Assembly: GCA_013619105.1 (NCBI GenBank)
Contig: JABXKU010000010.1
Coordinates: 1 to 49,163 of the forward strand
Source of the DNA: Desulfuromonadales bacterium
GTDB lineage: Bacteria > Desulfobacterota > Desulfuromonadia > Desulfuromonadales > Syntrophotaleaceae
Direction of reading: 5' to 3'
DNA length: 49,163 nucleotides
The position numbers were made by a program, and so were the translations under genes. The stretch's first letter is position 1. Each line of letters opens with the position of its first letter. The notes beneath the pieces were generated by a model. That model worked only from the letters and a program-made list of their open reading frames with translations, searched no databases and was not told the DNA's origin. This document shows positions 1 through 49,163 of the stretch, piece by piece.

Positions 1-877
<877 letters not shown>

Positions 878-896
878 TAAAAAGTTTTTACGGGAA

Positions 897-918
897 GGGG
901 GGAGGATTTCCTCCCCCC
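897..918 (+). other. Hairpin in the 23S-5S spacer
   Basis: A 9-bp G/C stem (GGGGGGAGG with CCTCCCCCC) and a 4-base loop lie 20 bases after the 23S end. It sits inside the rRNA transcript and has no T-run, so it is more likely an RNA processing or folding element than a terminator. The rest of the 878-996 spacer shows no tRNA gene. Confidence 0.5.
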
Positions 919-996
919 AACCTTCATACATAATTTAGAAACGAAACCTTTAAGCATCGTACGAGTCTTAGGCAATTGAAAACCAATTATAAGGTT

Positions 997-1112
997 TTCG
1001 GTAGCTATAGCGCGGGGGTCACACCTGTTCCCATCCCGAACACAGAAGTTAAGCCCCGTTGCGCCGATGATACTGCATGGGTGACTATGTGGGAAAGTAG
1101 GTCGCTGCCGAA
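997..1112 (+). rRNA. rrf: 5S ribosomal RNA
   Basis: The ends pair as a 9-bp helix I (TTCGGTAGC with GCTGCCGAA, one G-U pair). The core carries the universally conserved CCCATCCCGAACACAGAAGTTAAG stretch and the GCGCCGATG segment of 5S rRNA. At about 116 nt it has the normal bacterial length. It lies 120 nt behind 23S in the usual rrn order and is followed at once by a terminator. Confidence 0.95.
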
Positions 1113-1120
1113 ATTATTTT

Positions 1121-1153
1121 AAAGCCCATCTCTATTGAGGTGGGCTTTTTTTT
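1121..1153 (+). terminator. rrn operon terminator
   Basis: The stem AAAGCCCATCTC pairs with GAGGTGGGCTTT (one G-U pair) around a TATT loop and runs into a T-tract ending near 1153. It is placed directly after 5S rRNA, as expected for the end of an rrn operon. Confidence 0.85.
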
Positions 1154-1207
1154 GTTCAAATTAAATTCACGGGGTTCTTCCTGCCCGAAAGTGAACCTAC
1201 CTTTTGC

Positions 1208-1253
1208 AAATAGAAAAGCGGCATCTTCAGATAAAGATGCCGCTTTTCTATTT
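1208..1253. terminator. Long perfect hairpin between rrn and dfx
   Basis: A perfect 20-bp inverted repeat (1208-1227 with 1234-1253, loop CAGATA) has A-rich and T-rich outer ends, so each arm ends in T residues whichever strand is transcribed. It lies 19 nt past the stop codon of dfx and is the likely terminator of the rbr-dfx unit. It could also stop read-through from the rrn operon on the opposite strand. Confidence 0.8.
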
Positions 1254-1271
1254 ATTGGTATTACGTTTGAA

Positions 1272-1652
1272 TCAGGCTTCTGTCTTCCAATGGCCATGAA
1301 GGTTGCAATACCCGCGGGCTACAATCTTGTTTGCCGTGATAGCAAATGTTGCTTCAGGTTTATCACCTGCTTTGAGTTCCTGACGATAAACTTTATTGTC
1401 AGCGATAAGTTCAATCCACTGGATAGAGTGTTTCTCTTCCATGGGATGAGGCAATTTACCAACCTTTACGATTACTCCCGAGTCACTTTTTTCAATGACG
1501 GGAACATGCTTCTCCGTAGCGGCATCGACCGTATTTTCAGCGAGAAGTAGCATTGGGGAACCGCAACAGACCAATTCCCCTGGCCCAGCTATAAAGACCT
1601 CTACAATATTACCGCAAGCATCGCACTTATAAACTTCCAATGGATTAGCCAT
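1272..1652 (-). CDS. dfx: Desulfoferrodoxin (superoxide reductase)
   Basis: Reduces superoxide to hydrogen peroxide at a non-haem iron centre in the cytoplasm of anaerobes. The 126-aa length is typical of the two-domain (2Fe-SOR) type. Residues 1-36 form the desulforedoxin domain with four Cys ligands at 10, 13, 29 and 30 (CDAC...CC). The reductase domain carries the EKHVP motif (K48, H49), further His residues in LPHPMEEKH, and the C-terminal CNLHGHW with the Cys and His ligands of centre II. It follows rbr by 24 nt on the same strand, so the two are probably co-transcribed: superoxide to peroxide here, peroxide to water by rubrerythrin. Family assignment is firm; operon structure is inferred from spacing. 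Confidence 0.95.
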
Positions 1653-1676
1653 TAAACCCTCCTCTGCAGATTTCGG

Positions 1677-2249
1677 TTAATAGTTCTCGCCTAGTAATTC
1701 AAAATGATCCTGTTTGTGGTCACAGGCCGGACAAAGCTTAGCTGCTTCCCTTCCCTGATGGAGATAACCGCAGTTACGGCAGCGCCATACCATCTCTTCT
1801 TTACGTTTGAACACACACCCTTGTTCGATATTGGCCAGCAGATCGAGGTACCTTTTTTCATGCTGTTTTTCTGCTACCGCAATGGCCAGGAAGATATCGG
1901 CAATATTGTTGAAACCTTCAGTTCTAGCTGTCTCGGCGAAGCCCGGATACATTTGGGTGTATTCGTAGTTCTCGCCGCCGGCTGCTTCTTTAAGGTTTTC
2001 GGCAGTCGTACCGATCACCCCGGCTGGAAAGGTAGCGCAGATCTCCACTTCGCCCCCTTCCAGTAATTTAAACAGGCGTTTAGCATGCTCTTTTTCCTGG
2101 TCAGCGGTTTCCATGAATATGGCCGAGATCTGTACAAATCCGTCTTTTTTAGCTTTACTGGCAAAATAGGTGTAGCGGTTACGGGCCTGACTTTCTCCGG
2201 TGAACGCAGTTAAGATGTTCTTTTCCGTTTCGGTCCCTTTCAGTGACAT
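1677..2249 (-). CDS. rbr: Rubrerythrin
   Basis: A peroxide reductase of anaerobes with a di-iron four-helix bundle followed by a rubredoxin-like domain. The 190-aa protein has the diiron-site Glu motifs [21 protein letters not shown] and [11 protein letters not shown], each with an ExxH or equivalent. The C-terminal rubredoxin site is CRNCGY...CPACDH (two CxxC pairs). The ATG is preceded by AAAGGAGG at a good distance. It is the first gene of the rbr-dfx unit. The AT-rich upstream sequence (2285-2345) holds a partial dyad around CTAATATTAATTTAG that could be a PerR-like site, but the symmetry is weak and I do not call it. Confidence 0.95.
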
Positions 2250-2366
2250 CGAAAGCCTCCTTTTGAGTAATCGTCGCTGGTGCTCACACCATAAGAGTTT
2301 AGCATGTCTATTTTAATCTTCACTAAATTAATATTAGATAAAGCTCTGAAATGTCCTTCGAATTAC

Positions 2367-2402
2367 AAAAAAGACGCGCTATCAGGAGGGAAGACTAGCG
2401 CG
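2367..2402 (-). terminator. Orphan terminator upstream of rbr
   Basis: Read on the minus strand, CGCGCTA and TAGCGCG form a 7-bp stem around a 14-nt loop, followed by TCTTTTTT. It lies upstream of rbr and downstream of the separately terminated tRNA-Thr, so it has no evident gene to terminate. It implies either a small transcript from about 2403-2607 or relic sequence. Confidence 0.55.
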
Positions 2403-2607
2403 CCAAGAAAACTGGGGGAGTAATAAGCCCACTCCCTTTTTATGTATTACCAGGCTGGTCATGGTTTCGCAAGGGGTTTTTCCCTAAAGATATAGTCAGG
2501 GTGTTTGAGCTTGGTAACGATAGTGGTCTTAGAGCCGTTCAAGTTGCTTACCGCTGGCGCAGAGCTGTGTACCGGTTTGATCGATTCCTATGGTATTGAT
2601 AATAAAA
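2403..2607 (-). other. Stretch without clear gene; possible small transcript
   Basis: No recognisable gene is seen. On the minus strand an open stretch of about 42 codons without a start ends at 2459 (it includes KTTIVTKLKHPDYIFREK). It resembles coding sequence but I cannot place it; it may be the tail of a lost gene. The two flanking minus-strand terminators isolate the segment. Confidence 0.3.
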
Positions 2608-2637
2608 AAGGGGTTAGCGAATTAACGCTAACCCCTT
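2608..2637 (-). terminator. tRNA-Thr terminator
   Basis: On the minus strand AAGGGGTTAGCG pairs perfectly with CGCTAACCCCTT over 12 bp with a 6-base loop, followed by a T-tract (2600-2607). It starts 8 nt after the CCA end of the tRNA gene. Confidence 0.85.
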
Positions 2638-2645
2638 AGCTTTAC

Positions 2646-2721
2646 TGGAGCCGCCCATCGGAGTTGAACCGACGACCTACGCATTACGAGTGCGTTGCTC
2701 TACCAACTGAGCTAGGGCGGC
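2646..2721 (-). tRNA. tRNA-Thr (anticodon CGT)
   Basis: A 76-nt cloverleaf reads on the minus strand: acceptor GCCGCCC/GGGCGGC, D-arm with AGCTCAGTTGGTAGAGC, and an anticodon stem ACGCA/TGCGT around the loop CTCGTAA. The anticodon is therefore CGT, reading ACG (Thr). The T-loop is GGTTCAACTCC and the 3' CCA is encoded. It has its own promoter upstream and terminator downstream, so it is a single-gene unit. Confidence 0.95.
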
Positions 2722-2738
2722 AATTTTTTAGATCACTC

Positions 2739-2767
2739 TATCTACCGCAATTTGTATCTCTAGTCAA
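2739..2767 (-). promoter_or_regulatory. tRNA-Thr promoter
   Basis: On the minus strand TTGACT (2762-2767) and TAGATA (2739-2744) are separated by exactly 17 bp, giving a good sigma-70 type promoter. Transcription should begin a few bases before the mature 5' end at 2721. Confidence 0.75.
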
Positions 2768-2861
2768 ATACTTTTGCTGATCACGCAACACGTTTTTGGT
2801 AGATTGTGTTAAGAGGCTCTTTTTTGTCGTCCTTTCGAATCTGCTCGGCTACAAAACGACA

Positions 2862-2887
2862 AGGCGGCACAACGAAGTGTGCCGCCT
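2862..2887 (-). terminator. hcp terminator
   Basis: A 10-bp perfect stem AGGCGGCACA/TGTGCCGCCT with a 6-base loop lies 23 nt past the hcp stop codon. On the minus strand it is followed by TGTCGTTTTG, a weak T-tract, so termination efficiency is uncertain. Confidence 0.65.
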
Positions 2888-2910
2888 CTTTATCGCATGC
2901 AGAGCCAATG

Positions 2911-4572
2911 TTAGCCGAGAATTTCCTTAAGGTCTTCCTCTGCGGTTGTGATTGGCGCGATGTTGAAGTTTTCAACCAGAAAGTTAAGAACATTCGGGGT
3001 GATAAAGGCCGGCAATGTGGGACCGAGCTTGATGTTTTTGATACCAAGGTGGAGCAAGGTCAGTAGGATGACTACGGCCTTCTGCTCGTACCAGGAAAGG
3101 ATCATGCTCAGTGGCAAGTCATTGACTCCGCACTCAAAGGCCCCCGCCAGAGCAACGGCGATCTGAATGGCACTGTAGGCGTCATTGCACTGGCCGACGT
3201 CGAGCAGGCGCGGAATACCTCCGATGTCGCCGAAGTCGAGCTTGTTGAAGCGGTACTTGCCGCAGGCCAAGGTCAGAATCACACTGTCTTGGGGCACTTG
3301 CTCGGCGAACTCGGTGTAGTAATTGCGACCCGACTTAGCTCCGTCACAGCCGCCGATGAGGAAGAAGTGTTTGATGTCTCCGCCCTTAACCGCTGCGATG
3401 ACCTTGTCAGCTACGCCGAGGACCGCATTGTGGCCAAAGCCGACTAAAATTTCCTTACCGGGTGCTTCTGCTACATCGGGGCTGGCCAGGGCTTTGTCAA
3501 TAACTGCGCTGAAATCGAACCCGTCGATGTGGGTTACGTCGGGCCATGCGGTGCACCCCCAGGTGAAGAGACGATCTTTGTACGATTCAGCAGGCTTCTG
3601 AATGCAGTTGGTGTTGAAGATGATGGCTCCGGGGAACTGGGGCAACTCTTTAGCTTGATCTTGCCATGCGCCGCCGAAGTTTCCAGCCAGGTGAGCGTAC
3701 TTCTTCAGTCCAGGATAACCATGGGCAGGCAGCATTTCGCCGTGGGTGTAGACGTTAACACCTTTACCTTCGGTTTGCTTCAGTAGCTCAGCGAGCATCT
3801 TCAGATCATGACCGGAGACCAAGATCCCTTTGCCGGCTTTGGTGCCGGTATTAACCGGGGTCGGTACCGGGTGACCGTAGTGCTCAACATTACCCTCGTT
3901 GAGAATACCCATGGTAGTCAGGTTCTGTTTGCCACACTCCATGCTTAAAGTTACAAAGTCCATCAGCTCGAGGTCGGGATCGCAGGTAGCTGCCAGGGCC
4001 TTGTGATTAAAGGCCAGGACCTCGGCATCCGTCTTGCCGAGGATTTGAGCGTGGTCGGCGTAAGCGGCCATGCCTTTGAGTCCATAGATAAGGATCTCTA
4101 TGGCTGAACGGACATCGGGGTCGCTATGCAGGGTTTCGATACCGACCTGTTCTCCTTGCGTAACCAGATTCGCCGCAGGAGTCCAAGCCATAGGGCCTTT
4201 GCCGGCTACTTCAGCGCCAAAAAAAGCCTTGATACGGTCGAATAATGAGCTGCCCTGTTCATGACCGCCGGCCTTAAGAAACATCTCCCGGGCTTTGTCT
4301 TTCATGTGCCCACACTTCTGAATTACGGCAGTGAGATGCTTTGGGTCAAAATCGACGTTGGTTACGGTAGCGAATAGCCCTTCCAACATAAAAATGTCGA
4401 TGGCCGGATCCGTGGCGCCCAATTTTTCCGCTTCGCTGGCATAGCAGGCCAACCCGCGCAGGCCGTAGAGCAAATTGTCCTGTAGGGCTGCCACATCAGG
4501 CTGCTTACCGCATACGCCTACCTTGGTGCATCCGGTGCCTTTAGCGGTTTGCTCGCATTGATGACAGAACAT
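2911..4572 (-). CDS. hcp: Hybrid cluster protein (hydroxylamine/NO reductase)
   Basis: A cytoplasmic Fe-S protein with a hybrid [4Fe-2S-2O] cluster. The family reduces hydroxylamine in vitro and has an NO-detoxifying role in vivo. The 553-aa length and the N-terminal spacing C3-x2-C6-x8-C15-x5-C21 match the type found in strict anaerobes. Hybrid-cluster ligands are seen as the His and Glu in GHDLKML...THGEMLPAHGYP and the Cys residues in NTNCIQKP, GGCDGAKSGR, LACGKYRFNK and VGQCNDAYSA. The start ATG has AAAAGGAGATC upstream. It stands alone with its own terminator, and a strong FNR-family-type palindrome lies 99-124 bp before the start. Identity is firm. Confidence 0.97.
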   Translation of the reverse strand: MFCHQCEQTAKGTGCTKVGVCGKQPDVAALQDNLLYGLRGLACYASEAEKLGATDPAIDIFMLEGLFATVTNVDFDPKHLTAVIQKCGHMKDKAREMFLKAGGHEQGSSLFDRIKAFFGAEVAGKGPMAWTPAANLVTQGEQVGIETLHSDPDVRSAIEILIYGLKGMAAYADHAQILGKTDAEVLAFNHKALAATCDPDLELMDFVTLSMECGKQNLTTMGILNEGNVEHYGHPVPTPVNTGTKAGKGILVSGHDLKMLAELLKQTEGKGVNVYTHGEMLPAHGYPGLKKYAHLAGNFGGAWQDQAKELPQFPGAIIFNTNCIQKPAESYKDRLFTWGCTAWPDVTHIDGFDFSAVIDKALASPDVAEAPGKEILVGFGHNAVLGVADKVIAAVKGGDIKHFFLIGGCDGAKSGRNYYTEFAEQVPQDSVILTLACGKYRFNKLDFGDIGGIPRLLDVGQCNDAYSAIQIAVALAGAFECGVNDLPLSMILSWYEQKAVVILLTLLHLGIKNIKLGPTLPAFITPNVLNFLVENFNIAPITTAEEDLKEILG

Positions 4573-4670
4573 AGTTGATCTCCTTTTGACTGGGTGATAG
4601 TTGGAATACTCTCGCCATTTGGGCGAAGTTGTTAATTAATGTGGCACTAGACTAACGTGCCCGAATTTTA

Positions 4671-4696
4671 AGAAAGTTGATCGTTGTCAACTTTCT
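4671..4696 (-). promoter_or_regulatory. FNR/HcpR-type operator upstream of hcp
   Basis: A perfect 10-bp inverted repeat, AGAAAGTTGA-N6-TCAACTTTCT, is centred at 4683.5. Its core TTGA-N6-TCAA has the spacing of CRP/FNR-family sites. If it sits at -41.5, the matching -10 on the minus strand would be the TAGTCT near 4649-4654 (3/6 matches), which fits activation from a class II position. HcpR/DNR-type regulators are known to control hcp genes in related bacteria. Which regulator binds is inference; the symmetry is directly visible. Confidence 0.7.
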
Positions 4697-4739
4697 AAGG
4701 ATTTCTGAGGAAACAATTATCGTTTAAGGATAACAGTCT

Positions 4740-5350
4740 TTTTAGGATTGCCAATGTAAGGACTGCCACTCGTGGGGATATGAGCCGGAGTCGATAACCT
4801 CGCCCCCGATTACAGAGACAGTAACATGTGTAGATGGTCAATTGTTCGAAGTTTTGCATTGCAGCCCTTTGCTGACAGGGACTAGAGGCGACAGATGATA
4901 TATGAATTTGCGGCGTCGAGGGCAGTCGAAGTTCTTTGCTGATATCATCTTAGTGAAACAAAATCCAATGTATTCCCAATGATTGTCTTGTGGTTCTCAT
5001 TGCTCCCTTGTGTTGTTTCACGGAGGTAAATGCCTGAAAAAACTCTTCTTATAGGTTTATTAAGTTTCTTAGATAAAAATTCGGCAAAATTCTTGACCCC
5101 TCTAGAACAGCGTGCTATAGCATATGGCGGCTGCGTTATATTCAAAAAGAATAGCGCGGTTGGCGAGGCCTTCCTTGAGGGTTCCAGATGGTCCGCCGAG
5201 CTTAAGAGGTGTTCTGTGACCAGCATATAGGTGGTTGCGAGGGTCTCCTTGCTCTCCGATGTTTCTGTCGTTCGTCGGTTCGAATCCTCTGAATTTGTAC
5301 GCAACGTACCCTTCCTGTAGTAGACCATATTAACGGACAGAAATTTTTCT
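4740..5350. other. Gene-poor stretch of about 600 bp
   Basis: No gene is recognised on either strand. The longest frames (4945-5328 minus, 127 codons; 5030-5230 plus, 66 codons) overlap each other on opposite strands and have low-complexity, Ser/Thr/Glu-rich or unrecognisable products. The plus-strand frame has GGAGGTAA directly before its ATG, rather too close for a normal ribosome binding site. The segment may contain a long leader or promoter region for the operon at 5717, or decayed sequence. Confidence 0.4.
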
Positions 5351-5355
5351 GCGGG

Positions 5356-5386
5356 TCACATCTTGTCATGCGTAGCATGACTGTGA
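5356..5386 (+). other. Bulged hairpin in the leader region
   Basis: GTCATGC-GTA-GCATGAC forms a 7-bp stem with a 3-nt loop, extended on the outside by TCACA/TGTGA across a 4-nt bulge. It lies about 140 bp before the first aptamer-like element and has no T-run. It could be part of the operon leader RNA or a protein-binding dyad; nothing decides between these. Confidence 0.4.
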
Positions 5387-5518
5387 TGCTCGTGGGACAT
5401 GTCTTGGTGTGTAACGGGTACCAGATAGGTCGTGCTGGCGTCTGCCTGAATTGGCAACGTCGCTAGATGGTGATCATCGCATCCGTGCGTCCAAAATCCG
5501 TGAAATTTATCTTGATGT

Positions 5519-5604
5519 AAGCAGGTTGTTTGGTTCCGAGCCATGTGGGTGGCAGGAGTGGGCTGGAAAATTATGCCCTGAGCCGAACGGTATAATGTGT
5601 GCTT
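5519..5604 (+). promoter_or_regulatory. Candidate Mo/W-cofactor riboswitch, copy 1
   Basis: Closed by AAGCA/TGCTT, this element contains CCGAGCCA, GTGGGTGGCAGGAG, an inner GGGC/GCCC hairpin and TATGCCCTGAGCCGAA. The same blocks recur in the same order in the next element 20 nt downstream. From memory they resemble the conserved core of the Moco RNA motif (Rfam RF01055), which senses molybdenum or tungsten cofactor. This is recognition without a covariance-model search. A TATAAT sequence at 5591-5596 lies in its 3' part without a good -35 partner. Confidence 0.55.
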
Positions 5605-5623
5605 TGTATTTTGATTTAAGTAG

Positions 5624-5696
5624 TTTATGCGGCTCCGAGCCACGGTGGGTGGCGGGAGAATGCGGCAGTATCATGCCGTGAGTCTGTAAGCATAAA
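5624..5696 (+). promoter_or_regulatory. Candidate Mo/W-cofactor riboswitch, copy 2
   Basis: A perfect 7-bp closing stem, TTTATGC/GCATAAA, encloses CTCCGAGCCACGG, TGGGTGGCGGGAG, a hairpin GCGGCA/TGCCGT and ATGCCGTGAGTC. The element ends 5 nt before AGGAG and 20 nt before the ATG of the NuoE-like gene. There is no following T-run, so any control is more likely at translation initiation than at termination. Identity with the Moco motif is from remembered consensus; the tandem repetition of the conserved blocks is directly visible and supports a structured RNA. Confidence 0.6.
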
Positions 5697-5716
5697 AAAC
5701 AGGAGAGGAGAAGAAC

Positions 5717-6208
5717 ATGGCTGTTTGCAAGTGTACAGGCGAACATGTTGATTCGCCACAGGATTTACAACTGATGGAATTGCTCGGGGACTACCGCGGT
5801 TACGACGGTGGTTTGATTCCGGTGCTGCAGGGCGCGCAGGAGATTTTTGGCTACCTGCCCTCAGAAGTATTGGAAACGATATCCCAAGAGCTGACGATTC
5901 CCTTCAGCGAGGTCTACGGAGTCGTAACCTTTTATGCACAGTTCCACCTGAAGCCCCGTGGTCGTAATATTATCCGGGTCTGTCTAGGTACGGCCTGTCA
6001 CGTTCGTGGCGGATCGAAGATCTTTAATGGCCTCAAGGACATTCTGGGTGTTGGCGATGGCGGTACTACCGAAGATCTGCGTTTTACGCTGGAGTCGGTG
6101 GCCTGTATCGGTGCCTGCGGTCTGGCTCCGGTCATCATGATCAATGATGACACTCATGGCCGTTTGGAAGCGGTCGGTCTGGATACAATTCTGGAACAGT
6201 ACGCGTAG
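5717..6208 (+). CDS. NuoE/HydC-like [2Fe-2S] diaphorase subunit
   Basis: A 163-aa thioredoxin-fold [2Fe-2S] protein. It is the small subunit of NADH-oxidising modules in complex I, bifurcating [FeFe]-hydrogenases and NAD-dependent formate dehydrogenases. The cluster ligands are the two Cys of VCLGTACHVRGG and the two of VACIGACGLAPV. The N-terminal half has the usual helical stretch ending GYLPSEVLETIS. The ATG has AGGAGAGGAG upstream. It is the first gene of a three-gene operon, 10 nt ahead of the NuoF-like gene, and lies behind the tandem aptamer-like elements. The partner genes favour the soluble hydrogenase or formate dehydrogenase type over complex I. Confidence 0.9.
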   Translation: MAVCKCTGEHVDSPQDLQLMELLGDYRGYDGGLIPVLQGAQEIFGYLPSEVLETISQELTIPFSEVYGVVTFYAQFHLKPRGRNIIRVCLGTACHVRGGSKIFNGLKDILGVGDGGTTEDLRFTLESVACIGACGLAPVIMINDDTHGRLEAVGLDTILEQYA

Positions 6209-6218
6209 GGGGGAAAAG

Positions 6219-8069
6219 ATGGGTACATTAAAGGATCATCGCTCCAGTATAGAGGAGCAACACACCAAAAAAATGGAACGTTCTCGGATTGTTGTCGGTC
6301 TGGGAACTTGTGGTATAGCCGCCGGTGGCAACAAAGTCATGGCGGCCATTCGGGGTGAAGTTGAAAGCCGCGGTCTGGACGTAGACGTAGATTTCACCAG
6401 CTGCATCGGCATGTGTTATGCGGAGCCGGTGGTGGAAATGTCCCTACCCGGTGCTGCCAGCGTCGTCTACGGGGGAGTATACCCCGAGAATGTTGCGAAG
6501 CTGATCGAAGGCCACCTGGTCAACAAGATCCCGGTCACCGATATGGCGGAGATTCAGGTTGTAGGTGCAGGCGTTCCCTATGAGGGAATCCCTGTCATGG
6601 AGAAATCGACCTATTACGAGAAGCAGATCCGCTCGGTAACCTCTCGCCTTGGTCGGACCAATCCAGAAAGAATCGAAGATTACATTGCTACCGGTGGTTA
6701 TGCCGGCATTGAAAAAGCTCTGACCATGGAGCCCCAGGAGATCATCAACGAAGTTAAGATCTCAGGCCTGCGGGGCCGTGGAGGCGGTGGTTTTCCCACC
6801 GGCACCAAATGGCAGTTCGTGTCCGACGCCGTAGGAGACAAAAAATACATTGTCTGCAACGCCGACGAAGGGGATCCGGGCGCTTTTATGGACCGAAGCA
6901 TTTTGGAGGGCGATCCCCATGCCATCATGGAAGGGATGATGATCGCCGGCTATGCCATTGGGGCTGACGAAGGCATCATCTACTGCCGTGCTGAATACCC
7001 GCTAGCTATTAGCCGGTTGAATCTTGCCATTGAAAAAGCCGAAGCGATGGGGATTCTGGGCAACAATATCCTTGGCAGCGAATTCAACTTCAAGATTCGG
7101 ATCAAGGCCGGTGCTGGTGCTTTTGTTTGCGGCGAAGAAACTGCGCTGCTCAATTCCATCGAAGGCTATCGCGGAACGCCGCGGGTCCGGCCGCCGTTTC
7201 CGGCGCACAAGGGTCTGTGGCAGAAACCGACCTGTCTGAACAACGTGGAAAGCTTCGCTAATATCCCCTTCATCGTCCGCAACGGCGGGGCATGGTATGC
7301 CTCCATGGGGACGGAGAAGAGCAAGGGTAGCAAGGTGTTTTGCCTCACCGGCAATATCAATAACACCGGCCTGGCTGAAGTCCCCATGGGCATCACCCTG
7401 CGGGAAATCGTCTACGATATTGCCGGCGGTATTTTAGAAGGCAGAAAATTCAAGGCGGTACAGAGCGGCGGGCCTTCCGGCGGTTGTCTCCCCGCGGACC
7501 AACTCGACCTTCCCATCGATTACGACTCTCTGATCGGCGCGGGCGCCATGATGGGTTCCGGCGGTCTGGTGGTTATGGACGAAACCACCTGTATGGTGGA
7601 TATGGCGAGATTCTTTTTGAACTTTACCCAGCTTGAGTCTTGCGGCAAATGTACGCCCTGCCGGGAAGGCACCAAGCGGATGCTGGAAATTCTTGAGCGC
7701 ATTTGTGAAGGCCTCGGGGGACCCAACGACATCGAGACCCTCGAGCGCTTAGCTAAGGTTATCAAGAGCTCGGCTCTGTGCGCGTTGGGGCAGACAGCAC
7801 CGAACCCGGTTCTGACTACTTTGCGTTACTTCCGTGATGAGTACGAGGCCCACATCAACGATAAGCGTTGTCCGGCAGGGTTGTGTGCTGAACTGCTGAC
7901 CTTCACTGTTAATGACAGGTGCGTGGGCTGCGGAGTCTGTATCAAGGCCTGCCCTGTTAACGCCATTAGCGGCGAGAAGAAGGCCGTGCATGTCATTGAT
8001 CCTGAGGCCTGCATCAAGTGTGGTGCCTGCGTACCCAAGTGCAAGTTCGACGCTATCGTGAAGGCGTGA
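6219..8069 (+). CDS. NuoF/HydB-like NADH-binding flavoprotein subunit
   Basis: The NADH/FMN subunit of a soluble diaphorase, 616 aa from the ATG at 6219 (AGGGGGG upstream). Three parts are visible. An N-terminal thioredoxin-like [2Fe-2S] domain has LGTCGIAAGGNK and SCIGMCYAEP. A NuoF core has GLRGRGGGGFPTGTKW, CNADEGDPGAFMDR and GAGAFVCGEETALLNS, then the 4Fe-4S site ESCGKCTPCREG with a later Cys in SALCALG. A C-terminal ferredoxin domain has two 4Fe-4S motifs, CVGCGVCIKACP and CIKCGACVPKC. This Trx-NuoF-2xFd order is that of HydB/HndC of electron-bifurcating enzymes, not of plain complex I NuoF. The protein would pass electrons between NAD(H) and the third subunit. Confidence 0.93.
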   Translation: MGTLKDHRSSIEEQHTKKMERSRIVVGLGTCGIAAGGNKVMAAIRGEVESRGLDVDVDFTSCIGMCYAEPVVEMSLPGAASVVYGGVYPENVAKLIEGHLVNKIPVTDMAEIQVVGAGVPYEGIPVMEKSTYYEKQIRSVTSRLGRTNPERIEDYIATGGYAGIEKALTMEPQEIINEVKISGLRGRGGGGFPTGTKWQFVSDAVGDKKYIVCNADEGDPGAFMDRSILEGDPHAIMEGMMIAGYAIGADEGIIYCRAEYPLAISRLNLAIEKAEAMGILGNNILGSEFNFKIRIKAGAGAFVCGEETALLNSIEGYRGTPRVRPPFPAHKGLWQKPTCLNNVESFANIPFIVRNGGAWYASMGTEKSKGSKVFCLTGNINNTGLAEVPMGITLREIVYDIAGGILEGRKFKAVQSGGPSGGCLPADQLDLPIDYDSLIGAGAMMGSGGLVVMDETTCMVDMARFFLNFTQLESCGKCTPCREGTKRMLEILERICEGLGGPNDIETLERLAKVIKSSALCALGQTAPNPVLTTLRYFRDEYEAHINDKRCPAGLCAELLTFTVNDRCVGCGVCIKACPVNAISGEKKAVHVIDPEACIKCGACVPKCKFDAIVKA

Positions 8070-8164
8070 TCATCTGTACCTGATAAGGATTATTCTTGTC
8101 GTACTGGTTTTCTCAAACGTAAAGAAAATTTTAAGTCTTGCGAGACTGGAAGGAGGTAACTCCA

Positions 8165-9082
8165 TTGTCTACTGTTACTCTTACCATAAATAGTCAAGAG
8201 GTCACGGTTCCAAAGGGCAGCACCGTGCTGGATGCTGCTGTGGGAGCTGGTTTTTTTATTCCGACATTTTGTCATGACCCCATTTATGCAGGTTATGGCG
8301 GCTGCCGCATCTGTATCGTCGATATCAAAGGTGCCAGAAACCTGCCTGCCTCATGCGTTACTGCTGCGGCAGACGGAATGATTGTCGAAACCGAGTCCGC
8401 GCCTGTTGTAGAAGCCCGGAAGACGATTATTGAGTTGATGCTGGCCAATCACCCGGTGGATTGTATGACCTGCGAGAAGTGCGGCGACTGCCGCCTGCAG
8501 GATTACGCCTTTCGCTATGGTGTGGAGTCTGCCGGATTTGGTGGCGAAAGAAAAGACTACGAGTTTGATACCACAAATCCGTACATTAATCGGAACATGA
8601 ACAAATGTATTCTCTGCGGTAAATGTGTCAGAACCTGCAAGGGTGCCGAGGACAGAGCTGTTATCGATTTTACTTTTCGTGGGTTTGATACCAAGGTGGC
8701 GCCGGCTCTAGATTCAAGCCTAGCGGAATCGGCCTGTGTTTCCTGTTCCCGTTGTGTGTCGGTTTGCCCGGTAGGAGCTCTGACCGATAAGCCTCTCGGT
8801 GGAAAAGCCAGAGCTTGGGAAGTAGTCAAAGAAGAGGTGACCTGCACTTGGTGTGACGCCGGTTGTCTGTTTGATTTAGTTCGCAAAAACGGTGAGGTTA
8901 TCGGCGTAGCAGCCAAAGCTCCTGCCGGCGGACGCCCTCTGTGTCTCAAGGGGCGTCTTGGTCTGGAACTTCGTTACAACGATAAACCGCTCAAGCCGAT
9001 GTTGAAAAAGGATGACCAGTATGTCGAGGTCTCCTGGACCGAGGCTTTGGGGCTGGATGAAATTCTGGAAAAATTGAATTAG
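8165..9082 (+). CDS. NuoG-N-like Fe-S subunit ending in a partial molybdo-oxidoreductase domain
   Basis: The 305-aa product starts at TTG 8165, which has AAGGAGG 8 nt upstream; the upstream in-frame TTG at 8138 has none. Visible in order: a [2Fe-2S] plant-type ferredoxin domain (FCHDPIYAGYGGCRICIV...SC), the His-Cys3 4Fe-4S site HPVDCMTCEKCGDC, two 4Fe-4S motifs CILCGKCVRTC and CVSCSRCVSVCP, then the N-terminal 4Fe-4S domain of formate dehydrogenase-type molybdoenzymes (VTCTWCDAGC...RPLCLKGR). The frame stops 20-odd residues after VSWTEALG, where a formate dehydrogenase would go on for 500 or more residues including its Sec/Cys site. It is either a stand-alone electron-transfer subunit (HylA/HydA-like without active site) or a truncated fdhA. 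Confidence 0.85.
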   Translation: MSTVTLTINSQEVTVPKGSTVLDAAVGAGFFIPTFCHDPIYAGYGGCRICIVDIKGARNLPASCVTAAADGMIVETESAPVVEARKTIIELMLANHPVDCMTCEKCGDCRLQDYAFRYGVESAGFGGERKDYEFDTTNPYINRNMNKCILCGKCVRTCKGAEDRAVIDFTFRGFDTKVAPALDSSLAESACVSCSRCVSVCPVGALTDKPLGGKARAWEVVKEEVTCTWCDAGCLFDLVRKNGEVIGVAAKAPAGGRPLCLKGRLGLELRYNDKPLKPMLKKDDQYVEVSWTEALGLDEILEKLN

Positions 9083-9107
9083 GTAGTACTTTGAATTAGA
9101 CAGTACC
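9074..9107 (+). repeat. 17-bp tandem repeat across the stop codon
   Basis: TTGAATTAGGTAGTACT (9074-9090) is followed directly by TTGAATTAGACAGTACC, with 14 of 17 positions identical. The first copy contains the TAG stop of the preceding gene. It may mark the scar of the event that ended the gene here. Confidence 0.6.
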
Positions 9108-9109
9108 TT

Positions 9110-9159
9110 GAGCGTTTCCCCCATAGACTTTCTTCTGTCGGGGGAAACGCTCTTTTTTT
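9110..9159 (+). terminator. Terminator of the diaphorase operon
   Basis: A 13-bp perfect stem (GAGCGTTTCCCCC with GGGGGAAACGCTC) is followed by seven T. It lies 27 nt after the stop codon, so the operon ends here and contains no molybdopterin catalytic subunit. Confidence 0.9.
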
Positions 9160-9286
9160 ACGCTTCTGTACAATCCTGATTGCACGGTCCTCTCTTATTA
9201 TTACCCCCCTCTGCGCAAAGCCCACTACACGTTTACCCTTAAGCCTTTGGGGCTGCGGCAAGCTGTACCGGCGGCGGGTGCTTTGT

Positions 9287-9568
9287 CTATTGCGCCAACC
9301 GACCCAGCTGTTCCTCCATTTCACTCCAGCAGCGTCTGCAGTGGAGACAGGGCAAACCGAGCTTTTTGGCTTGTGATTTAAGTTTTTTTGCTGCCGTGTG
9401 GTGCAGAAAATCGGTAAAGAAAAGGACAACATCGACATGGTTGGGGATTGTGCTTTTGGCAATCTTTCGATTTCGAGCTGGCCAATGGGTAATACGCGAG
9501 GCACCATGTTCTGCAAGGCGAGGAACCAGCGCGCCGATACGGTCAGCTCCGATGATAAGAATGGACAT
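9287..9568 (-). CDS. DUF2325 family protein
   Basis: A 93-aa protein beginning MSILIIGADRIGALVP, with the small Rossmann-like beta-alpha start and the HVDVVLFFTDFLHH centre typical of DUF2325. A Cys pattern near the C-terminus, CLHCRRCW, could bind metal. The function of the family is not established. It is the second gene of a two-gene minus-strand unit behind the DUF3793 gene (25 nt gap), a pairing also seen in other anaerobes, often near flavodoxin genes. AAGGA lies upstream of the ATG at a rather long distance (about 10 nt). Confidence 0.75.
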   Translation of the reverse strand: MSILIIGADRIGALVPRLAEHGASRITHWPARNRKIAKSTIPNHVDVVLFFTDFLHHTAAKKLKSQAKKLGLPCLHCRRCWSEMEEQLGRLAQ

Positions 9569-9593
9569 GGTGGTAGTTTCCTTAGGACTGCGG

Positions 9594-10295
9594 CTACGAA
9601 GCGCAGACTGTTTGCAGGGGCTTCGAAATCGTATGCAGCAGAGCGACGGGATCGCCTGCCTCGATAAGCCGGCTTGCCATGCCTCGTCGGCAGGCAGAGT
9701 AACAGTCGCCGAGGGCTAGGCTAGGCGCGGGGTCTCCGTAGATGCGCCATTGCCGACAGGCGGTACACGGCTTGTTACTGCAGCCCATGAAACCGGCCAC
9801 GTCTTTGAGAGGGTATCCGAGAAATATCCCGATTTCATGGGGCATATCGGATTCAGTCTGAAAACGATTCAGCAGTTCTGTCAAGGTTGCCTGTAGATTG
9901 CCGGGGGCGGGGTAGCCCAGCCGGCTGAGAAATGAAGCCGTTTCTGGTTGTTGCAAATGAGACCGTAATAGCTCCGGGACGTAGAATAACATTAAATTCC
10001 CATTTTCTTTTTGACGCATCGCAAGGCCTTGCAATGGGCTGTCGGCAAGCAGGGTGTCGCTGTGAAGTTGCCAAAGGTGGTATAGGTTTCGGCCACAGGG
10101 CTGGCGACGGTTACGCAACTGCACCAGGTTGGCCGGTTTGACGCCGGCCAGAACCTCAGCCGCTTCCAGAGCCAGAAACGATGCCAGACAGTCACGCTCA
10201 TCAGGGAAATTCCAGGTCAGGTCGAGCCAACTGGTTCTGGACCTTCTGCGGAGTTGGGGGCATTGTTTTACGGCGCGCGGCTTTAACGATAGCAC
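9594..10295 (-). CDS. DUF3793 family protein
   Basis: A 233-aa protein starting at GTG 10295, with AAGGAGA eight bases upstream. Family features seen are YHLWQLHSDT-like and FYVPELL segments, the EIGIFLGYPLKDVAGFMG motif with nearby Cys residues (GCSNKPCTACRQWRIYG), and a C-terminal ACRRGM. The molecular function of DUF3793 is unknown to me; in many anaerobes it accompanies flavodoxin or iron-responsive genes. A Fur-like dyad 52 bp upstream of the start supports iron regulation here (inference). Confidence 0.75.
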   Translation of the reverse strand: MLSLKPRAVKQCPQLRRRSRTSWLDLTWNFPDERDCLASFLALEAAEVLAGVKPANLVQLRNRRQPCGRNLYHLWQLHSDTLLADSPLQGLAMRQKENGNLMLFYVPELLRSHLQQPETASFLSRLGYPAPGNLQATLTELLNRFQTESDMPHEIGIFLGYPLKDVAGFMGCSNKPCTACRQWRIYGDPAPSLALGDCYSACRRGMASRLIEAGDPVALLHTISKPLQTVCAS

Positions 10296-10346
10296 TGGGC
10301 AGTCTCCTTCGGCTGACAGAGTTGTGATGTCTGAATGTAGCAGAAA

Positions 10347-10363
10347 ATGAAAACCGATTTCAA
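10347..10363 (-). promoter_or_regulatory. Fur-like dyad upstream of the DUF3793 gene
   Basis: On the minus strand TTGAAATCGGTTTTCAT matches the feoAB dyad TTGAAATTCGATTTCAA at 13 of 17 positions. A TTGAAA that could serve as -35 forms its first six bases, with TACATT 18 bp downstream as a possible -10, so a bound repressor would cover the -35. Calling it Fur is inference from its likeness to the feoAB site. Confidence 0.45.
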
Positions 10364-10489
10364 GTAAAAGCTGTATACGGTCGTTGCTTAAATGCCGGTT
10401 GGGACTGGCAGCTAGCAGATCTGGACGCTTTCGAGAGGTGTTGCTCTGGCGGGGAGATTCTCACTGACCTTGGGGCGAGGAGTTGGGTG

Positions 10490-10518
10490 AAAAAATGGGC
10501 GGCCAGATGGCCGCCCCA
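10490..10518 (-). terminator. Terminator of the LbtU-type porin gene
   Basis: The 8-bp stem GGGCGGCC/GGCCGCCC with loop AGAT (plus strand) is followed on the minus strand by CA and six T. It lies 34 nt after the porin stop codon. Confidence 0.85.
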
Positions 10519-10552
10519 TAGAGGCAAGAGAGGTGAGGAGAGTGGGGGGGGC

Positions 10553-11686
10553 TTAGAATTCTAAGGCGAGCTGTGCGGTCAGCACATCCTGCTCGTCGTC
10601 GTTGTCAAATTCGCCGTGCAGGTATTCTACCGCCAGGCTGGTGTTCTCGAACAGCCCATAACTGGCCGCGATGCCGTATTGGCTTTCGGGGAGCAGGTCG
10701 CCCAAGTCGTCGCCGCCTTCGTAGCGCAGGGCGACTTCCAGAGCGTCATTGACGGCGTAGCCGAGTTCGACGTTCCAGGTTTTCGGCTCCAATTCTTCGG
10801 CGGCCAGCTCGCCGGCTTCGAATTCGTCGAGGGCGCCGACATATTCGGCGATCAGAGTCAATCGCTCATTGAGAGTAGCGGTGACGAAAGCGCCCATGCC
10901 GCCAACCTTGTCGTTAATATCAGCGCTGAATTCCCCCTCCAGGCCGTCGCTGTCGGCGATGTTGGAGATCCAGGAGACGCCGCCGGTCAGTTCCAGACCT
11001 TCCACTGTGCCTTCGGGCATGGTGTAGACGGCACTGGCGACAAAGCTGTCGATGTGATCGTCTTTCCCGGTTTCATCGATGTCGCCGTTGAACACACCGA
11101 AGGAAAGGTCGAACATGTCGTTGGCATAGCCGACGACGGCGGCCGATTCACGGGTTTCTCCCAGTTCCAGGGTCAGCGGGTCGCTGATGAAAAAGCTGTC
11201 GAAGTTGCCGAAGGGCACGTACATCTTACCTGCCTGCAGGTAGAGAGGGAGGATATCCTCGCCGTCGAGGCGGATATAGCCCTCGTCGACAACCAGCTGC
11301 TCGGAACTGTCGGGTTCTTCTTCCCACAGCAGCAGCACGTGGCCGGAAACGTGTTTGGTGAAGTCAGCGTCGATCCCGAGTTCCACCGTGGCCAGCGCCA
11401 AGTCGCTCTCGTCTTCGCTGCTGCCTGCGTCAGGATCGGTGTTAACGTAACCGGCTTCCACTTCGATCAGGCCGCTCAAAGAAACCTTTTTCGCCAGACC
11501 AGCGAGGGACAGTGAGGCCTTTTCGTCAGCGTTGTCGGAGACGGCTTTCTCTGCCTCCAGCGCTTCGATGCGCTGTTTCAGCTTTTCGATTTCGCTTTGG
11601 GGAGCTGCAAATGCCGCTCCGGCTACCAGTGTTAGGGCAGCGACCAGGGCCATCAGATTTAAGGTTCGGGTTGGGTAGCTGAACAC
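10553..11686 (-). CDS. LbtU-type outer-membrane porin
   Basis: A predicted 377-aa outer-membrane beta-barrel. A signal peptide (residues 1 to about 28, ending AGAAFAA) is followed by a short coiled-coil rich in Glu/Lys (EIEKLKQRIEALEAEK), then repeated amphipathic strands and the terminal aromatic residue typical of barrels (LALEF). The overall pattern, SLSGLIEVEAGY near the start and YLQAGKMYVPFGNF, fits the LbtU family, named after the Legionella siderophore-uptake protein. Start is GTG with AGGAGG upstream. It is followed by its own terminator and preceded by the feoAB unit. Substrate is not visible from sequence; an iron-related role is suggested by the neighbours only. Confidence 0.8.
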   Translation of the reverse strand: MFSYPTRTLNLMALVAALTLVAGAAFAAPQSEIEKLKQRIEALEAEKAVSDNADEKASLSLAGLAKKVSLSGLIEVEAGYVNTDPDAGSSEDESDLALATVELGIDADFTKHVSGHVLLLWEEEPDSSEQLVVDEGYIRLDGEDILPLYLQAGKMYVPFGNFDSFFISDPLTLELGETRESAAVVGYANDMFDLSFGVFNGDIDETGKDDHIDSFVASAVYTMPEGTVEGLELTGGVSWISNIADSDGLEGEFSADINDKVGGMGAFVTATLNERLTLIAEYVGALDEFEAGELAAEELEPKTWNVELGYAVNDALEVALRYEGGDDLGDLLPESQYGIAASYGLFENTSLAVEYLHGEFDNDDEQDVLTAQLALEF

Positions 11687-11740
11687 AGTAAACCTCCTAG
11701 TTTATTGAAATAGTTAAGATACGCTCGAGAGCGAAATAAG

Positions 11741-11896
11741 TTAGTGGCGTCCGCAGTTGCCGCAGCCACTACAGGATTCCAATTCCCGGCGGCAGCGTGG
11801 GCACTGCCGCCAACTACGGTCCTTCAGTGGGCAGCCGCACCCGGGGCAGGTTGCGGCTTGATGGCTGGATTGTTGAGCTTTGCTGACCTGTTTCAT
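11741..11896 (-). CDS. Small Cys-rich protein downstream of feoB
   Basis: A 51-aa protein starting at ATG 11896 (TTTAGGAG upstream), 8 nt after the feoB stop. Eight Cys lie in paired motifs: CPGCGCP, CPRC, CSGCGNC. The pattern suggests a zinc ribbon or small Fe-S protein. By position it could play the accessory role of FeoC, but it lacks the winged-helix length of FeoC, so I do not use that name. A longer frame begins inside feoB, but its extra N-terminus has no ribosome binding site and looks like a shadow. Confidence 0.7.
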   Translation of the reverse strand: MKQVSKAQQSSHQAATCPGCGCPLKDRSWRQCPRCRRELESCSGCGNCGRH

Positions 11897-11904
11897 GGCA
11901 GCTC

Positions 11905-13749
11905 CTAAAGGACAATCTGGGCCAGCAGGCCGCCAACGCCAAAGGCCAGTATCCAGGCTCCTAGCCATACGGTGGTGGCTTCTTTAAATCCCCGTTCCTT
12001 GAACAGGATCATCAGGCTGGCGATGCAGGGTACGAACAGGGTGATAACCACCAGAGATACGACGACCTGCCAGGGGGACAGAGCCAGGTCGGTCAGCCCG
12101 GCCGCTCCGAAATCGCGGCGGACCATGCCCATGACAAAGGCAGTTGCTGCCTCCTTGGGAAGGTGCAGCCAACCTACGGTTAAGGGGGCAACCAGGTCCT
12201 GCCAGGCCTTGAGACCGCCGCTCACCTGCAGCAGAGACACGCCCAGTGAACCGGCAAAGAACCAGATGTAGGCTTCCTTCATGAAGAAAAAGGAGCGAAT
12301 GACGGTTTTGCGCAGTACATTTGCGGGGCGCGGCAAGCGCATGGGGGGCAAGTCGATGAGCAGGGCGCTGCTCTGACCTGGGATAACTTTGTTGAGTACT
12401 GTGCCGAGCACCGCCAGGCAGGTGAAGATAACCGCCACGTAGGTCAGGCTGAGCATGAAGCCAACCGCGGCCAACATGCCGGCAATGACACCGATCTGAG
12501 CGCTGCAGGGTACTACGAAGTTAAGGATCGCCGTGGCGATGGTGCGCTCCCGTTTGCAGCCGAGGATACGGGTGGTGATGGTACCGAGCTGGACGCAACC
12601 GAAGCCGAGGATAACCGGAATGATGGCCCGGCCGTTAAGGCCGATGGACGTCATCAGCCGGTCGACGAAGGTGGCCAGGCGCGGTAGGTAGCCTGAGTCT
12701 TCAAGAAGGGACAGGGCGACGTAGAAGCCGACAACCAGCGGCAGCAGCAGGCCGAGCAAGTAAGTAATTGTCATGGTCAACAGGCCGAACTCGCCGATGA
12801 GGATCTGGCCGAGAACCGAACTTTCTGCCACCAGGGGATCCACCAGCCCCCGAATCCACGGTTCCCAATGGCCCTGCATGATCGCTTCTTCAGTGAGGCC
12901 GACAATGTCACCGGCCACCCAGACCCCGATCAGTTGGTAGCAGCCCCACAATACCGCTCCCAGGATCAGTAGACCGCTAGCCGGATGCAGGCACAGTCTT
13001 CCTAGCAGATCACGAAACCGTGCCGATTTTTCTGGACGGTTAACGGTAGCGGCCACGATGTCGTTGGCTCGCTGTCGGCGCAACAGATAAACCCGCTCCC
13101 TGTCGTTCTCTGGAGCGACACCGTGCCGCTCAGCGACAACTTCGTCTCCTTCAAGCACCATGAGTGCCTCGGGGCGCGTATCGATGCGGTCCAGCAGGTT
13201 GATTACCGCCTGATCAATTTCTGGATGGGAAAGACCGGCGCGAGCAAGAGGCAGGGCGGCAAAGACCTCTTTAAGTCCGCGGTTCTTAACCGCGGAGGTT
13301 GAGACCACCGGTACGCCCAGTCGTTCTTCAAGTAATTTGGTGTCGACCCGTATGCCAAGGATTTCAGCTTCGTCGCAGAAGTTAAGGGCCACCACCATGG
13401 GGATAGCCATGTCGGCCAGCTGCAGGCTCAGAAACAGGTCGCGTTCCAGGTGGGTGGCATCGACGACATTAACGACCAGATCGGCGGTCAGAATCACATC
13501 ACGGGCGACTCGCTCCTCGTCATTAAAGGATGAAACGCCGTAGACCCCTGGAGTGTCGAGAAGTATATCCTCGCCGATTTTCCCGCGGCTGATCTCTACT
13601 GTCGTGCCGGGAAAGTTGGACACGTCGGCATAAATACCGCTCCAGGCACTAAAGAAGATTGATTTACCAACGTTGGGGTTGCCGACCAGAACGATGTTGC
13701 GTTGGCCCGCTTCGACGCAGGCTGTATTACTGCAGCAGGATGGGGACAT
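11905..13749 (-). CDS. feoB: Ferrous iron transport protein B
   Basis: An inner-membrane Fe(II) transporter with a cytosolic G-domain, 614 aa, somewhat shorter than the E. coli form. G1 GNPNVGKS (residues about 23-30), G2 region with NFPGTTVE, G3 DTPGVYG and G4 NFCD are all present. The membrane half carries the two Gate motifs, with the conserved Cys in GFGCVQLG and VPCSAQIG. An N-terminal CCSNTAC is an unusual Cys-rich start. It follows feoA by 51 nt and precedes a small Cys-rich protein gene; the three probably form one iron-regulated operon. Confidence 0.96.
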   Translation of the reverse strand: MSPSCCSNTACVEAGQRNIVLVGNPNVGKSIFFSAWSGIYADVSNFPGTTVEISRGKIGEDILLDTPGVYGVSSFNDEERVARDVILTADLVVNVVDATHLERDLFLSLQLADMAIPMVVALNFCDEAEILGIRVDTKLLEERLGVPVVSTSAVKNRGLKEVFAALPLARAGLSHPEIDQAVINLLDRIDTRPEALMVLEGDEVVAERHGVAPENDRERVYLLRRQRANDIVAATVNRPEKSARFRDLLGRLCLHPASGLLILGAVLWGCYQLIGVWVAGDIVGLTEEAIMQGHWEPWIRGLVDPLVAESSVLGQILIGEFGLLTMTITYLLGLLLPLVVGFYVALSLLEDSGYLPRLATFVDRLMTSIGLNGRAIIPVILGFGCVQLGTITTRILGCKRERTIATAILNFVVPCSAQIGVIAGMLAAVGFMLSLTYVAVIFTCLAVLGTVLNKVIPGQSSALLIDLPPMRLPRPANVLRKTVIRSFFFMKEAYIWFFAGSLGVSLLQVSGGLKAWQDLVAPLTVGWLHLPKEAATAFVMGMVRRDFGAAGLTDLALSPWQVVVSLVVITLFVPCIASLMILFKERGFKEATTVWLGAWILAFGVGGLLAQIVL

Positions 13750-13800
13750 TTGGACTATTTCTCCGGGATGGCGGTAATGAGTTTTGCTTTTTCAGGAAGC

Positions 13801-14022
13801 TTACAGTACAGCTTTGATCGTAACCTGACGGGCGATATCGCGGCCGATGGCGATTTCCTGGCCGCCATATTTAAGGACCACGGGGCCGAAAGGGAGCTTG
13901 CAATGGCAGCTGACCTGAGTACCGTTGATGATACCGAAGCGTAACAATTGGATACGTAAATTTTCATCGGGGACGTTGATGATAGTGCCACACTGACCGC
14001 GGCGCAGGTCATTTAAAGACAT
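13801..14022 (-). CDS. feoA: Ferrous iron transport protein A
   Basis: A 73-aa SH3-like cytosolic partner of FeoB. Start is ATG 14022 (MSLNDLRRGQCG) with AGGAGG six bases upstream; an upstream extension of the frame reads through the promoter and is not coding. The FeoA pattern is visible: GQCGTI near the start, LRIQLLRFGIINGTQV in the middle, then the basic GPVVLKYGGQEIAIGRDIARQV end. First gene of feoAB. Confidence 0.93.
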   Translation of the reverse strand: MSLNDLRRGQCGTIINVPDENLRIQLLRFGIINGTQVSCHCKLPFGPVVLKYGGQEIAIGRDIARQVTIKAVL

Positions 14023-14050
14023 TGAATCCTCCTGAATGATGGCTGTGAAA

Positions 14051-14067
14051 TTGAAATCGAATTTCAA
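14051..14067 (-). promoter_or_regulatory. Fur-like operator of feoAB
   Basis: On the minus strand TTGAAATTCGATTTCAA is an imperfect dyad (14 of 17 positions symmetric). It begins inside the -10 box and covers the expected transcription start, a position suited to iron-dependent repression. A related dyad occurs before the DUF3793 gene. Confidence 0.6.
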
Positions 14068-14094
14068 GATAAAGAGGTTGAGCGATTCAGTCAA
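14066..14094 (-). promoter_or_regulatory. feoAB promoter
   Basis: TTGACT (14089-14094) and TATCTT (14066-14071) on the minus strand are separated by exactly 17 bp. The start would fall near 14059, about 37 nt before the feoA ATG. Confidence 0.7.
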
Positions 14095-14256
14095 GAATAA
14101 AATGAAAAAAAAATTCAAGATCCGCTACAGGATGTCTGCCGTGGGGTGGGGATGTGATCCGCGTGCAGAACATCTATATTCAGTTATGTTCTTACTGTGT
14201 ATGGAGTCCAATGTGTCGGCTTGATTCTGTCAGTGAGAATTTTGCCAGAACGTCTA

Positions 14257-14286
14257 TTGACAATGAGAGATTGCAACATACATACT
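14257..14286 (+). promoter_or_regulatory. tetR promoter, probably leaderless
   Basis: A perfect -35 TTGACA (14257-14262) is followed after 18 bp by CATACT (14281-14286, 4/6). The start would lie at or within a base or two of the ATG at 14294. No ribosome binding site precedes the ATG, which agrees with a leaderless mRNA. Confidence 0.6.
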
Positions 14287-14296
14287 GGTTGGTATG
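14281..14296 (+). promoter_or_regulatory. TetR-type operator overlapping the tetR start codon
   Basis: CATAC-TGGTTG-GTATG is a perfect 5-bp inverted repeat. Its left arm is part of the -10 box and its right arm contains the ATG start codon. The outward sequence ACATACATAC adds partial repeats. Autorepression by the TetR product is the natural reading (inference). Confidence 0.6.
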
Positions 14297-14896
14297 AAGC
14301 TAAGTAGAAACTCAGACCATACTCGGCAAACGATTCTCGATGCGGCTGCCCAGGAAATTCATCTCCACGGGTTCCAGGCCGCCAGCCTGAGCCGCATTTT
14401 GGCCACCACCGGCTTGACCAAAGGGGCGTTGTACCACCATTTTCCCAATAAGCAGGCTTTAGGGTACGCGGTGTTGGAAGAAGATATTGTGGTTCGCGGG
14501 CGGGCAATCTGGATCAGCCCCCTGGAGCAGTGTACCGATCCTGTCGACTGTCTCCAGGAAATGATTGCCACCCGGCTTAAAGACATGACTGAACAGGATG
14601 TCTTGCTCGGTTGTCCCCTTAACAATCTGGCCTTGGAAATGTCACCTATCGATGAAGGTTTTCGGCGGCGGGTGCAGAAAATCTATGACCGCTGGTCGCA
14701 GGCCCTGGCTGCTATTCTTGCCCAAGGGCAAGGCAACGGCACGGTCAGTCGCGCCATCGATCCCTTCAAGGTGGCGATCTTTATCGTCGCCTCCATCGCT
14801 GGAATCCGCAGTTTGGCCAAAACAGCTCAGAACAACGTGGTTTTGGAAGCGTGTGCCGATGCGCTCATGGACTACCTGGAAACATTACGCAGCTAG
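14294..14896 (+). CDS. TetR/AcrR family transcriptional regulator
   Basis: A 200-aa protein with a typical N-terminal helix-turn-helix: TRQTILDAAAQEIHLHGFQAASLSRIL, then TTGLTKGALYHHFPNKQALGYAV (residues about 11-60). The C-terminal half is all-helical and has a lone Cys in LLGCPLNNLALE. That motif is typical of the TetR subfamily with a TetR_C_6-like ligand domain, which often controls oxidoreductases. It begins a plus-strand series with an internally deleted ferredoxin-like gene, a small HTH protein, an old-yellow-enzyme gene and an MFS transporter. The regulator plausibly controls these and itself through the dyad at its start. Confidence 0.92.
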   Translation: MKLSRNSDHTRQTILDAAAQEIHLHGFQAASLSRILATTGLTKGALYHHFPNKQALGYAVLEEDIVVRGRAIWISPLEQCTDPVDCLQEMIATRLKDMTEQDVLLGCPLNNLALEMSPIDEGFRRRVQKIYDRWSQALAAILAQGQGNGTVSRAIDPFKVAIFIVASIAGIRSLAKTAQNNVVLEACADALMDYLETLRS

Positions 14897-15084
14897 GAAA
14901 CTTTTGGTGAAAAAAATACCGACTGGTTTGTGCCTAGCTCTGCCGATGAGTTATTTTAACCGCTGGCTATTAGGGCCTTTCAAGAACCCCTTACCTCAGG
15001 CGTCGTTGCGCATAAAGGTTGTCAGGCCCTTAAGCCCCGAGAACGATCCGTTGCTATGGATCTTGGGCGATATGGAGGATGATC

Positions 15085-15718
15085 ATGGGACATCTGGTCG
15101 GCAAGGATATTTACCGCAAGCTTGGCAAGAAGATCGATAACCTCACCCTGCGTGCTCCCTGGAACGACACTCTGTTTGCCATCCTGAAGGAAATCTATAC
15201 CGCAGAGGAGGCGAATGTCGTTGTCAGGATGCCCTATGTGTTGTCGAACCTGGAGCGCATTGCAAAGATTACCGGCTATGCACCTGCTCGGTTGCGGCAA
15301 ATGCGCCAAGGCTTGTCCCCTCGAGGCTATTGAGATGGTCCCGGTCGCCAAGGGGTCGGGCAATGGTAAAAAGCTTGCCAAGGTCGATAGCTCTATATGC
15401 CTCGGCTGCGGGGTCTGCGCTTTGCCGTGCACGTTTGGCTCGTGCCAATTGGTGAAACGAACGCAGCGGGTGATCCATCCAGAAACCACCTTTGAGCGGG
15501 TTATGCTGCAAAGTTTGGAGCGGGGCACCCTGCAGAACCAAATATTCGATGATCCGCAGAGTCTCAGCCACAAATTCATGCGCGGTTTTGTCGGCGGCTT
15601 CCTGAATCTATCACCTATCAAACGAGCCTTGATGAGCGACTTGATGCGCTCTCGGTTCCTTGGTGCGATGAAGAAGGGGGTAGAAAAGCAGGGTAAAGGT
15701 TGGTTAGCTGACATGTAG
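15085..15718 (+). pseudogene. 4Fe-4S dicluster protein, internally deleted and frameshifted
   Basis: An N-terminal part starting MGHLVGKDIYRKLGKKID (ATG 15085, GGAGG upstream) is open to about 15285. The continuation is in the next frame, LLGCGKCAKACPLEAIE, then CLGCGVCALPC, followed by LVKRTQRVIHPETTFERV and SPIKRALMSDLMRSRF to the stop at 15718. As I remember the family, full-length proteins are about 360 residues, with a middle part of roughly 200 residues between these two blocks that is absent here. The first Cys of the first 4Fe-4S motif is also replaced (LLGC). A deletion near 15285 that changed frame explains both facts. Neither half has a normal start plus stop as an intact protein. 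Confidence 0.7.
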
Positions 15719-15840
15719 GCCATTATAAATCAGGAGGTGATGTTGGCGATGTCACAGAGAACCCAGGCCTGATGCTAGCAAATAAGAGGCGTCCTGACGA
15801 TCAGGCCATTAGAATCAAGAGGGCAAAAGGAGATTGGACA

Positions 15841-16077
15841 ATGACCAGTGAACGTTTCAAACATCTTCGTGATTATGTCGGCTACGACAATCTGCAATTG
15901 GCCAAGATGTTAAACATCGATGTGGCCGAAGTAGAGGAGTTTTGTACTGGAAGAAAACCGATACCGGCTACAATGGCTAGTGAATTGGAGGCCTTTGCAG
16001 ATTGGTCGAGTGAAGTTGGGGACACTACCGTTAAAAGAGAGCTGGCCCAAAAACATTTAGGAAAAGAGGGACAATAA
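15841..16077 (+). CDS. Small HTH-like protein
   Basis: A 78-aa protein starting at ATG 15841 with AAAGGAG eight bases upstream. The core YVGYDNLQLAKMLNIDVAEVEEFCTGRKPIPATMASELEAF reads like a Cro/CI-type helix-turn-helix: two helices, a recognition-like helix, and a conserved-looking glycine turn. It ends 2 nt before the oxidoreductase start, so the two are translationally close. Function unknown; it could be an additional regulator of this operon. Confidence 0.65.
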   Translation: MTSERFKHLRDYVGYDNLQLAKMLNIDVAEVEEFCTGRKPIPATMASELEAFADWSSEVGDTTVKRELAQKHLGKEGQ

Positions 16078-16079
16078 TC

Positions 16080-17162
16080 ATGGCAACCCTATTCGATAAA
16101 ACCACGATTAAAAATCTCAGTTTGCGCAATCGCTTTGTGAGATCGGCAACCTGGGAGGGGATGGCCGACGAGCAGGGGGCGCCGACCCCCGAGTTGAACC
16201 AACTGATGGGGGATTTGGCTCAGGGCGAGGTGGGGTTGATCATCACCGGCCATGCCTATGTTAGCTCCGAAGGTCAAGCAAGTCCCTGGCAGATGGGGGT
16301 ACATGACGAGGGACTGCTGCCGAAACTGGCGCTGATGCCGCAGGCGGTACATGCCGCCGGGGGGCGGATCGCTCTGCAGTTAGCCCACGCCGGTGCTTAC
16401 GGTATTGCCCCGGAGGGGACGATCGGTCCCTCGGTAATCGCTGACCATGAGGGGAAGAGCTGTCAGGCGATGACCCAAGAGGACATTCAGCGGGTCGTGA
16501 TCGCTTTTGCCGATGGAGCTGCCTTGGCAAAACAGGCCGGGTTCGACGCGGTGCAGATTCATGCGGCCCATGGCTACCTGCTCAGCCAGTTTCTCTCGCC
16601 CCATTACAATCACCGTGAGGATGAGTATGGCGGTAGTCTGGAAAATCGTGCTCGATTGGTGCTTGAGGTGCTGGCAGCCGTTCGCCAGGCCGTAGGGGAA
16701 GACTACGCTGTTTTGATCAAACTCAACTCCGATGATTTTATCGAGGGAGGGATGACGGTCGAGGACATGCTGCAGGTAGCGGAATTGCTTGAAACAGCTG
16801 GGATTGATGCCATCGAAATTAGCGGCGGCACCATTTGGGGCCCGAGTCAATTCCACGCAGTACGTATGGCCCCGGAAGCTCTGACTCACAAAGCTTATTA
16901 CCGCAAAGCAGCCCGACTCTGTAAAGCGTTTGTGCGGGTTCCGGTCATACTGGTGGGCGGAATCCGTTCTTTGGATATTGCTGAAGAGTTGTTGACAGAA
17001 GGGGCCGCCGATTATATTGCCCTGTGTCGGCCTTTGGTGCGCGAGCCAGCCTTGGTTAAACGTTGGGCTGCGGGTGATCGAGAACCGAGTGGTTGTCGGT
17101 CTGAAAACGCCTGCTTCGGACCCATATTGGCCGGCAAGGGAATCTCCTGTGTCGTCAAGTAA
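16080..17162 (+). CDS. Old-yellow-enzyme family NADH:flavin oxidoreductase
   Basis: A single-domain FMN-dependent TIM-barrel oxidoreductase of 360 aa. Typical motifs are the start LFDKTTIKNLSLRNRFVRSATWEG, the GRIALQLAHAGAY strand, the catalytic HAAHGYLLSQFLSPHYNHREDEYGGSLENR block with the His pair, the KLNSDDFIEGG strand and the phosphate-binding VILVGGIRS plus DYIALCRPLVREP. It lacks the C-terminal FAD/NAD domain of 2,4-dienoyl-CoA reductase types. Such enzymes reduce activated C=C bonds; the substrate cannot be read from the sequence. The gene overlaps the following MFS gene by 14 nt, which suggests linked roles in handling and exporting a toxic compound. Confidence 0.93.
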   Translation: MATLFDKTTIKNLSLRNRFVRSATWEGMADEQGAPTPELNQLMGDLAQGEVGLIITGHAYVSSEGQASPWQMGVHDEGLLPKLALMPQAVHAAGGRIALQLAHAGAYGIAPEGTIGPSVIADHEGKSCQAMTQEDIQRVVIAFADGAALAKQAGFDAVQIHAAHGYLLSQFLSPHYNHREDEYGGSLENRARLVLEVLAAVRQAVGEDYAVLIKLNSDDFIEGGMTVEDMLQVAELLETAGIDAIEISGGTIWGPSQFHAVRMAPEALTHKAYYRKAARLCKAFVRVPVILVGGIRSLDIAEELLTEGAADYIALCRPLVREPALVKRWAAGDREPSGCRSENACFGPILAGKGISCVVK

Positions 17163-18372
17163 TTCCGTGCCATCGACTACGGCTGGATCCGGTTTGAAAT
17201 CGCCCCTGTTGGTTTGTTGCGTCATCTCTCTGCTGTGCTATGTTTCTTCTTATATCCGCATGCCGGTGGTGCCGAAACTCGCTATCGGCCTGGGTCTTAG
17301 CACCGTCGGTATCGGCCGCCTCAACGCGGTTTTTTTCCTGACAGCTGGGTTGTTGGCATTTCCACTGGGTCGGCTCAGTGATCTGGTGGGCAAGAAACAA
17401 GTCGCCATGGGGGGCTTGCTGTCGTTATCGGCCGGTAGCTTAGTGCTGGCGTTCAGTTCCACCTTTTTGCAGCTGGTGGCTGGTTATGTTCTGGTCGGAA
17501 TCGGCATGGCCGCTTTTGGTTCCGCGATGATGTCGCTGATCACCGATTTGGCGGCACCCGCCCGGCTCGGTCGGGCTTACGGTTGGTATACCCTGACGCT
17601 GTACGCCGGTATGAGTTTCGGACCTGCTATCGGCGGTATCCTGGCCGGAAAGATGACACTCTCCCGGGTACTGCTTCTGTCGGCGCTGCTGACTGCACTG
17701 GTGACCGGGATTGCAAAGTTTTCTTTACCCTCCACCACGGCGGCAAGACGCAGCCAGGACCACCATCGTTCCGCCGGTTCGGCCATGAGAACTTTATTGC
17801 GGAACCGCCCCCTGTTGGGGTGCTGGCTGGCCACCTTTGGGGCCTGTTTCAGCATGGGGATGTTTCTGACGTTTTATCCGCTCTATGCCTACGCAGAAGG
17901 CTTCAACACCAGTCAGGTCGGGATTGTCTTTCTGTGTCATGGGGCCGGCAACGGTCTGGTTCGGCTGCCGTCTGGCTATTTCAGTGATCATGTTGGTGAC
18001 CGCCGCTTGCTTGTCTTGTTTGGTCTGGCGGGCTGCTCATTGGCAATGGCCATTCTGGGCATGGCGAACACACTAGTGTTGGCTAATATCGGTGCGGCAG
18101 CCCTCGGCCTGAGTCTTGGCGTAGCCTTCCCTTCCATAGGGGCCTCTATTGGCGAAGTGGTGCCCAGGCATTTGCGGGGGGCGGCCATGGGCGGATTCAA
18201 TGCCTGCATCTTTCTGGGGATGTTGGCCAATGCCATGTTGATGGGCATGGCTATCGAAGCCATCGGCTATAGAAATTGTTTCTGGTTAAGCGCTCTGGTC
18301 AATGGGGTGCTGGCTGGATTAGCTTTAGTGCTGCTGCGGGGTATGCGTAAGGAACGGTGCTCCATTACCTGA
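17149..18372 (+). CDS. MFS transporter
   Basis: A 407-aa major facilitator protein with about 12 membrane segments. The MFS motif A is seen after segment 2, GRLSDLVGKKQVAMGG, and a related copy after the middle loop, GYFSDHVGDRRLLVLFG. Start is GTG 17149 with AAGGGA seven bases upstream, overlapping the oxidoreductase gene; a longer frame from 17017 lies wholly inside that gene and lacks hydrophobicity. Probably a drug or metabolite exporter of the DHA1 type. It is the last gene of the TetR-associated series. Confidence 0.9.
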   Translation: MSSSNSVPSTTAGSGLKSPLLVCCVISLLCYVSSYIRMPVVPKLAIGLGLSTVGIGRLNAVFFLTAGLLAFPLGRLSDLVGKKQVAMGGLLSLSAGSLVLAFSSTFLQLVAGYVLVGIGMAAFGSAMMSLITDLAAPARLGRAYGWYTLTLYAGMSFGPAIGGILAGKMTLSRVLLLSALLTALVTGIAKFSLPSTTAARRSQDHHRSAGSAMRTLLRNRPLLGCWLATFGACFSMGMFLTFYPLYAYAEGFNTSQVGIVFLCHGAGNGLVRLPSGYFSDHVGDRRLLVLFGLAGCSLAMAILGMANTLVLANIGAAALGLSLGVAFPSIGASIGEVVPRHLRGAAMGGFNACIFLGMLANAMLMGMAIEAIGYRNCFWLSALVNGVLAGLALVLLRGMRKERCSIT

Positions 18373-18429
18373 GCTTTGCATAAAAAATATCGCTTTTTGA
18401 TGTTTGCCAAGCCGCGTCCCTGTGGTTCC

Positions 18430-18647
18430 TTTTCTCGTTCGTTCTCTTCCAGATTGACGGCGATAAATTCTACTGTCAGGTGAAGGCTAGCCTCGGCAAA
18501 TACTCTGGCCAATCCCAGCAGCACCGCCACGCCATTTGCGTTGTCATCGGCACCGAGTGAATGGGAGATCGTATCGTAGTGGGCAACAATCAGCAGTTTC
18601 TCTTGGTTCTTGTCTGTTACCGGCGGGGTGATTGCCGCTGGTGCCAA
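18430..18647 (-). pseudogene. M28 family peptidase remnant
   Basis: About 70 residues match the centre of M28 zinc aminopeptidases: LLIVAHYDT (first zinc His/Asp), GADDNANGVAVLLGLARVF (bridging Asp), then VEFIAVNLEEN (Glu pair). After this the frame runs into unrelated sequence and overlaps the 3' end of the MFS gene. A TGA lies nine bases before the only possible start (TTG 18647). Both ends of the peptidase are missing, so this is a broken gene. Confidence 0.75.
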
Positions 18648-18659
18648 ATTTGATCACAT

Positions 18660-18980
18660 GTTTGCCCACTTCGCCTGGTCTTTGCAGGGCATTGTCAGCG
18701 GTATACCAAGATTTCAGACCTGGCGGCTGAAATTGCAGCCGCCAGCATAGAGCAGTCTGAAGGCATCGGTCAGGTCACAGAGGGCCTTAGCCAAATTGAC
18801 CAGGTCACCCCGCAGGCGACCGCCAATGCCGAAGAGACCGCTGCCCAGTTCTCGGCTCGCCCAGTTGCTCCGCCAACCCTCTCGTCCCCTCCACAGCTCG
18901 CCATGTCCGCCGTTGAATCCGGTTCGCGAAGCCCGGCTCAGGTTATCATTCTCAATGATGCAGAGCTTGGTACATACTGA
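18660..18980 (+). pseudogene. Methyl-accepting chemotaxis protein, C-terminal remnant
   Basis: In the plus strand ISDLAAEIAAASIEQS (from 18711) and the next stretch, GIGQVTEGLSQIDQVT and NAEETAAQ, are the signalling tip and return helix of a chemotaxis receptor. The tail PAQVIILNDAELGTY before the TGA at 18978 matches the usual receptor end. Upstream, GIVSGI is in another frame; one missing base near 18705 (ATACCAAG where ATAACCAAG would keep frame) accounts for the shift. No receptor N-terminus exists nearby. The remnant keeps its terminator at 19001. Confidence 0.75.
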
Positions 18981-19000
18981 ACAGGTCGTCAGGGCATGTA

Positions 19001-19036
19001 AAAAGCCCGGCAGGATATCCTGCCGGGCTTTTTTGT
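19001..19036. terminator. Bidirectional terminator
   Basis: A 15-bp perfect inverted repeat built on AAAAGCCCGGCAGGA and its complement, with T-runs at both ends. It serves the methyltransferase gene on the minus strand and, formerly, the chemotaxis receptor on the plus strand. Confidence 0.85.
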
Positions 19037-19057
19037 TGAGAAAGGTTTGCTTCTTTT

Positions 19058-19690
19058 TCAAGGGGCGGGTCTGCGGGCCTGCAGAAAAAACAGCGGATAC
19101 TTCTGTGTCTGCCCTTTGGTATCCGTTTTTTCCATGGTATGGCTGCGGTGACAGTGCTCGATATCCAATCCAAGTTGAAATAGGGTCGCGGCCAACTGCT
19201 GGCAATCGAAACCGTGATGCACCTGCATTTCGCTCTGATGAAAGGAACCGTCTTCCGTCTCCAAGTCGCCGAGGCACAAGATACCGCCCGGTTTTAAAAG
19301 AGTTGCCAATGTGACCAGAGTTTGTTCCACGTTGGTCACATGATGCAACGTCATATTGCTGTATACCAGGTCAAAGCGTTCTTTGACCGAATCGATGGCC
19401 GACAAGTCACCAAGGCAGGGCAGCATGTTGGCGATATCATGATGAACGATCTTTTCCTGCAATACCTCAAGCATGCCCGGTGATGTATCGAGTAAGGTGA
19501 TCGCCGCCACTTGCCGGTGGAGTTCCATGCTCACCAACCCGGTGCCGCAGCCGAACTCCAATAACTCCATGGCCGGATTCAAGGACACATGCTTTTGCAA
19601 TTCGCAGACAAAGACCTGAGCGACGTTTCTTTTCCCGGGGTGTTCATCCCATTCTCGCGCCTTGGCATCAAAGTGTTCACTGCAGGTCAT
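19058..19690 (-). CDS. Class I SAM-dependent methyltransferase
   Basis: A 210-aa protein from ATG 19690 (AAAGGA upstream); the longer frame adds 16 residues without a ribosome binding site. Motif I is LLEFGCGTGLVSMEL, motif II region ITLLDTSPGMLEVL, motif post-II FDLVYSNMTLHHVTN and LKPGGILCLGDLETEDGSFH. The pattern fits the UbiE/Methyltransf_11 type. The substrate is unknown. It is followed by a bidirectional terminator and stands 54 nt downstream of the mscS-like gene. Confidence 0.88.
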   Translation of the reverse strand: MTCSEHFDAKAREWDEHPGKRNVAQVFVCELQKHVSLNPAMELLEFGCGTGLVSMELHRQVAAITLLDTSPGMLEVLQEKIVHHDIANMLPCLGDLSAIDSVKERFDLVYSNMTLHHVTNVEQTLVTLATLLKPGGILCLGDLETEDGSFHQSEMQVHHGFDCQQLAATLFQLGLDIEHCHRSHTMEKTDTKGQTQKYPLFFLQARRPAP

Positions 19691-19744
19691 ACAAAAGTCC
19701 TTTGCCGTATTCTCAAAATAGAGTTTTGAGTTTCCCAACAGTCT

Positions 19745-20569
19745 TTATGCCGCGTCGTTGCTGCGGATATGAATATCGGTTTGTGGGAACGGAATAGAAA
19801 TGCCGTTGGACTCGAGAGCCGCTTTGGCTTGCTCAGTAACAGAGAAGTAAATGTCCCAATAATCTTCAGGCTTACACCAGGGGCGCACCGCAAGGTTGAC
19901 GGAACTGTCGGCAAGCTCCGCCACCGCGACTTGGGGGGCGGGATCGCTCAGAGACCACTGGTTATTTTTCAAAACCTGCAGCAGGACTTCTTTGGCCTTG
20001 GTTACGTCCGACTCGTAGGCGATGCCAATAACCAGATCGACCCTGCGCTTGTCTTCGGCCGAAAAGTTAATAATGGAGCCGTTGGAGATAGCGCCGTTGG
20101 GGATGATGACTCGCTTGTTGTCCGGGGAAAGCAGAATGGTATTGAAAATCTGTACCTCTTTTACCACCCCGACATGTCCCTGGGCTTCGATCAGGTCGTT
20201 GATTCCGTAGGGCTTGAAGAGCAGAATCAGTACACCACCGGCAAAGTTGCCGAGACTGCCCTGCAGAGCGAGACCCACAGCTAGACCCGCGGCGCCGAGG
20301 ACCGCTACAAACGAGGTGGTAGCCACCCCGACCATGGAAGCAACGCTGATAAATAGGAGTGCCTTAAGACCCCAGGAAATCAGGTTTTTGACGAAGGGTA
20401 TCAAGGTCCTGTCCACTTTGGATTTGCCCATGGACACAACGATAACCTTAGAGACTCCCTTGATCAGGTACAGGCCGATGATCAGTGTAAAGATGGCTAG
20501 TACCAGCTTGGGGGTATAAGTTACGGAAAGTTCAATAGCCTTATCATAGAATGCGTCAATATTACCCAT
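19745..20569 (-). CDS. Small-conductance mechanosensitive channel (MscS family)
   Basis: A 274-aa inner-membrane channel with three membrane segments near the N-terminus. The pore-lining helix is recognisable by alternating Gly/Ala, VAVLGAAGLAVGLALQGSLGNFAGGV. It is followed by the beta domain VVKEVQIFNTILLSPDNKRVIIPNGAISNGSIINFS and the alpha-beta C-terminal domain. The length is that of E. coli MscS. Gates open on membrane tension during osmotic downshock. Confidence 0.93.
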   Translation of the reverse strand: MGNIDAFYDKAIELSVTYTPKLVLAIFTLIIGLYLIKGVSKVIVVSMGKSKVDRTLIPFVKNLISWGLKALLFISVASMVGVATTSFVAVLGAAGLAVGLALQGSLGNFAGGVLILLFKPYGINDLIEAQGHVGVVKEVQIFNTILLSPDNKRVIIPNGAISNGSIINFSAEDKRRVDLVIGIAYESDVTKAKEVLLQVLKNNQWSLSDPAPQVAVAELADSSVNLAVRPWCKPEDYWDIYFSVTEQAKAALESNGISIPFPQTDIHIRSNDAA

Positions 20570-20624
20570 AGTTCCTCCTTATTGAATGAAGGGGGCGTTA
20601 ATGCCCCATAAACAGTATTGGTTA

Positions 20625-21443
20625 TCAGGCTGGATCGGCGGGTGTTTCAAATTTAAAGGTCGTCCCGCCGTTTCCGATAGCCGCGCGGATGCCGAACCAT
20701 AGGTAGCCCATGGAGAGCAGAAAAAACCAAAGCCCTGCCAGAGGGGGCTCAATGGCCGCTGCATCGAACAGGGTGCCGATGATGATCGCCGGAGTGATGG
20801 CGACCACGCTCAACCGCAGCAGCGCCTCGAAGGGCAGTTTGCCCTTGAATAAGCTGGTCAGTAGTAAACCGAGGCAGGCGTAGAGCAGCGCCTGGATGAT
20901 GCGATAGGCAAAGGATCCGAGAGTGCACAAGGGGTAGAAAATCGGGGCGGCCCAGGTTTTAGCTAAGTCGAGCCAACGATATATTTTTTCTTGATTCAGT
21001 GTATAGCGGTCAATGGTCTCGAAACTGAAGGAGCGTGTTTCAATGTCACTCTTTTGAAAAATTGCCTGCCGGGCTGTCACCAAACCGCGGGCATCGGTCT
21101 GCTCCAGTGAGGTGATGGTGCCGGTGGTATCGATCACTAGCAGGGCTTCCCCTGTTACCGGGTCGTGGATGGTATAGGGCTGGGGATGGTCGATGAACGC
21201 CTGTCCGTCAATGATGGCAATCTCCGGGATCTGCTCGATGACCAGAGGCGCCTCTTCATCGACAAACAAGGCGAAGGAACGGTGAATTCTGATTGCGCCA
21301 GGGATCCAGCAAAGGGCTAACAACAAGAGCAGGTAACCGAAGGCAACTCCCTGCCAGCGTCGGGCGGCATCCCGATAGAGGTCTCGGGAAAAGAAGGCTA
21401 GCGCTGGGATCTGCCAGATGCGGTAGGGGGTCTCCGTCTTCAA
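20625..21443 (-). CDS. DUF1189 family membrane protein
   Basis: A 272-aa protein starting at TTG 21443, chosen because AAGGAG lies seven bases upstream and because the family usually begins close to IWQIPALAFFSRDLYRDAARRW. A first membrane segment (GVAFGYLLLLLALCWIPG) is followed by an extracytoplasmic part of about 120 residues and four C-terminal membrane segments. Function unknown. The longer frame beginning at GTG 21485 has no ribosome binding site. Confidence 0.7.
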   Translation of the reverse strand: MKTETPYRIWQIPALAFFSRDLYRDAARRWQGVAFGYLLLLLALCWIPGAIRIHRSFALFVDEEAPLVIEQIPEIAIIDGQAFIDHPQPYTIHDPVTGEALLVIDTTGTITSLEQTDARGLVTARQAIFQKSDIETRSFSFETIDRYTLNQEKIYRWLDLAKTWAAPIFYPLCTLGSFAYRIIQALLYACLGLLLTSLFKGKLPFEALLRLSVVAITPAIIIGTLFDAAAIEPPLAGLWFFLLSMGYLWFGIRAAIGNGGTTFKFETPADPA

Positions 21444-21597
21444 TTCGGAACTCCTTGACTGTTCAGCAAGAAAGAACGGCAGCACCGGTTAAACATCCTG
21501 GGCTGGCGCGAGAATCGTTTAGCAAAAAGATTATGCCATCCTAACTGAGTCGAGACAAGAACTGGCATATTTGGCGATGCTATTATTGGGGTAATCT

Positions 21598-22440
21598 TTA
21601 CGGTTTTATTGCCGGCTGGTCATGGTCGCTAAACAGCTTCTCTCCTTGTAGAGGGAGAGTTTCGGCCTGTAGGTAACCTGCATCGGCTATCATCCTTTGT
21701 AGGCTAGCTATGCGGGCGCGAGGATGGGGGTGAGATGCCAGCAGATAACTAACGCGGCTGCCTGCTTTGTCGGCCAGACGCTCAAAAAAGGCACTGGCAC
21801 CACCGGCATGACCGTAGTGAGCAATCAACAGTTGCAGGCCAAAGGTGTCGGCAGCATTTTCTTGCTTCTGCGAGTAACGCATCTCCAATCCAGAAAAGAG
21901 GCCTGAGGCGATGCCGGCGGCACGACTGTCCTGACCGAACAGCGTTGCCAGGAGCATTGCCATACCCAGTCCTCGGCCCATGCCCCGCAGATGGTCGCGG
22001 CGCGCGTAGTGGCCCAACTCATGGGCCAATATCATGGCCAGTTCGTTCTCGGAACGAATCTCTCTGAGCAGACCAGAAAATACCACGATGTGGCCACCGG
22101 GAAGGGCCAGGGCGTTGATCTCTTCGTTGTTCACCACGCTGACCGAAAAATGGTACCGTTGCAGGGGCGACTCGGCTGGCAGCACCGCCAGTAATCCGTC
22201 GAGGCGCTGCTGCAGGGCCGGGTTCGATTCTTGTTCCAACTGCCCCAGCAGGTGCTGTCCAGCCCAGATCTCTATCGCCACCGGCACTCGCGGGGCAAAA
22301 AGTTCGCTGATCAGCCAGAAGGCCAGATAAACAGCCATCAGCAGGGTAATCAGTCCGCCAAGCAGCCAAGCTAACTCGGTTAATGGGAGGCCGGAGGAGA
22401 CATTAACGTTCCCCGCCAGAGCTTTAGGGGTGAATTTCAT
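21598..22440 (-). CDS. M48 family metallopeptidase
   Basis: A 280-aa membrane-anchored zinc protease. One N-terminal membrane segment (LGGLITLLMAVYLAFWLI) is followed by the catalytic HELGH in MILAHELGHYARRDH and the third ligand Glu in QENAADTFGLQLL. The C-terminal LLASHPHPRARIASLQ is typical of the family. It resembles periplasm-facing peptidases of the BepA/LoiP type, without a TPR part. Its ATG overlaps the stop of the preceding YbjQ gene by 4 nt, so the two are translationally coupled. Confidence 0.88.
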   Translation of the reverse strand: MKFTPKALAGNVNVSSGLPLTELAWLLGGLITLLMAVYLAFWLISELFAPRVPVAIEIWAGQHLLGQLEQESNPALQQRLDGLLAVLPAESPLQRYHFSVSVVNNEEINALALPGGHIVVFSGLLREIRSENELAMILAHELGHYARRDHLRGMGRGLGMAMLLATLFGQDSRAAGIASGLFSGLEMRYSQKQENAADTFGLQLLIAHYGHAGGASAFFERLADKAGSRVSYLLASHPHPRARIASLQRMIADAGYLQAETLPLQGEKLFSDHDQPAIKP

Positions 22441-22913
22441 TGTTTGTTCAGAGTAATGGCCGTGCCGTAGGCGATAGCTTCGACGCTGCCGACCTGTTTT
22501 TTGCGATTGGCCGAGTTGCCAATGGCCGAGGTTTCAAGCCGCAAGTTGACGACCATGTCGGCACCCCGGGCAAGGGCCTGCTCCTTAAGCCGCAAGGTCG
22601 CTTCCCGTCGGGCCCGATCGACCAACGATTCGTAGGCCTTGACCCGACCGCCAAAAATGTTGCGCAGTACAGCCAACAGGCGTTTAAAATAATCGATGGA
22701 AATCACCGCGCTGCCCTGCACCAGAAAGCACTCTTGTACTCCCTCTTGGCCAAGGCGCGGTTCGATGGTCATGGACTGAAAATTCAGCTGCTCAGCTTCT
22801 CGGCGAGTGATAGAGGCGTAGTGGCGCCGCTCGGTCAGAGACCCGCAGAAGTAGCCGACCGCGAGCAAGACAAAAAACAGTACTAGATTCAAGTTTTCAG
22901 CAAGGCTTTCCAT
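22437..22913 (-). CDS. YbjQ family protein with N-terminal membrane anchor
   Basis: A 158-aa protein: one membrane segment at the N-terminus (LVLFFVLLAVGYFCGSL) and a YbjQ-like domain, recognisable by FGGRVKAYESLVDRARREATLRLKEQALARGADMVVNLRLETS and the terminal EAIAYGTAI. The family forms pentamers of unknown function and has been called a heavy-metal-binding domain without clear support. It lies between a second YbjQ gene (12 nt upstream) and the M48 peptidase. Confidence 0.82.
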   Translation of the reverse strand: MESLAENLNLVLFFVLLAVGYFCGSLTERRHYASITRREAEQLNFQSMTIEPRLGQEGVQECFLVQGSAVISIDYFKRLLAVLRNIFGGRVKAYESLVDRARREATLRLKEQALARGADMVVNLRLETSAIGNSANRKKQVGSVEAIAYGTAITLNKQ

Positions 22914-22925
22914 GAGGATCCTCCC

Positions 22926-23240
22926 TTATTCAACCCGTACCGCCGTACCGTAGGCAAATAATTCCGCCGCTCCCTGTGCCACCGACGAAGTAGCAAAACG
23001 GATGTTGACCACCGCGTTGGCGCCGAGCCCCGTGGCCTGCTCAACCATCCGTTTCATCGCCTCTTCGCGGGCATCCTGCAGCAGTTCGGTATAGCCTTTC
23101 AGTTCGCCGCCGATAAGGTTCTTCAGACCGGCCATGATGTCTCGGCCGGCGTGTTTGGCGCGGACGGTACTGCCCTGAACAATGCCGTAATGTTCGACAA
23201 TCTCTTTGCCGGGCACCGTGTTAACGTTTGTCAGGATCAT
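22926..23240 (-). CDS. YbjQ family protein
   Basis: A 104-aa protein that is almost wholly the YbjQ domain: YGIVQGSTVRAKHAGRDIM, GGELKGYTELLQDAREEAMKRM, ATGLGANAVVNIRFATS and AELFAYGTAVRVE. Standard length for the family, no signal peptide. It is a paralogue of the next gene, which carries the same domain behind a membrane anchor; the two may form mixed oligomers (inference). Confidence 0.88.
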   Translation of the reverse strand: MILTNVNTVPGKEIVEHYGIVQGSTVRAKHAGRDIMAGLKNLIGGELKGYTELLQDAREEAMKRMVEQATGLGANAVVNIRFATSSVAQGAAELFAYGTAVRVE

Positions 23241-23342
23241 GATCTTCCTCCGTTGTAAGTTGCAGGTTGATATGAAGGTATCGTTTATAGATAAGCCTGA
23301 ATGCAGGATCAGGCCTAAAAAAATAGTTGCTCGGGCTTTAGC

Positions 23343-24392
23343 TCATTCGCTGATATCCAAACCCATCTCTTTCGCCCGTTTTTCCCACAGCTTGCGAGCC
23401 AACTGTTGCATGTCCACCGTCTTGTCCCGTTCATCGACGATTTCCAGACCCAGCAAGGTTTCCAACACATCCTCCAGAGTCAGTACGCCTTTCATGCCAC
23501 CGTATTCGTCGATGACCAGCAGCATGTGGGTGCGCAACTGCATTAATTTATCAAAAGCCAGAGACAAAGACATAGTGTCGTGTATCAGGGTAATCGGTCG
23601 GATATAGCTCTTGAGAAGATGGGCGCCTTTACCCTGTGCCTGGGCTAGCAGCAAATCGGTGCGCAGTACAAAACCACTAATCTGATCGGGATGATCGCCG
23701 TAGATGGGAATACGGGAAAAAGGACTACTACCATTCTGTTGGGAAAAGTCCTCAACGCGCGTTTCTTCCGGCAGGGAAAAAACCACAGTACGAGGGGTCA
23801 TGGCATCTTTTACCTGCGTTTTGCGCATCATCAACAAGTTCTTCAGGATGGCTGATTCTTGGTGGGCCAGTTGCCCTTCGTTGGTACTGAGATCAGCCAT
23901 GGCCGCGAATTCGCTGCGGCTGAAACCGCTCAGTGTCGGACCATGGGTCAGACTGCCGGTGAGCAGTTCCGATAGTTTGACAAAGGGGTAGAGCAGGTAA
24001 ATTAGCAGTCGCAGGCCGTGGGCGGTAACGGGCGCTAGTTCCCGCCAGTAGCGAGCTCCGATGGTTTTAGGGATAATCTCCGAGAAGATCAGGATTAGCA
24101 GGGTCAGCACCGCAGAGGCAATGCCGACAGAGGCGTCGCCAAAGACTACCGTGGCCTGGGCTCCTGCGCCGGCTGCGCCAACTGTATGGGCGATGGTGTT
24201 GAGAGTCAGGATAGCCGCAAGGGGTCTGCCGATCTCGGTTTTTTGCCGGCGCAGTATGGCGCCGGACGCTTTTTGGTTTTGTTCCATCAGTACGATATGG
24301 GGCATCGTTACGCTGAGCATCACCGCTTCGGCGATGGAACAGAGGAAGGAAAAGATAAGGGCAATCAGTACATAAGTGATGAGTAGCAGCAT
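23343..24392 (-). CDS. DUF21/CNNM-type protein with CBS pair
   Basis: A 349-aa membrane protein: a DUF21 (CNNM) transmembrane domain in residues 1 to about 150, containing the EIIPKTIGARY motif, then a CBS-domain pair (KDAMTPRTVVFSLPEE; RIPIYGDHPDQISGFVLRTDLL; LLVIDEYGGMKGVLTLEDVLETLLG). It lacks the CorC_HlyC domain that follows in longer members. Family members are linked to magnesium or cobalt transport; the role here is not shown by the sequence. It is the first gene of the minus-strand run leading to the two YbjQ genes and M48, about 100 nt upstream of them. Confidence 0.88.
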   Translation of the reverse strand: MLLLITYVLIALIFSFLCSIAEAVMLSVTMPHIVLMEQNQKASGAILRRQKTEIGRPLAAILTLNTIAHTVGAAGAGAQATVVFGDASVGIASAVLTLLILIFSEIIPKTIGARYWRELAPVTAHGLRLLIYLLYPFVKLSELLTGSLTHGPTLSGFSRSEFAAMADLSTNEGQLAHQESAILKNLLMMRKTQVKDAMTPRTVVFSLPEETRVEDFSQQNGSSPFSRIPIYGDHPDQISGFVLRTDLLLAQAQGKGAHLLKSYIRPITLIHDTMSLSLAFDKLMQLRTHMLLVIDEYGGMKGVLTLEDVLETLLGLEIVDERDKTVDMQQLARKLWEKRAKEMGLDISE

Positions 24393-24589
24393 AGTAATTC
24401 TTTAAAAGACCTCTTGCTGGTCAGGTGAGAGTTGAAAGTTTCTAGTTCGGCCTTTATTTTATAGTGATTCAGTCGCAGAGTCATCGATGCACTGTTCGAC
24501 TCACTTCCGCGGGACCAAGTTGCCAAGAAAAATAGGTTTAAAATATATCAGGATATATCAGATGAATCTACTTGTTCCGGGTAGTTAAC

Positions 24590-25068
24590 GAAGTTTTGTC
24601 GGTGATTCCTGCTTTGAGAAAAGGTCATGGCAGTCAGCAGCCGCAAAAAAAGAAGGATAGTCTGTCAGGTGGGCAATGGGAAAGGACAAGAGCAAGGCCG
24701 ATGTCCCTGCACCGAAATGCGGCGTAAAAAATTCTATTGAATCACGCTGGTAAAGCTGTTGATAGGGGCCTCTTTGCTTTTGATAGGCCATCCGTTGATT
24801 TTGGTCGAAAGTTGGTACAAAATTTAGCCTCAACTGGCCATCCTTGATGATAGTTGTGGCCAGAGAGAACAGTTTGGAGCTGATCTTCAGACCTGCCTGG
24901 TTGCTTGCATCCAGGTTGAGGGCAATGGCTTTCTCTGGCCAGGTAACAAATTTGGCGAAATTATATAGGATGGCCGTCTTGACCTGCTGCTCCTCAGGCT
25001 GCGCCAAGCTTGCTTGTGGGATAGTCAGGCAAATAATTGTTACAGCTATGAGCAGTAGCCGGGCTTGT
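24590..25068 (-). pseudogene. Collapsed yfiR copy fused to the start of a GGDEF gene
   Basis: A decayed duplicate of the genes at 27955-27200. A YfiR signal peptide (LLLIAVTIICLTIPQASLA) leads to QQVKTAILYNFAKFVTWP, which matches QQIKAAILYSFAKFVTWP of the intact gene. The frame then jumps directly to NLDASNQAGLKISSKLF, leaving out about 109 residues found in the intact copy. Downstream, in a shifted frame, INGWPIKSKEAPINS mirrors INGWSIKSKLTMINI, the N-terminus of the intact GGDEF-EAL protein, followed by more faded similarity. No functional product is expected. Confidence 0.8.
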
Positions 25069-25249
25069 TGGTAAATCGACCATTAAAACCGCGGCTGGAG
25101 ATAGCCGATTTGTTATCGTCAATCCGGCCGACATTGACACCGGGGGCAAGACGCAGCACTTCCTGAATGCTGGGGGCGCCGCCGCGACGAATATCGTTTT
25201 GGGCGCGGGTGATAATGAACCATTGAAAGAGAGAAATTCTATTCTTCAT
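25069..25249 (-). pseudogene. TonB-dependent receptor plug fragment
   Basis: DIRRGGAPSIQEVLRLAPG, GRIDDNKSAISSRGFNGRFTNK copy the plug domain of the intact receptor at 27987-30056 (DIRRSGATSIPEALRLAPG, AQIDSNKWAITARGFNGRFANK). The fragment then joins the YfiR signal peptide of the neighbouring remnant without the rest of the receptor (about 570 residues). With the previous entry it represents one collapsed copy of the whole receptor-YfiR-GGDEF unit. Confidence 0.8.
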
Positions 25250-25281
25250 AATCGCGGATGCTGGTGGTATGGGCGAAGGGG

Positions 25282-27354
25282 TTAGTCTACGGCTAGCCCC
25301 CGGTAGTTAAAAGAATTTTCCCGTGAAAGAAACTGTTCAAAAGCATCTGCAGGCATGGGCCGACTGAAATAAAAGCCCTGCCCCTGTTTACAGCCTTTGC
25401 TTTGCAGAAAATCCATTTGGAGTTCCCCTTCAATCCCTTCAGCGATGACCTCCAGGTGCAGGGTTTTAGCTAAAGCAATAATTCCTTCAGCAATAGCATT
25501 GTTTTCAGACTGTTCGGCAATATCCTGCACGAAGGATTTGTCGATCTTCAGTTTTGAGAGAGGGAATTTGCTTAGACAGCTTAGGGACGAATAGCCGGTG
25601 CCAAAATCATCGATTGCAAGAGTAATCCCCATGGCATTGAGTTTCTCCATAGTGGCAATTGACTGTTCCATATCCTCCATAAGAACGCTTTCGGTAATCT
25701 CCAGTTCAAGAAACTGAGGGTCGAGACCGGAATCCTTGAGGGCGGCAGAGACGGTTTCTACGAGATCGCTATGCCGGAACTGCTTGGGCGAAATATTGAC
25801 GGCGACCTTGCAGGGTGGATAACCGGATTCCTGCCACTGTTGGGTTTGTCTGCAAGCCGTGCCGAGGACCCATTTGCCAATAGGAATAATCAGTCCGGTA
25901 TCTTCGGCCATGGGGATAAACTTCAGCGGAGAGATAATCCCCAATTCAGGATGATGCCAACGGATCAGTGCTTCCATCCCGATCAGTTTGCCCGAAGCCA
26001 TTTCAACCTGGGGCTGATAATAAAGGGCCATTTCCTGGTTATCGAGGGCTTTGCGCAAGTTGTTTTCCATGAAAAGCGCTTCGCGAGCTCGCTCATTCAT
26101 ATCCATGGTGAAGAACTGGAAGAGATTGCGGCCACATTCCTTGGCACGATACATGGCAACATCGGCTGATTTCATCAGACTTTCGACGTCTTCTCCATCG
26201 GTCGGAAAAAGGCTGATGCCGATACTCGTCGTCACGTACAGTTCGTTCGGCCCGACCTGAAGTGCTTCCGAAAGGGTCTTGAGAATTTTATTTGCAACGA
26301 CAGTCACGTCTCGAGCCTCCTTGGTTTGCTCAAGGGCAATGACGAATTCGTCGCCACCGAGGCGGGCCAAGGTATCCGAGTCCCGAATCAGGTTTTCCAG
26401 TCGCTTAGCCACCTGGCGCAGAACTTGGTCGCCAACCTCGTGGCCGAGGGAGTCGTTGATGTTTTTAAATCGGTCGAGATCGAGAAAGAGCAGAGCCAGA
26501 GGATAATTGAGCCGCTTGGCCTTAGAAATGGCATGGGACAGGCGATCATGGAATAATAGTCGGTTAGGCAGCCCGGTCAGGGTGTCATGGTGGGCAAGGT
26601 AGTCCAGCCGGGTTTGTTTATGCTGAAGTTCCTGGTCGCGAAGTTGAATTTGTCCCAGCATCTCATTGAAATCTTCAATGAGGCTGCCTAGTTCGTCTTT
26701 TCTGGCCATCTTGACCCGTCTCTCGTAGTTACGCTCTTTCGAAACGGCTCTCATGGCCGTGGCTAGCTGTTCAATCGGCTGAGAGATAATGACTTGCAGC
26801 TTGGCGCCAAGCAGCCAGGCGAGAATTGAAGCCCCTATCAGGCCCAGGGCGCCGAAGCCGACATAGCGTAACAGGGTAAACTGGATCTTGCTGAGATCGG
26901 CCTGTATGTAGATTGTGCCAAGCTTCTCCTGATCGTGAACAATAGGTTTGGCGACCTCTAAATATCTAGCGGTAAAAATATGTCCAAGGTTGAGGACTGT
27001 TGGCAGGGGTGATGTGGTTGTGGGAGCAACGCCCACTTTGCGGTATTGGGCAAAAAGCTGCATGTCCTTGCCGTAGATCCTGCTGTTAATTATTTGGGGT
27101 TTGACTCGTAAGGTTCGCAGGATATCGCTTGCGGCCTGGGTATCGTCGAAGATAAGGGTCGCAGCGCAGTTGCCGGAGAGATCCTGAGCTAAAATTTGCA
27201 GTTCTTGCAGTAGGGCGTTACGCAAAAAGTTACGTTGGGTCAGGCTGAAAACCAGAAAAAGGGAGAGAAGCACAGTCAGGCTGGTAAGGATATTAATCAT
27301 GGTCAGCTTACTTTTGATGGACCAGCCGTTGATTTTTGTCGAAAACCGATTCAT
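25282..27354 (-). CDS. Bifunctional GGDEF-EAL c-di-GMP protein (YfiN-like sensor part)
   Basis: A 690-aa inner-membrane protein. Two membrane segments (residues about 18-40 and 165-185) flank a periplasmic domain of the CHASE8/YfiN type; a HAMP region follows (about 185-235). The GGDEF domain has an intact GGDEF at 333-337 with an I-site RDSD five residues before it. The EAL domain has EAL at 461-463 and the conserved DDFGTGYSSLSCL and KIDKSFV. Both synthesis and hydrolysis of c-di-GMP are therefore possible. Start ATG 27354 follows GGAGG, and the yfiR stop lies within this same stretch. YfiR-type proteins repress YfiN from the periplasm in the known system; here the receptor gene upstream may add a signal. 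Confidence 0.92.
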   Translation of the reverse strand: MNRFSTKINGWSIKSKLTMINILTSLTVLLSLFLVFSLTQRNFLRNALLQELQILAQDLSGNCAATLIFDDTQAASDILRTLRVKPQIINSRIYGKDMQLFAQYRKVGVAPTTTSPLPTVLNLGHIFTARYLEVAKPIVHDQEKLGTIYIQADLSKIQFTLLRYVGFGALGLIGASILAWLLGAKLQVIISQPIEQLATAMRAVSKERNYERRVKMARKDELGSLIEDFNEMLGQIQLRDQELQHKQTRLDYLAHHDTLTGLPNRLLFHDRLSHAISKAKRLNYPLALLFLDLDRFKNINDSLGHEVGDQVLRQVAKRLENLIRDSDTLARLGGDEFVIALEQTKEARDVTVVANKILKTLSEALQVGPNELYVTTSIGISLFPTDGEDVESLMKSADVAMYRAKECGRNLFQFFTMDMNERAREALFMENNLRKALDNQEMALYYQPQVEMASGKLIGMEALIRWHHPELGIISPLKFIPMAEDTGLIIPIGKWVLGTACRQTQQWQESGYPPCKVAVNISPKQFRHSDLVETVSAALKDSGLDPQFLELEITESVLMEDMEQSIATMEKLNAMGITLAIDDFGTGYSSLSCLSKFPLSKLKIDKSFVQDIAEQSENNAIAEGIIALAKTLHLEVIAEGIEGELQMDFLQSKGCKQGQGFYFSRPMPADAFEQFLSRENSFNYRGLAVD

Positions 27355-27358
27355 GCCT

Positions 27359-27955
27359 CTACCTCCGCTGACCATTTTTGATGATCATTGTGGCCAGGGG
27401 GTAAAGTTTGGAACTAACCTTCAGTCCAGCCTGGTCGCTTGCGTCCAGGTTGATGGCAAAGCGAACGTTGTTTTGTTTCTTTTCGAAATTAAGCGTACCT
27501 CCATTCTGAGCAAAATTCGGTAAGTTGCTGACCGTCAGGATCGGTTCTGCAGCCACCGCCGCTAGAACCTCTTTAAGTCTTTTACTCTCTGACTCAGCCA
27601 CATAAAGAATTTGGCAGGATTTTTTCCGTAGTTTCAACTCGTGCCGCGACCAGTGACGAATGGTAATGGTCCGAGTACCGATCTTTTTGCCTTCCAAGTT
27701 GTCAATATGATGGTGAAGAGAGTCCTCGCCCACGATGGCAATGACCAAGGAGGAGTTGTCATCGGCAAAGGTATTTGCAGGCCAGGTGACAAATTTGGCA
27801 AAACTATAGAGAATAGCCGCCTTGATTTGCTGCTCGTTGGGTTGCGCCAGACTACCTTGCGGGATGGCCAGAAAAAGGCTCATCGCTGCGATAAGCAGCA
27901 GGCAGGTATATCTATGAATTTGGCGACCGGGCATTCTGCTTCCTGTGTGTAGCAA
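27359..27955 (-). CDS. YfiR family periplasmic protein (DUF4154)
   Basis: A 198-aa secreted protein. A signal peptide ends near residue 37 (IPQGSLA), and the mature part begins QPNEQQIKAAILYSFAKFVTWP, the family hallmark. Further motifs are VIAIVGEDSLHHHIDNLEGKKIGTRTI, CQILYVAESE, ILTVSNLPNFAQNGGTLNF, and the end NLDASDQAGLKVSSKLYPLA. In Pseudomonas YfiR represses the diguanylate cyclase YfiN through its periplasmic domain. The stop overlaps the ribosome binding site of the GGDEF-EAL gene, so the pair is translationally linked. A broken second copy lies at 24590-25068. Confidence 0.9.
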   Translation of the reverse strand: MLHTGSRMPGRQIHRYTCLLLIAAMSLFLAIPQGSLAQPNEQQIKAAILYSFAKFVTWPANTFADDNSSLVIAIVGEDSLHHHIDNLEGKKIGTRTITIRHWSRHELKLRKKSCQILYVAESESKRLKEVLAAVAAEPILTVSNLPNFAQNGGTLNFEKKQNNVRFAINLDASDQAGLKVSSKLYPLATMIIKNGQRR

Positions 27956-27986
27956 TGGGTGGCAATTGGCGGTTCAGCGGGTTGCC

Positions 27987-30056
27987 TCAATGGTGCCAGA
28001 CTACTTGGCCATAAATTCCACGGGGTACTTCGGTGGCCAGGGTTTGATATTCCGGGCTATATTCCTGATGGCTGTTTTGCAGCAGATTCTGCCCGACTAG
28101 GACCAGTTCCAAGCCCGGGCGAGGTTGCCAGCCGAGGCGAATATCGAGGGTCAGGTAGTCGTCTATTTCCGGAGATTCTAATTCATCGGCATAACGCAGC
28201 CAGAAGTCGAGTTCTATGTTATGTGGCAGGTCCATGGAGGAGCGTAAGGAAACCTGGTGCTTTGGTGTGGTTCCTTCGGCCAGATCGATGCTGCCCGAAT
28301 CGTTGCTGTCGCTCGTATAATCGAGGTCTTCCTGCAAAAAACTGTAGACCGTCTGCAGGCGCCACCAGTTTTTGATTTTCAAGTCGGCCACCGCTTCAAA
28401 ACCCCAGACTTTTGCTTTCATTTTATTGTCCAGCCTGGTGGGGACGACCAGATAGGGTGCCATCGGTGGTACAAATGGGGTTTGTGGCTCGCCTGTGCGC
28501 AAGTTTTCGTAAATGTTGAGAAAAGTGGCCAGGTCTAAAGAAAATGTCGGATTCGGCATGAACCGATAGCCCAATTCCCAGGCCAACAACTCTTCACTGT
28601 CAAAGTCATTGTTGCCTTTGGCAGTAATTAACGTCAGTAGTGGATTGGTTATGTCGGGTGGGATCAGCTTAACCATAATTGAAGCATCTTCCTCGGCACG
28701 GGAAGGAGTGCGTACCGCACGAGATACGGCGCCCCAGAGGGAGTGCTCTTCATTGGGGGTCCAGATCAGACGAGCGTTGGGCTGAATTTCAAGGCCGGTA
28801 TAGTCATTGTTTTCAAGTTTGCTGCCAAGAATAAGGCGTAGCAAGTCGGGTTTTAGGGTGATTTCGTCCTGCACAAAGAGACTGGCTAGATGATCAGTCT
28901 GGCTGCCTTTGTTGACCATGGTGGTCGGCTCATTCGGTTCGATGTTGTCCCAAGTGATCCGGTAGCCGAGTCCCCAAACGATTTCTTGCCGCTGGCCGAG
29001 TGCAAACCGATGCTGGAAGTCGAGATCAATAGTGTCGCGACTCTCTTTTGTTAGAGCCTTTTCGTTACGTTCGGTACGGTCATAATAGGTTTGCAGGGCC
29101 AAGTCGGAGGTTGCAGATAGGGTTCGTTCCCAGCGCAGCAGTAAATTTCCCCCGGAAAACGTGGTGTCTTCGTCTGTTATGGTGCGATAGTTGGGAGAGG
29201 TGAAGTTGAATTCCTGGTTGGTCTGTCCCTCTGTCCCGCTGTAGGCGTCGCCCTGTACGGTCAGCGTATCTTTTGAGTTAACTTGGCTATCGAAGCGGAA
29301 TCCGCCGCGAAAGGCATTCCAGTCATCGGCTGCCTCGCCGCCGCTGATGGCATCGTAGCCATCCCGGTTAAAGTATTTAATATAGGCCCGGTAGTTGGCG
29401 TTGTCGCCAAAGGCGCCACCATAGCGAAGAGCCGCGAAGCCTTTTTCTTCACTCCCATAGCCTCCCTTGGCTAAAATTCCCTGAGTGTTTTCACTATGCT
29501 TGGTGATGATGTTGATGACGCCGTTAACCGCGTTAGCCCCCCATAAAGTGGCCCCCGGTCCACGGATTACTTCGATACGCTCGATATCGTCAAGTAGCGT
29601 GTCTTGTATATCCCAGTAGACGCCGGAGAACAGAGGCGTGTAAACACTGCGACCATCCATGAGTACTAGAAGTTTATTGGCAAAGCGGCCGTTAAAACCG
29701 CGAGCGGTAATGGCCCACTTGTTGCTATCGATTTGCGCCACATTGACCCCCGGGGCCAGCCGCAATGCTTCGGGGATACTGGTAGCGCCAGAGCGGCGAA
29801 TGTCATCCTGAGTGATTACAAAAACGGCGGCGGCCGAATCGCTTATTGTCTGTGGCTTTTTGGAAACTGAAGTGATTTCAAGATTTACCAGCTCCTCAAG
29901 GCTCAAACTTAAAAGCTCGTCTGAAGAGTAGGCGATTGCTGAAGCCGTAGGGAATGATAAATAGAGTCCAGTCAGCAGAAAAAACAGCCACATCCACACT
30001 TTAAGATGGGATGTTTTTCGTGTTTTTGAGCCGATTGAAAAAAAGGTAAAGTCCAT
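27987..30056 (-). CDS. TonB-dependent outer-membrane receptor
   Basis: A 689-aa receptor from ATG 30056; the frame continues upstream to a TTG at 30107, but that TTG is part of TTGACAG, which looks like promoter sequence. After a long signal segment (VWMWLFFLLTGLYLSFPTASA) come the plug domain (VFVITQDDIRR...RGFNGRFANKLLVLMDGRSVYTPLFSGVYWD, IERIEVIRGPGATLWGANAVNGVINIIT) and a beta barrel. The mature start YSSDELLSLSLEELVNLEITSVSKKPQ is typical of the subgroup found next to YfiR/GGDEF genes. The ligand is unknown. It is the first gene of the receptor-YfiR-GGDEF unit, 31 nt ahead of yfiR. Confidence 0.92.
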   Translation of the reverse strand: MDFTFFSIGSKTRKTSHLKVWMWLFFLLTGLYLSFPTASAIAYSSDELLSLSLEELVNLEITSVSKKPQTISDSAAAVFVITQDDIRRSGATSIPEALRLAPGVNVAQIDSNKWAITARGFNGRFANKLLVLMDGRSVYTPLFSGVYWDIQDTLLDDIERIEVIRGPGATLWGANAVNGVINIITKHSENTQGILAKGGYGSEEKGFAALRYGGAFGDNANYRAYIKYFNRDGYDAISGGEAADDWNAFRGGFRFDSQVNSKDTLTVQGDAYSGTEGQTNQEFNFTSPNYRTITDEDTTFSGGNLLLRWERTLSATSDLALQTYYDRTERNEKALTKESRDTIDLDFQHRFALGQRQEIVWGLGYRITWDNIEPNEPTTMVNKGSQTDHLASLFVQDEITLKPDLLRLILGSKLENNDYTGLEIQPNARLIWTPNEEHSLWGAVSRAVRTPSRAEEDASIMVKLIPPDITNPLLTLITAKGNNDFDSEELLAWELGYRFMPNPTFSLDLATFLNIYENLRTGEPQTPFVPPMAPYLVVPTRLDNKMKAKVWGFEAVADLKIKNWWRLQTVYSFLQEDLDYTSDSNDSGSIDLAEGTTPKHQVSLRSSMDLPHNIELDFWLRYADELESPEIDDYLTLDIRLGWQPRPGLELVLVGQNLLQNSHQEYSPEYQTLATEVPRGIYGQVVWHH

Positions 30057-30509
30057 GAGGCGCCCTTTTTTTATAATACGTATTTTATGGAAATTCTTTA
30101 CTGTCAACTAATCGATAGGGAATAGGTCCCTCTGCATCAGCCTTTCAATGGCTTACAGGGACAAACCTGCCCTTCATTAAGTGTTTTTTTACTTGGTTTA
30201 TTTATAGCCGGTTACTTCAGTTTGTCAAAACTCTGAACGGTTAGATCGGGTTATGTTTTTGCACTACCTCTGGACATGGTAGGGTTCTATGCAGAATCGG
30301 TTGTCGTGAACTTTGAGTTGGGACTACATTTGTCGGGGTCTTTTGTATCTATCCCGCCTTTACTTTGTAAATGCGACTCTGCCTGATTGGTTTGCAGGGG
30401 ATGCCTCGTTGATTTGAGCGGTCATGACCACGGGGAAATTTCTATTGTCAGGAGCGCGAACCGCGGTCAAGATGGACACGTTGCCGGAAGTCTTTTTTGC
30501 GAGGGATGC
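30057..30509. other. Divergent intergenic region
   Basis: About 450 bp between the receptor gene (minus) and the EamA gene (plus). On the minus side TAAAAT (5/6 -10) lies 17 bp after TAGTTG, and a short palindrome AATACGTATT occurs just before the receptor start; neither is strong. No convincing gene or terminator is seen; the frame from 30387 upstream of the EamA start has no ribosome binding site. Confidence 0.35.
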
Positions 30510-31427
30510 ATGCCTAATAACCGTTCCAGTACACTGTTTCTGGCAGTAGCTGCCTGTCTACTCTGGTCGACGGCCTTTGTCGGGGTCAAGGTTGGCTTAA
30601 AGTATGCCGGGCCCTTTGCTTTTGCCGGCCAGCGCTTCATGCTTGCCGGCCTGCTGTTGTTGCCTTTTTGGTGGTCTCGGCGGCCCAATTTTCGGGCTGT
30701 CTGTGGTCAAGCGGGTATGATCTTGAGTATCGCTCTTTTTCAGACCTTTATACTGTACGGCCTTTTTTATCTCGGTATGACTCTGATCCCGGGGGCGCTG
30801 GCGGCTATGGTTATTGGCGCGTCACCTCTGGTGACAGCGGTGCTGGCTCATTACTGCATGACTGGCGATCGGCTATCACCCTTTAAGGGGGGCAGCTTGT
30901 TGTTGGGGATAATCGGCGTGGCGGTATTGAGTCTCAGCCGGCAACCTTGGGGTTCTGCAACGGGGCTGGCGGAACTGGCTGGCATCGGTATTTTGCTGCT
31001 GGCCAATGTTGCCGGAGCGTTGGGCAACATTTTGGTGGCGCGGCACAAAGCCGAACTCGACCCGGTGTTTCTCAATTCGGCACAACTCTTTATCGGTGGT
31101 TTGGGATTGTTGTTGTTGTCCTTGCTACTGGAAGTTCAGCCGTCACAGCCTCTTCCCTGGAGCTATTATGCGGCTCTCGGCTGGTTGGCCTTTCTCTCTG
31201 CCGCGGCTTTTTCCATCTGGTTTGTTTTACTACGGAGGCCGGGAGTGCGGGTTTCAGAACTCAACCTGTGGAAGTTTCTGATTCCGGTCTGCGGTGCACT
31301 GCTCAGCTGGCTGCTGCTGCCGGAAGAGGGGCCGAGCCTGTGGCCGGTGCTCGGCATGCTGTGTATTGCTGCCGCGATCGTCATCTTCAATCTGCCGGGG
31401 CTGAGGCGGTTTGGCGCCAGGCTTTAA
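30510..31427 (+). CDS. EamA/DMT family transporter
   Basis: A 305-aa inner-membrane protein with ten predicted membrane segments in two EamA repeats. The first begins STLFLAVAACLLWSTAFVGVKVGLKY and the second near GLAELAGIGILLLANVAGALGNILVARH. The chosen ATG 30510 has GAGGG a few bases upstream and starts right before the first membrane segment; the longer frame adds 41 polar residues. It stands alone on the plus strand, facing the nuo operon. Substrate unknown (members export amino acids or other metabolites). Confidence 0.88.
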   Translation: MPNNRSSTLFLAVAACLLWSTAFVGVKVGLKYAGPFAFAGQRFMLAGLLLLPFWWSRRPNFRAVCGQAGMILSIALFQTFILYGLFYLGMTLIPGALAAMVIGASPLVTAVLAHYCMTGDRLSPFKGGSLLLGIIGVAVLSLSRQPWGSATGLAELAGIGILLLANVAGALGNILVARHKAELDPVFLNSAQLFIGGLGLLLLSLLLEVQPSQPLPWSYYAALGWLAFLSAAAFSIWFVLLRRPGVRVSELNLWKFLIPVCGALLSWLLLPEEGPSLWPVLGMLCIAAAIVIFNLPGLRRFGARL

Positions 31428-31466
31428 ATTGGCTGAGCGGGACATTCGGCAAGAGAACAACTATGC

Positions 31467-32888
31467 TCAGGGCAGCCCGGCTACCGCTTCCTTGGCCAGG
31501 GCGATGAACCCCTGGGGCAGAACGCCACAGAGAATGATGGCGCCGAGAAAAAAGAACCCCAGCAGGGTCTCGGCAGGGGCGAGGACGACCCTGGCCTCGT
31601 CAGTTGTCGCCGGTTGGTAGGCGGCTCTGACGATCTTCAGGTAGTAGAAGGCGGAGAGCGCCGAGTTGATGACCGCCAGGATGACCAGGCCGTAAAAATC
31701 TCGTTGCAGTGCGGCGGTAAAGACCAGGAATTTGCCGGTAAAACCGATGGTCGGCGGGATGCCGGTCAGGCCGATGGCGCCGGCGGCGAGGGTGGCGGCG
31801 AGGAGCGGGGACCGGCGATGGAGTCCACGCAGATCCTCGAAAGTGAGGTTTTCGCCGCCGGGGGCGAGCTGGTAGATGACGAAAAAGCAGGCCAGGTTCA
31901 TCAGCAGATAGCCGAACATGTAGTAGATCGCCGCCGCCAGGCCCAGTTGATTGACGGAGAGTACGCCGATCATTACATAGCCTGCATGGGCGATGCTGGA
32001 ATAGGCCAGCAGGCGCTTCAGATCGTTCTGCGCCAGGGCACAGAGGTTGCCAACGGTCATGGACAGTACTGCAAAGACCGCCAGGATCCAGGTCAGGCGG
32101 CCAGCTTCGGGGCCCGCCAGGCTCACCAGGCGGATGATGACGGCGATCACGGCGACCTTCGGCAGGGTAGCGATAAAGGCGGCCGTTTCGTTGGCCGATC
32201 CTTCGTAGACGTCCGGGGTCAGATAGTGCATCGGGAACAGTCCGAGTTTGTAGAAAAAGCCGCACAGCAGCAGGACCAGACCGACCAGGGCCAAGCGTTC
32301 GCTGCCGAGTAGCTGCGGCAGACTAAGGGAGAGTTCGCCGAGATGGGTCGAACGGCCGAAGCCGAACAGGTAGCTCATGCCGTAGAGTGACACCCCGGTA
32401 GCCGTGGCCCCAAACAGCAGATACTTGATGGCCGCTTCCATGTGCACCCGCTGTCTGGTCAGGTGGCGAAAGGGGATGATCACAAACAGGGCGAAGGCGG
32501 CGATTTCCAGGCTCATGAGAATAGTCAGCAGCTCATAAGCGCTGCTGAGCAGGACCATGCCGAGAGTGGCGATGGCGAGGAACAGGCAGTATTCGGGGCG
32601 CAGTTTCGCGTCGATGCCGCGCAGCCCCGCGCTGCTACGGACGGCGAGGAAGAGACCGAGGGTGAGCATGATCTTGAATAGCTGGGAAAATAGGTCCACG
32701 CGGTAGGTGTTGAAGAACAGTATTCCCTCGGCCCTGAAGGCGGCGATAGCGGCCAGTAGGCAGAGCAAGGACAGTCCTGTGACCAGGCTCTGCAGAACTG
32801 CGGGCCGGCAGGGGCCGATGGTACAGAAAAACAGCACCAGGGCCATCAGGCACAAAGTCAGTTCGGGGAGTAATGGCATTATCTGCAT
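31467..32888 (-). CDS. nuoN: Complex I subunit N
   Basis: A 473-aa antiporter-like membrane subunit of NADH:quinone oxidoreductase, about 14 membrane segments. NuoN marks: FYKLGLFPMHYLTPDVYEGS with the trans-membrane Lys and LLAYSSIAHAGYVMIGV, then LAATLAAGAIGLTGIPPTIGFTGKFLVF. Start is ATG 32888 (MQIMPLLPELTL). Last gene of the nuo operon, 30 nt after nuoM. The gap to the convergent EamA gene is only 39 bp and I see no strong terminator in it. Confidence 0.92.
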   Translation of the reverse strand: MQIMPLLPELTLCLMALVLFFCTIGPCRPAVLQSLVTGLSLLCLLAAIAAFRAEGILFFNTYRVDLFSQLFKIMLTLGLFLAVRSSAGLRGIDAKLRPEYCLFLAIATLGMVLLSSAYELLTILMSLEIAAFALFVIIPFRHLTRQRVHMEAAIKYLLFGATATGVSLYGMSYLFGFGRSTHLGELSLSLPQLLGSERLALVGLVLLLCGFFYKLGLFPMHYLTPDVYEGSANETAAFIATLPKVAVIAVIIRLVSLAGPEAGRLTWILAVFAVLSMTVGNLCALAQNDLKRLLAYSSIAHAGYVMIGVLSVNQLGLAAAIYYMFGYLLMNLACFFVIYQLAPGGENLTFEDLRGLHRRSPLLAATLAAGAIGLTGIPPTIGFTGKFLVFTAALQRDFYGLVILAVINSALSAFYYLKIVRAAYQPATTDEARVVLAPAETLLGFFFLGAIILCGVLPQGFIALAKEAVAGLP

Positions 32889-32918
32889 GACGGGTTCTTT
32901 CCGCAACGTTTCATAAGT

Positions 32919-34496
32919 TTAAAGTCCGGGATTTACGGTTCGTGGTGCCTCGACGAATTTTTCGGCGGAAGCCTCTACGACCGCAGTCCCCGCCTCCACC
33001 TGCTCGAGCAGGTGGACGACGCTACGGTCCATGATGGTGAGCAGCGGGCGCGGGTAAAGACCGAGCCAGAGAACCAAGGCAGCCAGAAAACCGAGGGTGA
33101 CCATCTCGCGCAGGTCAAGGTCCCACAGGGTTCTCTGCCCGTCCCGGTCCTGCTCCGGCAGGCCATGGCCGTCCGACCTGCCCCAGATCATCTTCTGCAA
33201 CAGCCTCAGCATATAGGCCGCCGCCAGGACCGCCCCAAGGATGGCGGCGGCCCCTGCCAGCGGATATTTTGCGAAAGTGGCGATCAGCACCAGGAATTCA
33301 CTGACGAAGCCGTTGGTTCCCGGAAAACCGAAGGACGCCAGGCAGAAGAGGCCGAGAAAGGTGACGTAGCGCGGCATTTTCATGGCCAGGGCCGCATTGT
33401 GGTCGATCTCGCGGCTGTGGGTCCGCTCGTAGATGATCCCGACGCAGATGAACAGGGCGCCGGTGGTGATGCCATGGTTGATCATCTGCAACAGGGCACC
33501 CTTCAGGCCTTGTTCGCTGAGCAGAAAGATGCCGAGGGTGACGAACCCCATGTGGCCGACACTGGAATAGGCGATCAGCTTCTTGATGTCGGATTGGCCG
33601 AGGGCGAGGTAGCCGCCGATGACGATGGAGATGAGGGCGATGCCGATCAAATAGGGCATGCAGGCCAAGGTGGCGGCCGGTGCTATCGGCAGACAGATAC
33701 GCAGAAAGCCATAGCCCCCCATCTTTAGCAGGATGCTGGCCAGGATCACGCTGCCCGCCGCTGGCGCTTCGACGTGGGCGGCCGGCAACCAGGTATGGAG
33801 CGGATAGACCGGGAGCTTGACGGCGAAGGAGAGGGCACAGGCGAGAAAGATCCACATCTGGAACGGGAAGGGGTAGTTCGGCTCCATGAGCGCCGGGATG
33901 AAGAAAGTGCCGGTGGTCACGTAGAGGGCGACGATCGCCACCAGCAGAAAGATGCTGCCGGTAAAGGTGTAGAGGAAAAATTTGATGGAGGCGTAGTCCC
34001 GGCGCGGCCCTCCCCAGACCGCGATGATCAGGTACATGGGGATCAGCATCCCCTCCCAGAAGATATAGAACAGCACCGTGTTGAGACTGACAAAGACCCC
34101 GAGCATGGCCGTCTCCATCAGCAGCAGCACGATCAGGAATTCCCTGAGCCGGACGTCGATATGCCGCCAGGAGCAGAGGATGCACAGGGGCATGATGAAG
34201 GTGGTGAGCAAGACCAGCAGAACGCTGATGCCGTCCACCCCCACCACGTAGTCGAGGTTCAGGGCCGGAAACCAATTGCGCAGTTCGGCGAACTGGTATC
34301 TGGACGTCGCCGGGTTGAAGCGGCTGAACAGCTGACAGGAGAAGATCGCCGTCGCCAGGGTTACGGTCAGCCCCCAGATCTTCAGCGTCCGCTCGTTGCG
34401 CAGAAACAGGCAACCCACGGCGCCGGCCAGCGGCAGGATCAGGATCAACGACAGGATCGGGTAATCAAGAGTGTTCAGGATGAGATAGTTGTCCAT
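32919..34496 (-). CDS. nuoM: Complex I subunit M
   Basis: A 525-aa antiporter-like subunit. NuoM features: VVGVDGISVLLVLLTTFIMPLCIL, the early Glu in WEGMLIPMYLIIAVWGGPRRDYASIKFFLYT, and the Lys/His part FAVKLPVYPLHTWLPAAHVEAPAAGSVILASILLKMGGYG. ATG 34496 follows GAGGGGG; an upstream GTG (34514) would overlap the preceding gene by 10 nt. The product is thought to move one proton per cycle in the membrane arm. Confidence 0.94.
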   Translation of the reverse strand: MDNYLILNTLDYPILSLILILPLAGAVGCLFLRNERTLKIWGLTVTLATAIFSCQLFSRFNPATSRYQFAELRNWFPALNLDYVVGVDGISVLLVLLTTFIMPLCILCSWRHIDVRLREFLIVLLLMETAMLGVFVSLNTVLFYIFWEGMLIPMYLIIAVWGGPRRDYASIKFFLYTFTGSIFLLVAIVALYVTTGTFFIPALMEPNYPFPFQMWIFLACALSFAVKLPVYPLHTWLPAAHVEAPAAGSVILASILLKMGGYGFLRICLPIAPAATLACMPYLIGIALISIVIGGYLALGQSDIKKLIAYSSVGHMGFVTLGIFLLSEQGLKGALLQMINHGITTGALFICVGIIYERTHSREIDHNAALAMKMPRYVTFLGLFCLASFGFPGTNGFVSEFLVLIATFAKYPLAGAAAILGAVLAAAYMLRLLQKMIWGRSDGHGLPEQDRDGQRTLWDLDLREMVTLGFLAALVLWLGLYPRPLLTIMDRSVVHLLEQVEAGTAVVEASAEKFVEAPRTVNPGL

Positions 34497-34504
34497 AAGC
34501 CCCC

Positions 34505-36307
34505 TCACCACCACAAAACCAGCGCCAGCAGGATAAACAGCGCGGCCAGCGAGGCGCCGATGTATTGCTGTAGGCGTCCGGTGATGTGCCGCCTGAGCCT
34601 GTCCCCCTGTTCCAGTACCTTGCGGGCGCCGCCGTCAACCACGCCGTCGACACCCCTTCGGTCGAAGCGTGAGCATTGTCGTGCCGCCGCCGTGCTGAAG
34701 CGCAGGCCTGCGGTTTTGTAGAGGTTGCCGACGATCTCGTTGCAGGCATTGACCGGCCCTCGTGCCAGGCCCATGAACAGGGCCGTCCCCTTACGGTAGA
34801 ACCAGTCCGTATCCAGGTTGATAACTGCCTCCGGACCGAGTTTTTTCGCCAGCAGGTAGAAACCGAGGCCGGTGAAACCGAGGATCTGCAGAGTTTCGGA
34901 GATACGGGGGGCGGTGTAGGGACTGAAATCCGTGGCAAAGGGCAGCATGCGATAGAGCCACTCCGGGTAGATGCCGATAAAGATGCACAAAAAGGCGGCG
35001 ATGGCCATGCCGGCCCGCATGTTCCATGGCGGGTCCTGGGCCCGGATGCCTGCGTCCCTGCGGTACCAGATACAGTAGGGGAGCTTGATACCGACGGAGA
35101 GAAAGGTTCCCACGGCAGCCGCCAGTAACAACAGCATGAGGACGCTGTGGTGACTTTCGCCGGCGGCGGCGACCACCATGGTTTTGCTGGCGAAGCCGCT
35201 GGTCAGGGGAAAGCCGGAAATGGCGATGCCGCCGATTACGGTAAAGATCAGCGTCAGTGGCATGCAGCGATAGAGGCCGCCCAGTTCGCTGAGCTTCGAG
35301 CGGCCGGTCATCTGCAGCACCGAACCGACCCCCATGAACAGCAGCCCCTTGTAGATAACGTTGGTGTAGGCGTGGGCGCAGGCGGCGTTGACCGCCAGCG
35401 CGGTGCCGATGCCGATAGCGCACACCATGTAGCCGACCTGGCTGATGATGTGGTAAGCGAGCACCCGGCGGCTGTCGTTCTCCACCACCACGTAGCAGAC
35501 CCCGTAAAGGGCCATGACCGCGCCGACCACGGCGAGGATCTCGAAGCCGGCAAAGGCCCGGGCCAGGGCATAGACCGCGGTCTTGGAGGTGAAGGCACTG
35601 AGAAATACCGCGCCGGTCACTGTCCCTTCGGGATAGGCGTCTGCCATCCAGGCGTGCAGTGGCGGCACGGCGGCGTTGAGGGCGAAACCGATCAGGATCA
35701 GATAGTCGGCGAAGCTGGCCTGCTCTGCCAGGATGCGGACGAACTGCAGATCGTGGACCTGCTGGTAACGGAGGAAGATGCCCGCCAAAAGGATCAAGCC
35801 GCCGCTGATGTGCACCAGCAGGTAGCGCAGTCCCGCTTCCGTCGAGTGCGGTCGACGGCGGCACCAGATCAGAAACACTGAGGCGAAGGCCATCAGTTCC
35901 CAGAAGATGAACAGGGTCAGGTAGTCGCCGGCCAGGGTGGCGCCGAAAGCGCCGGCCACGTAGAGGAAGGCGGCGATGTGCTGCCCGACGTCCTTGACGT
36001 GCAGGCTGTAAAGACAGCTGATGATCGCCATGACCGCGAACATGTGCAGAAAGACGAAGGCCAGCTGGTCGGCCCGGCCGAACTGCAGGGCGAAGCCCAG
36101 GTAGCTGGTGGTGCCGAAAGACTCGGGCAAGCGATAGATCAGCAGCAGGGACAGCAGCGGCACCCCTATGAGCAGCCCCTTCTGCAGGCGCAGCCTGTGC
36201 GCCAGGGGCAGCAGGGCGGCGCCGAGCAGGAACCAGCTGGCCGGATGGAGCAGCAGCCCCCTAGCCGGCAGCAGCTCGATAATGGCGGTCGCCAGGTCGC
36301 TAATCAT
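34505..36307 (-). CDS. MrpD/NuoL-like antiporter subunit, extended C-terminus
   Basis: A 600-aa membrane protein. The antiporter core is clear: AGDYLTLFIFWELMAFASVFLIWCRR with the membrane Glu, NAAVPPLHAWMADAYPEGTVTGAVFLSAFTSKTAVYALARAF with the Lys, and VLAYHIISQVGYMVCAIG. After the last core helix comes LDTDWFYRKGTALFMGL and an amphipathic stretch ending in a final membrane helix, like the lateral arm of NuoL. It resembles proteins usually annotated as Na+/H+ antiporter subunit D in complex I operons of deltaproteobacteria. It is one of two such genes here, in addition to nuoM and nuoN, so the operon encodes four antiporter-like subunits. Confidence 0.88.
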   Translation of the reverse strand: MISDLATAIIELLPARGLLLHPASWFLLGAALLPLAHRLRLQKGLLIGVPLLSLLLIYRLPESFGTTSYLGFALQFGRADQLAFVFLHMFAVMAIISCLYSLHVKDVGQHIAAFLYVAGAFGATLAGDYLTLFIFWELMAFASVFLIWCRRRPHSTEAGLRYLLVHISGGLILLAGIFLRYQQVHDLQFVRILAEQASFADYLILIGFALNAAVPPLHAWMADAYPEGTVTGAVFLSAFTSKTAVYALARAFAGFEILAVVGAVMALYGVCYVVVENDSRRVLAYHIISQVGYMVCAIGIGTALAVNAACAHAYTNVIYKGLLFMGVGSVLQMTGRSKLSELGGLYRCMPLTLIFTVIGGIAISGFPLTSGFASKTMVVAAAGESHHSVLMLLLLAAAVGTFLSVGIKLPYCIWYRRDAGIRAQDPPWNMRAGMAIAAFLCIFIGIYPEWLYRMLPFATDFSPYTAPRISETLQILGFTGLGFYLLAKKLGPEAVINLDTDWFYRKGTALFMGLARGPVNACNEIVGNLYKTAGLRFSTAAARQCSRFDRRGVDGVVDGGARKVLEQGDRLRRHITGRLQQYIGASLAALFILLALVLWW

Positions 36308-36542
36308 AATAATCCTCGTCCTTTCCCAGCCAGGTATGGGAAAGCCCTTTGCAGAGGTAGGTCATTACGATGCAGACCGTCAGGCCGAACAGGGGCCAGA
36401 AGCCGTAGATTTTATCACCAAAGAAATGCACATTGTGCCGTTCGACGAAAAAGTCGCCGATCACCACCAGAACCAGCAGGGCGAAAAAGAGCCACTTCAG
36501 CGGCTTGCTATGTCGGTGCAGGTATTCAAGGAATTTGGTCAT
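36300..36542 (-). CDS. Small membrane protein inside the nuo operon
   Basis: An 80-aa protein starting at ATG 36542 (GATCGAGG upstream) and overlapping the next gene by 8 nt. Two membrane segments are visible, LKWLFFALLVLVVIGDFFV and IYGFWPLFGLTVCIVMTYLC, ending in the acidic tail LGKDEDYYD. I do not recognise a family. Tight overlap with the MrpD-like gene suggests it is an accessory membrane subunit of the complex. Confidence 0.7.
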   Translation of the reverse strand: MTKFLEYLHRHSKPLKWLFFALLVLVVIGDFFVERHNVHFFGDKIYGFWPLFGLTVCIVMTYLCKGLSHTWLGKDEDYYD

Positions 36543-36602
36543 GTTGCCTCGATCTGTGTGTGTGCCATGCCAAGCTACATTCAATAAGTCTTGCCCGAGC
36601 CA

Positions 36603-38096
36603 TTACCCCCCCGTCATCAACCGGACGATACGCAACAACAGGTCCGGAAAGATCCCCAGCAGTACCGAAATCAGCGCACAGATGCACAACGGCGCTACCA
36701 TCAAAACGATGAACGGTGCCCGCTCCAGGCTGCCGCTGGCCACCGGTTCGCCGACCGGTGGCGAACCAAAGAAGGCGGTCAGAACGATCGGCACGAAGTA
36801 GCCGGCGTTGAGCAGGCTGCTGGTCATCAGTACTGCGAGGATGACCACGTTGTGGCCGTCCGTCGCCCCCATGGACAGAAACCACTTGCTAACGAAGCCG
36901 CTTGCCGGGGGGATGCCAATCAGGCTCAGCGAGGCGAGGGCGAAGGCGATCATGGTGAAGGGCATGCGATAGCCGAGGCCGCCGAACTCGCGGATATCCT
37001 TCTTGCCGCTGGCCACGGCGATGGCCCCGGCGCAGAAGAACAGGGTGATCTTGGCGAAAGCGTGGTTGGTGATGTGCAGCAGGCCGCCGGTGATGGCGCG
37101 GGGGGTGAGCAGGGCCACGCCGAGGACGATGTAGGAGAGCTGGCTGACCGTGGAGTAGGCCAGACGCGCCTTGAGATCGGTGCGGGTCAGGGCGATCACC
37201 GAAGCGACGATGATGGTGAAGGAGACGAAATAGGCGGTAAACAGGCCCAGGCCGGTTTGGGAAAGGAGCTGCACCCCGAACAGGGACAGCATCACCCGGC
37301 AGAGGGAAAAAACCCCGGCCGTGACTACCACCACCGCGTGCAGCAGGGCACTCACCGGGGTCGGCGCCACCATGGCGTCGGGCAGCCAGGTGTGCAGCGG
37401 CATGATCCCTGCCTTGGCGAAGCCGAACAGAAACAGCAGAAAGGTCACGGTGACCAGGGTTGTATCAGATCCTGGCGGAAAGCTGCCGTGCATGATGCCG
37501 CTGACAGAGAAATCGAGGGTGCCGCACAGGACATAGGTCAGAGCCAGGGCCGGCAGCAGGAAGGCCTTGGAAGTGAACATCAGGTAGATGAGGTATTTTC
37601 GGCCGCCGTAATAGCCCCGTTCGTCCTGATGGTGCATGACCAGCGGATAGGTAAAGATGGAAATCATCTCGTAGCAGAGGTAGAGGGTGAAGAGGCTGCC
37701 GGACAGGGCGACCCCCAAGCCGGCACCAACGGATAGGGCATAACAGCAGTAAAAACGGGTCTGGGCATGTTCCTTGAGGCCGCGCAGGTAGCCGATGGAG
37801 TAGAGGGCGGCTGCGATCCAGAGGAAGGAGGAGGTGCCGGCGAACAGCATGCCGAGACCGTCCAGGTGGAACTTCACCGCGATCCCCGGGTAGAGGGTCA
37901 CCAGCTCGTAGCTCCAGGTGCCGCCCGCCAGCACCCGGGGCAGCAGGGACAGAACGATCAGGAAGGTCAGCGCCGCACCGGCGATGGAGAAGGTCTCCCG
38001 CAGGTTCGGTTTTCGCCGCGCCGCCATGACCAGCAGAGCTGTTGCCATGGGGATCAGCGGGACAAGAAGAAGTTTTCCGGAGATCATCGTGTGCAT
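36603..38096 (-). CDS. NuoL-like antiporter subunit
   Basis: A 497-aa antiporter-like subunit with 14 predicted segments. VKFHLDGLGMLFAGTSSFLWIAAALYSIGYLRG, the Glu in TLYLCYEMISIFTYPLVMH, FGFAKAGIMPLHTWLPDAMVAPTPVSALLHAVVVVTAGVFSLCR, and LAYSTVSQLSYIVLGV are the NuoL/MrpD hallmarks. It lacks the long lateral helix of true NuoL (usual length above 600), whereas the next antiporter gene has one. AGGA precedes the ATG. The 47-nt gap behind nuoK contains a small AGGCCT-TT-AGGCCT hairpin. Confidence 0.88.
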   Translation of the reverse strand: MHTMISGKLLLVPLIPMATALLVMAARRKPNLRETFSIAGAALTFLIVLSLLPRVLAGGTWSYELVTLYPGIAVKFHLDGLGMLFAGTSSFLWIAAALYSIGYLRGLKEHAQTRFYCCYALSVGAGLGVALSGSLFTLYLCYEMISIFTYPLVMHHQDERGYYGGRKYLIYLMFTSKAFLLPALALTYVLCGTLDFSVSGIMHGSFPPGSDTTLVTVTFLLFLFGFAKAGIMPLHTWLPDAMVAPTPVSALLHAVVVVTAGVFSLCRVMLSLFGVQLLSQTGLGLFTAYFVSFTIIVASVIALTRTDLKARLAYSTVSQLSYIVLGVALLTPRAITGGLLHITNHAFAKITLFFCAGAIAVASGKKDIREFGGLGYRMPFTMIAFALASLSLIGIPPASGFVSKWFLSMGATDGHNVVILAVLMTSSLLNAGYFVPIVLTAFFGSPPVGEPVASGSLERAPFIVLMVAPLCICALISVLLGIFPDLLLRIVRLMTGG

Positions 38097-38143
38097 GCTG
38101 TCCTGTCGAATAAACAGGCCTTTAGGCCTAGAAGGTCGGTTTC

Positions 38144-38464
38144 CTAGTGTTTTAGATCCCGCACATCGCGGGGATCGATGGAGCGGTACTTGTGATAGAC
38201 CATGAGGATGAGGCTGATGATCAACGCCGCCTCTGCCGCTGCCAGCCCCATGATGAACAGGGTGAAGATCTGACCGACAGCCGGATCGGCGGCCAGAAAG
38301 CGATTGAAGGCCATGAAGTTGAGGCCGGCCCCGTTGAGAATGAATTCACTGGAGATCAGCATGCCGATGAAGGTGCGGTGCCGAATCATGCTGTAGATGC
38401 CGAACACCAGCATAAATAGGCCGACCAGCAGATAGGTTGTCAGTTGTTCGCTCGGCAGGATCAT
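38144..38464 (-). CDS. nuoK: Complex I subunit K
   Basis: A 106-aa membrane subunit, usual length about 100. Start ATG 38464 overlaps the nuoJ stop by 4 nt. Three membrane helices with the conserved Glu residues in MLISSEFILNGAGLNFMAF and GLAAAEAALIISLILMVYHKYRSID. These Glu are part of the proton path of the membrane arm. Confidence 0.93.
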   Translation of the reverse strand: MILPSEQLTTYLLVGLFMLVFGIYSMIRHRTFIGMLISSEFILNGAGLNFMAFNRFLAADPAVGQIFTLFIMGLAAAEAALIISLILMVYHKYRSIDPRDVRDLKH

Positions 38465-38985
38465 TCCCAATCCCCCCGGCCGATCCGCGCGATGGCCAGC
38501 GCCCCGAGGATGGCGGCAAGCAGAACCACCGATATCAGCTCGAAGGACAGGCAGAATTGGTGCAGCAGGTTTTCGCCCAGATGTTTCACCGAAAAATCGC
38601 CGACTCTGACGGCGGCCGGGGGCCATTGGGTGCCGATAATGGTCAGAATCAGCGGAATGGAGACAGCCAGGCAGGCGACGACGGCCAGGGGCTTGTTCCG
38701 TTTAACGGCGCCCAGCTTTTCGGCCTCCTGCTCCGGCCTAGGGGCGGTCATGATGCCGAAGGCCAGGATGACGCAAATCGCGCCGATGCCGATAAGCAGC
38801 TGCATCAGGGCCAGGAACGGACTGCCAAGGTGATAGAAGAGCCCGGCCACGCCGGCCAGGGCCAAGGCCAGGCCGAGCACCGCATTCATCAGGTAACGGG
38901 CGCGCAGGGAGGCGACAGCGCCGAAAAAAATGGCGGCGATAAACAGAAAAAACACGATTTCGGCTACGTAGCGGTAGAAGATCAT
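38461..38985 (-). CDS. nuoJ: Complex I subunit J
   Basis: A 174-aa membrane subunit with five helices. The third helix shows the family pattern FLALMQLLIGIGAICVILAFGIM, equivalent to the pi-bulge helix of NuoJ (usually AEFLA..QVLVYVGAVVVLFLFVVM). It overlaps nuoI and nuoK by 4 nt each, so the three are translationally coupled. Confidence 0.9.
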   Translation of the reverse strand: MIFYRYVAEIVFFLFIAAIFFGAVASLRARYLMNAVLGLALALAGVAGLFYHLGSPFLALMQLLIGIGAICVILAFGIMTAPRPEQEAEKLGAVKRNKPLAVVACLAVSIPLILTIIGTQWPPAAVRVGDFSVKHLGENLLHQFCLSFELISVVLLAAILGALAIARIGRGDWE

Positions 38986-39437
38986 GCTGTTTTCTCCACT
39001 TGTTCCAGTAAATTGTAGTGGTATGCCTCGCGGCTAAAGGCGGCCAGCTCGTACTCGTCGGAGAAGTCGAGGGCCTGGGTCGGGCAGCACTCGACGCAGA
39101 TTCCGCACAGGCTGCAGCGGGTGAAGTCGAGGCTGTAGGCGGTGAGGGCCTTCTTTGTTGCTCCCTCAGGTTTTTCCCCCACCACGGTAATGCAGTTGGA
39201 GGGGCAGTTGCGCTCGCACATCATGCAGGCGATGCAGCGGTGGCGACCGGTTGACCGGTCCTTTACCAGCAGCGTATGACCACGAAAGTTGGGGGTGATG
39301 GCGATCTTCTGCCGCGGGTAATGGACGGTGACGGCGGGGCTTAGAAGGGCGCGGAAGGTGACGCCGAGACCGACCAGAAGGCTTTTGGTGCCGATAAATA
39401 AGAGAGAGAAGTATTGTTTCATAGCCGCCGTGCTCAT
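38982..39437 (-). CDS. nuoI: Complex I subunit I (2x 4Fe-4S)
   Basis: A 151-aa peripheral subunit. Two ferredoxin motifs CIACMMCERNCP and CSLCGICVECCP bind clusters N6a and N6b, which pass electrons towards NuoB. An amphipathic N-terminus (LLVGLGVTFRALLSPAVTVHYPRQ) fits membrane association. Since the operon has no NuoEFG, these two clusters are the natural entry point for electrons from an outside donor such as ferredoxin (inference). Overlaps nuoH by 4 nt. Confidence 0.95.
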   Translation of the reverse strand: MSTAAMKQYFSLLFIGTKSLLVGLGVTFRALLSPAVTVHYPRQKIAITPNFRGHTLLVKDRSTGRHRCIACMMCERNCPSNCITVVGEKPEGATKKALTAYSLDFTRCSLCGICVECCPTQALDFSDEYELAAFSREAYHYNLLEQVEKTA

Positions 39438-40426
39438 AACTTCACCACCACAGCCGTCACCAGCAGGTTGACCAGCGCGATGGGAGTCAGATACTTCCAG
39501 CAGAAATTCAGCAGCTGATCGAAACGGACCCGGGGAAAGGTCCAGCGGACCCAGATCATGACCAGCAGCAGGCTATAGACCTTGAGTAGGAACCAGACCG
39601 CCGCCGAATAGTCCATGAAGGGTAGTTGCGGCCCATGCCAGCCGCCGAGAAAAAGGACCACGGCGATGGATCCAACAAAAAACATATTGGTATATTCGGC
39701 GAGGAAGAAAAAACTGAAGCGGATACCGCTGAATTCGGTGTGAAACCCGGCGGTCAGTTCGCTCTCCGCTTCCGGCAGGTCGAAGGGGGCGCGATGAGTT
39801 TCCGCCATGCCGGCGATAAAGTAGATGAGGAAGGCCACTGGTTGTTGAACGACATGCCAGATATTGTCCTGGGAGAGGACGATCTCCTGCATGTTGAAGG
39901 TGTGAGTCATCAGCACCACCGCCACCAGGGAGAGCAGCAAGGGGATTTCGTAGGCCACGCTCTGGGCCACAGAACGCATGGCACCGAACAGGGAGTATTT
40001 GTTGTTGGAAGCCCAGCCGGCGATTAGGGTCGCTACCATATTTAGGGCCATGACGGCGACAATGAAAACGAGGCCGACGTCCAGATCGCGAACCTGGAGC
40101 TTCTGGCTCAGGGGCACCACGATGAAGGAGGCCCCGACGGGGACGAAGGCCAGCAGCGGCGCCAGGCGGAACAGGGGGCTGTTGGCGGCTTGCGGAATGA
40201 TAAACTGTTTGCCGAGCAGTTTCACGGCGTCGGCCATCAGCTGCAGGATTCCGTGGGGCCCCACCTCCATGGGACCGGGCCGCAACTGAAAGCGGCCGGC
40301 CAGTTTTCGCTCCACATAGCCGAGGATCAGCGAATTCAGGAATACCAGGGCGATCACCACAACGGCGGTGAAGACCATGCGCAGCAATTCAGGGGGCAGC
40401 AGGATGGTTGTTCCCATAACAGTCAC
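39434..40426 (-). CDS. nuoH: Complex I subunit H
   Basis: A 330-aa membrane subunit at the quinone-binding junction. Hallmarks: YVERKLAGRFQLRPGPMEVGPHGILQLMADAVKLLGKQ, GWASNNKYSLFGAMRSVAQSVAYEIPLLLSL and AETHRAPFDLPEAESELTAGFHTEFSGIRFSFFFLAEYTNM, with the charged residues of the E-channel. Start is GTG 40426, overlapping nuoD by 4 nt; an ATG at 40417 with AGGTGA upstream is an equally good alternative. Confidence 0.95.
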   Translation of the reverse strand: MTVMGTTILLPPELLRMVFTAVVVIALVFLNSLILGYVERKLAGRFQLRPGPMEVGPHGILQLMADAVKLLGKQFIIPQAANSPLFRLAPLLAFVPVGASFIVVPLSQKLQVRDLDVGLVFIVAVMALNMVATLIAGWASNNKYSLFGAMRSVAQSVAYEIPLLLSLVAVVLMTHTFNMQEIVLSQDNIWHVVQQPVAFLIYFIAGMAETHRAPFDLPEAESELTAGFHTEFSGIRFSFFFLAEYTNMFFVGSIAVVLFLGGWHGPQLPFMDYSAAVWFLLKVYSLLLVMIWVRWTFPRVRFDQLLNFCWKYLTPIALVNLLVTAVVVKL

Positions 40427-41535
40427 CTGTCGATTTCCGGAATAACCAGGTCAAGGGTGCCGAGCACCATTACCAGGTCGGAGAGGAGCACGTTGCGGCA
40501 CAGTTCCGACAATGGGCTCAGGTTGGAAAAGGACGGCGTGCGGATCTTCAGGCGGTAGGGGGTCTCGCCGCCATCGCTGATCAGGTAGTAGCTGAGCTCG
40601 CCCCTGGCAGTTTCCACGGCAAAGGAGGCGTCTCCCTGAGGCAGTTTCAGTTGGCGCGGCGTCTTGGCCAGGACCGGACCTTGCGGCAGTCGGTCGAGAG
40701 CCTGTTCGATGATGCGCAGGCTCTGTTCCATTTCCCGTAGCCGCACCCGGTAGACCTCCAGACAGTCACCGGTTTCGCCGACGGGAATTTCGAAGTCGAA
40801 TTCGGGATAGACCGAATAGGGCTCGTTTTTGCGGATGTCGTAACGAATGCCGGTACTGCGCAGGATCGGACCGGTGACGCCGTAGCGCATGGCCATGTCC
40901 GGGGTGAACTGGACGATGTCCTGCACCCGCTTGATGAAGATGATGTTGCCGGTGACCAGGTCGTCGTAGAGTTTGAAACGGCTGCGCAGGCGCTGGATGA
41001 AGGCGCGGGTCTTTTCCACGAATGGTTCGTCGATGTCGCGACTGACCCCGCCGACCCTAAAATAGCAGTAGGTGAGCCGTGAGCCGGTGACATCCTCGAG
41101 GATGTCGAGAACCTGCTCGCGGTCGTCAAAGGTATACATGATGGGGGTGAAGGCCCCCAGATCGAGGAGGAAGGCGCCGAGCCACAGCAGGTGGCTGGCG
41201 ATCCGGTTCAGTTCCGAGGTGATCACTCGGATGTATTCGGCTCGCGGCGGTGCCTCGATACCGGTCATTCGTTCGATGAGGCCGATGAAGCCGTGGCTGC
41301 AGGGCAGCGCGCCGACATAATCGAGGCGCGCGCTGTAGGGCATGAACCCCTTCCAGGTCCTTGATTCGCCGAGCTTTTCCTGCATGCGATGGCCATAGCC
41401 AATCACCGGCTCCGCATCCCGCACATACTCGCCGTCCATCTCCAGTAGCACCCGCAAAACCCCGTGGGTGCTCGGGTGCTGAGGGCCCATGTTGAGGAAA
41501 AAACTCTGCTGCTGGTTGTCGGGGTTTGTGGTCAT
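40423..41535 (-). CDS. nuoD: Complex I subunit D
   Basis: A 370-aa peripheral subunit forming the quinone pocket with NuoB. The quinone-site motif MGPQHPSTHGVLRV is intact near the start, followed by GYGHRMQEKLGESRTWKGFMPYSARLDYVGALPCSHGF. The Ni-binding CxxC pairs of related hydrogenase large subunits are absent, so this is a quinone-reducing complex and not a membrane hydrogenase. Overlaps nuoC and nuoH by 4 nt. Confidence 0.96.
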   Translation of the reverse strand: MTTNPDNQQQSFFLNMGPQHPSTHGVLRVLLEMDGEYVRDAEPVIGYGHRMQEKLGESRTWKGFMPYSARLDYVGALPCSHGFIGLIERMTGIEAPPRAEYIRVITSELNRIASHLLWLGAFLLDLGAFTPIMYTFDDREQVLDILEDVTGSRLTYCYFRVGGVSRDIDEPFVEKTRAFIQRLRSRFKLYDDLVTGNIIFIKRVQDIVQFTPDMAMRYGVTGPILRSTGIRYDIRKNEPYSVYPEFDFEIPVGETGDCLEVYRVRLREMEQSLRIIEQALDRLPQGPVLAKTPRQLKLPQGDASFAVETARGELSYYLISDGGETPYRLKIRTPSFSNLSPLSELCRNVLLSDLVMVLGTLDLVIPEIDR

Positions 41536-42077
41536 TGCCGGTGCTCCACGTTCGGTTTCTTCGCGCCCGGTTCCGCGGTAGTCGAAGGCTTTGTGTCCTG
41601 TACTTCCTCGTCGGGTGCACGACGGATCTGATCCGCTGGCTTGAGCGCGCCTTCTTCTTTTAACAACGGCTTAAGGTCGGCCTCCTCCTCTGGCAGGAGC
41701 AGCGGCTCCAGGCCGGGGTGGCCGGTGAAGACGACTCCGAACATGTCCCGGGTTTCCCGCTCGTGCCAGTTGGCACCGTGGAAAATGTTGGCGATGGAGG
41801 GCAGGGTGCCGTCGGCTGCGACGGTTGAACGGGCGAGAATCCGGCACGGCTGGGCAAAGCAGGCAAACTGATAGATGATTTCGATGGCGGGGGAGACGTG
41901 TACAGCGCTGACGAAAACCAGGTAAAATTCCCTTTGGCGCAGCAGGCCGGCGAAGGCTGGCACCTGGCCAGCCTGCAGCCGGACTTCCAGGTGATAGCCC
42001 CGCTGCCGGTAGTCGACCCGGTTTACCGCTGCCGGCAGGCGGCTCAGTTCCTCGATCAGTTGATCCGTTTTATTCAT
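41532..42077 (-). CDS. nuoC: Complex I subunit C
   Basis: A 181-aa subunit (30-kDa type). The C-terminal signature IANIFHGANWHERETRDMFGVVFTGHPGLEPLLLPEE is clear. The last 30 residues are polar and lysine-rich. It is not fused to nuoD as in some bacteria but overlaps it by 4 nt. It is separated from nuoB by a 140-bp spacer carrying an inverted-repeat element. Confidence 0.94.
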   Translation of the reverse strand: MNKTDQLIEELSRLPAAVNRVDYRQRGYHLEVRLQAGQVPAFAGLLRQREFYLVFVSAVHVSPAIEIIYQFACFAQPCRILARSTVAADGTLPSIANIFHGANWHERETRDMFGVVFTGHPGLEPLLLPEEEADLKPLLKEEGALKPADQIRRAPDEEVQDTKPSTTAEPGAKKPNVEHRQ

Positions 42078-42112
42078 TGGTGAGCCTTGGGGTGAACATC
42101 ATTTTTCCCGCA

Positions 42113-42183
42113 GAGACGCGGAGACGCAGAGCAAATCAAAACATGAACGATTGATGGTGCTTGTCTCTGCGCCTCAGCGTCTC
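42113..42183. repeat. Inverted-repeat element between nuoB and nuoC
   Basis: A 19-bp left arm (42113-42131, GAGACGCGGAGACGCAGAG) faces a right arm (42165-42183) whose complement is GAGACGCTGAGGCGCAGAG, 17 of 19 identical. The left arm itself contains the direct repeat GAGACGC. Such CGCAGAG/GAGACGC palindromes look like a dispersed REP- or MITE-like repeat. It interrupts an otherwise overlapping gene chain, and forms a stem with a 33-nt loop in the mRNA. It has no coding capacity. Confidence 0.65.
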
Positions 42184-42217
42184 AAGTGAGCGAAGCGAAC
42201 GGGCGCGAGATGGTTTT

Positions 42218-42808
42218 TTACTTATCCTTCCTCGGCGGGTTGAACTGGGGAAAGGGGTAGCGGGACCCCGCGATCTTCTCCTGCAGCTTGAGAATCCCTT
42301 CCAGAAGTCCCTCCGGCCGTGGCGGACAGCCGGGAACGTAGACATCCACCGGAATCAGCTTGTCCACGCCTTCCACCACGACGTAGTTCTCCTCGCCGGC
42401 AAAGGGCCCGCCGGAAATAGCACAATTGCCCATGGCGATCACCCACTTGGGCGCCGCCATCTGTTCGTAAAGGGTGATCACAGCCGGTGCCATCTTGCGG
42501 TTTACCGTGCCAGCCACGATCAACAGATCGCATTGGCGGGGGGAGGGCCGAAAAACCTCCGCCCCGTAGCGGGCCATGTCAAAGCGGGCCATGCCCAGAG
42601 CCATCATTTCGATGGCGCAGCAGGCCAGGCCGAAGGTCAGCGGCCAGAGGGAATTAGCCCGGCAGAGATTGAAGAACTTATCCACCAGTTCCAGCTGCAT
42701 CAGCGGTTGCTCCGTTGGGTCGGCGTGGTAGATGCCGGCTCGCTCCCGCTGCTTGGCCAGTTCGGCGTAGCTATGGGTCCTCAGTCGGCTTGGCCGTTTT
42801 TCTTCCAC
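42218..42808 (-). CDS. nuoB: Complex I subunit B
   Basis: A 196-aa subunit carrying cluster N2. The four Cys ligands are seen in [13 protein letters not shown] (adjacent pair), MGNCAISGG and [15 protein letters not shown]. Start is GTG 42808 with AAAGGAG seven bases upstream; it overlaps nuoA by 28 nt. Confidence 0.96.
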
Positions 42809-43173
42809 GAGAAAACTCCTTTTGCCCAGGCGTAGATGATGGCCAGGGAGAGGATGCCGACAAACAGGAACAGCTCGGTCACTCCACGCAGCCCGGAAAC
42901 CGTGTCGTAGGCGGCAGCGACGGGAAACAGGAAGAGAATGTCCACGTCAAAAGCGAGAAACATCAAGGCATAGAGGTAATAGCTGATATGAAAGCGGATC
43001 TCCCAGGCCGAGCCGTAGGGATCCATGCCGCACTCGTACGTTGCGCGGGTTTTTCCCTCAATGGCGCGCGGGCTGACCAGCCAGGAGATGGCCACCTGGC
43101 CCACGGCCGCCGCCAGCCCGACGAGCAGGAACACCAGGACGTACATGTAGTCGAGAAGATGCTGTTCGGTCAT
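42781..43173 (-). CDS. nuoA: Complex I subunit A
   Basis: A 130-aa membrane subunit with three helices. Signature: [46 protein letters not shown], containing the Cys of the flexible loop and the acidic FDVDI. Start ATG 43173 ([13 protein letters not shown]) precedes the first helix; a longer frame upstream adds 51 residues of poor quality. The upstream ribosome site is weak. First gene of the nuo operon; a possible -10 TAGAAT lies about 40 bp before the start, without a good -35. Confidence 0.92.
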
Positions 43174-43458
43174 CACCGTGCCTATAAATGTAATATCTTC
43201 AGGATGATATTCTAGCGTAAAAGAAAAAGGTTGCATGGGAACGGGCGTACTTTTCCTTGGATGCGGTGAAATAATCGCAAGGAGGCCGCTGACGAGGCAA
43301 GGGGGCGCTGATAATGATCTGGTCAATGTTAGAATAGCGTTGAGGTTACATAAATGAGCTACCGGTATTACGATTGATTATGCTATATGTAAAAAACACC
43401 TACTGGGGATAGGGCGCCGCGATGGGCCGCAATTGTCTTAACATGGAAGGAGTTGGGC

Positions 43459-43659
43459 ATGGCTTTCGGTTTTGGTCGGGGAAAAGGTAAGGGCCCGGGA
43501 CGTCGATCGGGGCGAGGTGGCCCTGGCGGAGACTGCATCTGCCCAAGCTGCAAACTCAACTTGCCTCATGAACCCGGCAAGCCTTGTTTTGAGCGTTTCT
43601 GCCCTGCTTGCGGTTCGCCCATGAGTCGTTCGTTTTGTGATAACAAGTTTCGAGAGTAG
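43459..43659 (+). CDS. Small zinc-ribbon protein
   Basis: A 66-aa protein from ATG 43459 (GGAAGGAG upstream). A Gly/Arg-rich N-terminus (GFGRGKGKGPGRRSGRGG) precedes a zinc ribbon, CICPSCKLNLPHEPGKPC and FCPACGSPMSRS. Similar small proteins occur in anaerobes near metal or Fe-S cofactor genes, and this one lies 3 nt before the CDF-NifX fusion gene. Function unknown. Confidence 0.75.
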   Translation: MAFGFGRGKGKGPGRRSGRGGPGGDCICPSCKLNLPHEPGKPCFERFCPACGSPMSRSFCDNKFRE

Positions 43660-43662
43660 GCG

Positions 43663-44967
43663 ATGACTGGCAATGCTTTTGAGCATAAAAACAGGCTAGC
43701 CCTACAGCGGGGGCAGCGAGTCGCTCTGGTCGCTACCTTGGCGACCCTGTTGTTGGTGCTGCTCAAAGCCCTGGCTGGCTGGCATTATAGGGCACCGGTT
43801 CTGGTGGCCGACGCCTTTCACAGCGGCGCCGACCTGTTGGCCATCTTTGCCAGTTATTTTGGTCTCTGGTTGGCGGGGAAAAAAAAGAGTGCCCGCTTCC
43901 CGTATGGTTTATACAAGGCCGAAACCCTGATTACCCTGTTGGTTGGCGGCCTGATTGTTTGGGCCGGTTTTGAACTGCTGATAGAGGGTTGGGCCAAGGT
44001 GCAGGGAGTGAGCGAACCAGTCAGTTTTCCCCTGGTACCGCTTTTGGTCAGTGGTCTGTCGGTAGTCATCTCTTGCGGCATCGCTGTTAAGGAGCGCCAA
44101 GTCGGCCGGGCCATCAATTCCCCATCGCTGCTGGCCAATGCTGGTGAATCTTTTCTCGATGTCGCCACCTCGGTGGTGGTGCTGGCCGGTCTGCTGCTTA
44201 GCTACTGGCGGCTGCCCTATGTCGAAGGGGCGGTTATCCTGCTCATCGCCCTGCTGGTCATCAAGCTCGGGGGCGGTAGCTGCTGGACCGCCTTTCTGCT
44301 CTTGCTCGACGCTAACCTCGATCCACAGTTGAGTTGCACCCTTGAGCAGAAAGTCAACGCCATCTACGGCGTCAAGGGCGAGAGCGAGGTCCGTATTCGC
44401 CAGGCTGGACCTTTTCACATGGTCGAATGCGTCATCTATACCCGTCCGACCCTGTCCCTGTTTCGTGCTCATGAACTGGCCGACCGGGCCGAGCAGGCCA
44501 TCGCCGCTCATTGTCCCCATGTCGAATCGGTGTTCGTGCATGTCGAACCCCTGCGTGACGAGCTCCGATCGGTCATCGTGCCGGTAGCCGAAATCAACGG
44601 TCTGCGGTCCCGTGTCCACGGCCATTTCGGCCGCGCCCCTTATTTCCTATTATTGCGCCTCAACGAACATGAGGTGGAAATCGAGGACTTTTATTTCAAC
44701 GAGTTTCTCAACGAGCCGAAGTTTATCGGTCTCAAGGTCATAAAGGCGATTATCGCCTATCGCATTGATCTGCTCTTTACTTCTAGTATCGGCGAAATCT
44801 CTTTCTATATGCTGCGGGACAATTTCGTCGATATCTATGCTGCAGAGGAAGAACAGACAGTGCAGGAAGTTATCGACCGGTTCCGCACTGGCTCCCTGCC
44901 AGCGATTACGAAGCCGACCCATTCCATCGACCAGTCCCTGGTTGAGAAGCCGCCCGAGCACCACTGA
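43663..44967 (+). CDS. CDF cation transporter fused to a NifX-like domain
   Basis: A 434-aa two-domain protein. Residues about 10-295 form a cation diffusion facilitator: six membrane segments, metal-site residues in VADAFHSGADLLA and ANAGESFLDVATSVVVLAGLL, then the cytosolic fold with VEGAVILLIALLVIKLGG...and HMVECVIYTRPTLS. From about 305 a dinitrogenase iron-molybdenum-cofactor (NifX/NifB-like) domain follows: RVHGHFGRAPYFLLLRL, LKVIKAIIAYRIDLLFTSSIGEISFYMLRDNFVDIY. CDF proteins export Zn, Fe or Mn. The added domain suggests metal or cluster sensing (inference). Confidence 0.88.
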   Translation: MTGNAFEHKNRLALQRGQRVALVATLATLLLVLLKALAGWHYRAPVLVADAFHSGADLLAIFASYFGLWLAGKKKSARFPYGLYKAETLITLLVGGLIVWAGFELLIEGWAKVQGVSEPVSFPLVPLLVSGLSVVISCGIAVKERQVGRAINSPSLLANAGESFLDVATSVVVLAGLLLSYWRLPYVEGAVILLIALLVIKLGGGSCWTAFLLLLDANLDPQLSCTLEQKVNAIYGVKGESEVRIRQAGPFHMVECVIYTRPTLSLFRAHELADRAEQAIAAHCPHVESVFVHVEPLRDELRSVIVPVAEINGLRSRVHGHFGRAPYFLLLRLNEHEVEIEDFYFNEFLNEPKFIGLKVIKAIIAYRIDLLFTSSIGEISFYMLRDNFVDIYAAEEEQTVQEVIDRFRTGSLPAITKPTHSIDQSLVEKPPEHH

Positions 44968-45026
44968 AAAAAGTCGTTGTTTATTAAGTAGCTGGTGCAC
45001 TATGGGTGATTACGGCGCGGTTAAGG

Positions 45027-45055
45027 TTGTGACAGAAACGATTTAGCGGTAGAAT
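45027..45055 (+). promoter_or_regulatory. serB promoter
   Basis: TTGTGA (45027-45032) and TAGAAT (45050-45055) are separated by 17 bp. Transcription would begin near 45062, 22 nt before the ATG and just upstream of GAAGGAG. Confidence 0.6.
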
Positions 45056-45083
45056 GACGCCATTTTTCTGAAGGAGTTGACCC

Positions 45084-46283
45084 ATGGTTAATAAAATGGT
45101 GCTTATCACCCTGATCGGCCCGGATCGCCCAGGTATTCTGGCGGCGGTTACTGGTTGTATCGCTGAAGGGGGAGCGCACATTCGCGATATCGAACAGAGC
45201 GTTACCCATACCCTGATGCTGCTGTCCCTGCTGATCGATTTTACCGCCGGCGAGAGCGATCAAAAGCCCTTGATCAAGGACCTGCTGTTTCTGGCCAAGG
45301 AACTCGGATTGCAGCTCGATTTTGAGGTGATCGAGGCGGCGGATTACGAAAAGTTACAGTCCTCCCGTTATGGCTATGTGCTGACCATGCTTGGCGATGG
45401 GGTCGATGCCGGTGCGGTGAATAAAGTGGCTGGTTTGCTCACCGATTACAGCATTAACATTGACCGTATCAACAAGTTGACTCGCGGTCAGTTGCGCTGT
45501 GTTGAGTTCTTTCTCAATGTGCCAAACAACACAGACCTTAAGGGCATGACCCGCCAGTTGCTGGCTGAGGGGGCTAGGCTCGGAATTGATATTGCGGTAC
45601 AGAAGGAAAACCTTTACCGGCGCGCCAAGCGGCTGGTGGTTCTGGACATGGATTCGACCCTGATTCAGATAGAGGTCATCGACGAACTGGCCCGCTTGGC
45701 CGGCGTTGGCGAGCAGGTAGCGGCTATTACCGAACGGGCCATGAACGGCGAACTGGACTTTCAACAGGCGCTGCGGGAACGAGTGAGTCTGTTGAAGGGG
45801 TTGCCCGCCGATGCTTTGGAGCAAGTCTATCGCGAGCTGCCCTTTACTCCCGGGGCCAAGAACCTGGTTCGGATTCTGCGTAAACTCGGTTTCAGGACCG
45901 CCGTTATTTCCGGCGGGTTTGATTTTTTTACCGATCGGCTCAAAGCCGAGCTGGGTCTCGATTATGCCTATGCCAACGATCTGGAGATCGTTGACGGTGC
46001 GGTGACCGGGCAAGTGACCGGGGCCATTGTCGACGGCGAGCGCAAAGCCGAGTTGCTGGCTGAGATCGCCGAGCGGGAAGGGATCACCCTCAGCCAGGTG
46101 ATCGCCATCGGTGACGGTGCCAACGACTTGCCGATGCTCGATCGGGCAGGCCTCGGCATCGCCTTCAACGCCAAGGCCCGAGTCCGGGAACAGGCCGACT
46201 ATCACATCAATCAGGGCAGCCTTGACTCGATCCTCTATCTGCTCGGCATTGCCGAGTGGGAGATGGCGGAGCTGACCAAGTGA
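45084..46283 (+). CDS. serB: Phosphoserine phosphatase with ACT domains
   Basis: Catalyses the last step of serine synthesis. 399 aa: an N-terminal ACT-like pair (MVLITLIGPDRPGILAAVTG and YVLTMLGDGVDAGAVNKVAGLLTDYSINI) and a HAD phosphatase from about residue 188. HAD motifs: nucleophile VVLDMDSTLIQ, motif II AVISGGFDFF, Lys in DGERKAELLAE, and GDGANDLPML. GAAGGAG precedes the ATG. sfsA overlaps its stop by 4 nt. Confidence 0.95.
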   Translation: MVNKMVLITLIGPDRPGILAAVTGCIAEGGAHIRDIEQSVTHTLMLLSLLIDFTAGESDQKPLIKDLLFLAKELGLQLDFEVIEAADYEKLQSSRYGYVLTMLGDGVDAGAVNKVAGLLTDYSINIDRINKLTRGQLRCVEFFLNVPNNTDLKGMTRQLLAEGARLGIDIAVQKENLYRRAKRLVVLDMDSTLIQIEVIDELARLAGVGEQVAAITERAMNGELDFQQALRERVSLLKGLPADALEQVYRELPFTPGAKNLVRILRKLGFRTAVISGGFDFFTDRLKAELGLDYAYANDLEIVDGAVTGQVTGAIVDGERKAELLAEIAEREGITLSQVIAIGDGANDLPMLDRAGLGIAFNAKARVREQADYHINQGSLDSILYLLGIAEWEMAELTK

Positions 46284-46975
46284 AGCTGCCAGCACCCTTG
46301 ATCGAGGGCCGGCTGGTGCGGCGTTATCAGCGCTTTTTGGCAGATGTCGAACTGGCCGACGGCAGTTTGGTTACCGCTCACACTCCCAATACCGGCAGTA
46401 TGAAGCAGTGTGCTGTGCCCGGTCACCGGGTGCTCATCTCCCAAGCCGATAACCCCAAGCGCAAGCTTAAGTTTACTCTCGAACTCATCGAGGTTAATGG
46501 CCTTTGGGTCGATACCCATACCCATCGCACCAATCGGGTGGTGGAAGAAGGCTTGCGCCAGGGCTGGATCGCTGAACTGGAAGGCTATGAGGTGACTCCC
46601 GAGCACCGATTCGGCAATAGTCGCATCGACTTTCTGCTGGAAAAGGGAGAGCAAAAGGTGCTGGTCGAGGTGAAGAACGTCACACTGATGCACGATGCGC
46701 AGCAGGCTTGTTTCCCCGATGCGGTGACGACCCGAGGCCAGAAGCACCTGCGCGAGCTAATGGCAGCGAAAGCTGAAGGCTACCGGGCGGTAATCTTTTT
46801 TCTGGTGCAGCGAGGCGAAGCGAGCAGCTTCGGTCCGGCCGACGACATCGATCCGGAATATGGCCGGCTGCTACGCGAAGCAGTGGCGCAGGGGGTGGAG
46901 GCGTTGGCCTATCGCAGCCAAGTGTCTGTTGAGGCGAATCGGGTGGGCGAGCGTTTGCCGGTGGTGCTCGACTGA
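46280..46975 (+). CDS. sfsA: SfsA family DNA/RNA nuclease-like protein
   Basis: A 231-aa protein from GTG 46280, which overlaps the serB stop (GTGA). Hallmarks are EGRLVRRYQRFLADVEL, VTAHTPNTGSMKQCAVPG, RIDFLL and VEVKNVTLMHD, the last with the Glu-x-Lys of the PD-(D/E)XK-like active centre. The family was first linked to sugar fermentation; its true role is uncertain. Confidence 0.94.
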   Translation: MKLPAPLIEGRLVRRYQRFLADVELADGSLVTAHTPNTGSMKQCAVPGHRVLISQADNPKRKLKFTLELIEVNGLWVDTHTHRTNRVVEEGLRQGWIAELEGYEVTPEHRFGNSRIDFLLEKGEQKVLVEVKNVTLMHDAQQACFPDAVTTRGQKHLRELMAAKAEGYRAVIFFLVQRGEASSFGPADDIDPEYGRLLREAVAQGVEALAYRSQVSVEANRVGERLPVVLD

Positions 46976-47026
46976 AAAGGTGAAACTTCTTTTCACGCTC
47001 AGCTAGTAAAGCCAGAGGATAACTCT

Positions 47027-48274
47027 ATGCGCGCCGTTGGCCTGATCACCGAATACAACCCTTTTCACAACGGGCATCTTCACCATCTGCGCGAAAGCCT
47101 CAAACAGGCCGATGCCGAGGTGACGGTAGCGGTGATGAGCGGTCACTTTTTGCAACGGGGCGAGCCGGCCCTGGTCGATAAGTGGCGGCGCACCGAGATG
47201 GCCTTGCGGGCCGGGGTCGATGTGGTGGTGGAACTGCCCTTTGCTTTCTCCTGCCAGAGCGCCCCCTACTTCGCCCGCGGTGCGGTTCAGTGTCTGAACG
47301 CTCTGGGGGGCGTCGAAGCTCTCTGCTTTGGCAGCGAAGTTGGTGAACTGGCGCCTCTAAAACGCTGCGTGGATCTGTTGCAAGAACATCGGGCCGAGCT
47401 TGACAGCGCAACCGCTGCTGGATTGCGCCAGGGCCTGCATTATGCCGCGGCTCGCGCCGATCTGGTGACTAAGCTGAGCCACGATGCATCGCTGAGCGAG
47501 CTGCTGCAAAGCCCCAACAACATCCTGGCTCTTGAATATCTGCAGGCCCTGCGGGATACCGCCAGCGCCATGGTCCCTTGCACCATCCCCCGCCTAGGCG
47601 CCGGTTTCCACGAGATGGAAGCCGCTGGAACTATCGCCAGCGCCACCGGAATTCGTCACCGCCTCGCCGAGGACCAGCCTGTCGCCGAATACCTACCGTC
47701 CGCCGCGGGCAGCCTGCTGCGACACGCGCTGAGCGAGGGGCTGACTTCCGACCCCGATCTGCTCCATCGCCTGCTCCTTTCCCAGATCTATCGCGGCCGC
47801 GATGCGTTGCAGAAGGTCTACCAGGTGGAGCAGGGCCTTGACCGGCGGCTGGCCGATGCCGCTCTGGAAAGTAATGGCTGGGAAGACCTGGTTGATCGGA
47901 TCAAGGTGCGGCAACTGACCCGCACCCGTGTTCAACGAATTCTCTGCTACGTGCTTAACGACGTATCCTCTGCCCTCATGGCCGATGCTCTCGAAACAGG
48001 CCCCCTCTATTTACATCTACTCGGCTGCAGCGATCGCGGCCGGCGCTTTCTTTCCGCTTCGCGCAAACAACGCTCCCTGCCATTAATCGCCAATTTCTCT
48101 CGCGTCTATGCCACTCTAAAACGTTTCTATGGTCCTGAAACAGAGAGACTCAAACAGGCTTTGGCCATGCTTGAGCTTGATCTGCGGGCCACGCGCAACT
48201 ACACCCTGTTGCTACCGGGCTGGTCCGGCGGCAATCGAAATCGGGATTTCTACCAGGATGTTATAAGGGGCTGA
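47027..48274 (+). CDS. tmcAL: tRNA(Met) cytidine acetate ligase
   Basis: Forms N4-acetylcytidine in elongator tRNA-Met from acetate and ATP. The 415-aa length and the start MRAVGLITEYNPFHNGHLHHL with the nucleotidyltransferase HxGH motif (HNGH) fit. Later blocks are VVMSG-like VAVMSGHFLQRGEPALVDKW, ALCFGSEVG, SPNNILALEYLQAL and the RVQRILCYVLN helix. AGAGGAT lies before the ATG. It ends at a strong terminator shared with the convergent gene. Confidence 0.92.
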   Translation: MRAVGLITEYNPFHNGHLHHLRESLKQADAEVTVAVMSGHFLQRGEPALVDKWRRTEMALRAGVDVVVELPFAFSCQSAPYFARGAVQCLNALGGVEALCFGSEVGELAPLKRCVDLLQEHRAELDSATAAGLRQGLHYAAARADLVTKLSHDASLSELLQSPNNILALEYLQALRDTASAMVPCTIPRLGAGFHEMEAAGTIASATGIRHRLAEDQPVAEYLPSAAGSLLRHALSEGLTSDPDLLHRLLLSQIYRGRDALQKVYQVEQGLDRRLADAALESNGWEDLVDRIKVRQLTRTRVQRILCYVLNDVSSALMADALETGPLYLHLLGCSDRGRRFLSASRKQRSLPLIANFSRVYATLKRFYGPETERLKQALAMLELDLRATRNYTLLLPGWSGGNRNRDFYQDVIRG

Positions 48275-48379
48275 TCTGAACCGAGGACAACTGTAGTGTT
48301 TGGCTTGAAAGGAGACCTCTTTGGTCCCTTCGAGGCCTTACATGATGTGGGTTTTGGAGGTTAAATCCGTGGGATAAGG

Positions 48380-48427
48380 CAGCTCTGATCGCTTCGAGGG
48401 ATATGGAAGCGATCAGAGCTGTTTTTG
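48380..48427. terminator. Bidirectional terminator of tmcAL and the TPM gene
   Basis: A 16-bp perfect stem (48380-48395 with 48406-48421, CAGCTCTGATCGCTTC) is followed by TTTTT on the plus strand. It lies between two convergent genes. The 48275-48379 stretch before it shows nothing else. Confidence 0.88.
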
Positions 48428-48441
48428 ATAGGGCGCTGCTA

Positions 48442-49074
48442 TCAGTCGATGATCAGATTGGGAAGTTCATCCGTATCGCCATCGCGAACCGGAAATTGTT
48501 CGGTAAGAAGCTCGCCGCAGCGCTCAATGGCTTGGCACAGGGCATCGCAGGCCTGGCCCCGGCGCAGACCATCGGTGACGGTGGCAACGATCTCTTGCCA
48601 GGTTTCTTTCGGTACCAGGGCGTTGATACCCCGGTCAGCCAGTACCTCGACCCGGTGTTCAAAGAGGCAGATCAGAATCAGAATTCCGGTGTTGTCGCGG
48701 GTATGATGCAACCCCTGCTCGACAAAGGACACCATGGCTTTTTCTTCAACCTCGGCGTCGATCTCCACCTCAGCAATCAACTGTTTTTTCAGTGCCGGAA
48801 TAAAGCGGACCAGCCATTTGCAGGGTAGATAAAGAAGTAGAAAGGCGGGCAGAAAGGCCCACAACGAAGCACTCCACCACCACCAGCTGAACAGAGAGGC
48901 AAAGGCCAAGGCGAAAAAACCGCCTCCGATGATCTCTGCGCGGGGGTAGTCGTAAGCCGCACCGACCACCATCGGTACGATCTCGCCGCTGGTCTGTTTT
49001 TCTGCTGCTTCGACCGCCGCCTCGATGCGCTGTTGTTCATCTGCTGAGAAGAAATTGCTGGACTTGTTCGCCAT
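48442..49074 (-). CDS. TPM domain-containing membrane protein
   Basis: A 210-aa protein. FSADEQQRIEAAVEAAEKQTSGEIVPMVVGAAYDYPRAE starts a TPM domain, which is interrupted by two membrane segments (IGGGFFALAFASLFSWWWWSASLWAFLPAFLLLYLP). It then resumes with FVEQGLHHTRDNTGILILICLFEHRVEVLADRGINALVP. TPM proteins (TLP18.3/Psb32/MOLO-1 type) have been linked to phosphatase-like or membrane-protein maintenance roles; no exact function can be given. The sequence beyond it (49075-49163) is its upstream region. Confidence 0.85.
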   Translation of the reverse strand: MANKSSNFFSADEQQRIEAAVEAAEKQTSGEIVPMVVGAAYDYPRAEIIGGGFFALAFASLFSWWWWSASLWAFLPAFLLLYLPCKWLVRFIPALKKQLIAEVEIDAEVEEKAMVSFVEQGLHHTRDNTGILILICLFEHRVEVLADRGINALVPKETWQEIVATVTDGLRRGQACDALCQAIERCGELLTEQFPVRDGDTDELPNLIID

Positions 49075-49163
49075 GCCAAGGCCCCTTGAATTCTGATTAT
49101 AAGTATTTGGAGTAGTTTATTTGCTCCGCGATTCTGCCTTAGACAGAGGGTGCTATGTTACCA

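Follow-up and report, generated by a model that had tools for sequence, protein, structure and literature searches.

A tandemly duplicated leader element without an Rfam match precedes a nuoEF-type NADH-module operon in a Desulfuromonadales bacterium

The nuoG RNA motif (RF01748) is a candidate leader of an NADH-dehydrogenase-type gene. It has been tabulated for Enterobacteriales (PMC2864571). The Moco RNA is described as having as many as five helices (P1-P5), with a GNRA tetraloop, mostly GAAA, that closes P4 and has its receptor in P2, and its occurrence in tandem has been described in S. wolfei and G. metallireducens (PMC2408646). A comparable gene cluster, hndA4BC4 of Pelobacter carbinolicus, has been proposed, together with a Fe-S protein, as the partner of Hcp (PMC3543383).

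The window (the whole stretch of 49,163 nucleotides analysed here, from a 3.3 Mb Desulfuromonadales genome that is 99.44% complete) encodes a related module on its plus strand. The first gene (5717..6208) encodes a nuoE-like thioredoxin-like [2Fe-2S] subunit of 163 amino acids (NF005722 above cut-off, PF01257) and the second (6219..8069) a nuoF-like NADH/FMN subunit of 616 amino acids with C-terminal 4Fe-4S domains (NF010120 above cut-off, TIGR01959 below cut-off, PF01512, PF10589). The third (8138..9082) encodes a Fe-S protein of 314 amino acids that, by its domain profiles, resembles the N-terminal part of NuoG/FdhA and is without the molybdopterin domain. The operon is thus nuoE-nuoF-FeS, an NADH module without a molybdo-subunit, as an initial sequence-only reading had described it. 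The gene for the hybrid cluster protein, hcp (2911..4572, minus strand; NF003658, 804 bits), is a divergent neighbour. It also adjoins the operon in the congener G002, where it is again divergent, and in the relative G006, whose gene arrangement appears to fit that of P. carbinolicus. Features in common with hndA4BC4 are an NAD(P)H module, a Fe-S protein beside it that is like a non-catalytic formate dehydrogenase part, and hcp in the vicinity; unlike here, no leader element is mentioned for hndA4BC4 in the available passages of the source (PMC3543383).

Two copies of a leader element were identified upstream of nuoE on the plus strand, confirming that two elements carry the same blocks in the same order. 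The proximal copy, E2 (5624..5696), is defined by its fold relative to shuffled sequences, by pair counts, and by homologues in G002 and at two loci of G197, a genome of another family. The distal copy, E1 (5525..5596, core 5528-5588), is defined by its fold, by its presence in G002 and by a covariance model built from E2 only, which recovers E1 with 27.0 bits (E 6.8e-6 in the 49-kb window, E 4.6e-4 in the whole genome). No matches beyond E1 and E2 were found when the whole genome was searched with this model at E<=1. The limits first proposed for the second copy are kept, whereas those for the first (5519-5604) are corrected to the ones given above. E2 ends at 5696, 5 nt before the Shine-Dalgarno sequence GGAGAGGAG of nuoE (5702..5710, plus strand), a spacing that had been read correctly from the outset. 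The same Shine-Dalgarno text precedes nuoE in several orthologues, and the E2-type position near it is also found in G002 and G197. This is a riboswitch-type location in a predicted leader, the transcription of which is assumed.

Direct repeats were located at 5495-5543/5594-5642 (71% identical) and 5545-5582/5645-5682 (74%), with spacings of 99 and 100 nt. Because the similarity extends into the linker preceding each element, these represent a tandem duplication of two ~99 bp units (5495..5692, plus strand, outer limits approximate), which is more than two aptamers. The blocks first described as conserved are repeated in both window copies. One of them, GTGGGTGGC, does not hold family-wide, as the same stretch is AGAAGGGC in the single-copy relatives, where the blocks kept are GGCTCCGAG, GGC-GGGAG, GCGGC and GTGAG-CTG. 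Conserved residues are concentrated at the junction (CUCCGAG, GGGAG).

The repeated blocks had been likened to the Moco RNA motif, an assignment that the profile searches do not sustain. A cmscan search against 4227 Rfam families returned no match in the leader at gathering score, nor at E<=10 (5330-5760). The RF01055 search suggested by the sequence-only reading, run over the whole genome at E<=10, matched seven places, four of them above the membership cut-off (>=36 bits) and none at E1/E2, and the Moco-II model (RF01713) likewise matched seven places at E<=10, three of them above its cut-off (>=35 bits) and none at E1/E2. The four Moco RNAs sit on four contigs, and the three Moco-II RNAs lie inside 2.3 kb (G000:C185:29777-32060). 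The nuoG RNA, likewise a candidate leader of an NADH-dehydrogenase-type gene, is tabulated for Enterobacteriales and gave no cmscan match at this leader. The element is a leader without an Rfam match.

Structure separates E1/E2 from the Moco RNA as well. Both are multi-stem leaders before redox genes, but E1 and E2 have at most three short helices (P1-P3) in ~72 nt, compared with up to five in a model of 135 positions, and the Shine-Dalgarno sequence lies outside P1. The GNRA (mostly GAAA) tetraloop was not found among the hairpin loops, which are GGUGG and GUAUCA in E2, and GUGG and an 11-nt loop in E1. These differences, together with the absent cmscan, RF01055 and RF01713 matches, rule against membership in the Moco RNA family. 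A degenerate Moco/Tuco riboswitch would be consistent with the published tandem Moco RNAs and with the formate dehydrogenase encoded in relatives of the operon, and when two of the genome's four Moco RNAs were read by eye, one shared CTCCGAGCC with the elements (the other had CTCCGA alone). We nevertheless consider this reading very improbable, given the lack of matches at E<=10, the three helices and the missing tetraloop. Against it, too, are the fused formate-dehydrogenase relatives, which have a Moco-II RNA of their own, and one leader of G197 in which Moco-II (L166:1293-1338) and the new element (1501-1566) are distinct from each other. The false Moco-riboswitch call is removed, and in its place stands a defined leader element with homologues and a testable structure.

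Related operons are of two types. In the stand-alone type (the window, L061, L062, L063, L191, L202, L203, L205 and L206), the Fe-S protein is separate and ~305-314 amino acids long. In the fused type (L064, L065, L204 and L190), the Fe-S part runs into the catalytic part of a formate dehydrogenase, with an in-frame TGA in 4/4 cases. The third-gene protein of the window is 69-80% identical to that of eight stand-alone relatives and 54-62% identical to that of the four fused ones. A separate fdhA with TGA follows the stand-alone module at three of the nine loci (L191:2528-5299, L202:287-2995 and L206:111-2789; the in-frame TGA is where selenocysteine is expected). In some relatives selA, selB or tRNA-Sec lie nearby, for which reason a SECIS/SelB-type hairpin was considered as a conceivable reading of the leader, as were CsrA-type GGA sites. 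The molybdo-enzyme link is thus absent from the window operon itself and appears in relatives as a formate dehydrogenase that is either fused (four loci) or adjoining (3/9).

Like the new element, Moco-II precedes an NADH module, in its case in the fused NADH-formate dehydrogenase operons of relatives. It differs from the element in that its model spans 46 positions and has one main hairpin, in that a terminator-like hairpin comes after it in those relatives, and in giving no match before the window operon. Moco-II was identified in 4/4 fused-operon leaders (L064, L065, L204 and L192, the last on a contig that ends in nuoE and counted by inference as the fused operon of G197 because mobB/selA lie upstream). 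It is absent from 8/8 stand-alone leaders (the window, L061, L062, L063, L202, L203, L205, with a leader of only 156 nt, and L206), and also from L181, L080 and L070, in which the third gene is not seen. Thus, there is a clean split among the loci seen, with Moco-II before the fused operons and none before the stand-alone NADH module, and the molybdenum cofactor is probably not what controls the stand-alone module. The five Moco-II matches are at L064:3123-3167, L065:5369-5416 and 5869-5914 (two copies), L204:5679-5724 and L192:5900-5945. In the four nearest copies, the 3' text CGAAACCCG doubles as the 5' arm of a hairpin that is strong (folds of -25.9 to -33.2 kcal/mol) and has a T run behind it, likely a terminator-type expression platform.

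We predict that each element folds as a closing stem P1 around hairpins P2 and P3. In E2 these are P1a (5624-5630/5690-5696), P1b (5631-5635/5680-5684), P2 (5639-5643/5649-5653) and P3 (5663-5667/5674-5678), and in E1 they are P1 (5528-5536/5580-5588), P2 (5540-5544/5549-5553) and P3 (5560-5563/5575-5578), all on the plus strand. The fold of E2 is stronger than expected from shuffles (5615-5705, z -3.5, 0/200 as good; 5624-5696, z -2.7, 3/200), and that of E1 is weak by the same measure (5512-5610, z -1.1, 31/200; 5519-5604, z -1.5, 12/200). In an alignment of six sequences from three genomes, which was fitted to the model, 93.0% of cells are paired in the three-helix structure, as opposed to 35-45% with the partners slid. 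Two-sided changes occur in four pairs (two in P1a and two in P3). The covariation score was reached by 9/500 shuffles and the number of two-sided pairs by 154/500, so support from covariation is modest.

The outer stem proposed for each copy fares less well than the hairpins. P1 can form in both copies, but RNAalifold, unaided, selects P3 and P2 with a CUCC/GGAG extension (5633-5636 with 5655-5658 in E2, plus strand) and leaves P1 unchosen. Compensatory changes in the closing stems, which the sequence-only reading had taken as decisive alongside a covariance-model match, are mixed: two of the seven P1a pairs show two-sided changes and P1b shows none (three of its five pairs are invariant and two change on one side to G-U), and the match itself is absent. 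P1a is the weakest helix, as it is paired in 85.7% of cells and its 3' strand resembles text in leaders without the element. For the two G197 leaders (L166 and L176) folded with their flanks, the best single-sequence fold differs from the model structure. P1b (GGCUC/GAGCC) and the P2 extension are mutually exclusive, and both can pair in 6/6 sequences.

The stem variants bear on whether the element acts as RNA or as DNA. One-sided variants in the stems are mostly G-U (14 cells, against 2 with A-C). Read as plus-strand RNA, 119 of 128 cells can pair, and read as the other strand, 107; this tolerance of G-U favours a plus-strand RNA. Duplicated operator or promoter DNA, with the true transcription start near the Shine-Dalgarno sequence, would account for a duplication that takes in the linker as well as the element, for a GCCAC/GTGGC palindrome, and for the TACAAT that precedes the Shine-Dalgarno sequence in G006, G011, G194 and G198. 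However, TACAAT is missing in the window, G002 and G197, a sigma-70 scan found no promoter, and P2 and the loop of P3 vary in length while the foot of each stem is kept. With the strand preference of the variants added, we regard a DNA-level element as quite unlikely, and action as RNA in some form, taken over explanations that overlap, as likely.

We searched for nuoE at E<=1e-55 in 277 genomes of the class (16 places in 14 genomes) and at E<=1e-60 in 136 genomes of the order (6/136). L166 and L176 were added via the RNA model; both end in a nuoE fragment at the contig end. Two of the resulting 18 orthologous loci (L194 and L197) are without leader sequence, leaving 16 readable leaders. Clear matches are present in four of these, both copies in the window and G002 and one copy each in L166 and L176, so that the element is clear in 3/277 class genomes. 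Against the E2-only model (R1), the G002 copies score 102.1 and 30.2 bits. A model of four sequences (R2) found the two G197 homologues, both of which immediately precede a nuoE start (E 9.4e-11 and 4.5e-9). Comparison of the leaders of homologous operons, as had been proposed, thus places the element before nuoE in both G002 and G197. A further two leaders have weak matches, on the right strand and directly before nuoE (G011, 16.3 bits, E 0.083; G006, 14.0 bits, E 0.58), and these were the only two matches when a model of six sequences (R3) was run over 38 loci (296 kb) at E<=10. No match was found in the other 10 of the 16 readable leaders, and hence most relatives with the operon are without a recognisable element. 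By eye, G194 and G198 (no match) share the flanks CTCCG and AAACATACAATAAAACCGGAGAGGAG, and in the stand-alone copy of G010 (no match) a hairpin, GACGGTAC/GTGCCGT, lies where P3 would be. The leaders and gene starts of L166 and L176 are nearly identical, as from a recent duplication or gene conversion, and by eye this likeness weakens immediately upstream of the element.

With R2 and R3 over the 277 class genomes, under strict filters with which weak matches are lost, strong matches were confined to the window genome, G002 and G197, and all others had E>=0.002. Nothing other than the window genome fell below E 0.009 in a phylum sample of 395 genomes. An exact pattern was found only in the window genome among 58 relatives; G002 escapes it through a single change in either copy. 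Besides these two genomes, R1 gave six weak matches in the 58 relatives (E 0.009-0.47), one of them, in L071, inside an open frame. R2 gave nine weak extras in the class (E 0.0095-0.041) and three in the phylum sample (E 0.009-0.042), and R3 five weak class matches (E 0.002-0.005), three at earlier places and one overlapping an earlier one. All of these we treated as chance. Broader nuoE loci number at least 80, mostly from Firmicutes (e.g., Carboxydothermus at 71%); R1 on 32 of them (L079-L110) and R3 on 22 (L080-L101) found no match before nuoE except in L079, which shows the match of G011. R1 also gave a weak match in L096 (E 7), ~2.8 kb upstream of its nuoE. The pattern CCGAGCCAN{0,6}GTGGGTGGC occurred in 24 stretches of viral contigs, about the number expected by chance from a rough estimate, and was set aside. 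On the genomes compared, the element appears to be lineage-restricted and present in few relatives. We found no earlier description of it in the literature searched, in which subscription journals are thinly covered.

Leaders that bind proteins are more often narrowly distributed than riboswitches are. The element is small, has three short helices and is found in few genomes, in each case before nuoE; this was counted towards recognition by an RNA-binding protein, be it an operon product that regulates its own operon or a global regulator, instead of a ligand-sensing riboswitch. No candidate partner protein was identified, however, and the clustering of conserved residues at the junction would also fit an aptamer. 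We consider a protein site possible, if somewhat doubtful; it overlaps with the explanation that we prefer, a lineage-restricted cis-regulatory leader RNA that was duplicated in one genus and acts on nuoEF translation. That explanation we hold to be moderately probable.

Comparison of the window with G002 gives a measure of constraint. The nuoE genes differ at 16/492 nt (11 of 85 fourfold sites) and encode identical proteins (163/163). The leaders differ at 17/421 positions: 9/225 upstream, 6/72 in E1, 0/27 in the linker, 2/73 in E2 and 0/24 in the Shine-Dalgarno stretch. Relative to fourfold sites, the leader as a whole is constrained (Fisher p 0.003), as is E2 (p 0.02), and E1 is indistinguishable from them (p 0.44); E2 does not differ from the upstream leader (2/73 versus 9/225, p 1.0). 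The contrast of E1 and E2 with fourfold sites, and the single copy before each nuoE in G197, would fit a reading in which only E2 works and E1 is a decaying by-product of the genus-level tandem duplication, a prospect that we place somewhat short of even and that is compatible with the preferred explanation. Yet the difference between E1 and E2 is not significant (p 0.17), the score of E1 on the E2-only model is not reduced in G002 (30.2 bits, versus 27.0 in the window), and the E1 changes at 5563 and 5576 jointly preserve the four-pair P3 helix by a one-base slip.

As a cis-regulatory leader RNA, the element would be transcribed within the mRNA and would control translation initiation, since the proximal copy ends so close to the Shine-Dalgarno sequence and a terminator scan found nothing between the element and the gene. 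The conserved CUC may pair either with GGAG between the hairpins (the P2 extension) or with the GAG of P1b; because both helices are kept in 6/6 sequences, the core could be bistable. The distal copy, derived from the ~99-bp duplication, could contribute to control, conceivably in the steeper or two-input manner first suggested, or could be a relic.

A possible output was seen in folds that extend into the gene. When 25 nt of the gene are included, the best fold of both the window and G002 has the P1 3' strand and the AAACAG after it paired with codons 2-8, so that the ribosome site and the start codon are enclosed; the closing-pair probability is 1.0 (0.60-0.86 with 40-60 nt, where the partners may differ). 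With 41 nt, the best E2 fold retains P1a and the start-codon hairpin changes. The closing-pair probability elsewhere is 0.01-0.6 in the G197 leaders, 0.06-0.32 in G011 and G194, 0.92-0.96 in G006 (longer stretches) and 0.98 in G198 (60 nt only). The hairpin competes with P1 and could be an off state. Its prediction varies with the length of sequence that is folded, and the G197 leaders do not show it; within the genus it may serve as an expression platform, though not as a conserved one. The mean unpaired probability of the Shine-Dalgarno sequence in 14 leaders depends on length and does not separate leaders with the element from those without it. Pairing of CUCC with the Shine-Dalgarno sequence was rejected, as it involves four pairs only and is not among the partners in the folds.

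The input may be a metabolite, an ion or a protein. Our guess would be a signal of NADH/formate electron flow, not the molybdenum cofactor, because the element precedes the NADH module whether or not a formate dehydrogenase is linked to it. That the element is a new class of riboswitch with a ligand of its own we think unlikely, and we judge likewise the specific form of this reading, in which tandem aptamers in one genus would sense a metabolite of NADH/formate flow, CUC would choose between two GAG partners, and P1 would compete with the start-codon hairpin. If the element does answer a ligand, it would offer a way into the sensing of NADH/formate electron flow by such bacteria.

Other sequences in the intergenic region may also have regulatory roles. 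At 5485-5500 of the window, 24 nt before E1, is GTGCGTC-N4-ATCCG, possibly part of a promoter or operator, and similar texts (GTGCGYC-N4-WTCCG) occur in the leaders of L176, L196 and L198. Between hcp and nuoE (5365-5381) lies a perfect palindrome, GTCATGC-GTA-GCATGAC, a possible regulator site, which G002 carries with one central change.
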